A stretch of DNA of 52,760 nucleotides from Coriobacteriia bacterium. Lineage in GTDB: Bacteria > Actinomycetota > Coriobacteriia > WRKU01 > WQUG01. A program made the translations under genes and the position numbers. Under the pieces are notes generated by a model. It had not been told where the DNA came from, did not search any database, and saw nothing but the letters and a program-made list of their open reading frames with translations. Positions 1-52,760 of this stretch are shown piece after piece. The DNA lies in contig WRBW01000003.1 of NCBI GenBank assembly GCA_009784345.1, positions 1 through 52,760 of the forward strand, given 5' to 3'. How positions within the stretch are numbered: the stretch's first letter is position 1; each line of letters begins with the position of its first letter.

Positions 1-1970
1 AAATCGAGTTCTGCCAACTTGAAACCGTCTGTAGTTGCAAGCAGGGCTTCGAAGCGCTCTTTCGCTGTCTGCGCAAATGAATCCGAAACCAACCAAACCT
101 CACCAGGATGCTGTCCCCTACCCACGCGTCCGCGCAATTGATGAAGCTGTGCAAGTCCGTAGCGGTCCGCATCAAGTATCACCATGACTGTTGCGTTATG
201 AACGTCCACGCCGACCTCTATGACGGTCGTAGAAATCAAAACGTCTATCTTTCCAGCACGGAAACGGTCCATGACGGCTGCCTTTTCAGTTGATTTCATG
301 CGCCCTGTCAGCAGCTCAACACGATAGTCGGCAAACTCGCCCATGCTCAGCATATCTGCAAGTCGCAGCGCAGGCACTGCCTCTGCCTGTGAAGACTCAT
401 CAATCAGGGCGCAGACGATGTAAGCTTGTCTTCCTGCCGCCACCGCTTGATGTACCGCGTCATAGGGTTTGTCAATGGCAGAAAACTTCACCTTCTGCGT
501 GCTGACGCCGGCACCGGCAATAGGCCTTTCGCGCAAGTAGCTCGCAGCCAAATCCCCAAAGGCCGTCAAGGTCAGAGTGCGCGGGATGGGGGTCGCACTC
601 ATTACCAGAACATCAGCGCTGCATCCGTCGGTCCAACCCTTGTCATGAAGTGCCTTGCGCTGCTCGACACCAAAGCGATGCTGCTCGTCTACTATCGCAA
701 GGGTCATGCGCTTGAAAATGACATCTGGCTGCAACAAGGCATGAGTACCAAAAAGAACCGAAAGTTTGCCAGATGCAAGATCTTTGAGAAGATCTCTGCG
801 CAGGTTCGCAGGTGTCGCACTGGTCAACAGACCCCAGCTAACTCCAATTTGGTCAAACAAAGGCCCCAGCTTTCCTGCATACTGCTGAGCCAAGACTTCA
901 GTTGGTGCCATCATGGCGGCCTGCCCCGCAGAATCTGCCGCGACTGCTAGGGCGTAGGCCGCAACGATGGTCTTGCCCGTACCCACGTCCCCCAACAAGA
1001 GCCGCTGCATAGGTTTTGAAGCAGCCATATCCTGTAGTATTTCTGACACGGCAGTAGCCTGATCAGTCGTCAGCTCAAAGGGAATATTTTCATCCAGTGC
1101 CTTGCGAGCACGACCCTGTTCATGGTGAGTATGACCACTACCCTCGCGGGTCAGGGCGTAGCGGCGACGCGCAAGCAGCAGCTGAAAATCAAGGAGTTCA
1201 CCGTAGGCCAGCCTTTGTCGTGCAAGATGAGCCTGCTCGAGGCTTTCGGGAAAGTGCAGCTTGTGCAGTGCCCACGCGTATGATGGGAAATCATGAGCAG
1301 CACGCATAGCTACCGGCAGGTATTCACTGACCTGTGCAAAATCGTCGACGGCAGCAGCCACGATACGGCGAAGCCAGCCAACAGAAAGCCCTTCTGTGGT
1401 GCCGTGAACCGGCAGTACCCGACCCATATGACTACTCTCGGTGCTCTGGACGCTCTCCCCCGCTGTCTGACCTTGCGTGAGAGCCGCGTCCACCGGTGCG
1501 TCAGCTATTTTTTCAACAAAAGGTTGGACGATTTGCTTCAGACCCTGGCGATACTTGATGTCTCCCGAAAAAGCCAGCACTTGTCCCTTGCGGTAGCTTT
1601 GTTCGACCCAGGGCTGATTGAACCAGACGCCAATCAGAGTACCCGTGCCGTCTGTCAGGGTGACTTCGGTGACCGTCAACTGCTTGCGTCCCGGGCGTCG
1701 CATGCTGCGCTTTGTAACTTCATGGACGGTACCCACGACGGTGGCGTCGCCTGGCTGGACGGGCCCGAGCTGTGCGGTATTGGTCAGATCAAGATAGCGG
1801 TAGGGCGCGTGGTACAGCAGATCGCCGATGGTGGTAATGCCCAGATTCGTCAGTAGCTTTGCCCGTGTGGCGTTGACGAAGCGAGCCTGGGCGACATCTG
1901 CCGACCAGGCCAGAAGGCGGCTTGCCGGATCTTTCGTGACAAGCTTGTTGCTCTTGCTCGTGGTTGTCAC
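1..1970 (-). CDS. recG: ATP-dependent DNA helicase RecG (3' end outside window)
   Basis: Superfamily 2 helicase that remodels stalled forks and Holliday junctions. Translating the complement from a GTG at 1970 gives about 656 uninterrupted residues. An N-terminal wedge/OB region comes first (residues about 20-200). The helicase core follows, with Walker A GDVGTGKT, the RecG-type box DEQHRFG, motif III SATPIPRTL and motif VI QLRGRVGRG. The GTG follows GGAGCGGGTAGC. RecG is usually about 690-730 residues, so roughly the last 40-70 are missing beyond base 1. It is the last gene seen of the asp23-fakA-degV-recG run and lies 21 bp after degV. Assignment is firm; only the start could be argued. Confidence 0.93.
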   Translation of the reverse strand, partial: MTTTSKSNKLVTKDPASRLLAWSADVAQARFVNATRAKLLTNLGITTIGDLLYHAPYRYLDLTNTAQLGPVQPGDATVVGTVHEVTKRSMRRPGRKQLTVTEVTLTDGTGTLIGVWFNQPWVEQSYRKGQVLAFSGDIKYRQGLKQIVQPFVEKIADAPVDAALTQGQTAGESVQSTESSHMGRVLPVHGTTEGLSVGWLRRIVAAAVDDFAQVSEYLPVAMRAAHDFPSYAWALHKLHFPESLEQAHLARQRLAYGELLDFQLLLARRRYALTREGSGHTHHEQGRARKALDENIPFELTTDQATAVSEILQDMAASKPMQRLLLGDVGTGKTIVAAYALAVAADSAGQAAMMAPTEVLAQQYAGKLGPLFDQIGVSWGLLTSATPANLRRDLLKDLASGKLSVLFGTHALLQPDVIFKRMTLAIVDEQHRFGVEQRKALHDKGWTDGCSADVLVMSATPIPRTLTLTAFGDLAASYLRERPIAGAGVSTQKVKFSAIDKPYDAVHQAVAAGRQAYIVCALIDESSQAEAVPALRLADMLSMGEFADYRVELLTGRMKSTEKAAVMDRFRAGKIDVLISTTVIEVGVDVHNATVMVILDADRYGLAQLHQLRGRVGRGQHPGEVWLVSDSFAQTAKERFEALLATTDGFKLAELD

Positions 1971-1991
1971 GCTACCCGCTCCTGCCTTGTG

Positions 1992-2891
1992 CTAGTTCTT
2001 GTAGTCAGCTGGGTCGAGGTCGCGCCAGAACAAGGTGGCGGCGGTTCCTGGGCCGGCATAGATGCCCACGATAATGCCAATCTGGTTTGTTCCCGTATAG
2101 GTGCCGGGCACCTTATCTTCCTTCATGAAAGCATGAAGCTCTTCGACGTGCGAGACATCTTCAGCATAGAGAAGCATATAGTTGAGGTCGCCCTTGTCAG
2201 CGACGTCCTGATAGCGCTCATTTATGATTTTAGGAATAGAATGGAAGGCCTTTTTGCGACCGCGCATTTTTTTAATGGCATCGATGACGCCGTCGTCTTC
2301 AAAAGTGCATATAGGTTTGATGTCAAGAGCAGAAGCCACGAGGCCTGCGGCGCGTCCTGCTCGTCCGCCGCGCACCAGGTATTCCAGCGTGTCAAAGACA
2401 ATCAGGAGGCTCATTTCGTCACGCACCGCCGTTAGGTAGTTGACGGTTTCTTGAACACTGAGTCCAGCATTTACCGCACGCAGTGCCTGCTGGCACAGCA
2501 CCTGCATTGAAAGTGTCACGATGCGTGAATCAAAGACATGAACCGGAATGGGTGCATCTTCTGCTGCCATGCAGGCGACGTCATAGGTCGCGGACAGGCC
2601 AGAAGAAATGCAGACATAGAGCACGCTTTCATAACCAGCGTCTGCGAGCTCCTGAAACTTTTGGTCAAAGGTTAGACGGCTGGGCTGAGAGGTTTTGGGC
2701 AACTTGTTATAATCTGACAAGAGGGCATCCCAAAAGTCGCGAGCCCCAAAGTGGTCAGAATCTGAAGTGCTGCCATCAGGAAAAGCCAGAGGAATGGGAA
2801 CGATATCAAACCCCAAATCGATGACCTCGGCGTTAGTGCGGTCGCACCCACCATCAGTAATAATGGCGATCTTCGATTGGTTCTTTGACAC
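1992..2891 (-). CDS. DegV family fatty-acid-binding protein (FakB-like)
   Basis: 299-residue DegV-fold protein. It opens with IAIITDGGCD, the usual beta-strand and first ligand loop, and carries the central SSGLSATYD segment that contacts the fatty-acid carboxylate in FakB proteins. Known FakB proteins present exogenous fatty acids to the kinase FakA as bound acyl-phosphate substrates. The gene directly upstream encodes a FakA-type DhaL protein, so a fatty-acid kinase pair is the natural reading; this is an inference from context and fold. The start is GTG behind GAGGAGAGAACAC. Specificity for a particular acyl chain cannot be read from sequence. Confidence 0.88.
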   Translation of the reverse strand: MSKNQSKIAIITDGGCDRTNAEVIDLGFDIVPIPLAFPDGSTSDSDHFGARDFWDALLSDYNKLPKTSQPSRLTFDQKFQELADAGYESVLYVCISSGLSATYDVACMAAEDAPIPVHVFDSRIVTLSMQVLCQQALRAVNAGLSVQETVNYLTAVRDEMSLLIVFDTLEYLVRGGRAGRAAGLVASALDIKPICTFEDDGVIDAIKKMRGRKKAFHSIPKIINERYQDVADKGDLNYMLLYAEDVSHVEELHAFMKEDKVPGTYTGTNQIGIIVGIYAGPGTAATLFWRDLDPADYKN

Positions 2892-2983
2892 GTGTTCTCT
2901 CCTCTTCCCTAGGATTTACTTTGCGTTGCTGAAGCTAATTGGCGGCTTTCCAAACCTCTTGTAATACGCTGGAGCTGTCTCGC

Positions 2984-4636
2984 TTACTCGATGGCCAGCA
3001 GCAGTGGATACAGTGGCTGGTCACCACGTTGGCAGTCAACCTCGAGGTCTGGATAGGCCTTTTCGATTTGAGCCGCCAGTGCTTCCATGGCTTCATCGCT
3101 GTAGTCTTCGCCTGCAAGAATGGTTAGGTTTTCGCAGGCATGTGCGCAGAGCTTTGGCATAAGTGCGAGGGCAACCTCATCAACGCTGCTGCCCAGTACT
3201 TCGATGTCTTTCGAGTCGACAATGCCCATGATGTCGCCTTCTTTGATTTTGCCGACAGCGGGCGCGCTCGAGTCCTTTATGGCAGCGGTTACCTCGCCAT
3301 AGTTGACCTCTTCGGCGCCTTCAAGCATCTCTTCTGCTAGAGCCTCGACGTCAGTCGCTGCCCCATCAAACATCAGCATGGCAGAGAAAGCAGCAGGTAC
3401 GTTGGTTGTAGGCACCACATAAGCAGGCTGTGGCAGTGCGGTTGCAGCAGCCTGAGCCGCCATAACAATGTTCTTATTATTGGGCAGCAAGATGATGTTA
3501 TCAGCATTTAAGGTCGCAGCCGCATCGATGAAGTCCTGAGTTGAAGGGTTCATGGTCTGCCCACCCTTGATGACGTAGTCAACACCCAGTGAAGTCAAAA
3601 TGTTTGCCAAACCGTCTCCTGACGAAACGGCAATGACGGCAATGTTTTTGTGAGGCGCGGGCGCTGCATTTGCACCAGCTGCCCCTGTGCCTGTCTGCGC
3701 AGCCTGCTGCTGACGCATATTGTGAATGTGCACATCTGCAACTTCACCCTGCTTCAAGTGGAAGGCTAGAACAGCCGCTGGGTCATCTGTGTGGACGTGC
3801 ACCTTGTACTGACCATCTGCACCAACGACCAATTCGCTACCACCCAAAGTGCCCAGATGGTCCAAGGCTGCATCGACATCAAAGTCGCCGCTACTCATAA
3901 AGAGGAACTCTGTGCAGTACAGGAATTCATCATCATCCCAGTCATCCACGGGTGTTACGACCATGTCGTTTCCGCGCATAGGCTCAAACTGAGGCAAATC
4001 TGCAAGCTCACGACCCAAGAGCAGTGCCATAAAAGCATCGTAGACAATAACCAGACCAAAGCCACCAGCGTCAACGACGCCCGCTTCCTTCAAGACCGGC
4101 AAAAGTTCTGGTGTGCGACGTACTGATTCATGGGCCGCTGCAGAAACACCATCTGCCGCTGCCTCAAAGTCCAGACCAGCCTCTGCCGCAGAACGTGCAG
4201 CAGTTGCCATATCTGCAATGACCGTAAGCATCGTACCCTCAACAGGCTTACGAACAGCCTGCCAGGCGACTTCTTTGGCGCGCTCTAAAGATGCGGCCAG
4301 ACGCTCGGTAGCCTCAAAGCCATCAGAAGCCACCAGACCCTCGCAGATACCACGAATAATCTGGGACAAAATAACACCCGAGTTCCCGCGAGCGCCCATC
4401 AAAGACCCATGTGTCGCAGACTTGCAATACTCTTCAATGCTGGCACCTGCAGCAAGCTTAGACACATCATTTACAACAGATTCCAGTGTCAAGGTCATAT
4501 TCGTACCCGTGTCACCATCGGGCACGGGAAAGACATTCAATTTATTAACTTCTTCGACGCGCAGCTTCAGAGCCTGAGCTGCACCAGCGATAACGGCAAC
4601 GACGGGAGTCGCAGCCTGTTTGTCTGACTTTGTCAT
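2984..4636 (-). CDS. fakA: DAK2/DhaL domain kinase, FakA (YloV) family
   Basis: 550 residues, normal for FakA. The N-terminal DhaL ATP-binding domain (about 1-200) has the metal-binding NVFPVPDGDTGTNM stretch and the GARGNSGVILSQ loop. A middle domain and a C-terminal DegV-like part (from about 330, beginning NIAVIAVSSGDGL) follow. FakA phosphorylates fatty acids bound to FakB, feeding them to PlsX/PlsY or the elongation cycle; plsY lies elsewhere in this window. The asp23 stop codon is followed at once by GTG then ATG. I take the ATG at 4636, which sits 8 nt after AGGGGG, although the GTG at 4639 is possible. Confidence 0.9.
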   Translation of the reverse strand: MTKSDKQAATPVVAVIAGAAQALKLRVEEVNKLNVFPVPDGDTGTNMTLTLESVVNDVSKLAAGASIEEYCKSATHGSLMGARGNSGVILSQIIRGICEGLVASDGFEATERLAASLERAKEVAWQAVRKPVEGTMLTVIADMATAARSAAEAGLDFEAAADGVSAAAHESVRRTPELLPVLKEAGVVDAGGFGLVIVYDAFMALLLGRELADLPQFEPMRGNDMVVTPVDDWDDDEFLYCTEFLFMSSGDFDVDAALDHLGTLGGSELVVGADGQYKVHVHTDDPAAVLAFHLKQGEVADVHIHNMRQQQAAQTGTGAAGANAAPAPHKNIAVIAVSSGDGLANILTSLGVDYVIKGGQTMNPSTQDFIDAAATLNADNIILLPNNKNIVMAAQAAATALPQPAYVVPTTNVPAAFSAMLMFDGAATDVEALAEEMLEGAEEVNYGEVTAAIKDSSAPAVGKIKEGDIMGIVDSKDIEVLGSSVDEVALALMPKLCAHACENLTILAGEDYSDEAMEALAAQIEKAYPDLEVDCQRGDQPLYPLLLAIE

Positions 4637-4639
4637 CAC

Positions 4640-5020
4640 TTAAGCCCCCTGACGAACTTTCACTTCCAAAACGTGCACGTCGACACGCTCGACCTTGATT
4701 TCAGTCATCGTGGTCAGGGTGTAACGCACGCGGTCAGCCAGATTACGCGATACTTCAGCAAGCTGTGTACCGTATTCGATGACGACATAGAGGTCAACTT
4801 CGACCGTCGAGGCCAGAGGCTCGCCCGCCTCATCAACAGAGTTAGTGATTCTCACGCCACGACGCAGCTTGTTTTGTGGCAAAAGCTGCACCAGTCCATC
4901 GCGCAAGCTCGGGGCCGCCATGCCCACAACACCATAACTTTCCATCGCAGAATAACCCGCCAAATCGGCCAAAACTTCGTTGGAAATATGAATGGCCCCG
5001 CCTGTCAATTCAGCTGTCAT
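4640..5020 (-). CDS. Asp23/Gls24 family envelope stress response protein
   Basis: 126-residue Asp23/Gls24 family protein (YloU-like). It contains GGAIHISNEVLADLAG at the start and the typical alternating beta-strand region STVEVDLYVVIEYG. In Firmicutes and Actinomycetota this small gene commonly sits before fakA, as here (stop and next start nearly touch). The family is linked to envelope or alkaline stress, but the molecular role is not settled. The ATG at 5020 follows GAAAGGGAGTCTC; a longer frame upstream to 5137 would run through the promoter and terminator, so it is rejected. Confidence 0.85.
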   Translation of the reverse strand: MTAELTGGAIHISNEVLADLAGYSAMESYGVVGMAAPSLRDGLVQLLPQNKLRRGVRITNSVDEAGEPLASTVEVDLYVVIEYGTQLAEVSRNLADRVRYTLTTMTEIKVERVDVHVLEVKVRQGA

Positions 5021-5053
5021 GAGACTCCCTTTCTCGATAATTACCAGCCGTCC

Positions 5054-5059
5054 ATTATA
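5054..5059 (-). promoter_or_regulatory. Extended -10 promoter of the asp23-fakA-degV-recG operon
   Basis: The minus strand reads TGTTATAAT, an extended -10 with a perfect TATAAT hexamer, 34 bp before the asp23 start codon. No good -35 is visible, as expected for an extended -10 promoter. It lies just after the tsf terminator hairpin, so it would start a new transcript. Confidence 0.55.
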
Positions 5060-5112
5060 ACAAAACAGCCTGGTACCCCTCCCTGGGTTTAGGTGCAAAA
5101 CATATAAGAAGA

Positions 5113-5140
5113 GGAGTGCGTCCAGGTCTGGACACACTCC
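5113..5140 (-). terminator. Terminator-like hairpin after tsf built from two inverted copies of the dispersed motif
   Basis: GGAGTGCGTCCAG and CTGGACACACTCC face each other with 2 bp between them. In the minus-strand transcript this gives a 13-bp stem with one G-U pair; in the plus-strand transcript the same position is a C-A mismatch, so the hairpin fits tsf transcription. It begins 23 bp after the tsf stop and is followed by TCTTCTTATATGTTTT, a modest T-rich tail. Each arm is a copy of the dispersed GGAGTGCGTCCA word. Confidence 0.7.
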
Positions 5141-5163
5141 CCCGCTTGATTACTTATGAGGTC

Positions 5164-6051
5164 TTAGGCAGCAGTTGAGCCCAAGTCGTAGCGCGTGAAG
5201 GCTACGATCTCGATGCTGTCGCCGATTTCTTTGGCGACGCGTGCGGTGTATTGCTCGATGCTGATGTCCATGTCCTTGACATAGGCTTGCTCGACCAGCG
5301 CCTGCTCTTTAAAGAACTTGTTCAGGCGACCTTCGGCCATTTTTTCCTGAATGGCTTCTGGCTTGCCGCTTTCTGCAGCTTGGGTCTTGTAGATTTCCTT
5401 TTCGCGGTTGATAACGTCTGCATCAAAGTCGTCGCGGCGCACGGCCATAGGGCTTGCGGCAGCTACCTGCATGGCAACGTCGCGGGCGTAAATCTTGAAG
5501 ACTTCATTTTCAGCCGTAGCCTGGTTGCCCAGAGCAAACTGAACCATGATGCCGATCTTTGCGCCGCCGTGGATGTAGGCTGCCAAAGCACCGGTGCTTT
5601 CGATTTCAACGCGCGTGAAGCGGGCGACCTGGATGTTTTCACCCAGCTTACCGACGGCTTCACCAAAGAGCTCTTCAACGGTTATGTCGCGGTTAGGAAC
5701 CTTCAGGGTCTTCAGCGCATCGACATCTGCAGGGTTGTCTTTGACAACTACCTCTGCCAGAAGCTTCACGAAATCAGTAAAGTTCTGATTCATGGCAACA
5801 AAGTCTGTTTCGCAGTTCACTTCGATCAGTGCACCGGTCTTGTCGTCAACGCTGATATATTCTGCAATCGCACCTTCGTTAGTGGCACGACCTGCCTTTT
5901 TGGCATGTGCAGCCAGACCTTGAGTACGCAGGTAGTCGATGGCCTTTTCGATGTCACCTTCGACTTCGGTCAGAGCCTTCTTGCACTCCATCATGCCGGC
6001 GCCGGTCTTTTCACGCAATTCCTTAACAAGTTTTGCCGTAATTTCTGCCAT
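5164..6051 (-). CDS. tsf: Translation elongation factor Ts
   Basis: 295-residue nucleotide exchange factor for EF-Tu. It begins with the UBA-like helix region (VKELREKTGAGMMECKKAL) and contains the exchange-core segment NCETDFVAMN, which contacts EF-Tu. The C-terminal part (YVKDMDISIEQYTA) is typical. It follows rpsB by 62 bp, the classic rpsB-tsf operon, and ends in a hairpin 23 bp past the stop. Length and motifs are ordinary. The start ATG follows AAGGAGGAGCT. Confidence 0.97.
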   Translation of the reverse strand: MAEITAKLVKELREKTGAGMMECKKALTEVEGDIEKAIDYLRTQGLAAHAKKAGRATNEGAIAEYISVDDKTGALIEVNCETDFVAMNQNFTDFVKLLAEVVVKDNPADVDALKTLKVPNRDITVEELFGEAVGKLGENIQVARFTRVEIESTGALAAYIHGGAKIGIMVQFALGNQATAENEVFKIYARDVAMQVAAASPMAVRRDDFDADVINREKEIYKTQAAESGKPEAIQEKMAEGRLNKFFKEQALVEQAYVKDMDISIEQYTARVAKEIGDSIEIVAFTRYDLGSTAA

Positions 6052-6113
6052 GGTGTAGCTCCTCCTTATGAGTGTAAATGCTGTGTTAGCACGCTTGTAT
6101 CAGTGGGGTCAGC

Positions 6114-7028
6114 TTATGCAGCTGGGGTTGTGCCTGTTTCAGCAGCTGCAGTGACTTCAGCATCTGCAACTTCGCTCAGGTCAACAACAGGCGCGTCCTC
6201 TTCAGGGCGCACAGGGCTTGCCTCAATGTGCTGTACGACTTCTTCTTCAGAAGGTGCAGCAGCGGCAGCAGCCAAGTCAGCGGCGGCAGCTTTTTCAGCC
6301 TCAAGTTCAGCAGCCTTCATGGCAGTGATGCCACCGTTACCCTCAAGAACCGCAGCAGAAATAACATTCGTGATTAGTGAAATCGAACGAATCGCATCAT
6401 CGTTTGCAGGGATGGGGAAATCAACCTCATCGGGATCGCTGTTGGTGTCAAGAATTGCAATAATAGGAATATTAAGACGACGAGCCTCAGCAACCGCAAT
6501 GGTCTCACGGGTTGTGTCAACGATGAACAATGCCGCAGGAAGCTTACGCATGTTGCGAATACCTTCGAGGTTATTGCGCAGCTTTGCGAGCTCCTTGTTC
6601 TTGAGGATTTGCTCCTTCTTTGGCAGTGTTGCCATGGTGCCATCTTCGATCATGGCTTCGATTTTTTCCATGTGAGTAACGCGCGAACGCACGGTTTCAA
6701 AGTTAGTCAGCATACCGCCCAACCAGCGATGTGTAACGTAAGGCATACCAGCTTGCTTTGCAGCAGTCTCCAGAGGCTCTTGTGCCTGCTTCTTTGTGCC
6801 GACAAAGAGGATTTCGCCGCTGTTCTTACCTTCAGCACCTTGCTTGCCAACGGTGTAGGCATATTTGTAAGCTTTTTCAAGCTCAGCCATAGTTTTTTGG
6901 AGGTTCAAGATATAGATGCCGCCACGCTGGGTGAAAATGTAGGGCTTCATCTTTGGATTCCAACGACGGGTCTGATGCCCAAAGTGGACGCCTGCTTCTA
7001 ACAGGCCTTTCATAGTAACAGTAGCCAT
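6114..7028 (-). CDS. rpsB: 30S ribosomal protein S2
   Basis: 304-residue S2. Core motifs are LLEAGVHFGHQTRRWNPKMKPYI, LFVGTKKQAQE, VTHRWLGGMLTNF and IPIIAILDTNSDPDEVDFPIPANDD in sequence order. After about residue 245 there is an acidic, alanine-rich tail of about 60 residues, as in several actinobacterial S2 proteins. I start at the ATG at 7028, preceded by AAAGGAATAGG; the frame extends upstream to 7106 but that part has no S2 character. First gene of the rpsB-tsf operon. Confidence 0.96.
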   Translation of the reverse strand: MATVTMKGLLEAGVHFGHQTRRWNPKMKPYIFTQRGGIYILNLQKTMAELEKAYKYAYTVGKQGAEGKNSGEILFVGTKKQAQEPLETAAKQAGMPYVTHRWLGGMLTNFETVRSRVTHMEKIEAMIEDGTMATLPKKEQILKNKELAKLRNNLEGIRNMRKLPAALFIVDTTRETIAVAEARRLNIPIIAILDTNSDPDEVDFPIPANDDAIRSISLITNVISAAVLEGNGGITAMKAAELEAEKAAAADLAAAAAAPSEEEVVQHIEASPVRPEEDAPVVDLSEVADAEVTAAAETGTTPAA

Positions 7029-7205
7029 AGTAGTACCTATTCCTTTCGTTGTGTCCTCTGCAAGCTTCTTCCTAGCGCGCCACCTCTTTGAGGCACATCG
7101 GCACATCTAGTCCACTTGCATGTGTAATACTGCGGAGGAGTGCGTCCTTGCACCCAACACAGTTTGCTGTTCAATGGTGTCCCCTTCAAAAATGCAAATG
7201 GGGTT

Positions 7206-7310
7206 CCCCAAGATTTTTTACGAGTACATAAGTGCCGTATCGGAGAGCGACGCGTAAAAATCTACGCGAGCTTTACGATACGGTGCTTTGGTGCCGTAAA
7301 AAACTTGGGG
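7206..7310. repeat. Nested inverted repeat abutting the tRNA-His 3' end
   Basis: Outer arms CCCCAAGATTTTTTACG (7206-7222) and CGTAAAAAACTTGGGG (7295-7310) match except for one bulged A. Inside them CCGTATCG (7235-7242) pairs with CGATACGG (7276-7283), continued by G-U pairs if read as plus-strand RNA. Innermost, CGCGTA (7251-7256) pairs with TACGCG (7263-7268). The right outer arm includes the templated CCA end of the tRNA. It could act as a terminator with a T6 run for the tRNA, as an RNA in its own right, or be the trace of an element using the tRNA end. Confidence 0.6.
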
Positions 7311-7383
7311 CGAGTAACGGGATTTGAACCCGCGGCCTCCTGAGCCACAGTCAGGCGCTCTAACCAGCTGAGCTATACCCGCC
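7306..7383 (-). tRNA. tRNA-His (anticodon GTG)
   Basis: The complement folds as a standard cloverleaf. The acceptor stem is GCGGGTA against TACTCGC, the D-loop segment is AGCTCAGCTGGTTAGAGC, the anticodon stem-loop is CCTGA-CTGTGGC-TCAGG, and the T-arm carries GGTTCAAATCC. The loop puts GTG at the anticodon position. The extra G at -1 opposite discriminator C73, diagnostic of tRNA-His, is encoded. The 3' CCA is also encoded and is followed by AGTTTTTT. A promoter lies 18 bp upstream of the 5' end. Confidence 0.96.
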
Positions 7384-7400
7384 ATTTTCAGCAGCTCAAT

Positions 7401-7429
7401 ATTGTAGCAAAAAATCCCCTAGCTGTCAC
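7401..7429 (-). promoter_or_regulatory. Promoter of tRNA-His
   Basis: On the minus strand GTGACA (7424-7429) is separated by 17 bp from TACAAT (7401-7406), with TGC directly before the -10. This is a good sigma-70 type promoter whose start would fall just before the mature tRNA 5' end. Confidence 0.7.
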
Positions 7430-7463
7430 AAGAATTGAGAGAGACTTTTTGCTCATAATTTCA

Positions 7464-7488
7464 CCAAAGGCCCCTTTTGGGTCTTTGG
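7464..7488 (-). terminator. Hairpin downstream of the PASTA protein gene
   Basis: CCAAAG at 7464-7469 pairs with CTTTGG at 7483-7488, and the stem continues inward with CCC/GGG around an unpaired base. It begins 43 bp after the stop of the PASTA gene on the minus strand. The tail is not strongly T-rich, so efficient termination is uncertain. Confidence 0.45.
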
Positions 7489-7530
7489 ACTGCACTGCTG
7501 TAGTCACACTTACCAGTGATGATGTCAACG

Positions 7531-8673
7531 CTAGCGATTAAGGTCGAATTGGGGGCTGACGGCCATGTAGACAGCACGTGCCACGGCATCGCGCCAATAA
7601 TTCTCTTCAAAGTGACCCAGATCCGTGGGGCTTGCCGTGCTCCCCAGCACGATTTCAACCGTATTGCGCGCTGCTGCCTCGCCAAAGGCATCGATGCGCT
7701 CAAGCCCTGCTTCAATCTGTTGATACTGTAATCGTTCTTGAATCTTTACGGCGGCAGAATTGGCAGAAATGTCAGGAGCCTTAATGACAATACCGCCACC
7801 ACCAGAGGTATTGACGCTGAGACGAATCTGCAGCTCGGGCATGGCAGCCTCTGCCCTGCGATCAAACTCTCCTTGCGCGACGCTGCGCTCTCTACTGCTG
7901 CGTGTGACCGTGACCTCCGCATGTGCCGCTTCAAAAAGCGAAGACAATCTACGCGAGACATCAAAGCTCACATCCCCAGCAGCCGTCGACACATAGTGCG
8001 GCTCGATAACAACTTGCAGGCCATTTAAGGCAAACTCAACCAGCCCCGCACTTAAGACATGACTTGCAACATAGACCGAAACCTGTAGCTCGTCTTCATT
8101 TTCCGTATCGGTGATAGAAAAGCCAGAAGGCGGTGTTGTCAAAAGAACCGTTCCCGCAGGCTCATCAGAAGGCAGTTGCTTTACACTCACAACCAGACCC
8201 AGTCGCTCGAGGGTCATTCGAGCAGTTTCAATATCTTGTCCAATGAGGTCTGGCAAAACAATACCATCAGGACCTGCAGATACGTGGAGCTCAATGCGGT
8301 CGCCTTCTTGAAGTCGCGTGCCCTGCAGCGGTAGCTGATCTATCACCTCGCCCTGTGGCGCGTCACTGGCCTCGAGTCCCGCAACATTACCCTGCAGGCC
8401 CACATCAGCGAGCTTGCGCTGAGCCTCTTCGATGCTCAATCCCACGAGCATGGGCGCACTCAACACCGGAGACACCCACGTGCTCATGGCAAGATAAAAG
8501 ACTATGCAGGCAAGAGAGAGCGTCCACAGTAGGTAGCGCGTAATTTTTTCGCCGGTCAAGAGCTTTCTACGCGGGCTTCGTTCGCGCTCGATGGCAGGAA
8601 GGCGCAGCAGCTCAGCTGAACTGAGCTTGCTCGCAATACTGCCTCCTGCTATGTGCGACCGGTCCTCTGTCAT
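7531..8673 (-). CDS. Membrane-anchored PASTA-repeat protein with degenerate amidase-like C-terminus
   Basis: 380 residues. A cytoplasmic basic N-terminus (about 1-45) is followed by one transmembrane helix (LLWTLSLACIVFYLAMS) and then two clear PASTA repeats and a partial third (about 72-205). Their typical motifs are MLVGLSIEEAQRKLADVGL and LPDLIGQDIETARMTLERLGL. The C-terminal 170 residues follow the layout of N-acetylmuramoyl-L-alanine amidases (VIEPHY, then VTVTRSSRERS, then IRLSVNTSG), but the usual DPGHGG and SIHANA metal-site motifs are altered. I infer a cell-wall sensor or binding protein that has lost hydrolase activity. glpX lies 18 bp upstream. Confidence 0.72.
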   Translation of the reverse strand: MTEDRSHIAGGSIASKLSSAELLRLPAIERERSPRRKLLTGEKITRYLLWTLSLACIVFYLAMSTWVSPVLSAPMLVGLSIEEAQRKLADVGLQGNVAGLEASDAPQGEVIDQLPLQGTRLQEGDRIELHVSAGPDGIVLPDLIGQDIETARMTLERLGLVVSVKQLPSDEPAGTVLLTTPPSGFSITDTENEDELQVSVYVASHVLSAGLVEFALNGLQVVIEPHYVSTAAGDVSFDVSRRLSSLFEAAHAEVTVTRSSRERSVAQGEFDRRAEAAMPELQIRLSVNTSGGGGIVIKAPDISANSAAVKIQERLQYQQIEAGLERIDAFGEAAARNTVEIVLGSTASPTDLGHFEENYWRDAVARAVYMAVSPQFDLNR

Positions 8674-8691
8674 GGCGACAGCTTGAAGTGT

Positions 8692-9630
8692 TTAAGCTTT
8701 TTGGTCGACTTGATAGTAGCTCTGGATGAAGCGAATGCTCTTTGTCTTGCAGTCCATGATGATGGAGTGCGCCTGATTTCCGTCACCGACGCCACTCAGG
8801 AGCTCGCCATCCGTGATGCCAGTTGCCAAAAAGACGGCGTCATCGCTGCGAACGAGGTCATCGCGCTGCAGTACGGCGTCGACATCGAGTTCTGCCGTCG
8901 CTATAGCACGCGCACGCTCGTCATCGTTTCTAAAGAGGAAGCGTCCCTGGAAATCGCCGCCCATGCAGCGCATGGCCGTAGCTGCTAATACACCTTCGGG
9001 TGCGGCACCACTGCCCATGTAGAGGTCGACGCCGGTGTCATCGAGAGCTGTTGCCATGACAGCAAAAATGTCCCCATCACCAATCAGGCGAACGCGAGCG
9101 CCAGCAGCACGCACTGCTGCAATGGTGTCAGCGTTGCGGTCGCGGTCAAGCAGGCACACCGTCAGATCGCTGACCTCTACTCCCAAGGCCTTTGCAACGG
9201 CCTGGCAGTTTGCTTCTGGACTGGCGTCGATATCTATCACGCCTGCGGCAGCTGGTCCGACTGCTATTTTTTCCATGTAAGTATCAGGGGCATACAGCAG
9301 GGCGCCGCGTGGTGCAAAGGCAAGTACGGCCAATGAATTGGGCTGTGAATAGGCGCACATATTGGTGCCCTCAACAGGGTCAACCGCAATGTCGATTTCT
9401 TCGCCACCCGTGCCTACTTCTTCACCGATGAAAAGCATGGGGGCTTCATCACGCTCGCCTTCTCCTATGACGACGCGACCAGAAATAGGCAGCTTATTCA
9501 AGGCCTCGCGCATCGCCTCAACAGCGGCGCCATCAGCGATTTTCTTTTCGCCACGACCGACCCAAGCACCTGCAGCAATCGCCGCTGCCTCGGTAACGCC
9601 TAGCATTTGGTTAATTCTGACCTGATCCAT
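8692..9630 (-). CDS. glpX: Class II fructose-1,6-bisphosphatase GlpX
   Basis: 312 residues. Hydrolyses fructose 1,6-bisphosphate to fructose 6-phosphate in gluconeogenesis. The signature metal and substrate residues are present: VVIGEGERDEAPML, DPVEGTNMC and the MGSGAAPEGVLAA loop. Class II enzymes are Mn-dependent cytosolic phosphatases. The start at 9630 follows AAAAGGATAGAGTAC; the longer frame to 9663 has no ribosome site and overlaps rsmB. It lies 5 bp after rsmB, probably in one transcript with rsmB, fmt and def. Confidence 0.95.
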   Translation of the reverse strand: MDQVRINQMLGVTEAAAIAAGAWVGRGEKKIADGAAVEAMREALNKLPISGRVVIGEGERDEAPMLFIGEEVGTGGEEIDIAVDPVEGTNMCAYSQPNSLAVLAFAPRGALLYAPDTYMEKIAVGPAAAGVIDIDASPEANCQAVAKALGVEVSDLTVCLLDRDRNADTIAAVRAAGARVRLIGDGDIFAVMATALDDTGVDLYMGSGAAPEGVLAATAMRCMGGDFQGRFLFRNDDERARAIATAELDVDAVLQRDDLVRSDDAVFLATGITDGELLSGVGDGNQAHSIIMDCKTKSIRFIQSYYQVDQKA

Positions 9631-9635
9631 GTACT

Positions 9636-11033
9636 CTATCCTTTTCTCTTCAGTCGCGCACAAAAATGGCCATCAGGGCCACCTGAACTTGGTAATATGT
9701 TCAAAAACCCATCCTTGCCCAGCGCATCCACAAAGGGCGGTGCCACTTCGCTTTCCGTGAAGGGCTCTACTTCATATTCTTTGCCAGCTGCTGTAGCTAA
9801 GAATCGCTCTATGACAGACTGGTTTTCTACCGTAGCAATTGTACACGTTGCATAGAAGAGTCGACCACCTGGTTTCACCAAAGCTGCAGACCAGGAAATC
9901 ATGCGCGAGCCCAGCTTTGCAAGCGCAATCAAGTCATCGGGCGAAAGCTTCCAGCGCTTGTCTGCGCCGCGGCGCAGGGTACCAAGCCCCGAACAGGGTG
10001 CGTCAATCAAAACGCTGTCAAAGGATGGACGCACTCCCCCTGTTAAGAGTCCTTTTTCTAAACGCTCATAAGCTGATTGCTTTTTCACATCTATCGTCAG
10101 ATAGCGTGCTTCCCGAACTCCGTAGCTTTGCGCCGTGCGCAGGGCAACCTGATTCTTGAACTCATACAAATCGAGGCCAACAATCTGTGCAGGCCCGCCG
10201 CGCCTGCGAGCACCCGCTGCCATGACGAGTGACTTTGTGCCGCGTCCGCTGCCGACCTCAAGAAGCTGCTGGTCAGGCTGAGCCTTCACCAAGTCAACTA
10301 CCTGCTGGGCAGCTAGGTCCATTGCTACAAAGGATGCACGCAGCTCTGCCGGCATGGCCCAGAACTTGGCCTGGTCGAGGATCTGATAGGCACCCTCGAC
10401 TCCGGCGGATTTATAGCCAACTTTGGCAGCCTCAAGCGCCGCGAGGGACTGTTTTTCTGACCGCAGAAAGGGCAGCTGCGCGACATACAGAGGCGCTGGC
10501 TCATTATTGGTAGCCATCATTTCACGTGCACGCTTCGCGCCGTACTGGTCTTCCATCAAACGTGCCAGCCACAGAGGGTGACCATAAAGTGTCGCCGCAG
10601 CATTCAAATCTGTCTCAGGGTCGCCCCCCGGAAAGAGCTTCTCGCGCTTTTCGCTGAGCCTGCGTAAGACGGCGTTTGCAAGACCTCGATAAGTCTTTGA
10701 ATTCGTGGCAAAGTAGGCCAGCTCTACACCTTGGTTCACCACAACGTAGGCCTCGGTCTTTTCGAAAAAGAGCTCATAGGCGGCAAGTGCGAGCGCGTCT
10801 TTCAAATCGTCAGGCGTCGCTTCTGGCTTTGACAATTCGGTCGCAACGAGCTGGTCCAAAGTGCCGCGCGTGGCAATAGTGCCGTAGGCAAGCCGTGTGG
10901 CAAAGGCCTTGTCGCGCGGGTCTATGTTGGCGCCCACTAGTGCAGACTGCATGGCCTCTGCTGCATAGGACTGCTTTTCGCGCACCCGCTTGATAACCTT
11001 AAAGGCGAGCCGCCGTGCGGGACTTAAACCCAT
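9636..11033 (-). CDS. rsmB: 16S rRNA (cytosine-967-C5)-methyltransferase RsmB
   Basis: 465 residues. An N-terminal NusB-like RNA-binding domain (about 1-140, SPARRLAFKVIKRV) precedes a Rossmann methyltransferase domain. The SAM loop is LEVGSGRGTKSL; the two catalytic cysteines are in DAPCSGLG and YATCTIA. The start at 11033 overlaps the end of fmt (ATGGGTTTAA carries both) and is preceded by AAGGACGG inside fmt, which indicates translational coupling. A copy of the dispersed word (10026-10037) encodes GVRP here. Confidence 0.93.
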   Translation of the reverse strand: MGLSPARRLAFKVIKRVREKQSYAAEAMQSALVGANIDPRDKAFATRLAYGTIATRGTLDQLVATELSKPEATPDDLKDALALAAYELFFEKTEAYVVVNQGVELAYFATNSKTYRGLANAVLRRLSEKREKLFPGGDPETDLNAAATLYGHPLWLARLMEDQYGAKRAREMMATNNEPAPLYVAQLPFLRSEKQSLAALEAAKVGYKSAGVEGAYQILDQAKFWAMPAELRASFVAMDLAAQQVVDLVKAQPDQQLLEVGSGRGTKSLVMAAGARRRGGPAQIVGLDLYEFKNQVALRTAQSYGVREARYLTIDVKKQSAYERLEKGLLTGGVRPSFDSVLIDAPCSGLGTLRRGADKRWKLSPDDLIALAKLGSRMISWSAALVKPGGRLFYATCTIATVENQSVIERFLATAAGKEYEVEPFTESEVAPPFVDALGKDGFLNILPSSGGPDGHFCARLKRKG

Positions 11034-12130
11034 GTTAAACCGTCCTTCGCTGGAAATCCGTTCAGCCAATCTGCTGCTGGCATGACTTTTTTGCCGTCAG
11101 GCTTGACCTCAATCAACTCGACACTGCCGTCTGCACAGCCCAGGTAAACACGTCGCGTACCCGAACTTTTGACCAGGCTCACCTGACCTTTGCGGAGTGC
11201 GTCCACACCCCTTGACTCACTGCCTTCTTGAGATTCTTCGACGCGCTGCGCTCGTTCAAGGTGAAGAGGTGAAGCTTCTTCCGAATACTTTATTGCTTCG
11301 AGGATGGTCGCACCCTTGCCCTCTATTTCAAGGCGTGCGGGTGCGTGAACGCTGCTTGCGCGAACACGGCGCAAGAAAGTTTCGACCGTCAGGTCGCTAC
11401 TCAGTCGCAGCTCTGCCTTTTCAATCTTGTCAGCATAGCTGACCTGGGACTCATCTTGAACGGTCCAGGCAGCAGACCTGCCCAGGATGCTTGGGATCAA
11501 GTCAACCAGCAGTTGCCCACCCAGTACGGCTAGTTCGCGACGCAGCTGCGGGGCTGTTTTGCTGGCAACTTCGGTCATCGCCACACCGCAGTAAGGTCCC
11601 GTATCGAGACCCGCCTCCATGTACATGATGCTGACACCGGTATGGCTGTCTCCTTCAAGAATGGCACGCTCAATTGGTGCTGCACCGCGCCATCTGGGCA
11701 AAAGCGATGCGTGAACATTGATGCATCCTGCAGCAGGAATATCGAGCACCTCTTGTGGCAAAATCATGCCGTAGGCAGCAACGACAATCAAGTCGGGCTT
11801 GAGCTCTGCAAGCTCTTTTTGAACCTCTTCATCACGCAGACTTGTTGGCCTGTGCAGGTTGATGCCGCGATCGATGGCTAGCTTGCTGACCTCGCTGGGT
11901 ACGGGCTTGCTACCCCTTTTTGATACGGCATCGGGCCGTGAATAGACGGCAACGACTTCGGAAAAGGACAGGGTGTCGAGCATAATGCGCAGTACATCTG
12001 CTGCAAAATCGGGGGTTCCCATAAAGACGATGCGAGCCTTGGGTGCAATAAAGGCTGGCCGATCAATGCGCTCGGCCAAATGGTTAATATTGTCATAATT
12101 TGACATTATGGGGATGAAGCGCTCAAACAT
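11024..12130 (-). CDS. fmt: Methionyl-tRNA formyltransferase
   Basis: 368 residues, slightly long because of about 30 extra residues before RIVFMGTPDFA. Formylates initiator Met-tRNA with 10-formyl-THF. The catalytic N-terminal domain has NVHASLLPRWRGAAPI, the family signature with the active-site Asn and His, and AYGMILPQEVL. The C-terminal OB-like domain binds tRNA. The ATG at 12130 follows GAAGGAGTAACAGAG, supporting the long N-terminus. In the linker between SEEASPLH and the end, SRGVDALRKG is encoded by a copy of the dispersed word (11194). It sits between def and rsmB, a common order. Confidence 0.95.
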   Translation of the reverse strand: MFERFIPIMSNYDNINHLAERIDRPAFIAPKARIVFMGTPDFAADVLRIMLDTLSFSEVVAVYSRPDAVSKRGSKPVPSEVSKLAIDRGINLHRPTSLRDEEVQKELAELKPDLIVVAAYGMILPQEVLDIPAAGCINVHASLLPRWRGAAPIERAILEGDSHTGVSIMYMEAGLDTGPYCGVAMTEVASKTAPQLRRELAVLGGQLLVDLIPSILGRSAAWTVQDESQVSYADKIEKAELRLSSDLTVETFLRRVRASSVHAPARLEIEGKGATILEAIKYSEEASPLHLERAQRVEESQEGSESRGVDALRKGQVSLVKSSGTRRVYLGCADGSVELIEVKPDGKKVMPAADWLNGFPAKDGLTWV

Positions 12131-12153
12131 CTCTGTTACTCCTTCGCAAGCGT

Positions 12154-12720
12154 CTAGAGCAGGTCAAAGTATTCACGCAGGGCATGCTTTTTGTCATCAT
12201 CGCTCAAGCGATCGACAAAGCTCACGCCATCAAGGTGGTCATTTTCATGCTGGAACACACGTGCTAGAAAACCTTCTGCTACTACTTTCACCGGATTGCC
12301 CTGATGGTCAAAGCCTTCGACCACGACCCCGCTCGATCTTTCCACCGGTGCGTAGAGTGCTGGAAAAGACAGGCAACCTTCTTCGTCTTCTACGCACTCA
12401 CCAGCTAAAATGACTTTCGGGTTCACCAGAGCAGCAGCCCCCGTGTCCCCAACAGGCGTACCGACCTCACCCTCTTCGCCTTCGATGTCATAAACAAAAA
12501 CGCGCTGGGCAACACCTACCTGGATGGCTGCAAGTCCCGCACCATTTTCCTTACGCATCGTTAGAATTAAATCGTCTACCAGCTGCTGTAGCTGCAGCAA
12601 GGCAGCATCACTGCTGAGGTCAACGGGCTTACTGACCTGCGATAAACGCGGATCGGGATGGGAGACCACTTTGCGCGCACTGCCGCCCGTTTTTTTCATA
12701 AAAGGTGCTTTGAATACCAC
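12154..12720 (-). CDS. def: Peptide deformylase
   Basis: 188 residues. Removes the formyl group from nascent peptides. All three family motifs are visible: GAGLAAIQVG (motif 1), EGCLSFP with the metal-binding Cys (motif 2) and QHENDHLDG with the metal-binding His pair and catalytic Glu (motif 3). A short acidic insert, EGEEGEVGTPVGD, lies between motifs 1 and 2. def lies 23 bp before fmt, coupling formylation and deformylation genes. Confidence 0.96.
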   Translation of the reverse strand: MVFKAPFMKKTGGSARKVVSHPDPRLSQVSKPVDLSSDAALLQLQQLVDDLILTMRKENGAGLAAIQVGVAQRVFVYDIEGEEGEVGTPVGDTGAAALVNPKVILAGECVEDEEGCLSFPALYAPVERSSGVVVEGFDHQGNPVKVVAEGFLARVFQHENDHLDGVSFVDRLSDDDKKHALREYFDLL

Positions 12721-12728
12721 AGTAAATC

Positions 12729-13457
12729 CTAATTGTCTGTTGCTGTTAAATAGAGAATTCCGTCATCTGGAATGGGAATACTCTCCGTCCCCTGCATGAC
12801 TATGACGTTTTCGGGACTGGCGATCTCAACGCGGGCCTCATGGGCGCCATCAAAAGTTTCGCTATTGCTGTCGGTGCCGCTGGTTATCGAGCCATCGAAG
12901 GCAATGTTGCCATCGACCAAAACCTGCACGACGCTTGCACGTCCCTCGCGAGCTTCAACCGTAAAGGAGAAGGGCACGCGCTGGTCTTCTGGCACCTGCG
13001 CTTCTGGCGTGGTACTGACCGTGGGGGTGGCCTCTGCGGGAAGTGGGTTCGTACCTGGCACAAAGCCGCTGTCCCTGTTCATAAAATAAATACCGCCAGC
13101 TATGACGGCAATCACTACGACGACCACGGCAATAACGCGCCAATTCATTTCATGCTCAGACTTTCGAGGCAGCGGTGCGAGGCTGGGGTTATAGGATGGC
13201 CTGGTCGCAGGCTCTCGACGTGAACCCTGTGACTGCCGATCAAACTGTGCCAGGAAGGAGGCTGGGTCGACACCACAGATTTTGCAGTAACTGAGGATGT
13301 AGCCGCGGGCATAACCTGACGCGGGCACGGCATCAAGGTTGTCGTTTTCCAGATTATCGATGGCAGACTGCATGATATGCGTGCGTTGTGACACGTCTTG
13401 GGCCGTGAGCCCAGCACTACGCCTTGCTTCAATAAGCATATCACCCAAGCTGCTCAT
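12729..13457 (-). CDS. RodZ-like helix-turn-helix membrane protein
   Basis: 242 residues. An N-terminal HTH_25 domain (MLIEARRSAGLTAQDVSQRTHI) is followed by a second helix set ending GVDPASFLAQF. A basic linker, one transmembrane helix (about 106-125, VIAVVVVVIAVIAGGIYFM) and an extracytoplasmic beta-rich domain of the DUF4115 type (PFSFTVEAREGRASVVQVLVDG) complete it. RodZ proteins link MreB or wall synthesis to the membrane. It follows ftsK by one base, so both are likely in one transcript. The exact orthology to RodZ is not proven. Confidence 0.75.
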   Translation of the reverse strand: MSSLGDMLIEARRSAGLTAQDVSQRTHIMQSAIDNLENDNLDAVPASGYARGYILSYCKICGVDPASFLAQFDRQSQGSRREPATRPSYNPSLAPLPRKSEHEMNWRVIAVVVVVIAVIAGGIYFMNRDSGFVPGTNPLPAEATPTVSTTPEAQVPEDQRVPFSFTVEAREGRASVVQVLVDGNIAFDGSITSGTDSNSETFDGAHEARVEIASPENVIVMQGTESIPIPDDGILYLTATDN

Positions 13458-13458
13458 G

Positions 13459-15969
13459 CTAATCTACCCTCTCCTCGGGATCAAAGTCATCATCGTAGTC
13501 CTGATCAAAGTCAGCATCAAAATCTGCCTCTGCCTCGTCCTCGAAATCGTCCTCGTCATAATCATCGGGATTTCTCAGCCGGGCAAGGCCTGCACTGTCA
13601 ATCAAAACTTCGCGGGGTTTCGAGCCGTCTGGCGGCCCAACTACCCCTCTAGAATGTAACATATCCATGATGCGCCCTGCACGAGAATAACCCACAGAGA
13701 AGCGTCTTTGAATGCCGCTGGTCGACCCAAAGCCGGCAGCAACCACCATTTCAGCCGCGTCCCACAGCAGGGCGTCTTCTTCACCGGCACTGTCAGAGCC
13801 GTCAGAACCATCAGCTCCTGATACCGCGACATCGAAAATCGATTCGTCATAGGTGACGTCTCCTGCTTGATCGCGCAAGAATCCGACAGCCGCCTCGATT
13901 TCGTCTTCTGAGACATAGCAGCCCTGGATGCGCTTGGGCTCAGGCCAGGACGGAATCGAGAAGAGCATATCACCCAGACCTGTCAGCTTTTCTGCACCAG
14001 AAACGTCCAAAATAACACGTGAGTTACTGGCAGTCGCCGTTCTAAAGGCAACACGGTTGGTAATATTTGCCTTGATTTGACCGGTCACAACATTGGCATC
14101 AGGTCGCTGCGTTGCCACAATCAGGTGAATACCTGCTGCACGTGCCAGCTGGGCAATCTGAACAATGGATGACTCGACTTCTTTTGCTGCCTTGTCCATC
14201 AGATTTGCGAGCTCATCGATGACGATGACCAAATAGGGCAGCTCAAGAGCATCCTCGCCATGCTTGCCATCGATGACGGCCTGATTGTATTCCCCAATGT
14301 TTCGGGCTCGATGCTTTTCAAGCGTCGCCAGACGTCTTTCCATCTCTCCCACAGCCCAGGCAAGAGCAGATGCCGCCTTCTTCACGCTGGTCACAACGGG
14401 CACCTTCAAGTGCGGAAGACCATTAAACATCGAGAACTCAACACGCTTGGGATCAATCAGAATCAGGTTTACTTCAGCAGGTGTTGCCCGCATAATCATC
14501 GTCATAATCATCGAGTTGACTGCGACCGATTTACCCGACCCCGTAGCACCAGCAACCAGCAGGTGTGGCATGCTCGCAAGATTGCGGGCAATGCTTGCGC
14601 CGGTGACATCACGCCCAAAGTACAGGGTCAAAGGCCCGTCGCCTGAATCTGTCGGCTTGATTACATCGCCCAAGGTAACAGAAGAGCGGCTCGCATTAGG
14701 CACCTCGACGCCCACCAAGCTCTCGCCAGGAATCGGCGCCAGAATACGAATCGTCGGAGCCGCCAGTGCATAGGCCAGATTGTCATTAAGCGCCGTCACC
14801 TTATTCATTTTAACGCCACTGGCAATGTCAACCTTGTACAGGGTGACCGTCGGGCCCACAATCCAGTCAACTACCTGGGAATCAACACCGAATTCGCGGA
14901 GTGTGTCCACCAGCAGATCTGCCGTTGCCTGCTGTTGCGCCTCTGCCTCCGGAGAGTTTTCATCGAAGTCTGCCGTTCCTTTTTTGAGCAAGTCCATGGC
15001 TGGCAAGACAAAGCCTTCAAGCGCGCGTGGCGCCGTCGTATTATGCGCCAGAACTTCAGTAACGGCTGCGGCAGGCTCGATAACCTCAGTCGCCTTTTCT
15101 TCTGCCGGCTTCTTTTTCTTGCCCTTTAAGACCTGGGTGCGCTCGAGTTCATCCTCATCATCGTCGAGCAGCGTGGTCGGGGCATTATCAAGGGTATTTA
15201 TTCCGGGACTCTTGCGTCTACCCGTGGTGCGAGCAGGAGCATCGTCAGGCTCCTGTGCTGCCAGCTTTTCTGTGCGTGGCATAAGGGCTGCCTTTTCAGC
15301 CTGTGCGTAGGCGCGCTCTTCTGCGCGGTCTGCACGCCAGTCTGAAAGCCACTCGAATACTGCTGACAGCGAAAAGCCCGTGATGATGAGACCAATGAGT
15401 CCTAGTGCAATGAAGATGACATAGGAAATCGCGGTGCCCGCAAGAGCATGTACCGCCCAGGCAAGAGCATTGCCTAGGTAACCACCATGTGACTGCAAGG
15501 TAGCAGATTCAAAGGGCGTAGCCTGCGCTGCACTAACCGCAACGAGCCCCACTACACCTATGACGGCAAGCAAAAAGAGCGACAAGCCTACCGCAAAACG
15601 CATTTCAGAAAAGCGCAGAGCGGGAATGAAAAAGGTAAGACCCATGATTATCAGTACAAAGGGCAAGACAAAGCGACCAAGTCCGATGAGAAGACCCAGC
15701 CCCATGTCGATAAAGCCCGTAGCAACCCCGGTCAGTATCCCAAAGACAGGCAAGATAACGCTCAGGGCAAGCACCGTACCTAAAGTAACGAGGACTATGC
15801 CCCATATGTCAGAAGCTGCACGCTCATCAATCAGGGGGCTGCGCTGCGCCTTCTTACTTGCACGCCCCGTCTTTTGTGAGCCCGTGCGTGAACTGGCAGC
15901 TTTGGACGCACTCCCCCTGCTGCCGGTTCGTGAGCCACTTTTACTCTGAGTTTTTTTCTTTGCTGACAC
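13459..15969 (-). CDS. ftsK: DNA translocase FtsK/SpoIIIE
   Basis: 836 residues. A basic Ser/Lys-rich start is followed by four or five transmembrane helices (about 50-205) and a variable linker. The RecA-like motor (about 440-740) has Walker A VAGATGSGKS and Walker B VIVIDELANL. A C-terminal winged-helix gamma domain ends the fold (SRAGRIMDMLHSRG), which reads KOPS-like sequences, and an acidic Asp/Glu tail follows. Pumps DNA at the septum in division. Two copies of the dispersed word lie in it: one encodes GSAS near the N-terminus (15903) and one VDTLRE (14898). Confidence 0.95.
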   Translation of the reverse strand: MSAKKKTQSKSGSRTGSRGSASKAASSRTGSQKTGRASKKAQRSPLIDERAASDIWGIVLVTLGTVLALSVILPVFGILTGVATGFIDMGLGLLIGLGRFVLPFVLIIMGLTFFIPALRFSEMRFAVGLSLFLLAVIGVVGLVAVSAAQATPFESATLQSHGGYLGNALAWAVHALAGTAISYVIFIALGLIGLIITGFSLSAVFEWLSDWRADRAEERAYAQAEKAALMPRTEKLAAQEPDDAPARTTGRRKSPGINTLDNAPTTLLDDDEDELERTQVLKGKKKKPAEEKATEVIEPAAAVTEVLAHNTTAPRALEGFVLPAMDLLKKGTADFDENSPEAEAQQQATADLLVDTLREFGVDSQVVDWIVGPTVTLYKVDIASGVKMNKVTALNDNLAYALAAPTIRILAPIPGESLVGVEVPNASRSSVTLGDVIKPTDSGDGPLTLYFGRDVTGASIARNLASMPHLLVAGATGSGKSVAVNSMIMTMIMRATPAEVNLILIDPKRVEFSMFNGLPHLKVPVVTSVKKAASALAWAVGEMERRLATLEKHRARNIGEYNQAVIDGKHGEDALELPYLVIVIDELANLMDKAAKEVESSIVQIAQLARAAGIHLIVATQRPDANVVTGQIKANITNRVAFRTATASNSRVILDVSGAEKLTGLGDMLFSIPSWPEPKRIQGCYVSEDEIEAAVGFLRDQAGDVTYDESIFDVAVSGADGSDGSDSAGEEDALLWDAAEMVVAAGFGSTSGIQRRFSVGYSRAGRIMDMLHSRGVVGPPDGSKPREVLIDSAGLARLRNPDDYDEDDFEDEAEADFDADFDQDYDDDFDPEERVD

Positions 15970-15993
15970 AGTTCCCCATTCTTGCTTGAAGCT

Positions 15994-16857
15994 TTATAGA
16001 TAGAAGTGCAGGAAGATCAAAATGACCCCCAGCAAGGCGGCATAGATGGCAAAAAAGTTAAGGCTTGTGCGCTGAACCAGTCTAATCATCCAGGCAATAG
16101 TGAGGTAGCCGACGATACCTGCGATGACAAAGGCGATAGCCGATATCCAGAAACTGGGCAGCACGAGGTCTCCTTGCACCCAGCGCACGGTGTCACGCAG
16201 CGAACCCGCGACGATGACGGGAATCGTGAGGAGGAAGCTAAAACGTGTTGCTTGCTCGCGTGACATACCCATCCACAGACCAGCGGCGATGGTAGAGCCA
16301 CTGCGTGAAATTCCGGGGATGACGGCAAGGCCTTGGATAAAGCCGATGCCTGCTGCACGGGCTGGGGTCAGCTTGTCCATACTGCGATGCTGCTTCATTT
16401 TCTGCAAAGCATATTCAGAAGACACGAGCATAAGGGCGGTGACGATAAACATGGAGCCGAGGATAAACATATTTGCCGCGTAGGCATCGAGTCTACTTGA
16501 AAACACCAGTCCCATGGGGCCGGTGACCAGCATGGCGATTATCAAAAAGACCGTGATGCGTCTTTGCGCCGACATGCTTTCGCGGTTTGCAGGAAGCCAA
16601 GAGATAATGATGTCTTTTATGTCATTGCGAAAGTAGACGATGGCAGCGATGAGCGTCGGGATATGCAGGAAAAAGTAGAAGTCTACCGCGCCTGCTGGTT
16701 CTCCGCCAAAGAGCATGTTCAAGATGGAGAGCTGACCTGAGCTCGAAACCGGGATGAACTCTGTCAGGCCTTGCACCAGTGCCATGACGACGGCATAGAC
16801 CCAGTCGCCAATGACAAGTGTTGCAGCCTGAGTTGATGCAAGCATGCTAGTGAGCAT
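15994..16857 (-). CDS. uppP: Undecaprenyl-diphosphatase, BacA/UppP family
   Basis: 287-residue integral membrane protein with about eight helices. It recycles the lipid carrier of wall synthesis by removing a phosphate from undecaprenyl pyrophosphate. The (E/Q)xxxE motif is QGLTE and the second motif is IPGISRSGST with the catalytic Arg. Oddly, the first motif continues EFIPVSSSGQL: the position that is His in E. coli BacA (SSTGH) is Gln here. Either a natural variant within the family or a weakened enzyme; the rest is intact. The start has GGGAGG 8 nt upstream. Confidence 0.85.
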   Translation of the reverse strand: MLTSMLASTQAATLVIGDWVYAVVMALVQGLTEFIPVSSSGQLSILNMLFGGEPAGAVDFYFFLHIPTLIAAIVYFRNDIKDIIISWLPANRESMSAQRRITVFLIIAMLVTGPMGLVFSSRLDAYAANMFILGSMFIVTALMLVSSEYALQKMKQHRSMDKLTPARAAGIGFIQGLAVIPGISRSGSTIAAGLWMGMSREQATRFSFLLTIPVIVAGSLRDTVRWVQGDLVLPSFWISAIAFVIAGIVGYLTIAWMIRLVQRTSLNFFAIYAALLGVILIFLHFYL

Positions 16858-16908
16858 AGCCTAAGCCTCCCCGCCTTTGTTGTTGGTGCCCTTCAACATC
16901 GCGCCCAA

Positions 16909-18921
16909 CTATATTTCCATGATGACGGGTATGACCATGGGTCTGGTTTTTGTGCGTTCCCACACTAATTGAGATACGGCATCCTTGACCGATCTACGGG
17001 CATTGTTCAAGGTCGCCTTCTCACGCAGATTGCGCTCAAGTGTTTTTGTGGCGCGCTCTGCGATTTCTGATTGGAAGAACTCGGGGTCAGATACACTGAC
17101 GCCGCGGAAAATCACTTCCATGTCACCCATGGCCTGCTTGCGACTGCGGTTCACGTTTGCCACGATGGTCACGATGCCATCCTGGCTCAGGTGCTGGCGG
17201 TCACGCAAAATGACGCTGTCAAAATCGCCGACATTCAAGCCGTCGACGTAAATCACACCGTTTTGCACAGGTTCTTTTTGGTAGGCGCCATCTTCATCGA
17301 ATTCAATGACGTCACCGTTTTCTAAGACAAAGATGTATTCTTCAGGAATACCCACCTGCAGGGCAAGCTCTTTGTGGGCATGCAGGTGCCTGGTCTCGCC
17401 ATGCACGGGCAGGAAGTATTCTGGCTTGATGATGTTGAGCAGCATTTTCAGTTCTTCTGAGGCTGCGTGTCCACTAACATGCACTTTGGCATCGCGACCC
17501 TCATGGACCTCTGCTCCGCATTTGACCAATTGGTTGATAACCGTGTTAACCGCCTGCTCATTACCGGGAACCGGCGTTGCCGAAAAGATGACGGTGTCAC
17601 CTGCGGCCACACGAATACTGCGATGTTCACCAATAGCCATACGCGACAGGGCAGATAAGGGCTCGCCCTGACTGCCGGTACACAAAACAACGATGTCTTC
17701 TGGTTCGTAGTCGCGCAGATTAAAGGCGTCGATAATCATGTCGTCAGGAATGGCCAGATAGCCCAGCTTACGTGCAATCTCTGTGTTGCGCAGCATGCTT
17801 CGTCCTGTTACTGCCACCTTCCTGCCAGAGGCGATGGCTGCGTCACAAATCTGCTGCAGACGATGGATGTGGCTCGAGAACGAGGCTATGATGATGCGTT
17901 GCTTTGCCTGTGCCATGATGGAACGTAGTGATCTGCCTACTTCAGCTTCGCTGGGGGTGATGCCTGGTCTTTCAGCACAGGTCGAATCAGACAGCAGTAG
18001 CATGACGCCCTCGTCGCCTGCTTTTACCAGCGCAGAGTAGTCGACGACACGCCCGTTGATGGGGGTCTGGTCGAACTTGAAGTCGCCCGTGTGCAACACA
18101 TTACCGACAGGTGTCTGAATGAGCACCGCAACCGCATCAGGAATCGAGTGGTTGACATCAATGAAGTTGAGACCGAAGACTCCGCACTTGAGGTGATCCT
18201 TGCTGCTGACTTCGGTAAATTTTGCATTTTTGATGCCGTGTTCTTCAAACTTACCCTTGATCATGCCGCAGGTGAGCTTTGTGGTGATAATGGGTACGCT
18301 GCGGCGGCTCAAATCTTTAAGCAGCCAGGGCAGGGCACCCGTGTGGTCTTCATGACCATGGGTGATGACGATGCCCTTCAGTTTGTGCTCGTTTTCGATG
18401 ACGTAGGAATAGTCGGGCAAAATAAGGTCGATACCCAGCTGATTTTCGTCGGGAAACATGAGTCCTGCATCAACAACAATCATGTCATCGCCATATTCAA
18501 AGACGGTCATGTTCTTGCCGATGGCGTCCAGTCCACCCAAAGGTATGACCCTCAGGCGCTTTTCAGTCGAAGTGTCTTTCCGAGCAGGTTGTGCATTTTT
18601 CTGAGTGTTCGTGCGCCCCGCAGACTTAGCAGTCGCGCGCCCCGCAGGCTTTGAGGCAGTTTTTGCCAGCGGCTTTGCCTTTTGCTTTGTCATCTGCTTC
18701 GTACCTGGCTTGACGATTTGCTTCTCGCCTTGCTTTGCCAGACCCTTCGCCTGTCCTCTTTTGGGGGCAGAGCGCGGGCTCGTCTTGGGACGAGGCTTTC
18801 TCGTATTCTGCCTCTTTGGCTGCTCGCCTGTCTGCGAGCTCTTTTTCTGCTCGTCTTTCGGCGAGTCTTGTCCGCCGCTTTGCGGCGCTTGAGATGTTTG
18901 CTTTGATGGCTTAGAGCTCAT
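16909..18921 (-). CDS. rnj: Ribonuclease J
   Basis: 670 residues. A metallo-beta-lactamase/beta-CASP RNase with 5'-3' exo and endo activity. The metal site HGHEDHTGA is present, followed by HTGDFKFD, then the beta-CASP motifs VAVTGRSM and VHVSGHAASEE. A low-complexity Lys/Gln/Pro/Arg-rich N-terminal tail of about 115 residues precedes the conserved RVIPLGGLDAIGKNM; such basic tails occur in actinobacterial RNase J. The start is at 18921 behind AGGAGGCTCG. It overlaps the last 11 bases of dapA, so its ribosome site lies in dapA. Confidence 0.95.
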   Translation of the reverse strand: MSSKPSKQTSQAPQSGGQDSPKDEQKKSSQTGEQPKRQNTRKPRPKTSPRSAPKRGQAKGLAKQGEKQIVKPGTKQMTKQKAKPLAKTASKPAGRATAKSAGRTNTQKNAQPARKDTSTEKRLRVIPLGGLDAIGKNMTVFEYGDDMIVVDAGLMFPDENQLGIDLILPDYSYVIENEHKLKGIVITHGHEDHTGALPWLLKDLSRRSVPIITTKLTCGMIKGKFEEHGIKNAKFTEVSSKDHLKCGVFGLNFIDVNHSIPDAVAVLIQTPVGNVLHTGDFKFDQTPINGRVVDYSALVKAGDEGVMLLLSDSTCAERPGITPSEAEVGRSLRSIMAQAKQRIIIASFSSHIHRLQQICDAAIASGRKVAVTGRSMLRNTEIARKLGYLAIPDDMIIDAFNLRDYEPEDIVVLCTGSQGEPLSALSRMAIGEHRSIRVAAGDTVIFSATPVPGNEQAVNTVINQLVKCGAEVHEGRDAKVHVSGHAASEELKMLLNIIKPEYFLPVHGETRHLHAHKELALQVGIPEEYIFVLENGDVIEFDEDGAYQKEPVQNGVIYVDGLNVGDFDSVILRDRQHLSQDGIVTIVANVNRSRKQAMGDMEVIFRGVSVSDPEFFQSEIAERATKTLERNLREKATLNNARRSVKDAVSQLVWERTKTRPMVIPVIMEI

Positions 18922-19825
18922 CGAGCCTCCTAAAAGTATCACTCATGACGGTCAAAAGTTCTGCCGTTTGGTCCTCTGTTGCGTTAACCAAGGGTAGACG
19001 CACCGGACCTACGGGGAAATCAAGCAGCGCTAGGGCGCGCTTGACCAAAATCGGGTTAGAAGTCGTGAATAGTTGTTTCTGCAGTGGGCGCAGGGTCTGA
19101 TCAATCGCCTCAGCTGCAGCCTTATTGCCAGCCATATAGGCCTCGATCATTTCCTTCATGGCGGGAGCAGCAATATTACCAATGGTCGAAATAACGCCCA
19201 CTCCACCACGCTCCAGGTTGGGTAGTGTCAGGCAGTCGTCTCCGGCAAAGATTTCGAAATCATCAGGCGTATTCGCGACAATGGTCTCGAGCTGAGCCAT
19301 GTCATCATTGGCCTGCTTCAGAGCCCTAATGTTAGGCACATCGTCGGCAAGGCGAATAATGGTATCTGGGTCAATATTGACGACACTGCGTCCTGGAATG
19401 TTGTACACCACAACCGGCACTTCAACGGCTTCAGCAATCAGACGCATGTGCTGATAAATACCCTCTTGCGGCGGCTTATTGTAGTAGGGCGTTACTGCCA
19501 TAATGGCATTGATGCGTCCACCTTTCAGCGCGCACACACGCTGGGCAAAAAGAACGCTGTCTTCAGTACAGTTGTCACCAATATTAGCAACCAGGGGTAC
19601 ATCGTCACCAACTGCCTCGATAACCGCTTCGAACAAGTCGCAGCGCTCATCACGGCTAATTGTGGGGCTCTCCCCCGTTGTACCATTCACAATCAGACCA
19701 TCATTGCCTTGCTCGATAAGCTTAAGTGCCAGCTCCTGCGCACGGGGCAGGTCAAGCGAACCATCCTCTTTAAAGGGTGTCACCATGGCTGTCAGCAAGC
19801 GACCAAAGCGTGGTATGTAGGCCAT
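18911..19825 (-). CDS. dapA: 4-hydroxy-tetrahydrodipicolinate synthase
   Basis: 304 residues. Condenses pyruvate and aspartate semialdehyde in the diaminopimelate/lysine pathway, needed for peptidoglycan. Motifs: TAMVTPFKEDGSLD, VNGTTGESPT (pyruvate carboxylate site), VVYNIPGRS with the catalytic Tyr, and IRALKQANDD with the Schiff-base Lys. The start at 19825 has AAAAGGAGACATTC upstream. It overlaps rnj, an arrangement seen in many Actinomycetota. A small hairpin (19864-19879, ATGCGC/GCGCAT) lies in its leader. Confidence 0.96.
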   Translation of the reverse strand: MAYIPRFGRLLTAMVTPFKEDGSLDLPRAQELALKLIEQGNDGLIVNGTTGESPTISRDERCDLFEAVIEAVGDDVPLVANIGDNCTEDSVLFAQRVCALKGGRINAIMAVTPYYNKPPQEGIYQHMRLIAEAVEVPVVVYNIPGRSVVNIDPDTIIRLADDVPNIRALKQANDDMAQLETIVANTPDDFEIFAGDDCLTLPNLERGGVGVISTIGNIAAPAMKEMIEAYMAGNKAAAEAIDQTLRPLQKQLFTTSNPILVKRALALLDFPVGPVRLPLVNATEDQTAELLTVMSDTFRRLDEL

Positions 19826-20009
19826 ATGAATGTCTCCTTTTTGACGTGTCATATCTCTTCTCCATGCGCCGCAGCGCATGCTAATTCAACTCTCTATTTT
19901 CGCACAGTCTTTTGTTTATTTGATGCAGCGACAGACAGAAGAGTGTTTCGTTACCATTTAGTTTGCAATCAAGCGGAGGAGTGCTCCGAGTCACAATACA
20001 TTACACTAC

Positions 20010-20771
20010 TTAATCATCATAGGGGTTTACTTCTGGTTGCCAAAAAGGCCCCGTAAAGGCTTCTTCGTCCCCCTGCGTGAAGTCACGCAGGTTCGTCAGA
20101 GCATCGACGATTTCAGCCTCAGATAAAATACGTCCCGAAAGCTGATCAAAACTTAAGGGAAGCTCGACATCATGGGGTACGGGATAGTCGCTAAAGAATA
20201 GACCGTAGCTGCCTTCATCCGTTTGTGCCAGTACAAAGACCCCCAGCCACGACCAGTAGACCTGCGTTGCCTGTGCATCCAAGCCCTGAACACTTAATTC
20301 ATCCTCTAGCCGAGTCAGGGCACTCTGGTATTGCAGGTAGACATCATCAAAGCTGTGGGCAATAAGACTCGTGTCTTGTTCACGCCAGACAAGCATGCTC
20401 CGGTTCCAACTGCCCTGCTCATCGTAAAGGGGCAGAAAATACATCGCAGGAGCCTGCAGATCGTGCCAATCTTCGACGAAACTCCCATCCCCTGCAGGCT
20501 CAAGTCCCAAAGGGTAGACGGGCAGATAGTTTGCAAGGGGCGCAGCTAGGCCAAAGAGCGGGCTGCCAGCGCGTACCCGAAAATCAGGGCGCAGGGTCAG
20601 ACCCACGTTGACATCTGCTGGATCTTCCCAGACCAACAGCCAGTCTTGCGTCGTCACCGGACGCGACAAGTCATAGCGTTGCGAGCTCAAGCAGCCCGTC
20701 AACACAAGACTTGCCATGATAAGCACGGCAAGTGCGAGGACTGGACGTACTCTGCAAAGAAAGCTCTTCAT
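20010..20771 (-). CDS. Putative lipoprotein of unknown function
   Basis: 253 residues. The N-terminus has basic residues, a hydrophobic stretch and a lipobox LTGC with the cysteine at 27, so it should be lipidated and held outside the membrane. The mature part is rich in Asp, Trp and Tyr and has no domain I recognise. It begins one base after the stop of the membrane protein at 20773, so the two are almost certainly co-translated and may work together. A near copy of the dispersed word (20742) falls in the signal peptide, encoding CRVRP. Confidence 0.7.
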   Translation of the reverse strand: MKSFLCRVRPVLALAVLIMASLVLTGCLSSQRYDLSRPVTTQDWLLVWEDPADVNVGLTLRPDFRVRAGSPLFGLAAPLANYLPVYPLGLEPAGDGSFVEDWHDLQAPAMYFLPLYDEQGSWNRSMLVWREQDTSLIAHSFDDVYLQYQSALTRLEDELSVQGLDAQATQVYWSWLGVFVLAQTDEGSYGLFFSDYPVPHDVELPLSFDQLSGRILSEAEIVDALTNLRDFTQGDEEAFTGPFWQPEVNPYDD

Positions 20772-20772
20772 G

Positions 20773-22311
20773 CTAGATCAAGAACAGGGCCGCAATAACG
20801 CCCACGAGTCCGATGGCCGACAAGGCATAGACCGGAATCTTTGGCATTTCACCTTTGTTTTGCATGGCTCTTCCAAAGATGAAAAAGACAAAGGGGTGCA
20901 CCAAGAAGGGCATGGCAAAAATGAAGGGGAGCAAGCTTGCGATCTCCGCCCCAAACATGCCGTCTTGTGTTGCCGCAAAAAGTCCAAAGTGCGACAGTGA
21001 AGAGGTCACGGCGGCGGCTGCATAATCAAGGGGCATCTTGAAGGCGCTGAGCAAAACAAAGCCGCCGAACATGGCGGTCAGCTGCCAACCCAATGAGAAC
21101 TGCATAAGTCCCGTTATTTCCTTGCTGTCCTCACCATCTGCGCGGCGCAGAGTACGCAGCGACCAGGCGGTCAGACCGACACCGACTACCAATACGGCGA
21201 TGGCGGGAATGAGCGTCAAGTTGCCTTGTGCTGCAGATACGGCCAAAACCGAAAATACGAAAATGTGGGCAATAAAGGGCAGGTTAATCATGATGGGCGT
21301 CCTGCTTGCTGCCTTCTTGCCCAGGTCCCCTGCCGTGCAGGCTCCGGTCAGGCCAGCATGCGAAAGGCCTCCGGCCAGACCAGGTGCAAGACAGCGCACA
21401 TTGGCCATCTTTGCAAAGGTCATGATAAGCGCGATGCCGCCAAACATCCACAGCAGCTGTCCGAAGAAGCCAAAGGCAAGTACCGCATTCATTTCGCTGA
21501 CATTAAAGGCCTCCATGATGCGCGAACCGCCCACCATGAAATTTCCTGCCAAGACGATGGGAAGACCGGCAAAAAGCAGGGCTCGAATGGTCGAACCAAA
21601 GGTCCACTTATAGAAAACCGCACCCAGGGTGGCCGTTATCACCATGGCGAAAAATATTTGTGGCAGCGCAATCAGAGGCGCCACTATCTGCGCGATGTAA
21701 AAACTCGCCACCAGAATCAGAATGATGACAAAGGTCTCGAGGATTCCCTTACGCACGTAGAGCTTGCGGTTCTCGAAGGTCGCCCGGTGGTCGATAAGTA
21801 TTATCGATGCCGTCAGTCCTATGAAGGCAAGCAGGGTGTAGTAGCTGCTCATCGAGCCGGCATCGATGCCCACCGTAAAGCGAAATATCGCCTCGATACC
21901 CAGCAGGAGGAAAAAGGTACGAATCAGGTAGAACAGCTGGGCAGAAGTCGTTCCCACGACAATTTCTTTGTCAGAAGGAATCATAAAGGTGTCGGGCGCC
22001 ACTATTTTCTTGTTGAAAATTTTCCGCAGTTCTTGCCCGCCCACAAAGAAGGCGGCAATCAGGGCAATAATGGTACTGCGACTGACAAGCTCGATAATCT
22101 TGAACTCTGGCAGCCCAGGGGACGCAACATCACTGGCGACCAGAACGTAGCCCAGACCGAGGCCAAAGACTACGACCAGAAGGATGGCAGAATAGACCGT
22201 TCCTGCAACCAAGGTACGCGCAACCAAAACCAGGGGAATCAGCAAAAACAGCGAGAGCCAAAACTGATTCAGCACCTGAATTTTCGATATTTCTAGAAGT
22301 ATTTCAGCCAT
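20773..22311 (-). CDS. Multi-pass membrane protein of unknown function
   Basis: 512 residues with roughly 13-14 hydrophobic helices over its whole length, so an integral membrane protein. A soluble loop around residues 95-115 contains KKIVAPDTFMIPSDKEIVVG. The segment GLAGGLSHAGLTGACTAGDLGKK in the middle and a similar SSLSHFGLFAATQDG near the end suggest an internal duplication with a conserved glycine/histidine loop, as in some transporters. I cannot name the substrate. It is followed one base later by a lipoprotein gene. Start supported by AAGGGAAGGTAC. Confidence 0.72.
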   Translation of the reverse strand: MAEILLEISKIQVLNQFWLSLFLLIPLVLVARTLVAGTVYSAILLVVVFGLGLGYVLVASDVASPGLPEFKIIELVSRSTIIALIAAFFVGGQELRKIFNKKIVAPDTFMIPSDKEIVVGTTSAQLFYLIRTFFLLLGIEAIFRFTVGIDAGSMSSYYTLLAFIGLTASIILIDHRATFENRKLYVRKGILETFVIILILVASFYIAQIVAPLIALPQIFFAMVITATLGAVFYKWTFGSTIRALLFAGLPIVLAGNFMVGGSRIMEAFNVSEMNAVLAFGFFGQLLWMFGGIALIMTFAKMANVRCLAPGLAGGLSHAGLTGACTAGDLGKKAASRTPIMINLPFIAHIFVFSVLAVSAAQGNLTLIPAIAVLVVGVGLTAWSLRTLRRADGEDSKEITGLMQFSLGWQLTAMFGGFVLLSAFKMPLDYAAAAVTSSLSHFGLFAATQDGMFGAEIASLLPFIFAMPFLVHPFVFFIFGRAMQNKGEMPKIPVYALSAIGLVGVIAALFLI

Positions 22312-22366
22312 GTACCTTCCCTTTTCATCGAGGCTGGGTGGTGGAAAGAAAAAATGCGTTCTAAGG

Positions 22367-22372
22367 ATTGTA
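22367..22372 (-). promoter_or_regulatory. Possible extended -10 promoter for the membrane protein/lipoprotein pair
   Basis: The minus strand reads TGCTACAAT, the same extended -10 as at tRNA-His, 56 bp before the start at 22311. No convincing -35 was found. Confidence 0.4.
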
Positions 22373-22447
22373 GCAGAAATCCTCCATCAAGCAGTCAGCC
22401 CGGATGCAGGCTCACCTATCCTCCACAACACCGGGAAAGCCCTCGAA

Positions 22448-23116
22448 TCAAACAGCAGCAGCTCTTGCCACCATGTCTTGATAGGCTGCAGCTGGGTCAT
22501 CTGCTTTATAGAAAGCATTTCCCGCAACAAAGCAAGCTGCCCCTTGTGCAGAGCACAGTCCGATGGTGTCAGGATTTATGCCCCCATCAACCTGAATAAG
22601 CGGAGTGCGTCCAGCGCTCTCGCACATTGCCTTGAGCTCTCGCAAACGGTCAACCGTTTCAGGTATGAAGGACTGCCCAGAAAAGCCTGGATAGACCGAC
22701 ATGATAAGTATCATGTCAACACAGTCTAGATAGGGCTCAAGACTTGAGACGCAGGCGTCAGGCTTTATCGACAAGCCGAACTTCTTACCACGTGAGTGGA
22801 CGCACTCCGCCATCTTATTAACATCATTGGCAGCTTCGAGGTGAACGGTGATGTAGTCACAGCCGGCGTCGAGGTACCACTCGATGGTTTCGTCGGGGTT
22901 TTCAATCATCAGGTGTGCGTCAAAGACAAGATTTGATATCGGGCGCAGGGCCGCTATGACGGGAGGTCCAAAGGTCAGGTTGGGCACAAAGTGGCCGTCC
23001 ATGACGTCGAGGTGAATCCAAGGACAGCCGGCGTTTTCTGCCGTCTTGAGCGCAGCTGCAAGCTTGGTGAAGTCTGCCGACAAGAGCGACGGCGAAATGA
23101 TAATTGATTGAGACAT
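22448..23116 (-). CDS. rpe: Ribulose-phosphate 3-epimerase
   Basis: 222-residue TIM-barrel enzyme interconverting ribulose 5-phosphate and xylulose 5-phosphate. It has SPSLLSADF, the metal site WIHLDVMDGHFVPNLTFG, MSVYPGFSGQSFI and the phosphate-binding VDGGIN. Two copies of the dispersed word lie within 200 bp of each other here (22602 and 22797). One encodes AGRTP and the other AECVH, in different frames of the same gene. It stands between gpsA and the membrane protein. Confidence 0.96.
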   Translation of the reverse strand: MSQSIIISPSLLSADFTKLAAALKTAENAGCPWIHLDVMDGHFVPNLTFGPPVIAALRPISNLVFDAHLMIENPDETIEWYLDAGCDYITVHLEAANDVNKMAECVHSRGKKFGLSIKPDACVSSLEPYLDCVDMILIMSVYPGFSGQSFIPETVDRLRELKAMCESAGRTPLIQVDGGINPDTIGLCSAQGAACFVAGNAFYKADDPAAAYQDMVARAAAV

Positions 23117-23183
23117 TACAATCCCTTCAAAACTACGAAGTGCTCCTGATGTGCAGAGTCAAAGAGTCTGTGCATCAGCTGCT

Positions 23184-24176
23184 TTACTCTGATCCTACGG
23201 GTCGACTCATGAGCTTCCCAAACCCCTGCTCCGGATCAAGTCCTTCGTAGAGGATTTCATAAATAAGCTGCGTAACAGGCATTTCTACGCCGCGGTCACG
23301 AGCAAGTTCATAAATGCTATTGCAGGCAACAGCGCCTTCCACCACCATTTTAGTGCGCGCCTGATACCCGTCGAGCGTGTCACCACGGGCAATGCCTTCG
23401 CCCAGGCTGCGATTGCGGGAGTGGCGCGAGGTGCAGGTGACTATGAGGTCGCCCATGCCAGCCAGGCCGCGGAAGGTGTCGGTTTGGGCACCAACTGCCT
23501 CGCCGAGGCGCACGAGTTCTGCGAGACCGCGGGTCATCAGCGATGCTTTTGCGTTGTCACCAAAGCCCAAGCCGTCACAGATACCACAGGCAATGGCAAC
23601 AACATTCTTGCCGGCGCCACAGAGCTCTACCCCCATGAGGTCAGTATTGGTGTAGACGCGGAAAAAGGGTGTCGAAAAGAGTTCTTGGAAATAACGCGCG
23701 ATTTCTTCGTTGTGAGCAGCAACAACCGTCGCCGAAGGCACCGCCTTGCTGACCTCTTCTGCGTGGTTAGGTCCTGATAGTGCCGCAATGCGCTCTGGGT
23801 TACCTAGGACTTCTTCGAGGATTTCAGTCATCAAAAGGTGCGTACCTGCCTCGAGCCCCTTTGAGAGGATAATAACGGGCGTATCGCTGGGAAGCGTTTT
23901 TGCCATCTCTTCAGCGGTCGCGCGCACCCCAATGCTGGGCGTCACCATGACAACGGCATCTGCTCCCTTGAGTGCTGTCGAAATGTCAGAGCTTGCTTTC
24001 GTGCGCTCGCTGAGCTGCACCTTTGGCAGGTAAAGGGGATTTCTGCCAGATGCATTGAGGGCATCTGCGATTTCGGTTTCATAGGCCCAAATACTGACGG
24101 TGTTTCCCTTACCATCAAGGAGCCAAGCAGCTGCCATTCCCCATGAGCCTGCTCCAATGACGCTTATCTTAGACAT
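23184..24176 (-). CDS. gpsA: Glycerol-3-phosphate dehydrogenase [NAD(P)+]
   Basis: 330 residues. Makes glycerol 3-phosphate from dihydroxyacetone phosphate for phospholipid synthesis. The N-terminal Rossmann motif is VIGAGSWGMA; the catalytic Lys is in GAGKNVVAIACG and the GDLIVTCTSRHSRN segment is typical. plsY ends 3 bp upstream, so the product and the next-step acyltransferase are encoded together. An imperfect inverted repeat lies just past the stop near 23152-23175 but lacks a T-run. Confidence 0.96.
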   Translation of the reverse strand: MSKISVIGAGSWGMAAAWLLDGKGNTVSIWAYETEIADALNASGRNPLYLPKVQLSERTKASSDISTALKGADAVVMVTPSIGVRATAEEMAKTLPSDTPVIILSKGLEAGTHLLMTEILEEVLGNPERIAALSGPNHAEEVSKAVPSATVVAAHNEEIARYFQELFSTPFFRVYTNTDLMGVELCGAGKNVVAIACGICDGLGFGDNAKASLMTRGLAELVRLGEAVGAQTDTFRGLAGMGDLIVTCTSRHSRNRSLGEGIARGDTLDGYQARTKMVVEGAVACNSIYELARDRGVEMPVTQLIYEILYEGLDPEQGFGKLMSRPVGSE

Positions 24177-24179
24177 AGC

Positions 24180-24869
24180 TTACTCGCTTTCTGAAGGGCG
24201 TGTTCGTTTGCCGCGATCTTTCCAGGAAAAACGTGGTTCACTGCCTTCACGCAGTCGTTTAATGTTAGCACGGTGAAAGATAGGAACAATCACGGCTATA
24301 ACGGCGGCAAAGAGCGTCAGTGGCCAATTGTTATATACCAGTGCCGTCCACAAGGGAAAGCTAACTGCCGTGACCATCGTTCCCACGGATACATAGCGGG
24401 TAATCGCCGTTGTTGAAAAGAAGATTGCTGCTGAAATAACAAAGACCACGGGGACCAGGGCAAACATGACCCCTGCCGTTGTAGCAGCACCTTTGCCACC
24501 CTTGAACCTGATGTAGGGCGAGGCCGTGTGCCCAATAATGGCGGCGAGTGCCGCTGCAATCATGAGCCAAGCTGAAAGAGCCTGATCCCAACCAGCCGCG
24601 CCAGCTATGCTTCGAGCCAAAAAGACCGGAATCGCACCCTTCGCCATATCAAGCAGCAGTATGCCAATACCTGCTTTTGCCCCCAAGATGCGAAAGGTAT
24701 TGGTGGCGCCTAGGTTGCCCGAACCCTCTTTCAAAAGGTTCACCTTAAAAAAGATCTTCCCTACCATCATCGCAAAGGGAATAGCCCCAAAAAGGTAGGC
24801 AAAGAGTGTCACTGCCACAAAAACAAGACCTGCTGGTAGCAGCAAGAAAAGATCAACAAAAAAAGACAT
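24180..24869 (-). CDS. plsY: Glycerol-3-phosphate acyltransferase PlsY
   Basis: 229 residues, integral membrane. Transfers acyl from acyl-phosphate to glycerol 3-phosphate. Visible motifs are GSGNLGATNTFR (motif 1), FKGGKGAATTAGV (motif 2) and the region IFHRANIKRLREG near the C-terminus (motif 3). I start at 24869, with AAAGGAG about 11 nt upstream; the longer frame to 24962 adds a segment without PlsY character. Upstream of gpsA with a 3-bp gap. Acyl-phosphate could be supplied by PlsX or by the FakA/FakB pair. Confidence 0.92.
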   Translation of the reverse strand: MSFFVDLFLLLPAGLVFVAVTLFAYLFGAIPFAMMVGKIFFKVNLLKEGSGNLGATNTFRILGAKAGIGILLLDMAKGAIPVFLARSIAGAAGWDQALSAWLMIAAALAAIIGHTASPYIRFKGGKGAATTAGVMFALVPVVFVISAAIFFSTTAITRYVSVGTMVTAVSFPLWTALVYNNWPLTLFAAVIAVIVPIFHRANIKRLREGSEPRFSWKDRGKRTRPSESE

Positions 24870-25026
24870 ACGGGGACAAACTCCTTTGGCAAAAGAGGGC
24901 TTGAAAAGCACATGAATACGGTAGCACATAATCGCGCGAAAAATATGTGCTAAAACTCTCAAAGGTGCAGGTCAGAGAGGGTGTGCAAGCATATTTTTGT
25001 CTACATTTTTGTATACACTTTCGTAA

Positions 25027-26547
25027 TTAGCCCTTGCGCTTAAATTTAAGGATGACGGGTGTGCCTGCAAGGTCAAAGTGCTCGCGCAGACGGTTCTCCA
25101 GATAGCGCTGATAACTGTCATCAACCAGATGTGGATGATTACAGAAAAAAGTGAATCCTGGAGGCTCATAATGCGTCTGCGCAACGTACTTGATGGTGAG
25201 CTTCTGTGGTCCTTTGCTCACGGTATGTCCGAACTGGCGGAGCTCTGTCAAAAAGCGGTTGAGGGCAGAAGTTGTTATCTGCATGCGATAGTTCGCAAAG
25301 ACGTCAAGCACGGCATCGAGAATACGATCGAGACCACGTCCACTCTTAGCACTGACGCGAATGACGGGAGCCCAAGAGATGAAGTTTAGACGGTCTTCAA
25401 TGCGGTCCATCAAAATAGTGCGAGCACGCTCTGCCTCATCGGCGTGCTCTGCCGATTCCTGCTTCATCAAATCCCATTTGTTGAGCAAGACCACGATGGC
25501 GCGTCCACGCTCTTGCGCATAAGAAGCGATGCGCTGGTCTTGGTCTGTCAGGCCGATTTCTGCATCAATCACCAAGAGCACGACATCGGCGCGGTCTATG
25601 GCACGCATGGCGCGAACAAAGCCATAGTATTCGACATCTGAATCGATAACGGCCTTCCTGCGGATTCCTGCCGTATCTACCAGAGTGATTTCGCGGTCTT
25701 TGTAGATAAAGTCGGTATCGATGGCGTCTCGCGTTGTGCCCGCAACATCTGAAACGATGGCGCGATCCATGTTTGAAAGGCGATTAGTCAGTGATGATTT
25801 TCCTGCATTCGGCCTGCCGATGACGGCCACCATGATGGGGTCATTGGGGTCAAAAACGGGTCTACGACTGCGGCGACGCGCCTCTTCGCCATAAGGGTCC
25901 TGGTCTGGATCATACTCCCCATCGACAAAATCACCGTCTGCATCGACTTCATACAATTCATACTCGTCGTAGTCGACCCCCTCGAGACCGGCAATATCTG
26001 CCGTCGTCGTCGGATAGACATTTTCATGAAGCTGCACGGGCTCGGGCAGCACCTTGATGATTTCATCAAAGAGGTCGCCCGTTCCGGTACCGTGGGTTGC
26101 AGACAAGGGATAGGGCTCACCCAGACCGAGGTTCCAGAACTCATAGGTCTCGCGCTCGCTAGTGGGGTCATCGACCTTGTTCACCGCCAGAAAGACGGGC
26201 TTTTTTGAGCGCTTGAGCATCCGAGCAAGCGTCTCGTCATCTGCCGTCATACCTGTCTGCCCGTCAACGAGCAGCACAATCGCATCAGCCTGCTGCATGG
26301 CAATGTCTGCCTGAGCACGAATACCCGCCTGAAAATCATCGTCACGTGCCATTTCGATGCCGCCCGTATCAATCAAAATAAAGTGATGACCAGACCAATC
26401 AGCCTCATGATAACTGCGATCGCGCGTCACACCGCGCTCGCCATGGACGATGGCATCGCTGCGACCACTGATGCGGTTCACAAAGCTCGACTTACCCACA
26501 TTGGGGCGACCAACAATAGCTATGACCGGCAAGGTTTTTCTGGGCAT
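25027..26547 (-). CDS. der: Ribosome biogenesis GTPase Der (EngA)
   Basis: 506 residues, longer than the usual 430-460. Two GTPase domains are present, GRPNVGKSSFVN with DTGGIEM first and GRPNAGKSSLTN with DTAGIRRK second. A C-terminal KH-like domain ends in HFDLAGTPVILKFKRK. Between the domains an unusual acidic linker of about 50 residues (about 180-235, rich in Asp, Glu, Tyr) accounts for the extra length. Der matures the 50S subunit. The DUF512 gene ends 18 bp upstream, a pairing common in Gram-positives. Confidence 0.95.
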   Translation of the reverse strand: MPRKTLPVIAIVGRPNVGKSSFVNRISGRSDAIVHGERGVTRDRSYHEADWSGHHFILIDTGGIEMARDDDFQAGIRAQADIAMQQADAIVLLVDGQTGMTADDETLARMLKRSKKPVFLAVNKVDDPTSERETYEFWNLGLGEPYPLSATHGTGTGDLFDEIIKVLPEPVQLHENVYPTTTADIAGLEGVDYDEYELYEVDADGDFVDGEYDPDQDPYGEEARRRSRRPVFDPNDPIMVAVIGRPNAGKSSLTNRLSNMDRAIVSDVAGTTRDAIDTDFIYKDREITLVDTAGIRRKAVIDSDVEYYGFVRAMRAIDRADVVLLVIDAEIGLTDQDQRIASYAQERGRAIVVLLNKWDLMKQESAEHADEAERARTILMDRIEDRLNFISWAPVIRVSAKSGRGLDRILDAVLDVFANYRMQITTSALNRFLTELRQFGHTVSKGPQKLTIKYVAQTHYEPPGFTFFCNHPHLVDDSYQRYLENRLREHFDLAGTPVILKFKRKG

Positions 26548-26565
26548 GGTAATACCTCTCTTTGC

Positions 26566-28041
26566 TTATGCTTCGTCTTTGAGTGCCTGTGCGGCGGCGG
26601 CAATCTGCGCGGTCAGCCCGGCAACACCCGTCTGGTAAAAGGCGATGTGAACGGGTCTACCCTGACCGCAGGTGCGGAGCTCATCAATCAACTGCTGCGC
26701 CGTATAATCATCAAGGGTAATGCCGTCATCATTGAAGATACAGTCAGGAATGAGATAGCGATGCTTTTCGACTCCAGCGTGACCCTCTTCATGCAAGTAC
26801 TCGCAATCAAGCTTTACACCGCGCAAAATATCGAGACCTGTGAGAAGCCCCGTCACACTGACATTGCCGCCAAAGAAGCGATTCTTTATGGGCAAGAGGC
26901 GCAACTTGCCTCCCGCATTGATGCCACCTAAAACACCTAGCCATGTTTGCGTTAAGAGCTCGCCGCAGACGATGGTTATGGCTTCCTTGCCTGCGTCGGC
27001 AGGCAACATCTTGCCGTCTGGGCCCGATGGCTGAGGGGGCAACAGGGTCAGTGCCGTTGAAAGCTCATCAAGATTATCGCGGACATCGGCAATAAAGTTC
27101 AAAATCATCCCGATGCCATTTTCAAGCTGCGGAAAGCCATCGTAGTATTGCGGTAGCGGGAAGGGCGCGTGGGCATGTACGTAGAACTCATCCGCCAAAT
27201 AGACCCAGGTAAGTCCCGTCTCCTTTTCGTGAGCAAACTGGTAGGTCTGTACTTGGTCGATAACAGACTTGCACCACTCTTCGCGCTCAGCCGGCACCGT
27301 GCTCGCATCTGTCAGCATTTCTTTGAGACGAGCGGGTGCATAGTCCGTGTAGGCCACCGGGACAATACCGACACTCAGGACATGAGCAATGCGCGCCGGA
27401 TCCTGCAAATAAGCAAGTGTCTCATCTAAGATAGCGCCATCATTGACGCCAGGTACCAGCACTATCTGGATATGAAAATCGATACCAGCCTCTATGAGCT
27501 CATCAAAGTTTTCCAATGCAAGATCATGGTTTTTACCCATCAAGCGCGTGCGCACCTCAGGATTTGATGCATGAAAGGACAGACGAAGCGGAGAAATGCG
27601 CTGCTCCACGATACGGTCCTTATCTTCGGGCTTTAAGTTTGTTAGGGTAATAAAGTTTCCCTGCAGGAAAGACAGACGATAGTCATCGTCGCGCATGCAC
27701 AGGGTTTTGCGCGCTGTTGCCGGCAGCTGCCTCATAAAGCAAAAGACGCAGTCGTTCTTGCAGCTGTGGATTTTGTCATAAATCACGTCGTCAAAAACCA
27801 GTCCCCAGCCGTCCTGCAAATTATCGCGCTGCAGCATGACCGTGCGCAGGTCACCGTCAGCGGCTCGAAGCTCGAGCTCGACTTCAGGACCATCGCTTTC
27901 CCACAGCCATTCGATGTAGTCGTGAGCTGGCTTGCCATTGATGGAATGGACGTACTCCCCCGCCGAAATTCCTGCCGCGTCTGCAATCGACCAAGGTTCA
28001 ACAGCTGCAATCAGGGCTGCACGCGTAATCTTAGGATTCAT
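26566..28041 (-). CDS. DUF512 radical-SAM protein with PDZ-like N-terminus
   Basis: 491 residues. The N-terminal PDZ-like domain (about 1-75) is followed by a radical-SAM core with the iron-sulfur cysteines in KIHSCKNDCVFCFMRQL, and a C-terminal DUF512 region (IVCGELLTQ... FFGGNVSVTGLLTG). Biochemical role is unknown; genome neighbourhoods with der and ispH are frequent. The start at 28041 overlaps the end of ispH and has GGAG 6 nt upstream. The PDZ part includes GEYVHSINGK, coded by a copy of the dispersed word (27947). Confidence 0.88.
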   Translation of the reverse strand: MNPKITRAALIAAVEPWSIADAAGISAGEYVHSINGKPAHDYIEWLWESDGPEVELELRAADGDLRTVMLQRDNLQDGWGLVFDDVIYDKIHSCKNDCVFCFMRQLPATARKTLCMRDDDYRLSFLQGNFITLTNLKPEDKDRIVEQRISPLRLSFHASNPEVRTRLMGKNHDLALENFDELIEAGIDFHIQIVLVPGVNDGAILDETLAYLQDPARIAHVLSVGIVPVAYTDYAPARLKEMLTDASTVPAEREEWCKSVIDQVQTYQFAHEKETGLTWVYLADEFYVHAHAPFPLPQYYDGFPQLENGIGMILNFIADVRDNLDELSTALTLLPPQPSGPDGKMLPADAGKEAITIVCGELLTQTWLGVLGGINAGGKLRLLPIKNRFFGGNVSVTGLLTGLDILRGVKLDCEYLHEEGHAGVEKHRYLIPDCIFNDDGITLDDYTAQQLIDELRTCGQGRPVHIAFYQTGVAGLTAQIAAAAQALKDEA

Positions 28042-28927
28042 AGTCTGCTCCAAGTTGTTCTGACGGGGCGATTTCGCTAATGCGGGCAACGACGCTCTGC
28101 AGCTGGTCTTCTGGCGTTGAGGCTCCGGCTGTCACGCCCACTTTTTGTGCACCTTCAAACCAGGCTTCATCGAGCTCTGCCTTCGTCTCGATGTGATAGC
28201 TGCGCGGACAGGCCTCGCGGCTGATCTCATACAGGCGGCGCGTATTGCCGCTATTGTGCCCCCCGACGACAATCATGACGTCAACCTGATGGGACAGAGC
28301 TTCGGTTGCCTGCTGCCTTTTGGTCGTTGCGCTGCAGATAGTATTAACGACGCGCAGTTCGCGCACCTTGTCGCGCAGCTCTGCCACCACTTCATTTAAG
28401 GCTTCTGCCGTTTGAGTCGTCTGAATCACGACGCCAACCCGCTCATCTTTTAGCTCTTCAAGCGGCGGTAGGTCAGATGCACCCGCCACGATATGGGCTT
28501 TTTTGCCGGCACGCGCTTCGATGCCAAAGACTTCGGGGTGGTCAGGTTCGCCCACAATCAGGACGGTATAGCCTTCGTCTGCCAGCTTTTCTGCAGCCTC
28601 TTGTACGCGCGCAACGTGGGGACAAGTTGCATCAACCACTTTGGCGCCACGCGCCTCTGCTTCTTCAATGACACAGGGTGCCACACCATGACTGCGGATA
28701 ATAAGGGTGCTTTCCACTCCGTCACCAGCAGGTGCCAAGTCATCAAGACTGGTCACGACATCGACCCCAATGAGCCGCAAGGTATCAACGGCCTGCGGAT
28801 TATGAATGAGCTCGCCCAGGCTTGCCACCGGCGCGCCCTTAGCTGAACGGGCAGCCTCACGGGCAAGCTTTAGGGCACGCTCGACACCGTAGCAGGTGCC
28901 CGCAGGTCTTGCAACATGGATTTCCAT
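28031..28927 (-). CDS. ispH: 4-hydroxy-3-methylbut-2-enyl diphosphate reductase IspH
   Basis: 298 residues. Last enzyme of the MEP isoprenoid route, with a [4Fe-4S] cluster. The three cluster cysteines are in GTCYGVERA, DATCPHV and NTICSATTKRQ. The substrate histidines appear in ELIHNPQ and GEPDHPEV, and the C-terminal TAGASTPEDQ is standard. The opening ARPAGTCYG is slightly unlike the usual AGFCFG. Its end overlaps the DUF512 gene by 11 bp. Confidence 0.95.
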   Translation of the reverse strand: MEIHVARPAGTCYGVERALKLAREAARSAKGAPVASLGELIHNPQAVDTLRLIGVDVVTSLDDLAPAGDGVESTLIIRSHGVAPCVIEEAEARGAKVVDATCPHVARVQEAAEKLADEGYTVLIVGEPDHPEVFGIEARAGKKAHIVAGASDLPPLEELKDERVGVVIQTTQTAEALNEVVAELRDKVRELRVVNTICSATTKRQQATEALSHQVDVMIVVGGHNSGNTRRLYEISREACPRSYHIETKAELDEAWFEGAQKVGVTAGASTPEDQLQSVVARISEIAPSEQLGADYES

Positions 28928-28989
28928 GTCGCCACCATCCTCTCAATAAAACTCTCACTGACCGCCTCGCGAGCCAGCTTAATCTCTTC

Positions 28990-29790
28990 TTAGCGGCTGC
29001 GCTTTGCGTTGTCTGTGCGTGCTACCTCAAAGGAAGCAGCGATGCCCTCCATAACAAGATCCGTCAAGCGTGCTATGCGCTCTTTTTTTGCATATTCAGA
29101 AGCCGGCACCACCTCGTCAGGCACCAAAGCCTCGCCAAAGTGCACGTCAACGGCGGGAAAACGCAGGGTGCGCATACCATCAGGCCTGATGCGATCTGTT
29201 CCCGCAATACCTACGGGCACAACAGGCACATTGTTGCGAATCGCAAGCCAAGCAGCACCACCATGCGCCTCGCCCAAACCGTGGTCTTTGTCCACCATCA
29301 TGTCCTCGTTGCGAATGCGCGTGCCTTCGGGGAAAATCCCAATCGTGTCACCAGCTTTGAGCAAATTCGAGGCCTTGCGCATGGTATCAAGGTCAGCCTT
29401 GTCACGCGAAATGGGCAGTGCGCCCGCCTGGTCGATAATCCAGGCAAGAGGCTTGAATTTCCATAGATTTCGCTTGCCCAAGAGACGCAGCTTAAAGCCG
29501 TAACGGCGCGTCAGGGCAATCACCACAATGGCATCCATATTGCTCAAATGGTTGGGGCTCATGATGTAGGCACCCGTGGGCAGGTTTTCTGCCCCCGTGA
29601 CCCGAACGCGATACATCGGAACAATGATGATGCTTGCCAGAAAAAGCACAAAGGAACGCAGCACCCATTTGGGCTCGCCAGGCTTGCCCTTATCTGCAAG
29701 CGCATGCCTGCGCATGGCTACATGACGAGGCTCTCTGCTCTTCACCTTCGTCTTTTCTGCAGCATCTTTTTGCGGAGTACGTCCACTCAT
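28990..29790 (-). CDS. plsC: 1-acyl-sn-glycerol-3-phosphate acyltransferase (PlsC family)
   Basis: 266 residues. A basic N-terminus and one hydrophobic helix (VLRSFVLFLASIIIVPM) precede the acyltransferase domain. The catalytic NHLSNMD (NHxxxxD) and the glycerol-phosphate-binding FPEGTR are both intact. Its ATG overlaps the cmk stop (ATGA), which implies coupled translation. cmk-plsC-ispH order is familiar in this phylum. The first codons, encoding SGRTP, come from a copy of the dispersed word (29774). Confidence 0.9.
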   Translation of the reverse strand: MSGRTPQKDAAEKTKVKSREPRHVAMRRHALADKGKPGEPKWVLRSFVLFLASIIIVPMYRVRVTGAENLPTGAYIMSPNHLSNMDAIVVIALTRRYGFKLRLLGKRNLWKFKPLAWIIDQAGALPISRDKADLDTMRKASNLLKAGDTIGIFPEGTRIRNEDMMVDKDHGLGEAHGGAAWLAIRNNVPVVPVGIAGTDRIRPDGMRTLRFPAVDVHFGEALVPDEVVPASEYAKKERIARLTDLVMEGIAASFEVARTDNAKRSR

Positions 29791-30545
29791 GCAAGTTCAC
29801 CGCAGGTATCTTCTGCTATGTCTGGCAGCCCCTTAGTGTTGTCGTCGCCAGCACCACCATCTGGGCCACAAACGCGATTGCGCACCTCACTTGCCAGATT
29901 AACGATAGTGTCGATGACCTCTTCTTCAGTCATATGAGTCGTGTCGACTTCAACAGCACCTTCTGCCACCATCAAGGGTGCCACCTCGCGGTTCATGTCA
30001 TAGTGGTCACGATGCTTCAGTGACTGCAATATTGCCTCATAGTCGCAGGGAAGTCCGCGCGCTTCGTTTTGTTTACTGCGGCGACGGGCACGCTCCTCAA
30101 CATCTGCGGTCAAAAATATCTTTAAGGCAGCATTGGGAAAGACAACTGAACCTATGTCACGACCCTCGACAACATAGTTGCCTTGCGCTCCCAGCATACG
30201 CTGTTTTTGCAGCATGTCACCTCGCAGCTCGGGACAAGCAGAAACGGGGCTCACGGCACGATCTGCCTCTGGTGTCCTGATGAGGTCGGTCATTTCTTCA
30301 TCGCCAAAAAAGACGCGACTGGGCAGTACTTCACCCTCTTCGTAGGCAAAGCGAATACGTCTATCCTTGCTAAAAGCGCGCAGGGCGCTACCGTCAGATA
30401 AATCAATACCCCGCGCCAAAGCACCTACCGCTACGGCGCGATACATGGCACCCGTATCCAGATAGTGAAATCCCATTCGCAGGGCAACAGCCTTAGCAAC
30501 GCTCGATTTTCCCGAACCTGCAGGCCCATCAATAGCAATTATCAT
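29787..30545 (-). CDS. cmk: Cytidylate kinase
   Basis: 252 residues. Phosphorylates CMP/dCMP. P-loop GPAGSGKSSVAK, followed by YLDTGAMYRA, the substrate segment VVEGRDIGSVVFPNA and RRRSKQNE. A C-terminal extension of about 30 residues after IVNLASEV is acidic and not part of the fold. Start preceded by GAGGAGAAAAGAAGC. It overlaps plsC by four bases. A perfect hairpin upstream (30589-30625) may control readthrough into it. Confidence 0.95.
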   Translation of the reverse strand: MIIAIDGPAGSGKSSVAKAVALRMGFHYLDTGAMYRAVAVGALARGIDLSDGSALRAFSKDRRIRFAYEEGEVLPSRVFFGDEEMTDLIRTPEADRAVSPVSACPELRGDMLQKQRMLGAQGNYVVEGRDIGSVVFPNAALKIFLTADVEERARRRSKQNEARGLPCDYEAILQSLKHRDHYDMNREVAPLMVAEGAVEVDTTHMTEEEVIDTIVNLASEVRNRVCGPDGGAGDDNTKGLPDIAEDTCGELA

Positions 30546-30588
30546 GCTTCTTTTCTCCTCAAAATATCAAGGACTAAGTATAACAAAC

Positions 30589-30625
30589 GAAGAAGCGGCC
30601 ACCTGTGCTGGTTAGCCGCTTCTTC
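30589..30625 (-). terminator. Strong hairpin upstream of cmk, terminator or attenuator
   Basis: GAAGAAGCGGC (30589-30599) pairs perfectly with GCCGCTTCTTC (30615-30625) over an 11-bp stem with a 15-nt loop. On the minus strand it is followed by GTTTGTTATAC. No gene is read into it from the right on that strand, so it may act in the cmk leader. Confidence 0.55.
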
Positions 30626-30726
30626 CAAAGGATAAGACCGATGCGCAGGGGGTCTCAATGCAGCACCGATACTCAGTGCACAACATTGTGTCAGCTCGAT
30701 TACTTTATAGCAAGCAGAAATTGGCC

Positions 30727-30746
30727 AATTGACAGAATTGTCAATT
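30727..30746. promoter_or_regulatory. Palindromic operator candidate
   Basis: Arms AATTGACA and TGTCAATT, 8 bp each and perfect, are separated by 4 bp. Both strands contain a TTGACA -35-like hexamer within it. It lies between the divergent cmk and HTH genes, so it could be a repressor site acting on either. Confidence 0.4.
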
Positions 30747-30915
30747 ATTTCTTTGTCGTTCAGGGTTTCTCTTTCGTATTCGAAGTGGGGATTTTGATAG
30801 AATGGGTTTTCTCTGCTGCTGATAATTGGGGAAAGCAGCATCTCGCGACCGCCAAACGACGAGAGCGCACTACTCCAGACAGTGCTCTTGGTGCGACATT
30901 TGGGAAGGTCTAGCC

Positions 30916-31299
30916 ATGTTTTTTGAACAGCACAACCTCCACAACTGCCCGTGTTCGCTCATCGAGATCCTCAAGGATGGTCAAATTGCAGTTCACTTTG
31001 GCAGGGTTTTGAGGAAGGCTCGTCTGAAAGAGCACTTCCTCAGCTGCGATTCGCTGGCCACAGAGATGCGCTGTCGATGCGGCATTCAAATTACCGGCAG
31101 AACTATATACCGTTATGAAAAAGGTTTAACGCAACCCTCTGTCGAATTTTTGGTTGCGGCGTCCCTGGTGCTCAGCCCCCACCTCTTCACTAACCTGCTG
31201 ACAGAGATACTGTCCCCAGGACTTATTGGACGATTTGAGATGCGCCAGGCTGCTGCCCACTATGATGCCAGCAAGCAGCTCCCCCTCTTCAAATACTGA
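30916..31299 (+). CDS. Small helix-turn-helix protein (XRE-like)
   Basis: 127 residues. The central region fits an XRE-type HTH: LRKARLKEHFLSCDSLATEM as first helices and TGRTIYRYEKGLTQPSVEFL as the recognition helix and following turn. The rest is not recognisable. The ATG at 30916 has GGAAGG 7 nt upstream; the frame extends back to 30826 but without a ribosome site. It is a lone plus-strand gene among minus-strand operons. It probably regulates DNA; a target could be the palindrome upstream. Confidence 0.68.
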   Translation: MFFEQHNLHNCPCSLIEILKDGQIAVHFGRVLRKARLKEHFLSCDSLATEMRCRCGIQITGRTIYRYEKGLTQPSVEFLVAASLVLSPHLFTNLLTEILSPGLIGRFEMRQAAAHYDASKQLPLFKY

Positions 31300-31366
31300 A
31301 AGAGAATTGAAAAAATGTGCGCTGCGTAGTGCTTGAGAAGTGCTCTAGGCGTTCAAGATTAGTGCT

Positions 31367-31429
31367 AATTTAAAAATGAGGAAGCGCAGCGTAGCAAAAC
31401 CTACGTGAGCATTCCTCATTTTTTAAATT
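31367..31429. terminator. Bidirectional terminator between the HTH gene and rplQ
   Basis: Arms of about 17-18 bp (31367-31383 and 31412-31429), with an inner GCGTAG/CTACGT extension around CAAAAC, form a long hairpin with A-rich and T-rich ends on both sides. It lies between converging genes. The word ATTAGTGCT is repeated on both flanks. Confidence 0.8.
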
Positions 31430-31458
31430 AGTGCTGAGATTGAGCGTCTAGTGCGCTT

Positions 31459-31809
31459 CTAGTCTACTAGCTCCATAATAACCATAGGAGTAGCATCACC
31501 CTTACGTGGTCCCAATTTTAGGATACGGGTGTAGCCACCGTTGCGGCCTTCAAAACGTTCGACCTCGTTAAAGATCTTTGAAACAACTTCTTTGTCGCCG
31601 ATGGCTGCAATAGCCAGACGACGGCTGTGCACGTCTCCGCGCTTTGCCCAGGTAATTACTTTATCAACGTTGGGGCGAATCTCCTTGGCACGAACCTCAG
31701 TGGTCTTGATGCGATCGTTGCGCAGCACAGCGGCAGTCAAAGACTTCTTTATCGCCTTAGTGTGCGCAGAATCGGTGCCCAGTTTGCGACCCTTTTTTTG
31801 GTGTCTCAT
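31459..31809 (-). CDS. rplQ: 50S ribosomal protein L17
   Basis: 116 residues, normal. It begins MRHQKKGRKLGTDSAHTKA and includes EIRPNVDKVITWAKRGD. It is the last gene of the alpha operon (rpsM-rpsK-rpsD-rpoA-rplQ), 20 bp after rpoA, and is followed by the bidirectional terminator. Confidence 0.97.
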   Translation of the reverse strand: MRHQKKGRKLGTDSAHTKAIKKSLTAAVLRNDRIKTTEVRAKEIRPNVDKVITWAKRGDVHSRRLAIAAIGDKEVVSKIFNEVERFEGRNGGYTRILKLGPRKGDATPMVIMELVD

Positions 31810-31829
31810 GTGTGGACCTACTCCTCTAT

Positions 31830-32768
31830 CTAGTTCTTTAGGTTAAGACCCATGTCGATGAGCTTGTCCTTGACTTCTTCGATTGATTTAGCACCGAAGT
31901 TGCGGACGTTCATCAGGTCATTTTCTGTACATTCGGTCAGTTGACCAATGGTGTTTACACCCTGGCGCTTCAGGCAATTGTATGCACGAACTGACAGGTC
32001 GAGCTCCTCGATGGGGGTATCGAGGCCGCTGGTGTCACTGCGATCGATTTCAACAAAAATCGAACCCTCTTCAAGAGGCGTGATGGTCTGTTCGACAAAG
32101 AGCTGAGTGTGCTCATTGATGACGCGACCAGCGCGTGCGATAACATCATCAGGAACAACGCTCCCGTTCGTTTCGACCTCGAGAATCAGCTTTTCGTAGT
32201 CGGTACGCTGGCCAACACGCGTGTTTTCGACGGTGTAGGTGCAGCGCAGGACGGGCGAAAACAGCGAGTCTATAGGGATAACGCCAATGGCATCCCCGGC
32301 ACGCTTGTTGCGTTCTGCTGAAACGTAGCCACGACCTGTGTCGATGTTGATGTACATGGTCAGCGTGGCACCCTTGTTAAGGTTGGCGATTTCGCGCTCG
32401 GGGTTAACGAGCTCGAATTCGTTAGGCAGCTTGAGGTCTGCGCCTGTCACGACAGCAGGACCGGTTACGGTCAGTTCAGCTTCGGCATGACCCTCGCCAA
32501 TGCCCGTGTCGCGAAACACGAGGCCTTTGACGTTGAGGATGATGTCGGTTACGTCTTCGCGCATACCGTCCAGAGCAGTAAACTCATGCTGTGCACCGTC
32601 GATGCGGATGCTTGTTGCAGCTGCACCTTCCAAAGAGGAAAGCAGTACACGGCGCATGCAGTTGCCGAGAGTGTATCCAAAACCTCTGTCAAGCGGCTCT
32701 ACGATGTAGCGGCTTACGTTGTCTCCAACGTGCTCGACCGTAACTTCTGGTCTCATAAATCTCGTCAT
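31830..32768 (-). CDS. rpoA: DNA-directed RNA polymerase subunit alpha
   Basis: 312 residues. N-terminal assembly domain with VEPLDRGFGYTLGNCMRRVLLSSL, and a C-terminal domain with LDLSVRAYNCLKRQGVNTIGQL and NFGAKSIEEVKDKL, which contacts UP elements and activators such as OmpR-type regulators. Both domains are complete. Lies between rpsD and rplQ. Confidence 0.98.
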   Translation of the reverse strand: MTRFMRPEVTVEHVGDNVSRYIVEPLDRGFGYTLGNCMRRVLLSSLEGAAATSIRIDGAQHEFTALDGMREDVTDIILNVKGLVFRDTGIGEGHAEAELTVTGPAVVTGADLKLPNEFELVNPEREIANLNKGATLTMYINIDTGRGYVSAERNKRAGDAIGVIPIDSLFSPVLRCTYTVENTRVGQRTDYEKLILEVETNGSVVPDDVIARAGRVINEHTQLFVEQTITPLEEGSIFVEIDRSDTSGLDTPIEELDLSVRAYNCLKRQGVNTIGQLTECTENDLMNVRNFGAKSIEEVKDKLIDMGLNLKN

Positions 32769-32791
32769 AGATACTATCCTTCCCTATCCTC

Positions 32792-33418
32792 TTATTTAGA
32801 GTAGAGCTCGACGATGAGGTTTTCTTTAACCGTCAGGTCGATCTGATCACGAGTTGGCAGTGAAATGACGCTACCCTGGAGCTTTTCGATGTCTACTTCG
32901 AGCCACCCAGGAACGGTGCTGCGCTCTGATGAGATAATGGCAGCCTTGATTACCAGCAGGTCCTTTGCCTTTGGTGCGATAGCCACCATGTCGCCAGGAC
33001 GTACGCGGTATGACGGAATGTCAACGCGCTTGCCGTTAACCTGAATATGTCCGTGACGTACGATCTGACGAGCCTCGCTGCGAGACTTTGCAAATCCGAG
33101 GCGGAACACTACGTTGTCGAGACGAGTCTCGAGCAGGCGCAAGAGGTTTTCACCCGTGATGCCCTGTTGACGGTTTGCCTCTTCGTAGTAGCTACGGAAC
33201 TGCTTTTCGAGCATGCCGTACATACGCTTGGTCTTTTGTTTTTCACGCAATTGAATACGATATTCGCTCTCGCGTGGACGCTTCTTACCAGCCTGACCAG
33301 GCGGATAAGGGCGCTTTTCCATTGCACATTTATCAGAATAGCAGCGGTCGCCTTTCAAGAAGAGCTTCTCTCCTTCACGGCGGCACAGTCTGCAAACTGG
33401 TCCAGTATATCTAGCCAT
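32792..33418 (-). CDS. rpsD: 30S ribosomal protein S4 (zinc-binding form)
   Basis: 208 residues. S4 domain ([22 protein letters not shown]) and an N-terminal zinc knuckle with Cys9, Cys12, Cys26 and Cys31. This is the C-plus form found where zinc is not limiting. S4 nucleates 16S rRNA assembly and can repress its own operon. Start ATG behind AGGAGAAATCTACA. Confidence 0.97.
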
Positions 33419-33440
33419 TGTAGATTTCTCCTCTTATTAA

Positions 33441-33836
33441 TTAGACGCGACGACGCTTGCGGGGACGACAGCCATTGTGTGGAATGGGTGTAACATCCTG
33501 AATGCTGGCAATTTCAAGTCCAGCTGCCTGCAGTGAACGAATCGCAGTTTCGCGTCCGCTACCGGGGCCCTTTGCAAACACTGCCACTTTACGCATGCCA
33601 TGCTCCTGGGCGGTCTTTGCAACAGCTTCAGCTGCCAGTTGTGCAGCAAAAGGTGTTGACTTGCGGCTACCCTTGAAGCCTGACGTGCCTGCTGACTGCC
33701 AACAAATGACGTTGCCTGCAGGGTCGGTGATAGTAATGATGGTGTTGTTAAACGTAGACTTTACGTGAGCCTGACCAATCGCAATATTTTTGCGTTCACT
33801 ACGCTTGATGCGGCTGCGTACATTCTTTTTAGCCAT
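33441..33836 (-). CDS. rpsK: 30S ribosomal protein S11
   Basis: 131 residues. Contains the family core [20 protein letters not shown] and the C-terminal [17 protein letters not shown] that binds the 16S platform. It lies 8 bp after rpsM and 22 bp before rpsD, in the usual order. Confidence 0.97.
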
Positions 33837-33844
33837 GATTTAGC

Positions 33845-34216
33845 CTATCCCTTCTTCTTCGCGCCGATTTGACGACGTGGACCCTTGCGGGTACGCGCAT
33901 TAGTGCTGGTGCGCTGTCCACGAACGGGAAGACCACGGCGATGACGAAGTCCACGGTAACAACCGATCTCCATCAGCCTTTTGATGTTTTGTGATGTTTC
34001 GCGACGCAGGTCACCTTCTACTTTAAGGTTTGCGTCAATGTATTCACGCAGTTGCGTGATTTGAGCATCAGACAAATCGCCCACACGGATATCTGGATCA
34101 ATTCCAGTACCAGCAATAATTTGCTTTGATGTGGTCAGTCCAATGCCATAGATGTAAGTTAGACCAGTTTCTACACGCTTGTCGCGTGGAAGGTCTACAC
34201 CGAGTATACGAGCCAC
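33845..34216 (-). CDS. rpsM: 30S ribosomal protein S13
   Basis: 123 residues. [15 protein letters not shown] at the start, [13 protein letters not shown] and the tail [19 protein letters not shown] are standard S13. It lies at the head of the subunit bridge region of the 30S. It is preceded by rpmJ at 20 bp. Confidence 0.97.
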
Positions 34217-34236
34217 TCTCGTCCTCCTGCTTTCTC

Positions 34237-34350
34237 TTAGCCTTGGCGTTGTTTGTGGCGTGGGTTGTCACAAATGACCAACACACGACCATGACGTCGG
34301 ATAATTTTGCACTTATCGCACATTTTCTTTACTGAAGGCCGTACTTTCAC
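34237..34350 (-). CDS. rpmJ: 50S ribosomal protein L36 (zinc-binding form)
   Basis: 37 residues, read from a GTG at 34350 after GGGAGCGTC. The sequence begins [15 protein letters not shown] and continues [20 protein letters not shown]. The zinc ligands are Cys11, Cys14, Cys27 and His32. It is too short for standard gene length cut-offs but is in its canonical place between infA and rpsM. Confidence 0.96.
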
Positions 34351-34422
34351 GACGCTCCCGCCTTTCAATCAGATGTAAATTAAAAATTTATTATTAACGT
34401 CCAGCCGCAGACGGTAATCTTC

Positions 34423-34644
34423 TTACTTATAACGGTAGGTGATGCGTCCACGTGACAGATCATAAGGGCTAACCTCTACGGTTACTTTGTCTCCGGGTAG
34501 TATGCGGATGTAATGCATGCGCATCTTGCCAGAAATGTGAGCTAGTACCTTATGTCCGTTTTCGAGTTCCACCTTGAACATAGCATTAGGGAGCGGCTCT
34601 AGTACCGTTCCTTCAAGCTCGATGGCGCCCTCTTTTTTCGTCAC
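34423..34644 (-). CDS. infA: Translation initiation factor IF-1
   Basis: 73 residues from a GTG at 34644 with AAGGATTATCAC upstream. The OB-fold sequence [20 protein letters not shown] and [16 protein letters not shown] matches the family; IF-1 is normally 72-73 residues. A frame extending to 34734 through the leader is not coding. First gene of infA-rpmJ-rpsM-rpsK-rpsD-rpoA-rplQ. Confidence 0.95.
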
Positions 34645-34759
34645 GTGATAATCCTTGTCTCTAAAACACACAAATATATATACTGTTTGAAAACAGCAAC
34701 TAGTAAGTGTAGCAAAAATTGAACGGCCATTCAAGATGTAATTTTTATGGATTTTCGTC

Positions 34760-35575
34760 CTATTTCAGGATGAGCCCGACGGGACAGTGGTCGCTCCCGA
34801 AGACTTCTGCGTAGATAGGCGTGTCCTCCACATGAGGCATCAGTGAAGGTGAGCATAGAAAGTAATCAATACGCCAACCTACGTTGTTTGCGCGCGCATT
34901 GGCGCGGTAGGACCACCAGGTATAGAGACCTGGCACATCGGGATTGCGCTCACGCAGCGGATCGGCAAACCCTGTATCAAGGAGCTGAGTCAGCTTGGCG
35001 CGCTCTTCATCTGAAAAACCTGGCTTTCCTCTGTTGGGCTTGGGTCGTGCGAGGTCTATTTCCTCGTGCGCGCAATTCAGGTCTCCCCCAATGATGACGG
35101 GCTTGCTAACTGCAAGTCCTGAAACGAAGCGGCGAAAAGCATCCTCCCAGCGCATCCGAAAGTCAAGCCTGGCGAGCTCTGGTTGAGCATTGGGGGTATA
35201 GACATTGACCACCCAAAAATCTTTGAATTCACAGGCGGTGACCCTGCCCTCGCGGTCAAGGTCGGAGAGATGGACGTACTCCTCCGCCTTGTCATCAATC
35301 ATGGGGTTGTCGCCCGCAAGCTGGGGCGAGTCGACGTAGCGCAAGACGCGCAGAGGCTTTTCTTTCGAAAAGATAGCTGTTCCCGAGTAGCCCTTCTTGA
35401 GGGCGTAAGACCAGCTTTGGTAGTAGCCGGGAAGCTCGAGTTCGACCTGCCCTTCCTGCAGCTTGATTTCTTGCAGCATGAAGAGGTCGGCATCGAGTGC
35501 CTCGAATTGCTCCATGAAGCCTTTGTTGAGGCTCGCGCGTAGACCATTAACGTTCCATGAGATGAGTTTTTTCAT
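34760..35575 (-). CDS. Exodeoxyribonuclease III (ExoA/XthA family)
   Basis: 271 residues. AP endonuclease/3' exonuclease of base-excision repair. Motifs of the EEP superfamily are all present: [19 protein letters not shown] with the metal-binding Glu, [13 protein letters not shown], and GSDHCPVGL with the catalytic Asp-His. A dispersed-word copy (35271) encodes EEYVH. It stands between infA and the protease, so together these two interrupt the usual map-infA order. Confidence 0.93.
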
Positions 35576-35585
35576 GAGACTTATT

Positions 35586-35625
35586 GTAGCGAATCGTAGC
35601 GAATGGTAGCGAATGGTAACGAATT
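35586..35625. repeat. Tandem 10-bp repeat, four units
   Basis: Units GTAGCGAATC, GTAGCGAATG, GTAGCGAATG and GTAACGAATT lie head to tail in the 60-bp gap between the protease stop and the exoA start. Confidence 0.75.
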
Positions 35626-35634
35626 GAAGTGAGG

Positions 35635-37713
35635 TTAGTTTACAACAACCTTGATGACCTTTGTGGCTTTTCCGGTGCCAAAGGTGAAGTAAGTCGTACC
35701 TTTTTTGAGGGCCTGTATGGTGACTTTTCTGCCCGATGCCTTTACCTTCTGGCTACCGTGAAGGGCATTAGACACCCATGAACCTTTACCCTTTTTCTTT
35801 GCAGCTTTGCCGAAGCTGCTGATGGTGGCAACAGCAGGCTTAGAGCTTTTCCAGGAAATGGTGAACTTCTTATTGTTGCAATAATAAGGTGCTACGCGTA
35901 CCACGACTGACTTGCCGCGCTTCATTTTTATCGTAGTAGCCGTCGCCTGCATGGTCACCGGATAGGTTGTTGAGGCGACGCTAGCCGAGTAAGGGCCGTA
36001 ACCCTGGGCATTTACCGTACAAACACGGAAGTAATAGGTAGTATTGTCGGCAAGCCCCGTTACCGTGTAGGCGTAACTAGCTGCAGAGGTGGGTATGGTG
36101 ATGCTTGCCCAGTTGCTGGAACTGCTGGGACGATACTGCAGGATATAGGCTTTGGCGGGGGAAGGATTGCTCGTGTCTTTGCTCCAGTAGACGCTGACGC
36201 TTTTGGGGCCGCGCTGGACGCTCGAAATGCGAGGCTGATAGGGCAAACCCTGTGCTAACTCAAAGGCCGCAAAGGCATTAAGGGCTCCTGCCCCGGTGTA
36301 GATATTGCCTTTTGCACCAATAGGCGTTGCCGTGCTGAGCAACAGGTTCTTTACCTGAGCCGCTGTCAAATTGGGATTGGCGCGCCAGACAAGTGCTGCT
36401 GCTGCGCACACAAAGGGTGCAGAGAATGAAGTACCTGATGCATAGTCGTAGGTATTGTTTTTGTCGAGCACCGTGATGCCGTCTCCTGGTGCTGCAATAT
36501 TTACCCCACTGTTGAAGGTGGAAAAGCTTGAGCGCTGCCCGTTTGCGCTGATAGACGCAACAGAAAGGACTGGTCCGTAGGCGGCGGGATAAAGGACGGG
36601 ATTACCGGCGAGTGCGTTGTTGCCAGCGCTTGCGACAACAAGGATGCCCGCAGCAACTGCCGCATCAATTGACTGTTGCAGATAGGCGGGGAACTCTGTT
36701 CCGCCGAGGGATAGATTGATGATACGCGCATTCTTTTTTGCAACGACATCGTTGATGGCACTGGTGACTGAAGACAGGTAAAGCACATTGTTTGCATCGG
36801 CAACTTTGTAGACAATGACGGTATTGTCCCAAGCTGCACCGGCTACACCGATGCCATTATTAGTGGCAGCACCAATAAGGCCCGCTGTTCCGGTGCCATG
36901 AGCGGCAAGGGGTAGCGTAGATTGTGGGGTAACGTCTGTTCTGTTTGAGCCAAAGTCATAGCCTGCAACAATGTTTGGGCCGCGATCGGCAATATTCATG
37001 TAGAAGCCTGTGTCGATAACCGCAATGGGAATGCTTGCTCCCGTTCCCCTTGTGCTACCCAGGCGTCCCCAAACAGCAGAGAAATTGCCGCCAGGAAAGG
37101 CATTAAGCCCCCAGGTTCCAATATTTGCAACCCTGGTGTTGTAGTAGGGATCGTTGGGATTTGAAGTATAGGCTGCGCAGGTCTCGACAATGACGTCGTA
37201 GTCGACACTTTCATAAAGACCGGTGGAAATCATTTCTGCCATGAGTTCTTGCGAGGTATCGCTGTCACTCTCAATGATTACGAGCGTCTCTGGATCTGAC
37301 GGTTCAGGGTTTTCAAGGATCTCTGTCGCCTCATCGACCTCGAGCTCGCTTGCAAGCTCTTGCACGGATGCCTCGATTTGCGCGGGGGTCGTCTCTTCTT
37401 TTGGCCACGCAACGATGCGCTGGGCATCTACGTTTTCAGCATCGGGACAGAGCGTCTCTGTTTCGTCAAGAACAGCTTCGTTGCTGTTTACGAGAGGTAT
37501 TGCCTCTTCGTCGCCTGCAACGATGCTGTCTGGCACGTTTGCCCGGCCAGTGCTGTCGATAATGGTATCAAGGGTACCGGTGGCCTCAAAAGACTGATTG
37601 TTTGCCGCAAAGGCCGTTGCAGGAAAGACGCTCAGAGTCGAGCTGGCAAGCAGCATCGCAGCAAGAAAAAGGGCAATCGCACGCCTTATGAAATTGTTTG
37701 ATGCGTGACCCAT
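35635..37713 (-). CDS. Secreted subtilisin-like serine protease with FN3 and Ig-like domains
   Basis: 692 residues. Signal peptide (basic start, hydrophobic core, cut near ATAFA), then a propeptide-like region (about 40-165) and an S8 catalytic domain. The triad is in IAVIDTGF (Asp), AAHGTGTAG (His) and SGTSFSAPF (Ser), with the oxyanion Asn in SAGNNALAG. A fibronectin type III domain (about 475-565) and a basic Ig-like (Big_2-type) end follow. The start at 37713 has AAGGAAG upstream; the longer frame is not needed. No sorting signal or transmembrane tail, so it should be released or bound to the wall by charge. It contains no copy of the dispersed word. Confidence 0.9.
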   Translation of the reverse strand: MGHASNNFIRRAIALFLAAMLLASSTLSVFPATAFAANNQSFEATGTLDTIIDSTGRANVPDSIVAGDEEAIPLVNSNEAVLDETETLCPDAENVDAQRIVAWPKEETTPAQIEASVQELASELEVDEATEILENPEPSDPETLVIIESDSDTSQELMAEMISTGLYESVDYDVIVETCAAYTSNPNDPYYNTRVANIGTWGLNAFPGGNFSAVWGRLGSTRGTGASIPIAVIDTGFYMNIADRGPNIVAGYDFGSNRTDVTPQSTLPLAAHGTGTAGLIGAATNNGIGVAGAAWDNTVIVYKVADANNVLYLSSVTSAINDVVAKKNARIINLSLGGTEFPAYLQQSIDAAVAAGILVVASAGNNALAGNPVLYPAAYGPVLSVASISANGQRSSFSTFNSGVNIAAPGDGITVLDKNNTYDYASGTSFSAPFVCAAAALVWRANPNLTAAQVKNLLLSTATPIGAKGNIYTGAGALNAFAAFELAQGLPYQPRISSVQRGPKSVSVYWSKDTSNPSPAKAYILQYRPSSSSNWASITIPTSAASYAYTVTGLADNTTYYFRVCTVNAQGYGPYSASVASTTYPVTMQATATTIKMKRGKSVVVRVAPYYCNNKKFTISWKSSKPAVATISSFGKAAKKKGKGSWVSNALHGSQKVKASGRKVTIQALKKGTTYFTFGTGKATKVIKVVVN

Positions 37714-37783
37714 ATTAGGCTTCCTTCGGCTTGTGACCCCACCCATGCCTCAGTCGCACGAACCCTCCGTCTGACTTCAACTA

Positions 37784-37812
37784 ATTATAACAGGAACACG
37801 ACAATATGAACA
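37784..37812 (-). promoter_or_regulatory. Promoter candidate of the protease gene
   Basis: TATAAT (complement of 37784-37789) lies 17 bp after TGTTCA (37807-37812) on the minus strand, 70 bp before the start codon. The -10 is perfect and the -35 weak. The surrounding gap is AT-rich. Confidence 0.55.
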
Positions 37813-37947
37813 CATTTGCTGCACAATTACCTTATATTTATTCTTTGCATAATTTAAGGCGATACCGTGCAAATATACAGTACCGATAGGAAGTGCTGCG
37901 AAATATTCTTTTATAACTTTTGATTTGCGAACGAAGCGTGAAGAGGA

Positions 37948-38718
37948 CTATTCCTGAGTCAGGATAAGAGGGCCGTCCTCGGTGACAGCGACGGTATGTT
38001 CAATCTGAGCTGCTCGTGATCCGTCAGTGGTAACAACCGTCCAACCGTCGTTGCGCGTCACCACATCATCAGTTCCTAGGGTGAACATGGGCTCGAGGGC
38101 AAGCACCATGCCGACCTGCAGAACCGGGCCTTTGCCAGCTTTGCCCTCGTTAGGGATGTTGGGGTCTTCATGCATGGCTCGACCCACGCCGTGGCCAACA
38201 TATTTTTGGATGATCCCCATGCCGGCAGCGCGACCAACGCTACCAATAGCGTGACTGACGTCACCAAGCCTCTTGCCTGGGACGCATTGTTCAATACCCG
38301 CATAGAGTGCTTTGCGCGTCACATCAATGAGTTCTTGCGAGCGCTGGTCAGTCTCCCCCACGGGAACGGTGTCAGCATTGTCGCCAATCCAGCCCTTGAA
38401 GGTTGCCCCCACATCAATAGTGAAAATGTCGCCCCGGCAAAGCTTTACCTTCTTGCTGGGAATGCCATGGACCACTTCGCTATTGATACTTGCGCAGATT
38501 GAAGCAGGAAAGCCGCTGTAGCCCAGAAAGGTTGGTGTCGCCCCTGCTTCGCGGATGACCGCTTCGGCAATGTCATCGAGCTCGAGCGTGCTGATGCCCG
38601 GCTCGACCGCTTCGCGCGTACAGCGCAAGGCTCGTGCAGCGATGGCACCTGCAAGGCGCATCTGCTCGATTTCTTTTGGCGACTTGATGACTATGTTTTG
38701 TCTCATAAAGCGCGACAT
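37948..38718 (-). CDS. map: Methionine aminopeptidase, type I
   Basis: 256 residues. Removes the initiator methionine. The five metal ligands are visible in FTIDVGATFKGWIGDNADTV (two Asp), GHGVGRAMHEDPNIPN (His), ALEPMFTLG (Glu) and EHTVAVTEDG (Glu). Two possible starts, 38718 and the ATG at 38706 (MRQNIVIKS); neither has a strong ribosome site, so the first four residues are uncertain. It follows adk by 39 bp, the usual pair. Confidence 0.95.
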   Translation of the reverse strand: MSRFMRQNIVIKSPKEIEQMRLAGAIAARALRCTREAVEPGISTLELDDIAEAVIREAGATPTFLGYSGFPASICASINSEVVHGIPSKKVKLCRGDIFTIDVGATFKGWIGDNADTVPVGETDQRSQELIDVTRKALYAGIEQCVPGKRLGDVSHAIGSVGRAAGMGIIQKYVGHGVGRAMHEDPNIPNEGKAGKGPVLQVGMVLALEPMFTLGTDDVVTRNDGWTVVTTDGSRAAQIEHTVAVTEDGPLILTQE

Positions 38719-38757
38719 GGGCGGTAGGTCTTCAGTGAGCGTTCAGCTAGTCTTCAG

Positions 38758-39390
38758 TTAATCTTCGGTGACGATTTTTTGAACGTCAGCCCAGACTTCA
38801 TCAATACTGCGATCACCATCGATGGGATGGAGGATTCCCTTGCCGCGATAATAGTCAATAAGGGGCGCGGTGTTTTGTTCGTAAACCTCAAGGCGTTTGC
38901 GCACGACATCTTCTTTGTCGTCAGCACGCGTTTCAAGTTTGCACCCACACATAAGGCAGGTATCGCCCTCTGAAGCCGTGGTGATTCTGCCACAGGTGGG
39001 ACAGAACCGGCGCGTGCATACGCGCTGAACAATGACTTCTGGGTCGACGTCGATGGCTATCGCTACGTCAATTGAGCGTGCGAGCTCTGCTAATTGCTCA
39101 TCAAGAGCAATGGCCTGAGAGGTCGTGCGAGGGAAACCATCCAGGATAAAACCTTTGTTGGTGTCTTCGTCACCCATTCTGTCTTTGATAAGACCAATGA
39201 CGACTTCATCGGGAACGAGGTTTCCTGCATCCATGAAGCTCTTTGCCTCGAGGCCCAGAGGTGTGCCCGCACTGACCGCAGCACGTAGCATGTCTCCTGT
39301 CGAGATATGAGCAATATTAAAGAATTCCACCAGCTTTGCAGCCTGAGTACCTTTTCCTGAGCCTGGTGCACCGAGCAAAATTATATTCAT
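38758..39390 (-). CDS. adk: Adenylate kinase (zinc-lid type)
   Basis: 210 residues. P-loop LLGAPGSGKGTQA, then ILDGFPRTTSQA, and a LID domain with four cysteines in RRFCPTCG and CLMCGC. The zinc lid is typical of Gram-positive enzymes. Start at 39390 with GAAAGGTATATAC upstream. secY, which normally precedes adk, is absent; instead the divergent adhesin gene begins 260 bp away. Confidence 0.96.
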   Translation of the reverse strand: MNIILLGAPGSGKGTQAAKLVEFFNIAHISTGDMLRAAVSAGTPLGLEAKSFMDAGNLVPDEVVIGLIKDRMGDEDTNKGFILDGFPRTTSQAIALDEQLAELARSIDVAIAIDVDPEVIVQRVCTRRFCPTCGRITTASEGDTCLMCGCKLETRADDKEDVVRKRLEVYEQNTAPLIDYYRGKGILHPIDGDRSIDEVWADVQKIVTED

Positions 39391-39491
39391 GTATATACCT
39401 TTCATCAAATAAAACCACGCTCATAATAGCACATAGGCAGGTGGCAGGATAGCGGCTTTTACCGTGCTTTTTTCTGCTTGAATACCAGACT

Positions 39492-39568
39492 CTTTCATCT
39501 TTCTTTAAGGTTTTTTTCATCTTTCTTTCATCTTTTTTTAAGCTTTCTTTCATCCTAGATTAATCCTA
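39492..39568 (+). promoter_or_regulatory. Array of 11-bp direct repeats upstream of the adhesin gene
   Basis: Seven contiguous 11-bp units start at 39492, 39503, 39514, 39525, 39536, 39547 and 39558. The first six read CTTTCATCTTT, CTTTAAGGTTT, TTTTCATCTTT, CTTTCATCTTT, TTTTAAGCTTT and CTTTCATCCTA; the seventh is degenerate. One unit per helical turn is the mark of OmpR/PhoB-family response regulator sites. The last unit covers the -35 position of a TATGAT promoter. The same unit, in the same phase, stands upstream of comF. Confidence 0.65.
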
Positions 39569-39591
39569 GGTAAAAGTCCTTCCCTTATGAT
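39563..39591 (+). promoter_or_regulatory. Promoter of the adhesin gene
   Basis: TATGAT at 39586-39591 is a good -10. The -35 slot (39563-39568, ATCCTA) is poor and is filled by the last 11-bp repeat, which fits activator-dependent transcription. Start of transcription would be near 39598, which excludes the earlier ATG at 39601 as a useful start. Confidence 0.55.
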
Positions 39592-39648
39592 TCCTTTCAC
39601 ATGCCCGACAGAACCTGCGCCCAGAATGCACAGCAGAAAGGAACAGTC

Positions 39649-42600
39649 ATGTCCTTCATCATGAAACGTATTGCTGCAAAAGAAGGCATTGCCCTGGTGC
39701 TCATCGCCACCTTCATAGTGAGCATGCTTGCCTCGGCTGCACTGCCCCAGCGTGCAGATGCCGCCGTTCCTCCCGCGACGCGAGCCTTTGCCACGCAAAG
39801 CGGACATACGGGACCCATCGTGCATAGCTCTGGCACGCTGCCTGCCTACTGCCTTGATCATGGCGCAGCCTCCCCCAATGGCAGGACGCTGACAAGGGGA
39901 GCCAAGCTTTCTCGTGCTACGGGTAGTGTCGAGCAGTCCATTTCGAAGGCCATTGATCTAGGTCCACAAAACCTGAGCAGCAGAACTACCATTAACGGTG
40001 TCAGCTTGAGTAATCTCGAGTGGCGCATGGCGACGCAACTTGCCATCTTTCGTCTGCAGGGTGAGAGCCTTCTCTACAGCAGAAATACCAATCACTGGAG
40101 GGCCTCCACCTGGATTGTGAACCAGGCGACGAGCACCAGTCGCGTTCAGCTCAACCGCTACTGGATCTACCGTCCACCTGCAGGAAGCGGCATTCAAAGG
40201 ATGACCTTTTCCTGGGGCGACCCCCTCACGTCTCGCATTCGCGTACAAAAAACAGATGCGACATCTGGAGCGCTCCTCGCTGGGGCAAGCTTCGGGATAT
40301 GGTCAAACTCCTCCGCTGCTGCTGCGGGAAACACGGGCGCTGCAAGCTTCATAGGACGGGCAAGTTCAGATGCAAGCGGGCAGGCGTGGTGGTATCGCAT
40401 CCCTGTTGGCACAACTTACTATGTCAGAGAGCTTGCTCCACCTGCTGGCTATACCCTCAATACCGCCGTGCTGAGCGTCACCCCGGTGCTGGGAGACGAC
40501 TCTGAAGCGGCACAGGGCAGCCTTCCCCAGTACCTTGCGGGGACTATCGCAAATCAGCGTGCCGCCATTCACAGGATTGAGCTGACTAAAGAGTCGGTGT
40601 CGCCTGGGAGCCAGATCAGTGCTGAAGCCGTGCGGGGTAACCCCGCCTACCAACTGTCAGGAGCACAGTATGGCGTATGGACCGACAGGGCAGCGGCAGA
40701 CAGCAGAAACCTTAATCACCCCTCGATTGTTGGGCGGATGACGACAGACAGTCAGGGCCGAGCCTCGCTGTCAGGGCTGCTGCCAGGTACTTATTTTGTT
40801 CGAGAGTTCATACCGCCGGCTGGTCATGCCCTTGACTTGCAGACGCACAGCGTCACCTTGAGCGCCCTTGCTGGTGGCAGCAGTTTCACCGGCAGGGTCA
40901 GTTCTCAAGATGCGCGTCGCTATGGTGGCAACCTGGTCATTCAGAAAGTTGATGGTGAAACGGGTCTGGCGCAAGCACGTCCCGGTACGAGTCTCGCGGG
41001 GGCAGAATTCGAGATCAGATGGCCTGACCAGCAAGCACCAAGCGGCTGGACAACCCAAACGGTCAGTACCAACGCTGCGGGACGAGCAGTATATCAAGCA
41101 ACAGGGCCGTCAGCGCCCGGGATTCCGATTGGGAACTTTCAAATAAGAGAAACGAAGGCGCCACCGGGCTACCTCATTAGTCCTGAGTATAGCAATTGGA
41201 GAAGCTTCCAGGTGTCAGATTCTCCTGCTGCAGATAGGCCCCCTGAAATAGCCTTGTCTGCCCTGCTTTCCCCCATTGAGGAGCCCATCATAAGGGGAGA
41301 CCTTTCCCTTTTCAAATATGGCAGCGTGAGCGACCAAGGTGTTGAAACGAGTTTCGCCCTTGAACATATCCGCTTTGACCTTATTGACAACATGCCTTTG
41401 GGTGGTGATGGAAGACCCAATCCGCGCTTCGGACAGATTGTTGGAACTCTTTTCACTGACGAAGAAGGCAGAGCAAGCACCCGCGACCTGATACCTGATA
41501 GTGCCAGCTGGGGCAAGACAGATTACCGCAGTGGCTACCTTGAATATGGCGACTACATCTTAAGTGAAGATGCATCAACGACACCGATAGGTCTTCAGGC
41601 TGCAGATGACATGAGCTTCTCTATCACGGAAAACGGAGTTGAGCTGCACTACCTTATCTGCAATAAAGAAATCACGGCTTACTTGAGTATCGTCAAGCGC
41701 GATAGCGAGACCCTCAATACCATTGCCGTGAGCGGAACACGCTTTGACCTACTTAATTCAAACAAGGACGTCATAAGTCGCCTCACTACCGATGAGACCG
41801 GTCACGTACACCTGCCCGAAGTGCTCAAGCATGGCAACTACTATCTTCAGGAAGTACAGGCGCCGGACCGCTACCTCCTGCATACCGAGCCCATAGCCTT
41901 TAGCGTGGACAAAATTAGGGGGCTCGATAATCCCATCGTCATATGCGTCGACAACGACCCCGCAAAAGCAGCTCTTCGCGTTGTCAAAACTGACAGCATA
42001 ACAGCAACAGCCGTACCCGATACGGTCTTTGAAGTCAGAGCTAAAGATGATGTTGTAACCGGCGACGGAACCCTGCGCCTTGCCGCAGGAGAGCTTGCCG
42101 ACATTATCAGTACTGACGCAAGCGGCATTGCCGAAAGCATCCCCCTTTATCTGGGAAGCTACGAGATGCGCGAAGTAAAGACGACGCCTCATTACTTGCT
42201 CAACACGACCGTTTTTGACGTCAAGCTAGAGTACCAGGACCAAAACACAGCTCTTGTCTGGACTGAGGTCCCGGTACAAAATGAGCCCGTGCAGATCAGT
42301 TGCGAGATTGAAAAGCGCACGATATCCATTAGCTCTGCAGCCTATCGCTCTGGCGCAGGAGACGAGGTGCAGATTGATAATAGCGCGCAGGGCAGCAAAG
42401 AGCTCTATCGCTACGACCTCGATTTTTGGTCGACTTCGAACGACTGGGCAGATGAATTCGTTGTTTTTGACGCCTTAGAGGGAGTAGGTGCAGACCAGAT
42501 TCGCTTGCACGAATTGTGGACTCCTATCGTGAAGGGAGACACAAATGGACTTTACAACCTGTGGTATCAGACCAATCTGGCGAGCCAGGAGGTGACGCAG

Positions 42601-43263
42601 AGCTCTGTCAAGGCTGCTTCAAAGGACCTCTTTAACCCTGACAATCCTGAAGCAATCATGCGTTTTGAAAACCACGGCTGGGTACTGTGGTCAGAAGATC
42701 TTGATGCGAGTACGCGCATGCATTTCAAGGTCGATGACCTCAATCTTTCAGAGGGTGAGCACATTACAGGCCTCAAGCTGGAATTTGGACGGGTCGAGAA
42801 AGGCTTTACGAGCCTTGACGATTCCGGGGATTTGGCGCCTTTGAGCTATCTCGTGTACTGTCCGCGTCCCCTACCCAAATATGATGACACGGGTGCTGAA
42901 GTCATCATTTACAACTCGGCAAGCTCCCACATAACCCGCAACATTGTCCTCTTTGATGATGCCGCAGATACCGTCGAGACGAGACTTGTCGAAAGCTTCA
43001 ACTTAGAGCCAGCAATCCAGCCACAGCAAGAACAGCGTTTTGGCGAACGCTTGGTAGAAAACGACGCCTACCCTCGGGGTGACAAAGGCTATGGTAGCCA
43101 ACTCATTGACCCGAATCTGCAACACCGCATCACTGCCCACGGGCCTGCGACCCATGACCTCTTTGATGCTGGATTCTGGTTCGCCTTAGCAGCCGCATCA
43201 GCTTTTGGCGTGCTTGCCTGTCTGCTCGAGATGTATCTACGAAAAAGAGAGGAGGGTCAGTAG
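39649..43263 (+). CDS. Thioester-domain and Cna_B-repeat surface adhesin without LPXTG
   Basis: 1204 residues. Signal peptide ends near PQRADA. The N-terminal domain (about 30-190) carries a Cys in AYCLDHGA and the motif WRMATQLAIF; these are the Cys and Gln of the internal thioester (TQXA) class of adhesins. At least six Cna_B/SpaA-type repeats follow, each starting with a Lys such as RVQKTDATSGALLAGASF, SIVKRDSETL or RVVKTDSITA. Their partner Glu lies in VRELAPPAGY, VREFIPPAG, IRETKAPPGY, LQEVQAPDRY and MREVKTTPHY. A further beta-rich part precedes a single transmembrane helix (FWFALAAASAFGVLACLLEM) and a short basic tail. No LPXTG lies before it. Start at 39649 behind AAAGGAACAGTC. Confidence 0.9.
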   Translation: MSFIMKRIAAKEGIALVLIATFIVSMLASAALPQRADAAVPPATRAFATQSGHTGPIVHSSGTLPAYCLDHGAASPNGRTLTRGAKLSRATGSVEQSISKAIDLGPQNLSSRTTINGVSLSNLEWRMATQLAIFRLQGESLLYSRNTNHWRASTWIVNQATSTSRVQLNRYWIYRPPAGSGIQRMTFSWGDPLTSRIRVQKTDATSGALLAGASFGIWSNSSAAAAGNTGAASFIGRASSDASGQAWWYRIPVGTTYYVRELAPPAGYTLNTAVLSVTPVLGDDSEAAQGSLPQYLAGTIANQRAAIHRIELTKESVSPGSQISAEAVRGNPAYQLSGAQYGVWTDRAAADSRNLNHPSIVGRMTTDSQGRASLSGLLPGTYFVREFIPPAGHALDLQTHSVTLSALAGGSSFTGRVSSQDARRYGGNLVIQKVDGETGLAQARPGTSLAGAEFEIRWPDQQAPSGWTTQTVSTNAAGRAVYQATGPSAPGIPIGNFQIRETKAPPGYLISPEYSNWRSFQVSDSPAADRPPEIALSALLSPIEEPIIRGDLSLFKYGSVSDQGVETSFALEHIRFDLIDNMPLGGDGRPNPRFGQIVGTLFTDEEGRASTRDLIPDSASWGKTDYRSGYLEYGDYILSEDASTTPIGLQAADDMSFSITENGVELHYLICNKEITAYLSIVKRDSETLNTIAVSGTRFDLLNSNKDVISRLTTDETGHVHLPEVLKHGNYYLQEVQAPDRYLLHTEPIAFSVDKIRGLDNPIVICVDNDPAKAALRVVKTDSITATAVPDTVFEVRAKDDVVTGDGTLRLAAGELADIISTDASGIAESIPLYLGSYEMREVKTTPHYLLNTTVFDVKLEYQDQNTALVWTEVPVQNEPVQISCEIEKRTISISSAAYRSGAGDEVQIDNSAQGSKELYRYDLDFWSTSNDWADEFVVFDALEGVGADQIRLHELWTPIVKGDTNGLYNLWYQTNLASQEVTQSSVKAASKDLFNPDNPEAIMRFENHGWVLWSEDLDASTRMHFKVDDLNLSEGEHITGLKLEFGRVEKGFTSLDDSGDLAPLSYLVYCPRPLPKYDDTGAEVIIYNSASSHITRNIVLFDDAADTVETRLVESFNLEPAIQPQQEQRFGERLVENDAYPRGDKGYGSQLIDPNLQHRITAHGPATHDLFDAGFWFALAAASAFGVLACLLEMYLRKREEGQ

Positions 43264-44186
43264 CCGTAGTTTTGACGCGGGCTCCCATAGTAGAAGCCCG
43301 TACCTTGTGGCCGAAAGGTTTGCGCGCGCAGCTGCTCGACATAATCGCGAGGGTCTGCCCCATCGAGTACCGCACGATAGGCAGAAATCACCGTCGTTAT
43401 ATAGTTGACTCCTTTGGTGCGTCCCTCTATCTTGAGGCTATCGATCCCCGCATTACAGAGGTCATCGATGTGCTCAATCATGTTGAGGTCATAGGGGCTA
43501 AAGATAGTGGTGTATCCGTCATCTTCAATGACGGGAATGCTTTCGTTAGGGCGCTTTTTTTCAACGAGCTCATAGGACCAGCGGCAACTGTGAGCGCACT
43601 GACCTTTGTTTGCGTCTCTGTCAGCAAGATAGTTACTGATGATGCAGCGCCCACTAATAGCCATGCATTGCGCACCATGCACAAAGACCTCGAGCTGCAT
43701 GTCCTCAGGCAGGTTCTTGCGAAGCTCTGTCAGTTCACGTAAGTCAAGTTCACGTGCAGCAACGATACGCCTCGCACCTGCCTCGTACCAAGTCTGAGCA
43801 CTGAGGGAATTGGCAACACTTGCTTGTGTGCTGACATGCAGGTCGATTTCAGGTGCGATCTCGCCTGCTAGCTTTGCAGCCCCCAGATCAGACACTATGA
43901 AGGCATCAACCCCGGTGTCTTTTACGGCACCTAAGTAAGCTCTCAGAGAAGAGAGATCAGATTCATGGATGAGGGCATTGACGGTGAGGTAGATAAGGCG
44001 TTTTCTGGAGTGGACGTACTCCGCCGCGCTTTTCAATTCGTCGACACAAAAATTGGCAGCATTGTAGCGCAGGCCAAAGCTCTTACCGCCACAGTAGACG
44101 GCATCGGCCCCGCAGTCTATGGCGAGCTTAAGCGCCTCGATACTACCTGCAGGCGCCAACAGTTCTGGTCTCTGGTGCGCTCTCAT
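43257..44186 (-). CDS. U32 family peptidase-like protein (truncated C-terminus)
   Basis: 309 residues; relatives (TrhP/RlhA, tRNA ho5U34 or rRNA hydroxylation) are usually 400 or more. The opening [24 protein letters not shown] and the cysteine motif [22 protein letters not shown] are typical, and the family element GTGFYYGSP is reached just before the stop. The final barrel domain is missing. The end overlaps the adhesin stop by 7 bp, so an insertion of the adhesin block may have cut the gene. It overlaps the ATPase stop at its start (ATGA). A dispersed-word copy (44011) encodes AEYVH. Confidence 0.85.
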
Positions 44187-44923
44187 CCTACCTTGAGATG
44201 GCCAAGGAAAGTCTTCGTACGCTCATGTTGCGGATTTTCAAAGATAGCCTCTGGGGGTCCTTCTTCGACGATGTATCCACCATCCATAAACACGACTCGA
44301 TCTGCGACATCACGCGCAAAGCCCATTTCATGAGTCACGACAATCATGGTCATGCCGCCTTCTGCCAGATCACGCATGACGTTGAGCACGTCACGAACCA
44401 GCTCGGGGTCAAGTGAAGAGGTCACTTCGTCAAAGAGCATAACCGTCGGCTCCATCGCAAGTGCGCGCGCGATGGCAACACGTTGCTGCTGACCTCCTGA
44501 AAGCTGGCTGGGGAAAAAGTCGGCGCGTTCTGCAAGACCGACGCGTTCGAGCTGCGCGTAGGCAATTTCTGCCGCCTGCTCTTTGTTCATTTTGCGCACC
44601 TTCAGCAGGGCAAGCTCAACATTTCCCTGGGCTGTCTTATGCGGAAAGAGATTAAACTGCTGGAATACCATACCCAGCTGCTCGCGCGCTTTATTGATGT
44701 CAGTTCCCTTGGCGTTGATTTGGATGCCATTAACCCAGACTTCACCCGAGGTCGGGATTTCAAGCAGGTTGATGCAGCGCAGCATGGTTGATTTGCCGCT
44801 TCCCGATGGCCCGAGGACACAGACCACTTCACCCTTTTCAACTTCAAGATTTATGTCATGCAAAACGACGTTGTCGCCGTAAACCTTTTTGAGGTTTTTT
44901 ATTTGTACTATAGCTTCGCTCAT
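44183..44923 (-). CDS. Polar amino-acid ABC transporter, ATP-binding protein
   Basis: 246 residues. Walker [12 protein letters not shown]-loop FQQFNLFPH, signature [14 protein letters not shown], Walker [10 protein letters not shown] (with the usual Asp-Glu) and switch His in VVTHEMGF. Matches GlnQ/HisP-type importers. The ATG at 44923 is 8 nt after AAGG. It follows the permease gene and overlaps the U32 gene. Confidence 0.94.
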
Positions 44924-44928
44924 GTTCA

Positions 44929-45876
44929 CTACCTTGGATCCTGCAAAATGTTTTCATCGTGGCTCACAATGTGAGTAGATGGAACATTTAGGCGGGGTTG
45001 TCGTTTTCCAGGACGACCAGATGGTGCAGCTCCCGAGTCTTGTTCTGCCAACTTGTTCTCTAATCTGGCAACCAGTCTACCAGCAGGTATCGTAACAATG
45101 AGATAAAAACAGGCAGCAACCGTGAGAGGTGTCATATTAAACACGCGAGCGGACTCGATACGAGCATTGAGCATGACTTCGCCGATGGCAACCATGGCAA
45201 AAAGCGCCGTATCCTTCAAGAGCAAAATGAATTCTGACATACACGTTGGGATGATACGCCTAAAGGTCTGAGGCAGGACAACATAGGTCATGGCCATCGA
45301 GGTCTTCATGCCCAGTGAGCGCGCAGCCTCCATCTGTCCCTTAGGAATGGACTGGATGCCCGCACGAAAGATTTCTGCCAGATAAGCTGCAGAATTCGCA
45401 GAAAGAATCAGGAAGGCGCGAAACCAAGCTGAAAAGCCCAGCCCCAGAAAGCTTACCTGACTAAAGGGGTCCATTGCTGTTTGAAAGGCAGGTATCAGCG
45501 GCAGACCCATGTAGATAATCAAGATTTGCAGCAGCAGAGGCGTTCCTCTGACCACATCAATGTAGAAGGTTGAAATCCAGCGCAGGGGTGCAATCTTGCT
45601 CATCTTCATAAAAGCAAGACCAAGGCCAAAGGGGATGGCGAGGGCAAAGCCTATAAAGCCCAGTGCCAGCGTGATGGGAAAGCCCTGCAAAACCATCGGG
45701 AAGGTATCGATGGCAATACTGGGAGAAAAGAAGACGCGTGTAAAAGAAAAGGTCTCCCACCATTCAAGCATTCTTGCGAAAATATTGGCAGAACCAAAGA
45801 GTCCCATTAATGCCTGCTGTCCACCCAAAGCATGACTCTGTGAAAAAGCGGTCAATAGTGCGCTCAAATCCCTCAT
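44929..45876 (-). CDS. Polar amino-acid ABC transporter, permease
   Basis: 315 residues, with about five or six transmembrane helices. The HisMQ-type region is clear: [19 protein letters not shown], then [12 protein letters not shown], and the EAA loop [17 protein letters not shown]. Residues 1-50 form an extra N-terminal segment. The ribosome site GGAGGT is directly against the ATG at 45876, so a TTG at 45867 might be the true start. Only one permease gene is present; the pore would be a homodimer. Confidence 0.9.
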
Positions 45877-45897
45877 ACCTCCAAAATATGCTTGTCA

Positions 45898-45939
45898 CAA
45901 AAAGAGTGCGCCTACTATATTGTATAGCAGACGCACTCT
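45898..45939 (-). terminator. Intrinsic terminator between the binding-protein and permease genes
   Basis: A 17-bp stem (arms 45903-45919 and 45923-45939) with two G-U pairs in the minus-strand RNA and a short loop is followed by TTTTT. It ends most transcripts after the binding protein, leaving less permease and ATPase. The base of the stem, AGAGTGCGTCT, resembles the dispersed word. Confidence 0.8.
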
Positions 45940-45958
45940 ATACACTTAAAAAAACTTC

Positions 45959-46807
45959 TTAAGGCATCGTTGGAGGATTGTCTGCGTCGATCCAGCGAGC
46001 GTAGATTTCTGCATAGGTACCATCTGCAATAACCGCAGCTAGTGCATCATTGATGGCCTCAGCAAGACCTGTTCTGCTCTTGCCCATCGAGAATCCAAAG
46101 TTTTCCTGTTCTGCTGAAGGAATCGGAATCGTCTTAATGGCAAAGTCGCCTTCTGCAGCCTGGTTCAAGACAACGGGGATGTCCAAAATAACAGCATCTA
46201 CTTCACCTGAAGACATGGCGAGGAAGGTGTCTTGTCCGCCAGCGTAAGGCATGATAGTCACACCTTTGTCTTCGAGGTAGTCAGTAGCAAAAATATGACC
46301 GGTGGTTCCTGTCTGCACGCCAACGCGTGAGCCCTCACCTAAATCAGAGATAGAGGTAATGTTCGAATCTGCTGGTACACCCAGTGCCTGGAATGACACG
46401 AAGTAGGGATTCGAGAACAGAATTGACTGAGCGCGCTCTTCGGTAATGGTCATAGCACTTGCGGCAAAGTCAAAGTCACGACTGTCAGAACTCAGAGCAG
46501 TCAGCAGTGCGTCCCACTCAAAGAAGACGAATTCGACTTCGGCTCCCATTTTTTCAGCAATAGCCTTAACCAAGTCAATGTCAAAGCCAACTACTTCTCC
46601 GCCATCGCGAGACTCAAAGGGAGGATAGGTAGGATCTGTCGCTACTACAAGCGTCTTTCCATCCCCACGTACGGCATCTGCAAGCGTCCAGTCGGCCGTT
46701 GCCTGCACATCATCAACTGCTTCTTCGGTGGCTGAACAGCCAACGACAGCAAAGGCAGCAACTACCATCAGTGCTGCAAGAATCAAACTAAGTAAACCCT
46801 TCTTCAT
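45959..46807 (-). CDS. Polar amino-acid ABC transporter, substrate-binding lipoprotein
   Basis: 282 residues. Lipoprotein signal with lipobox VVGC, then an SBP_bac_3 fold: LVVATDPTYPPFESRDGGEVVGFDIDL, DFAASAMTITEERAQSILFS and GVQTGTTGHIFATDYL. The family binds glutamine, arginine, cystine or similar amino acids; the ligand cannot be read from sequence. The start at 46807 has AAGGTGTGAGG before it. First gene of the transporter operon. Confidence 0.92.
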   Translation of the reverse strand: MKKGLLSLILAALMVVAAFAVVGCSATEEAVDDVQATADWTLADAVRGDGKTLVVATDPTYPPFESRDGGEVVGFDIDLVKAIAEKMGAEVEFVFFEWDALLTALSSDSRDFDFAASAMTITEERAQSILFSNPYFVSFQALGVPADSNITSISDLGEGSRVGVQTGTTGHIFATDYLEDKGVTIMPYAGGQDTFLAMSSGEVDAVILDIPVVLNQAAEGDFAIKTIPIPSAEQENFGFSMGKSRTGLAEAINDALAAVIADGTYAEIYARWIDADNPPTMP

Positions 46808-46975
46808 TACCTCACACCTTTCCTGTGATCGAACGAATGCTCTCCACGTCATTCATTATTCTAGCTAGTGTATTGTTTCACAACAAAGTTGGCTGTGCAA
46901 TTTTTATCTGTCCTATACAAAAAAAGTGCGCAGACACGTATATATGTATACATTTATGAATGATTTTATCCAAGC

Positions 46976-47016
46976 GCCCTCCACATAATGCCAACAGCTC
47001 TATGCGTTTTGAGGGC
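46976..47016 (-). promoter_or_regulatory. Hairpin in the leader region of the ABC transporter operon
   Basis: GCCCTC (46976-46981) pairs with GAGGGC (47011-47016) and, in the minus-strand RNA, an inner CGCATA pairs with TATGTG with one G-U. It lies about 170 bp upstream of the binding-protein start. The whole 46808-47061 stretch has no gene; near 46918-46940 there is an AT-rich part with alternating TA steps. Confidence 0.35.
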
Positions 47017-47061
47017 ATACATTTCAGATTATGTGCAGATTAGTATGAGGATTCGTGAAGT

Positions 47062-47328
47062 GCTTTCGCGCGGCTGACCTGGTCTTTGACCCCACACTCG
47101 CATACTGGAGCTTTTGCTTGATATGATCTCACGACTAACCCTCTCGCCTGCTCCCTCCTGTTGCCAGGAAATCAACGTAGACGGTACGACTTACCCCTAA
47201 GGTGCGCCATGCTCACGTACACTCCTGTCGAGATATACGCTTACGTGGATTCTTTCGGCCGCACCTGCCTATGAACTAACGGGCATCACCTGTGTGACAC
47301 ACGCGCAACCACAGACCCGCGCGAAAGC
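47062..47328 (+). ncRNA. Structured RNA upstream of comF, candidate raiA-motif RNA
   Basis: GCTTTCGCGCGG (47062-47073) is perfectly complementary to CCGCGCGAAAGC (47317-47328), closing a 267-nt region by a 12-bp stem. Inside are further pairings: GGTC/GACC near 47081-47091, GGTGCG (about 47200) with CGCACC (about 47265) around CACGTA/TACGTG, CCTG/CAGG, and CTGTG/CACAG near the 3' end. No long frame runs through it, and GC is higher than in its surroundings. raiA-motif RNAs of about this kind are known upstream of comF-like genes in Actinomycetota. The raiA identity is my guess from location; the structure itself is directly visible. Strand is taken from comF. Confidence 0.65.
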
Positions 47329-47357
47329 TTGACTATTATACACTCTCGCCGCAAAAT

Positions 47358-47401
47358 CTTTAAGCTTTCTTTCACCTTGAGTTAAGGATCCTTTAAGGGT
47401 C
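47358..47401 (+). promoter_or_regulatory. Array of 11-bp direct repeats upstream of comF
   Basis: Four contiguous units, CTTTAAGCTTT (47358), CTTTCACCTTG (47369), AGTTAAGGATC (47380) and CTTTAAGGGTC (47391), match the repeat before the adhesin gene. CTTTAAGCTTT followed by CTTTCA occurs almost identically at 39536-39552. The third unit ends at the -35 position relative to CATACT, as the last unit does at the adhesin promoter. Confidence 0.65.
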
Positions 47402-47413
47402 AGCTGCCATACT
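47385..47413 (+). promoter_or_regulatory. comF promoter candidate
   Basis: CATACT at 47408-47413 could serve as -10, with the 17-bp spacer and -35 slot occupied by the 11-bp repeats. The -35 (AGGATC) is poor, so an activator would be needed. The comF ribosome site GAGGTGAT lies a few bases downstream of the expected start. Confidence 0.45.
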
Positions 47414-47431
47414 GCTTGTGAGGTGATAAAA

Positions 47432-48166
47432 ATGAAGCTCCAGACACAGCTCTTGCAGGCTCCGATTCTCAGCAGTATGAAGGATATACTGGGGGAAATT
47501 GTTGCTCCGACTCGCTGCGCCGGCTGCGAGCGCCAGGGCGCAGTCTTCTGTCCGCACTGCATGGCATCACTGCCCTACCTTTACCTTCAGCACCAGGCTT
47601 GCCCAAAGTGTGCCGGTCCCTATGGTGCGCTGACCTGCACGGAATGTTGGGAAGTAAGTTACAGCTTTAGCCATGCCTTGGCACTGAGCCTGCTTGACGG
47701 CCCACTTGCCCGCGCCATCGTCATCTACAAGGACGGAAATGAGCGGAGGCTGGCTCGCTGCTTTGGAGCTCTGCTGGCGGAGTGCGTCCAAACCACCTGG
47801 TCTGAGTGGCTCGACCCTGATTGTCAAATCAGCTGGATTCCTGCTACGGCTGCTGCTGTTCGAAGGCGTGGCTTTGACCACGGAGAACTGCTTGCTTACG
47901 CCCTATCAAAGCAGCTTAACATTGCGGCACTCCCCCTCTTGTCGCGACCACGCGCACGCGACCAAAGAGGTTTGTCGCGCAAGCAGCGCATGAAGGGGTT
48001 CAAGGAATTTACGGTACAGCCACAAAAAAATAAGCAAGACCTGCACAAGGTCTTGCTTATTGATGATGTCTTTACCACCGGTGCCACCTTAGAAGCAGCA
48101 AGCCTAGCTTTGCTCGAAAATGGTGCTGCAGAAGTTCGGGTCGCTGTATTAGGCCGCGCCTGGTAG
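47432..48166 (+). CDS. comF: ComF family protein (amidophosphoribosyltransferase-like)
   Basis: 244 residues. An N-terminal zinc finger with CAGCERQGAVFCPHC and, later, CPKC and CTEC cysteine pairs. A C-terminal phosphoribosyltransferase fold has SWIPATAAAVRRRGFDH and the PRPP loop VLLIDDVFTTGAT. ComF/ComFC is needed in natural transformation, acting with the helicase ComFA on incoming single strands; no comFA is seen here. The ATG at 47432 follows GAGGTGATAAAA. It is alone on the plus strand between an RNA and mtnA. The dispersed word (47779) encodes AECVQ. Confidence 0.92.
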   Translation: MKLQTQLLQAPILSSMKDILGEIVAPTRCAGCERQGAVFCPHCMASLPYLYLQHQACPKCAGPYGALTCTECWEVSYSFSHALALSLLDGPLARAIVIYKDGNERRLARCFGALLAECVQTTWSEWLDPDCQISWIPATAAAVRRRGFDHGELLAYALSKQLNIAALPLLSRPRARDQRGLSRKQRMKGFKEFTVQPQKNKQDLHKVLLIDDVFTTGATLEAASLALLENGAAEVRVAVLGRAW

Positions 48167-48307
48167 CTCGTACACCAGATGTCCAATCTTTGTGTCGTCG
48201 CGCCATTTATCAAATCTCACGTAACTTAGTACGCTTCGCTTTGAGAAATGACTCGACTCCTTAATCTTGAACATCTGGAGCACGAGCATTGCGAATTGGG
48301 AACTAGG

Positions 48308-49507
48308 CTACTTCATGGTGTGGGGAATTTCTTCTGCTGTAATTACACCCCGCTCGGTGATGTAGCCCTTAATGTATTTTGCTGGTGTCACGTCAAAGGC
48401 AGGGTTAAAGCAGGACACATGCGTGGGGGTATTTTTGAACCATCCATCAAAGGAAAAGCCTCCGCCTTTGCGTGCGATGGACATGTGGTGACCCTTCGAC
48501 AAAGGAAGCTCTGCAGGTCCCTGAGCCGTCATCTTATCAAAGGCAGCAGAGATTTCTGGTGTAGTCGCATCAAAGGTGCCACTGACCGTAATCCCCTCGA
48601 TTTCCTTTTGATCGCGAACCTCGATTTCGATTTGCTTACCTTCTGCAAGCTCCAGATCGAAGGTGGTAGAAGGTGCTGCGATATAGAAAGGAATACCATG
48701 TTCTTTTGCCAGAATCGCAAGACCGTAGGTACCAATCTTATTAGCAGTGTCACCATTGGCACAAATCCGGTCTGCTCCGACGACAACGGCATCAACAAGA
48801 CCTTCTCCCATGACAAAGGCAGCCATATTGTCGCAGATGAGTTGTGAGGGGACGCCTGCAAAGAGGAGCTCCCAAGCCGTGAGTCTACCACCCTGATTAA
48901 CAGGGCGCGTTTCATCAACCCAGACATGCTCGACCTTATCCTGCAAGTGAGCCGAGTATATGACGCCCAGAGCGGTACCATAAAAAGTCGTAGCCAAAGA
49001 ACCTGCATTACAGTGCGTCAAGAATTTGGTCGGACCATCAAAGAGTGCTGCACCAAAGTCTCCCAAGGCACGATTTGCAGCCTCATCTTCTTCCATGACT
49101 TTATGAGCCTCTGCAATTAGTAAGTCCCTGATAGTTTCTGGGTTCATTGAGGATTGGACGCACTCCGCCAAGACAGCGCGAAGCCTGTTGACCTCGCGCG
49201 AGAGGTTCACCGCCGTGGGGCGAGCATCAGCCAGTTCATCACAAACCGTCATGGCTGCAGCCAGGTAGTCATCGCCTGCTGATTCGAAGTCCATGCCTTC
49301 CGTTGCGCTCCACAGGGCTACTCCTAGGGCGCCGGCAGCACCAATGGCGGGGGCGCCACGAACCGCCAGCGTTTTGATGGCAACAATGACGCCTTCGTAG
49401 GTGCTGCACACCAAAATGTCCCCTTGAAGGGGCAGGCGCGTCTGATCAATCATGTGAACGCTCGTGTCTTCCCACCAAATAGTTCTGGGTAGCTGTTCTA
49501 CTGACAT
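48308..49507 (-). CDS. mtnA: S-methyl-5-thioribose-1-phosphate isomerase
   Basis: 399 residues, against about 345-360 usual. Isomerises methylthioribose 1-phosphate in methionine salvage. Key parts: AVRGAPAIGAAGA, the catalytic Cys in THCNAGSLATT and the Asp in VVGADRICANGD, then NPAFDVTPAKYI. Near the C-terminus, between EVRDQKEIEG and NPAFD, about 45 extra residues appear that I do not find in the family pattern. The start follows AAGGAGGAACT. The rest of the salvage pathway is not in this window. A dispersed-word copy (49155) encodes AECVQ. Confidence 0.9.
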   Translation of the reverse strand: MSVEQLPRTIWWEDTSVHMIDQTRLPLQGDILVCSTYEGVIVAIKTLAVRGAPAIGAAGALGVALWSATEGMDFESAGDDYLAAAMTVCDELADARPTAVNLSREVNRLRAVLAECVQSSMNPETIRDLLIAEAHKVMEEDEAANRALGDFGAALFDGPTKFLTHCNAGSLATTFYGTALGVIYSAHLQDKVEHVWVDETRPVNQGGRLTAWELLFAGVPSQLICDNMAAFVMGEGLVDAVVVGADRICANGDTANKIGTYGLAILAKEHGIPFYIAAPSTTFDLELAEGKQIEIEVRDQKEIEGITVSGTFDATTPEISAAFDKMTAQGPAELPLSKGHHMSIARKGGGFSFDGWFKNTPTHVSCFNPAFDVTPAKYIKGYITERGVITAEEIPHTMK

Positions 49508-49576
49508 AGTTCCTCCTTGTTGTGTTGCAGCGGTCCTGTCAAAAGATGTTGAGATAGGCCTTTCGTGTTTCTGGGT

Positions 49577-50584
49577 CTATCTGGGGTCGAGTTCATTAAT
49601 GATGCCTTGCAGGTCTTCTGGCAAGTCGTCTTCAAAATGCATTTCCTCGCCGCTGATCGGGTGGGTGAAACGTATCTTGTAAGAATGCAGGAATTGACGC
49701 TGCAGATAATGATTGGCTGGCAGCGTGCCGCGCCCGTACGCGGGGTCACCCACGATGGGATGACCAATGTAACGCATATGAACGCGAATCTGGTGGGTTC
49801 GCCCGGTAAAGAGCTTGCATTCAAGCAGGGTAAAACCATCGTCATAGCGGCCGGGTTCGAAGCGTTCGATGACCTTGAAGGTCGTTTGCGCCTCTTTTGC
49901 CTTCTCGCTATCACTGATCTTCATGCGGAGTTTATCGCCCGGGGCTCGTCCTATGGGGGCATCGATGATTCCCGTTTCGGGTGCTATCCATCCGTGGACA
50001 AGTGCAAGATAGCGGCGATCTACGGCGCGTTCGCGAATGGCATCTTGCAGGCGGGACTGTGCCCTATCCGTTTTGCCCACCAGCATGAGGCCCGAGGTAT
50101 CCATGTCGAGGCGATGCACAATACCGGGGCGGTCGCCACCTTGGAGCTTGCCGAGCTCGAGGGAATGTGCAAGCAGTGCATTGACGAGCGTGCCGCTGTA
50201 GTGCCCCGGTGCTGGGTGAACTACCATGCCTGCCTCTTTAGACAGAACGATGATTTCGTCGTCCTCGAAGCGGATATCAAGCGGGATATATTCTGGTTCG
50301 AGATGAGAGCTGCGCGGTGGCGGGATGGTGATGCGCACATCGTCGCCTTCTTGCAGCAGGTATTTTTTTGCCTGAAGCACACCATTTACCAGCACGAGGC
50401 CTTCTTCGATGTATCTGGTCGCACGCGAGCGCGTTTCAACCTCTGGGATTGCCCCGACAAAGACATCAAGACGTTTCCCCGCGTCAGCTGCAAGAGCAAT
50501 GACCTCGATGGTTCGCGCATCAGGACCTGGCTCGAAGCTGTAGTCGTCGTCGAGAGAATCGAGATATCTGTGCTCATTCATCAT
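49577..50584 (-). CDS. rluD: RluD-family 23S rRNA pseudouridine synthase
   Basis: 335 residues. An S4 RNA-binding domain (RLDVFVGAIPEVETRSRATRYIEEGLVLVNG) precedes the synthase domain with the catalytic Asp in HRLDMDTSG and the loop LFTGRTHQIRVH. The lspA end overlaps its start; the ATG at 50584 lies 5 nt from AAGGG, with the next ATG at 50581 also possible. ileS-lspA-rluD is a widespread order. Confidence 0.93.
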   Translation of the reverse strand: MMNEHRYLDSLDDDYSFEPGPDARTIEVIALAADAGKRLDVFVGAIPEVETRSRATRYIEEGLVLVNGVLQAKKYLLQEGDDVRITIPPPRSSHLEPEYIPLDIRFEDDEIIVLSKEAGMVVHPAPGHYSGTLVNALLAHSLELGKLQGGDRPGIVHRLDMDTSGLMLVGKTDRAQSRLQDAIRERAVDRRYLALVHGWIAPETGIIDAPIGRAPGDKLRMKISDSEKAKEAQTTFKVIERFEPGRYDDGFTLLECKLFTGRTHQIRVHMRYIGHPIVGDPAYGRGTLPANHYLQRQFLHSYKIRFTHPISGEEMHFEDDLPEDLQGIINELDPR

Positions 50585-51296
50585 CAAGACCCTTTTCCCA
50601 ATCTTTGAGCTGCGTGCTCATGCGCTCGCGCAGGGGGCGCTTATCGACGCGTGATGGAGCAGTCTCTGCAGATTCGTCGCTTGAGGCCTCGCCCGTATCC
50701 CCCCGAGGCGAAGGTTCCTGTCCAGAAGGCTCGTCTGATCTTGTCGCAATTGATGCGTCGGCACTCATAGTGGGCGCAGGTGCGGGTGCGGGTGTGGTCG
50801 CTGGCTTTTCTTTGCTAAAAAGTTCGCGCCAGACGATATGTTTCGACTGGAACAAGAACCAGAACAGAAAGAGTGTGGCACCAAGCGTAATACCGATATC
50901 TGCAACATTGAAAACGGCAAAATTTATCAAACGAAAATCAAACATATCGATGACTGAATGGCTTATGACGCGGTCAAGCGTGTTGCCCAAGGCTCCTGCA
51001 AATACCAGAGCAGTTCCCACGACGACCGTCCACGCCTTGGGTCTTTCGGTCATCCAAAACCAGATAACCATGACGACGAGCAGTGCCATTGCCACAAAGA
51101 AAAGTTCGCGCTGGCCCTGCATCATCGAAAAAGCGGCACCGTAGTTGCGCACATAGGTCAGATGGAAGACATTGGGCCACACAGCGATGCTTTCGCGCAG
51201 CTCCATCGAGTTCGTCACCAACTGCTTCACGACAAAATCAAGCAGAAGCCAAAAGATGGCCACTGCTTGAAACATTTTTCGAGGCTCGGTGAGCAA
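50574..51296 (-). CDS. lspA: Lipoprotein signal peptidase
   Basis: 240 residues, with four transmembrane helices in the first 160. The catalytic aspartates lie in GNTLDRV and FNVADIGI, and VRNYGAAFSM is the conserved periplasmic loop. It cleaves prolipoproteins such as the two lipoproteins in this window. The C-terminal 75 residues are hydrophilic, Pro/Ser/Glu-rich, and not part of the enzyme. TTG at 51296 is supported by AGAGGG 7-8 nt upstream. It follows ileS by 14 bp. Confidence 0.92.
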   Translation of the reverse strand: MLTEPRKMFQAVAIFWLLLDFVVKQLVTNSMELRESIAVWPNVFHLTYVRNYGAAFSMMQGQRELFFVAMALLVVMVIWFWMTERPKAWTVVVGTALVFAGALGNTLDRVISHSVIDMFDFRLINFAVFNVADIGITLGATLFLFWFLFQSKHIVWRELFSKEKPATTPAPAPAPTMSADASIATRSDEPSGQEPSPRGDTGEASSDESAETAPSRVDKRPLRERMSTQLKDWEKGLDDE

Positions 51297-51310
51297 GCTT
51301 GTGCCCTCTT

Positions 51311-52760
51311 CTACGATACTTCGTAGTTGAGCTGCGTCAAGACTTCAGCGCAGCGCGCGCAGACATCTGGGTAGCGCTTGTCACTGCCAAAGGTGCGGTA
51401 GTTCCAGCAACGAGGACATTTCTCGAGTTGCGACTTTGCAATCTGCGCCGAAACAAGGCTGAGCTCTTCGCTATCATTGCCGTCAGCGTTGTCCTCGGCA
51501 CTTGCCACAGACTGAGCAGCAGATGCTTCTAGCTGCTTGAAATTGACCTCTGCCACAATGAACATTTCTTGCAAGACCTGAACATCAAGTTCTTGCAGGA
51601 CCGCAATCACATCAGCAGGCGCCGTGATAGTAACGACCGCTTCCTGACTCTTACCAATAAGCCCGGAGTTACGCGCTTCTTCGAGAGCCTTCGTGACCTG
51701 GTCACGCACCGCCAATACCTGATTAAAGGTAGCGACCAAGCTATCTGACTCTTCAGCGCACAGATTCAGCTCGAAGCTAGGCCAGTCACATAAATGGACG
51801 CTCTCCACCAGGTTTCCTGAAGCATCTTTTTTCCAGGCCTCATCCATGAAGCTCCAGGTCTCCTCTGCCGTAAAGGCAAGCACGGGCGCAAAGGTCCTGA
51901 CCAGCAGGCTCAGGGCAGCTGCCAGCACGGTCTGCGCGCTGCGACGCTCGAGGGACTGCGCTGCATCAGAATAGAGGCGGTCCTTCAAGACATCGATGTA
52001 GAGGGAAGAAAAGTCGCCCAGGAAGTCGATGGCTTCGCGCTGTGCGAGGTAGAACTTCCAATCGTCATTGCAGCTCGTGATGGTGGCGTGCAAGTCGCGC
52101 AGGCGAATCATCCAGTATTTGTCAGTCTGCAGGAGCTCTTTGTGGCTGAGTGCGTCCACTACTGGGTCAAAGTCGTGCGTATTGGCAAGCAGGAAGCGCA
52201 GGGAATTGCGGATTCTGCGATATGAATCTGACACGCGGGTCAGGATTTCATCAGAAATGCCCACGTCGCCGCTAAAGTCTGTCGTTGCGACCCAAAGGCG
52301 GATGATGTCTGCGCCCAGTTTATTGGTGATGTCGATAGGTGAAATCACGTTACCGATCGATTTGCTCATCTTGCGGCCTTCGCCGTCGACCGTGAAGCCG
52401 TGAGTCATGAGATTGTTAAAAGGAGCTTCGCCGTAGGCACCGATGCTCAAGAGATATGATGACTGGAACCAGCCGCGGTGCTGGTCTGAGCCTTCTAGGT
52501 ACATTTGTGCCGGACGGTGCAACTCTGGTCGAGCCTCGAGCACTGATGTGTGGCTGACGCCCGATTCCCACCAGACATCTACAATGTCAGTTTCCGGTGT
52601 CAGTTCGCTGCAGCCACATTTTTCGCAGGCCGTTCCCGCCGGCAGATAGTCAGCAGGATCGGTGGTAAACCAGGCATCTGCGCCGCGCTCTTTGAAAAGC
52701 GCGATGACGGCGTCAAAGGTCGCTTCATTTGCTACCACTTCACCGCACTGCGTGCAGCGG
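51311..52760 (-). CDS. ileS: Isoleucyl-tRNA synthetase (5' end outside window)
   Basis: About 482 residues of the C-terminal half, open to the window edge. It includes the KMSKS loop (GEGRKMSKSIGN), WWESGVSH, the anticodon-binding part and a C-terminal zinc finger with CPRCW and CARC. A CTQCG at the right edge belongs to another zinc site. Bacterial IleRS is about 930 residues, so about half is missing. A near copy of the dispersed word at 52148 encodes VDALS. Confidence 0.95.
   Translation of the reverse strand, partial: RCTQCGEVVANEATFDAVIALFKERGADAWFTTDPADYLPAGTACEKCGCSELTPETDIVDVWWESGVSHTSVLEARPELHRPAQMYLEGSDQHRGWFQSSYLLSIGAYGEAPFNNLMTHGFTVDGEGRKMSKSIGNVISPIDITNKLGADIIRLWVATTDFSGDVGISDEILTRVSDSYRRIRNSLRFLLANTHDFDPVVDALSHKELLQTDKYWMIRLRDLHATITSCNDDWKFYLAQREAIDFLGDFSSLYIDVLKDRLYSDAAQSLERRSAQTVLAAALSLLVRTFAPVLAFTAEETWSFMDEAWKKDASGNLVESVHLCDWPSFELNLCAEESDSLVATFNQVLAVRDQVTKALEEARNSGLIGKSQEAVVTITAPADVIAVLQELDVQVLQEMFIVAEVNFKQLEASAAQSVASAEDNADGNDSEELSLVSAQIAKSQLEKCPRCWNYRTFGSDKRYPDVCARCAEVLTQLNYEVS

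Follow-up and report, generated by a model that had tools for sequence, protein, structure and literature searches.

A putative raiA/ModT noncoding RNA gene with its own predicted promoter lies back to back with comF in a Coriobacteriia-type genome

The stretch of DNA analysed here, in the following referred to as the window, comprises 52,760 nucleotides of a Coriobacteriia-type MAG. In this window, positions 47062-47073 (GCTTTCGCGCGG) are the perfect reverse complement of positions 47317-47328, giving a stem of 12 bp. Such 12-mer inverted repeats, with arms 150-350 nt apart, occur in only two places in the 52.8 kb. A perfect 14-nt inverted repeat with arms about 183 nt apart was also observed at 22600-22810. 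There is no gene of note within 47062-47328. On one side, comF, which encodes a ComFC-like phosphoribosyltransferase with Cys ribbons (PF00156, E 9e-8), occupies the plus strand up to position 48166, starting at either GTG 47423 or ATG 47432. On the other side lie three genes of an ABC transporter, all on the minus strand: a solute-binding protein (SBP_bac_3; 45959-46816; PF00497, E 2.8e-38), a permease (44929-45876; PF00528) and an ATPase (44183-44929; PF00005).

Rfam 15 was scanned with cmscan, and a match to RF03072 (raiA) was obtained at 47325-47065 on the minus strand. It covers the model completely (positions 1-209) and scores 148.3 bits (E 6e-37), compared to a curated gathering cut-off of 101.3 bits. 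In a permissive Rfam scan of 46700-47500 the plus strand gave no credible match. The OLE, ROOL and GOLLD families of Rfam had no match in cmscan, and neither did the RNA in the phage records searched. A first-pass annotation had claimed a structured RNA in 47062-47328 and had likened it to the raiA-motif RNAs. The first claim is borne out by the 12-bp stem and by the covariation described below, the second by the Rfam score together with the same covariation. The scan with the raiA model, which it had proposed as a check, thus returned a full-length match, but on the minus strand. We assign the raiA/ModT noncoding RNA to 47062-47328 on the minus strand, based on the match, the fold and the covariation, with the P1 stem extended to 47328/47062. 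Judged by its sequence, it is a complete and ordinary copy of this known family.

The strand is of importance, as the same annotation had read the RNA on the plus strand and placed it upstream of comF. In that case the plus strand would encode a structured leader of comF, and indeed the closing stem is symmetric and could form on either strand, with the comF start only about 95-104 nt beyond the RNA stretch. However, the Rfam match, the folding energies and the G-U pairs all favor the minus strand. The minus-strand fold of 47062-47328 reaches -103.3 kcal/mol (z -3.7, none of 200 shuffles as good), compared to -77.9 kcal/mol for the plus strand (z -2.2, 6 of 200 shuffles as good), and the RNA strand folded better than the opposite one in all 13 order members tested. 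When the Rfam pairs were mapped from the window onto 44 relatives, the minus strand showed 1810 Watson-Crick, 292 G-U and 49 A-C cells. G-U cells become C-A mismatches on the plus strand, and the conserved structure therefore belongs to the minus strand. A plus-strand RNA before comF is thus refuted as far as the conserved structure is concerned.

The arrangement of the neighbours leads to the same result. We compared 81 loci of the class, namely that of the window and others chosen mostly from the higher-scoring of the 140 hits; their proportions are therefore not those of an unbiased sample. In 65 of these, comF lies upstream and on the same strand, where the RNA cannot lead it; a further 11, that of the window among them, have a divergent comF, and the remaining 5 have none within 4 kb. 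A cis-regulatory leader of comF would have to lie upstream of it on the same strand, whereas here the RNA is on the minus and comF on the plus strand. The two stand back to back and the RNA would be transcribed away from comF, which is its divergent neighbour and not its target. Overall, we consider a comF leader on the plus strand as practically excluded.

To describe the conserved structure, the Rfam pairs were mapped from the window onto an alignment of the 44 relatives. In this alignment 87.5% of the cells were paired, compared to 34-45% when the partners were slid by 1-3 columns. Changes on both sides were found in 29 of 55 pairs, amounting to 278 cells against 91 in shuffles (none of 500 shuffles reached 278), and the covariation score was 0.347, compared to 0.170 in shuffles and no more than 0.115 with slid partners. 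The covariation in relatives that the first-pass annotation had regarded as decisive is therefore strong. The most regular elements are P1, P6, P7, P8 and a helix of 7 bp (47266-47260/47206-47200), which are 97-100% paired in the relatives. In the case of P1, the 3' arm of the closing stem (47065-47073, minus strand) pairs with 47317-47325; helix 1 as a whole is 98.1% paired, and 9 of its 12 pairs changed on both sides. In the case of the 7-bp helix, the 5' half AGGUGCG (47260-47266, minus strand) pairs perfectly in the window with the 3' half CGCACCU (47200-47206, minus strand), 96.8% of the cells are paired, and 3 of 7 pairs show changes on both sides. From the residue numbering in PMC11751092 we infer that this helix is the pk-1 seen by cryo-EM, in which the P3 loop and the pk-loop form 7 consecutive pairs. 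For helices 3 and 5, the pairs given by Rfam agreed poorly with the 44-relative alignment, probably reflecting misalignment or differences between models. Published raiA structure models disagree around P3 and P4 (PMC11706538).

The RNA appears to have its own promoter. A perfect -10 box, TATAAT, is located at 47335-47340 on the minus strand, and transcription is expected to start near 47328; the -35 box, TTAAAG, is at the correct spacing and is poor as judged by eye. For comparison with the relatives, a -10-like hexamer was defined by at least 4 of 6 matches, with A as its second and T as its last letter. Each of the 81 loci of the class has such a hexamer beginning 12-18 nt ahead of the model start, 15 of them a perfect TATAAT, compared to about 4% of the control windows placed farther upstream. 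The housekeeping promoter that characterizes the raiA family is thus represented here by a TATAAT box at a fixed place. The box is kept whether comF is on the same strand, on the opposite strand or absent. The RNA is independent of the orientation of comF. In 12 of the 81 loci (L032, L035 and L053 among them) the -10-like box overlaps the comF frame or its stop codon; in the case of L100 this overlap is perhaps an artefact of using stop-to-stop frames.

Does the RNA nevertheless serve competence in trans, and stay near comF for this reason? According to the part of PMC11706538 that cites Soares et al. 2024, comFC adjoins 74% of the raiA members in variable orientation, and the neighbourhoods with comFC and a periplasmic-binding-protein gene, together with this variability, are already published (PMC11706538, PMC11477304). 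Homologues of comEC and dprA are also present in the genome of the window. Against this stands that the window's family keeps the RNA while comF is inverted or moved; at three of the five loci without a nearby comF (those of G023, G038 and G026), comF was found on another contig. Furthermore, in relatives with an upstream comF the distance from the comF stop to the RNA start is usually, and that to its promoter often, only tens of bases, so that physical closeness may suffice to hold the two together. Finally, the known phenotypes relate to the growth transition, to sporulation and to aggregation, and not to the uptake of DNA. We therefore regard a role in competence as very improbable, and the link to competence suggested by the first-pass annotation did not find support, as RNA and promoter are kept where comF is inverted or elsewhere.

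A second alternative concerns the genes on the RNA's own strand. The solute-binding protein gene is the next one downstream, approximately 246 nt away, and 71 of the 81 loci have a gene of this type (PF00497) 3' of the RNA in the same orientation; in some relatives, such as G017, its ATG comes only about 30 nt after the RNA end. A search for an intrinsic terminator between the RNA and this gene in the window gave none, so that a long read-through transcript with some effect in cis is possible. In addition, Rfam labels RF03072 as 'Cis-reg; riboswitch'. The RNA could thus be a cis leader of the ABC transporter, whose mRNA would start at the RNA promoter and whose read-through would be controlled by folding. 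However, the gap of about 246 nt contains a promoter-like site with 9 of 12 matches (46883-46855), which is weak evidence, about ten loci have no such protein, some of them with a gene on the opposite strand next, and the C. difficile RNA works in trans (PMC11706538). Altogether we hold the transporter leader to be unlikely, although less so than a role in competence, and favor an RNA acting on its own.

To place the locus in a broader context, the RNA and its possible partners were surveyed in related genomes. Of 149 genomes of the class, 140 carry the raiA RNA, all except one of them as a single copy, and it was found in 76 of the 198 genomes taken from the phylum; it is also single in the host genome. 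The ribosome hibernation factor after which the RNA is named (PF02482) was found in 126 of the 149 class genomes. Both occur in 122 genomes, and in 95 of these the factor gene follows the RNA in the same orientation at a distance of 0.2-5.4 kb. In the family of the window, PF02482 was found in none of nine genomes and the RNA in all nine; in the sister family, the respective numbers are none and two of three. This absence in the two families versus the rest of the class has a p of about 1e-11 (Fisher's test, ignoring relatedness). The nine family genomes are 59-94% complete, making a single absence weak and the joint absence strong. Taken together, the 12 genomes of these two sister families (f1 and f3, G000 included) yielded no S30AE ribosome hibernation factor, which is found in nearly all other genomes of the class.

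Two further candidates were considered in the same genomes. A link to sporulation was rejected for the host, since Spo0A was not found in its genome. In the case of c-di-GMP, the genome encodes one GGDEF protein, and none was found in six RNA-bearing members of the order (G008, G011, G023, G038, G026 and G029), which are incomplete MAGs, G008 being 94% and G026 90% complete. This disfavors c-di-GMP as the conserved core, suggestively only given the incompleteness; if true in complete genomes, the absence would separate the RNA from c-di-GMP.

Like other raiA/ModT RNAs, the RNA of the window shows a full-length model match, the conserved core, P1, P6-P8, a pk-1-like helix and its own promoter, with comFC and a periplasmic-binding-protein gene as neighbours. 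It differs by its divergent comF, which is usually upstream and co-directional, by a variable hairpin of 26 nt inserted after model position 22, and by the lack of a detected hibernation-factor gene in its genome. With OLE, ROOL and GOLLD it shares being a large, highly structured bacterial RNA whose biochemical activity was unknown at discovery; those RNAs form multimers, whereas raiA is a monomer in cryo-EM (PMC12286853). In C. difficile, the RNA is transcribed from a sigma-A promoter as a stable transcript that reaches very high levels during growth, and it acts in trans; in clostridia it affects the stationary-phase transition, sporulation and c-di-GMP (PMC11706538). The raiA RNA has no expression platform, and a ribozyme has been proposed (PMC11751092).

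Our main reading, to which we assign a probability of roughly 0.85, is that the locus holds a single raiA/ModT gene on the minus strand, whose own promoter would give rise to an independent, trans-acting RNA of about 265 nt with a role as described in clostridia. In detail, minus-strand transcription would begin near 47328, directed by a promoter of the housekeeping type that has a perfect TATAAT box. The product would carry the long P1 closing stem and the conserved raiA core with the 7-bp pk-1 helix. It would act independently in trans, neither as a leader or riboswitch of comF nor bound to the hibernation-factor gene, and most likely through its folded core, on some partner or substrate. 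By analogy to the clostridia, this would possibly occur in growth transitions of this Coriobacteriia-like lineage.

This is mostly confirmatory, because the family is already catalogued; modestly new is the persistence of the RNA where its usual neighbours are flipped or lost. That the RNA persists here while comF faces away and the protein gene it is named after was not found represents a natural dissociation, which weakens explanations based on neighbourhood and points toward a more general activity. More tentatively, and with the odds rather against it, the family of the window, several members of which appear to come from termite guts, may have lost the hibernation factor and in part inverted or relocated comF, with several members lacking a diguanylate cyclase, all while keeping RNA and promoter for a role outside hibernation, competence, sporulation and c-di-GMP. 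If this were true, the RNA might even have taken over the growth-arrest task of the lost factor.

Some observations concern comF and its relatives. The relatives of the comF protein share invariant Cys pairs and a LLIDDVFTTGAT motif, and the named ones are Coriobacteriia MAGs, as obtained with an alignment query. The isolate names of the closest relatives, as we read them, suggest termite-gut assemblies. Within the comF reading frame, the minus strand shows a strong hairpin resembling a terminator, with a T run after it, at 48061-48029.

Follow-up and report, generated by a model that had tools for sequence, protein, structure and literature searches.

Introduction

To our knowledge, DNA uptake sequences have so far been reported only in the Neisseriaceae and the Pasteurellaceae. 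The word that we describe here, GGAGTRCGTCCA, comes from a draft genome of an uncultured family of Coriobacteriia and resembles the Neisseriaceae DUS/ComP system in being a short, many-copy sequence on both strands, in coding as well as intergenic DNA, of a genome that carries competence genes, and in combining a constant inner core with lineage dialects (PMC3630211). It differs in its phylum (Actinomycetota), in its unrelated sequence (core GAG...GTCCA versus CTG), in its lower density and in its association with a Tad pilus rather than a type IVa pilus; whereas the Neisseriaceae have the ComP receptor, we can propose only a candidate receptor, and the role in uptake is one that we infer from sequence. 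The USS of the Pasteurellaceae likewise show a strict core, weakly conserved flanks, and types within the family (PMC12616744), but the word here belongs to another phylum, has another core and a lower copy number, and goes with a regulon box that is not a CRP-S site. The substring AGTGCG that it shares with the Hin-USS is probably coincidental.

Within the Actinomycetota, the nearest described case is Micrococcus luteus, in which ComEA, ComEC, and Tad pili are essential for transformation; the passages of that report considered here mention neither an uptake word nor an 11-bp array (PMC8467076). The genome studied here shares with it ComEA, ComEC, and Tad pili, and differs in that the prepilin peptidase, comM-dprA, and recA share an array. 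Direct-repeat boxes with an 11-bp period overlapping the -35 region are known from PhoB/OmpR-type regulators, the CiaR box (TTTAAG-N5-TTTAAG), and SARP repeats. The arrays reported below are similar in placing direct repeats one helical turn apart over -35 but form longer ladders (4 to 9 units) with competence targets, and for their binding protein there are candidates only. In the open-licence literature we found no description of a competence promoter of this type, which is no proof of novelty, and no paper joining Coriobacteria, natural competence, and DNA uptake.

The comF locus and its RNA neighbor

The window is the whole stretch analyzed, 52,760 nucleotides of contig WRBW01000003.1; the genome to which it belongs (G000) is a 1.48-Mb draft of 85% completeness. 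All genomes compared with it are drafts too, and genes were called by simple ORF choice. Features are listed in Table 1. The product of comF has the zinc ribbon and the phosphoribosyltransferase domain of the ComF family, with PF00156 above the cut-off and DZR_2 and TIGR00201 below it in a family profile search. Judged by its sequence context, the ATG at 47432, behind AGGTGA, is the likelier start. The coding sequence also contains a perfect 14-bp inverted repeat with a 5-nt loop at 48029-48061 (AATAAGCAAGACCT / AGGTCTTGCTTATT).

Table 1. Coordinates of the features in the window
Feature	Position	Strand	Remark
Uptake-like word	5113..5124	+	
Uptake-like word	10026..10037	-	
Uptake-like word	11194..11205	+	
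Uptake-like word	15903..15914	-	
Uptake-like word	22602..22613	+	
Uptake-like word	22797..22808	-	
Uptake-like word	27947..27958	-	Orthologous codons in G039 read GAGCACGTCCA
Uptake-like word	29774..29785	+	
Uptake-like word	35271..35282	-	
Second 11-bp array, 7 units	39493..39570	+	Before surface-protein gene
1220-aa surface protein, thioester (TED) and five SpaA domains	39601..43263	+	Behind 7-unit array
Uptake-like word	44011..44022	-	Orthologous codons in G024 read GAGTACGTCCA
raiA/ModT structured RNA (RF03072)	47065..47325	-	Divergent to comF; full-length model match (cmscan)
11-bp direct-repeat array, 4 units	47359..47403	+	5' of comF; candidate competence-regulon operator
-10-like CATACT	47408..47413	+	+15 from last array unit, the phase of most arrays
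comF (ComFC)	47423..48166	+	Intact ORF, 247 codons; ComF-family and phosphoribosyltransferase matches
Uptake-like word GGAGTGCGTCCA	47779..47790	+	Inside comF
Uptake-like word	49155..49166	-	Inside neighboring mtnA-like gene

The RNA beside comF had been read as novel in the first-pass annotation, a reading that is ruled out by its identity with the Rfam family raiA/ModT: it scored 148.3 bits in cmscan against a gathering threshold of 101.3 (E = 6e-37) over model positions 1-209, that is, above the threshold across the whole model. Its setting is familiar as well, comFC being the commonest published neighbor of raiA and flanking it in 74% of cases (PMC11706538), and the RNA here is likewise a full-length member beside comFC. 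It differs in that genera g1 and g4 of the family studied (G000, G006, and G036) have it divergent to comF. In G009, G021, and G012 it lies downstream of comF, and from the comF loci examined in G024 and G039 it is absent. With the divergent arrangement in two genera and the downstream one in a third (relatives L195 and L198-L201), the family shows a local inversion or relocation. The neighboring RNA is probably not specific to the transformation system.

Arrays with an 11-bp period

The array before comF, TTTAAG-N5-TTTCAC-N5-GTTAAG-N5-TTTAAG, has its TTMA (TT[A/C]A) starts at 47360-47393 and is not among the repeats listed by Tandem Repeats Finder. In 426 kb of G000 there are 8 runs of at least four TTMA units at an exact 11-bp period, and none at periods of 8, 9, 10, 12, 13, or 14 bp. 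Across all of G000, 33 overlapping pattern matches make up 13 arrays, with 0 in the reversed control, and the four-unit pattern revealed further arrays in G024, G006, and G039; reversed controls gave 0 in 9/9 family genomes. The comF genes of G024, G039, and G036 are preceded by array-like repeats, of which some step by 10 bp or consist of different units; no arrays were found before comF in genus g2 or at the other Coriobacteriia comF loci examined.

A -10-like TANNNT stands in a fixed phase to the arrays: in 24 of 28 it lies at exactly +15 relative to the start of the last unit, or at +26, which is one further repeat turn beyond +15 (P about 1e-32 under a base model of 1/64). The element before comF has a C in place of the T and was left out of the 24 counted. 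As direct repeats of 11-bp period that overlap -35, the arrays have the build of OmpR/PhoB-type operators, and, on sequence criteria, they are a promoter family with a putative activator ladder over -35. Four OmpR-type proteins of G000, all with a receiver-like N-terminal half, are candidate regulators.

Transformation genes are prominent among the targets. In G000, arrays precede the Tad pilus cluster, comEA-comEC, comF, recA-recX, yraN-comM-dprA, and the gene for an A24 prepilin peptidase. With about 8 such operons among about 900, both numbers being assumed, the chance that 6 of 13 arrays would fall on them is 6.5e-11. The Tad/Flp pilus genes (L097, 7704-16689) encode RcpC/CpaB, a TadZ-like protein, the TadA ATPase, TadB/TadC, and an Flp pilin; the Flp match was below the cut-off and the TadZ matches were weak, and the A24 peptidase is encoded elsewhere. 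The other targets in G000 are the genes for the TED/SpaA surface protein, three DUF1016-type proteins, a HigB-like, a BrnA-like, and a 112-aa protein. Arrays of G006, from the same genus, precede tad, comF, comM, and an M23-like peptidase gene; those of G024, from another genus (g3), precede tad, comEA, yraN, recJ, a TED-like surface protein gene, an M23-like peptidase gene, and others; and the one array of G039 precedes tad. The names recJ, TED-like, M23, HigB-like, and BrnA-like were given from reading translations rather than from a family search. At the level of sequence, the presence of a transformation regulon is close to certain. Since a similar TED surface protein lies behind an array in G024 too (L227), the TED/SpaA protein looks like a conserved regulon member.

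Two further observations concern the other targets. The arrays before the three DUF1016-type, HigB-like, and BrnA-like genes (L096, 12951-17813; L104, 3584; L225; L226) associate toxin-antitoxin or nuclease genes with a competence promoter type. Among relatives (L240, L235, L233, and L229), arrays also precede genes for M23-like peptidases, recJ, and possibly topA.

A dispersed word with lineage dialects

We counted 239 copies of GGAGTRCGTCCA in the 1.48-Mb draft (121 forward and 118 reverse) and 0 of the reversed control. The window has 8 copies of the 12-mer GGAGTGCGTCCA and 4 of GGAGTACGTCCA, where about 0.01 or less of each is expected. The count of 239 covers the whole genome; context statistics were taken from 422 kb of G000 with 67 copies. 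Of these, 24 run with the gene in which they lie and 20 against it; most are coding, and 20 of 67 are intergenic compared with about 7 expected (10.7% of the DNA is intergenic; P = 1.6e-5). The extended consensus is GGnGGAGTRCGTCCAtnCC, with GGAG and GTCCA nearly fixed and a tolerant center. The density, about one per 6 kb, is below that in Neisseria or Haemophilus; spacing in G000 is not more even than random, inverted pairs at close range, such as could act as terminators, are rare in the 422 kb, and no strand bias with GC skew was seen (32:35; the skew is weak).

Some explanations of the word could be discarded. A role specific to comF is ruled out: the word occurs genome-wide, and the other members of the family that were examined lack it in their comF coding sequence. 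A protein motif is ruled out as the cause, as copies run in either direction, use more than one reading frame, and also lie between genes. A mobile element was rejected at several sites at which orthologous alignments run gap-free through the word, some other sites being gapped; at the gap-free sites, the word therefore arises by substitution.

Among 400 genomes of the class, enrichment of GGAGTRCGTCCA is confined to members of a single family. There, dialects are lineage specific, having GAG...GTCCA in common and differing in their centers: AGTGAGTACGTCCAT in G036, GCGGAGTCTGTCCAT with variants in G024, and GAGCACGTCCA in G039. In whole-genome counts the degenerate core exceeded its control in 6/9 family genomes, among them G036 (228 versus 3), G024 (150 versus 2), G012 (51 versus 5), G039 (44 versus 2), and, modestly, G033 (25 versus 2); in G006, G009, and G021 its count was no higher than that of the control. 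The public metagenome-assembled genome Coriobacteriia bacterium Emb289P1bin20, whose isolate name hints at a termite-gut origin, has 122 copies of the degenerate core versus 12 of the control. Orthologous codons take a GAG...GTCCA form at 4 sites in G024 and G039, namely, GAGTACGTCCA, GAGTCTGTCCA, or GAGGGCGTCCA at three sites in G024 and GAGCACGTCCA at one in G039, and at 0 in G006, G009, G021, and G033. Word and regulon do not always coincide: G006 has machinery and arrays and no word, while G012 has the word and no TTMA array. Given that G006 has the regulon without the word, the two are separable layers. Word-less relatives (L127-L131 and L013) carry other abundant, REP-like repeats (GACAGGGGGACGGTTC-like; ACAGAGGGACGG), and a genome of another family, G027 (L167-L171), carries the repeat GACAGTAGGGTCGGTTCC...TTTT.

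Discussion

The first-pass annotation had three novel signals meet at comF and hypothesized that this gene controls a transformation system, not described before, that recognizes self-DNA. All three signals are real and far beyond chance, but they are unequal. The strongest of them is the 11-bp array, a promoter element common to comF and other transformation operons. The genomic pattern of the word is that of an uptake sequence, but the copy inside comF, 1 of 239, is incidental, and the RNA is not novel. Nor is comF special: it is one regulon member among several. The proposed system itself was largely right, in that comEA, comEC, and dprA, whose absence would have refuted it, are all encoded, together with comF, comM, recA, a Tad/Flp pilus cluster, and an A24 prepilin peptidase, although the specificity of uptake is inferred.

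We therefore favor, with a probability of roughly 0.7, the explanation that comF belongs to a natural-transformation regulon of this uncultured Coriobacteriia family and that the word is its uptake sequence. In this model, the array over -35 would be a binding ladder for a dimerizing winged-helix activator, either an OmpR/PhoB-type response regulator or a SARP-like protein, which, once bound, would bring RNA polymerase to the -10 element at +15 relative to where the last unit starts. The outcome would be joint activation of the Tad pilus, the prepilin peptidase, ComEA-ComEC, ComF, YraN-ComM-DprA, and RecA-RecX. DNA bearing the word would be preferred by a receptor on the cell surface, which is probably one of the Tad minor pilins or a different surface protein, so that kin DNA would be imported and GGAGTRCGTCCA would accumulate in the genome.

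How the word is read depends on several properties taken together. It is dispersed over a genome that encodes competence machinery, is over-represented on both strands, and has a core with dialects; judged by the number and strand balance of its copies, its dialects, and its context, it most likely functions as a DNA uptake sequence. A binding site for a protein of chromosome organization, segregation, or recombination (Chi-, KOPS-, Noc-, or NAP-like), with no link to uptake, would also be dispersed genome-wide, mostly coding, and strict in sequence. We consider this quite unlikely, as orientation is not biased with the admittedly weak GC skew, 12 to 15 bp is long for Chi or KOPS, and the word, unlike essential maintenance sites, varies in dialect by lineage and is missing from some close relatives, including G006 from the same genus; identity with Chi or KOPS was rejected for want of strand bias. 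HIP1-type words are abundant in coding DNA, and their function is not proven. The word shares this abundance, and might similarly owe its persistence to DNA methylation, repair, or mutational drive, but it is not palindromic, its dialects hold a constant core, and its lineage has a full transformation regulon, which leaves such an origin very unlikely.

For the promoter elements, the alternative is that they belong to a general regulon for stress or the envelope, with the com genes as only one part of it. About half of the 13 arrays of G000 precede non-com genes (DUF1016 nucleases, HigB-like, BrnA-like, and the TED adhesin), and recA and recJ are repair genes too; yet nearly every transformation operon has an array, and most targets that recur across genera are transformation genes, the others being the TED adhesin and the M23 peptidase. 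This broader role is possible but doubtful. The RNA could in principle act as a riboswitch-like module regulating comF in cis: it adjoins comF here and at most loci, and Rfam classes it as Cis-reg. Such a role is hardly credible for an RNA that is divergent to comF in three genomes, downstream of it elsewhere, and not in the comF locus examined in G024 or G039, and that in C. difficile, where raiA was renamed ModT, acts as an abundant, independent RNA (PMC11706538).

In conclusion, it seems reasonably likely that the natural-transformation reading describes a third, independently evolved uptake-sequence system, the first in the Actinomycetota, which would work via a Tad pilus, with genus dialects and a dedicated competence regulon on 11-bp ladders. 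If so, self-recognition in transformation would have evolved at least three times, and type IVa pili would not be needed for it; if, in addition, these bacteria are ordinary monoderms, neither would an outer membrane. The dialects, together with cognate Tad minor pilins, would then provide a comparative handle on receptor evolution. Furthermore, the array offers a ready-made list of competence genes for the Coriobacteriia.

Follow-up and report, generated by a model that had tools for sequence, protein, structure and literature searches.

The window, a stretch of 52,760 nucleotides of contig WRBW01000003.1 from a Coriobacteriia bacterium (assembly GCA_009784345.1), encodes a surface adhesin and a ComF-type phosphoribosyltransferase on its forward strand. 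Each gene is preceded by an array of 11-bp direct repeats and a putative -10 box:

39493..39575, + strand: adhesin array, 8 head-to-tail units of the 11-bp direct repeat
39586..39591, + strand: putative -10 box TATGAT, 10 bp after the last adhesin unit
39601..43263, + strand: surface adhesin with thioester and SpaA domains (PF17802, 2e-61; PF08341, 5e-6); by eye, ATG 39649 is a more likely start than 39601
47359..47397, + strand: comF array, 4 head-to-tail units of the 11-bp direct repeat
47408..47413, + strand: putative -10 box CATACT, with TGC just 5' of it, 10 bp after the last comF unit
47432..48166, + strand: comF-type phosphoribosyltransferase gene (PF00156; the zinc ribbon PF18912 is below the cut-off); the ATG start was picked by eye from its ribosome-binding site

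A preliminary description of this DNA had noted that a 16-mer is common to both arrays, 7.8 kb apart, and had proposed a shared regulon. The 16-mer TTTAAGCTTTCTTTCA is indeed present as exact copies at 39537-39552 and 47359-47374, a separation of 7,822 bp. Allowing up to 3 mismatches, the window contains 5 matches, while 0.45 are expected and none of 100 shuffles had 5 or more. In a strict scan of the window for units at pitches of 7-16 bp, a run longer than two units occurred only at a pitch of 11 (six units at 39493); runs of two units were found at 47359 (pitch 11), at 284 (pitch 10), and once on the - strand (pitch 11). The hexamers of the comF units are TTTAAG (47359), TTTCAC (47370), GTTAAG (47381), and TTTAAG (47392).

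We did not find a recognizable -35 box at the comF or adhesin promoter: the would-be hexamers, AGGATC and ATCCTA, are unlike the consensus. The preliminary description had a unit ending exactly where the -35 box would end. This needs correction: if the spacer is 17 bp, the end of the 11-bp unit lies 1 bp beyond the would-be -35 box, and the array extends for one more unit, reaching 10 bp before the -10 box. We also noticed that the comF leader is very short (positions 47400-47440 of the window), with the expected transcript start about 12 nt 5' of the ATG, near the ribosome-binding site. The comF leader in another genome of the same genus (G001) seems to be similarly short.

The window's own genome (G000; 1.48 Mb in 128 contigs, 85% complete) has 22 matches to TTTAAGCTTTCTTTCA with up to 2 mismatches, versus none for the reversed pattern. 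A two-unit pattern had 37 matches, versus 2 for the reversed-pattern control, and these cluster into 13 arrays plus a lone match on contig C38, which we dropped as a target because it lacks an array. A relaxed scan of both strands of 145 kb (the surroundings of the arrays and the window) returned the same 13 arrays and no extra ones. The spacer between the last unit and the -10 box is 10 bp in 12 of the 13 arrays and 9 bp at comEA. All 75 anchored hexamers have A at position 5, 74 of them have T at position 2, and either A or C occupies position 4 (the form of the last unit is biased because anchoring demanded a GTC-like ending).

We took the target of each array to be the next open reading frame that faces away from it. 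By Pfam and NCBIfam assignments, seven of the arrays precede a Tad pilus operon (RcpC/CpaB, a ParA-like protein, a T2SSE ATPase, and two T2SSF proteins), the prepilin peptidase, comEA-comEC, yraN-comM-dprA (UPF0102, Mg chelatase, and DprA), recA (RecA-RecX), comF, and the adhesin. Toxin-antitoxin-like genes and DUF1016 nucleases lie behind the other six: three arrays have DUF1016/YhcG nucleases, one has a Gp49-type toxin paired with an HTH antitoxin, one has a BrnA-type antitoxin whose toxin-like partner has only 24 codons, and one has a gene pair without a family match. A genome scan for competence and surface genes had been suggested as a check on the shared regulon, and it turned up a common site before comEA-comEC, dprA, comF, and the pilus and recA genes, as in a competence regulon. 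We are nearly certain that the 13 arrays belong to one regulon, and a single activator probably binds and activates at all of them. As a separate matter, several of the toxin-antitoxin-like and DUF1016 promoters have a long similarity upstream of the array, by eye, like a copied promoter cassette (C1:92968-93060 and C1:97770-97850 in L052; C43:4094 and C43:7491 in L058; C94:2809 in L059).

Strict copies of the units from G000 are absent from 28 relatives, a longer promoter pattern had one match among 58 relatives, and a repeat search on the relatives gave nothing useful, as the units are too different. These absences are misleading as to conservation because the units diverge, and patterns specific to each genus revealed the arrays. 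In the comEA promoters of relatives, the layout is retained while the units drift, and diverged arrays are retained at comF, the adhesin, comEA, dprA, and Tad. When 84,980 named genomes were scanned for the exact sequence, 37 stretches had one match each, scattered across many phyla; we read these as chance, and G000 itself may be absent from that collection.

In genus g3, the unit is GGTAAG, and three units of GGTAAG-N5 had 8 matches versus 1 for the control in G004, 8 versus 1 in G008, and 2 versus 0 in G007. The g3 arrays lie at comEA, Tad, yraN-dprA, and, in G004, also at a Gp49-type toxin, among other sites. (We discounted a g3 match inside the prepilin peptidase, in L200 and L201, as it is coding sequence of the opposite strand. 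The matches at C26:24377 and C5:76822 in G004 and on C32 and C36 in G008 have no target that we could name with confidence.) In genus g2, the unit is TTTAAKC, with 56 matches versus 2 for the control in G003 and 12 versus 1 in G006; elsewhere, this pattern had 4 versus 1 in G001, 0 versus 2 in G002, 0 versus 0 in G005, and 1 versus 1 in G011. The g2 arrays have up to 9 consecutive units at dprA, Tad, and the adhesin, and their targets are comF, a SpaA adhesin, Tad, dprA, comEA, and, in G006, the prepilin peptidase. Specifically, the G006 arrays are at comF, comEA, Tad, the prepilin peptidase, and a TED/SpaA adhesin, with another in the dprA region by the relaxed score. By eye, the gene neighborhoods in G003 are as in the window: the adhesin lies between adenylate kinase-like and U32 peptidase-like genes, and comF is beside an mtnA-like gene. 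Within the window's genus, G001 has an array before comF. Thus both arrays that had been singled out in the window, those of comF and the SpaA adhesin, are present in another genus of the family, which was the conservation check proposed beforehand. Both checks largely support the preliminary interpretation.

We rejected topA and the serS-like and rnd-like genes as g2 targets because a short hydrophobic open reading frame intervenes after the array. These g2 arrays precede a short open reading frame for a hydrophobic peptide of 33-35 residues (L376:530-860, L379:80-420, and L384:490-850; G003 C8, G003 C44, and G006 C5). At the C8 and C44 loci of G003, the 5' leader has a fully complementary copy of 14-15 nt about 190 nt downstream, and at G003 C8 and G006 C5 a terminator-like hairpin lies between. 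We take this to be the layout of Fst/par-like type I toxin-antitoxin loci, which are apparently under competence control in g2. In three genera, an array is followed by a Gp49/HTH toxin-antitoxin pair (G000, L052:8247-8871; G004, L195:1577-2261; G003, L380:2594-2923); the G003 toxin part has shrunk to a short stretch that is fused to the antitoxin. We also noticed, in G001, G003, and G008, a reverse-oriented array that precedes an M23 peptidase-like gene (loci L390:2463-3837, L198 at about 1501, and L382:464-514), which perhaps reflects repression or a divergent transcript.

For a wider view, we scored the region upstream of comEA for three units followed by 10 bp and a -10 box, against dinucleotide shuffles, in the 19 genomes with a usable upstream region (10 of the 29 genomes fell outside this test, mostly because comEA starts, or its upstream region lies, at the edge of a contig or locus). 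The score had p ≤ 0.05 in 15 of 19 genomes on the forward strand versus 2 of 19 on the reverse strand, and was not significant in G009, G019, G020, and G023. G000, G001, G004, G008, and G009 were kept out of the held-out set because the score was shaped on their comEA regions; in the 14 held-out genomes, Fisher's p was 8e-15 (a value that relatedness makes too small), versus 0.18 for the opposite strand. A motif-free test of periodicity found that a lag of 11 was the best in 10 of 18 comEA regions (Fisher p = 3e-7). The comEA layout can be made out in several more distant families. With the relaxed score, no dprA region (0 of 11) and no Tad region (0 of 12) outside family f1 had an array on the gene's strand, so the wider claim rests on comEA.

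We considered other explanations for the arrays. T-rich units that vary within arrays could be chance or low-complexity repeats with no shared function. However, this is already refuted by the control counts, along with the fixed 10-bp gap to the -10 box and the position before com genes in several genera, and we give it essentially no weight. Alternatively, the repeats might be DNA uptake signal sequences or a spread mobile element instead of operators, and the cassette-like copies at the toxin-antitoxin-like and DUF1016 genes would fit. But uptake signals come in hundreds of copies, many of them within genes, whereas there are just 13 arrays, which lie before genes and face them at a constant spacing from the -10 box, and lineages differ in their units but share the layout; we consider this very unlikely. 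We think it just as improbable that the comF and adhesin arrays serve different but related regulators with similar sites. Although the number and order of units differ between arrays, and several winged-helix regulators are encoded, an identical 16-mer is found at both sites, the same units are found at all 13 arrays, and both comF and the adhesin keep their arrays in G003 and G006.

A more serious alternative accepts the regulon but has an OmpR/PhoB-family two-component response regulator as its activator, acting like CiaR of streptococci. In the source's account, the CiaR site is NTTAAG-N5-TTTAAG, and the search model places the -10 box ten bp further on (PMC3091779). CiaR boxes therefore share the layout of the arrays and have a nearly identical hexamer, and G000 encodes four OmpR/PhoB-family regulators. 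The match does not extend to all units: many are TTTCAT, or GGTAAG in g3, and the final G, which never varies in CiaR sites, is often missing. Each CiaR site also has two repeats. The CiaR regulon comprises small RNAs and stress genes, not uptake machinery. Furthermore, none of the four regulators in G000 has a recognition helix that resembles CiaR's VVEVYVSKVRKKL (as G000 is 85% complete, another regulator may have been missed). The types found on C28 and C76, which are the ones conserved across genera, keep their recognition helix, with V/I exchanges only, despite the change of the unit from TTTAAG to GGTAAG (this comparison covered 25 of 34 proteins, with 9 dropped, including the C5 regulator). 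The C12 regulator is probably PhoB, given the pstS-like gene next to it (by eye). Overall, a CiaR-type activator seems possible but unlikely.

Instead, we propose that the activator is a SARP, a class of regulator that the preliminary description did not name. A protein with the BTAD domain of SARPs is encoded in 28 of the 29 genomes, as a single copy in most. In G000, the single gene (C25:7435-9693) adjoins secA-prfB; in G000, G001, G004, and G009, secA and prfB-like genes (names by eye) come right after it. The candidate's BTAD domain matches PF03704 (1e-22). An AlphaFold model of its C-terminal part (285 residues) has a pLDDT of 88, and a fold search with the model had AfsR in its initiation complex and EmbR as the top matches (best E = 1.4e-10, about 260 columns), which supports an OmpR-type winged helix before the BTAD domain. 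By sequence, the winged helix (PF00486) reaches only 0.007, in G001, which is below the cut-off; a sequence search with the candidate also returns AfsR. The recognition helix of the SARP differs between g1/g2 and g3, which parallels the difference between their units.

The arrays also resemble SARP operators. As the portions of the literature cited here describe them, SARP operators such as the afs box of AfsR and the sites of PimR and OtcR are 11-bp direct repeats on one helix face with a poor -35 box; the 3' repeat lies about 8 bp from the -10 box, and the -35 region is overlapped (PMC4393881, PMC10936776). The arrays have direct repeats at the same 11-bp pitch and likewise overlap the -35 region, and if the unit is taken as an 8-bp repeat instead of a hexamer, then the usual 10-bp gap to the -10 box becomes 8 bp. 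In the reports on PimR, it binds CGGCAAG heptamers with 4-bp spacers (PMC5930380, PMC3367932); an operator with three such heptamers resembles the g3 units, as CGGCAAG is one base apart from the CGGTAAG of g3. On the other hand, the SARP targets in this literature are secondary-metabolism genes, while the arrays have up to 9 units and lie before competence, pilus, and adhesin genes.

Some SARP genes themselves have arrays directly upstream: G004 and G008 (in reverse orientation) and G011 (forward, in a strict scan), and, by eye, G007, G009, G010, G012, G013, and G023. The g3 array at the SARP gene faces away from the gene and lacks a -10 box at 10 bp, and no array is seen upstream of the SARP gene in the genus of the window. 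Upstream of SARP genes, a lag of 11 was the best in only 6 of 25 regions (Fisher p = 0.0016), so periodicity there is only suggestive. Given the regulon, we think it quite likely that a SARP is the regulator, with the BTAD protein as the leading candidate.

We propose that a competence regulon has the arrays as its operators. Its activator would have an OmpR-type winged helix, would most likely be the BTAD protein encoded beside secA-prfB, and would bind head to tail along one face of the DNA, with one protomer per 11-bp unit. The bound activator would substitute for the -35 box and recruit RNA polymerase to the -10 box, which lies 10 bp past the last unit. This would jointly switch on the genes for DNA uptake (the Tad pilus, the prepilin peptidase, ComEA-ComEC, and ComF) and for processing and recombination (YraN-ComM-DprA and RecA), with the adhesin and several toxin-antitoxin-like genes switched on alongside, and the cells would presumably take up DNA. 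We put the probability of this proposal as a whole at roughly 0.68. We hold with somewhat less confidence, but still favor, the broader idea that a SARP-family protein is the master activator of competence across the class, coupling uptake to adhesion and to toxin-antitoxin genes via arrays of up to 9 units.

The regulons of ComK, SigX/ComX, and Sxy-CRP include comEA/comEC, comF, dprA, recA, and the prepilin peptidase. The arrays precede the same kinds of targets; but the operator differs from ComK, SigX, and CRP-S sites, the regulator probably belongs to another class, and the pilus is of the Tad type instead of the com pilus. A Flp/Tad pilus together with comEA/comEC is also found in Micrococcus luteus, where, according to the portions cited, the Flp pilus is required for transformation (PMC4322843, PMC8467076). 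An account from January 2026 describes, in the part cited, the switching on of competence in Actinomycetota as unknown, and states that the upstream signals and regulatory nodes in M. luteus are unidentified (PMC12849477). Among articles outside of subscription journals, literature on competence together with Coriobacteriia, Coriobacteriales, Eggerthella, SARP, or BTAD contained no SARP or other regulator of competence for this class, as far as titles and the openings of abstracts show. Our analysis supplies a concrete operator together with a list of target genes, and it points to one gene as the candidate regulator. It also ties adhesin and toxin-antitoxin genes to competence. This parallels toxTA of Haemophilus influenzae, which is described, in the source as consulted, as a competence-regulated toxin-antitoxin operon whose toxin is deleted in many strains; similarly, the toxin open reading frames are reduced in G003 and G000. 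If our proposal is correct, then the role of SARPs would extend from the control of antibiotics, as known in Streptomyces, to DNA uptake.
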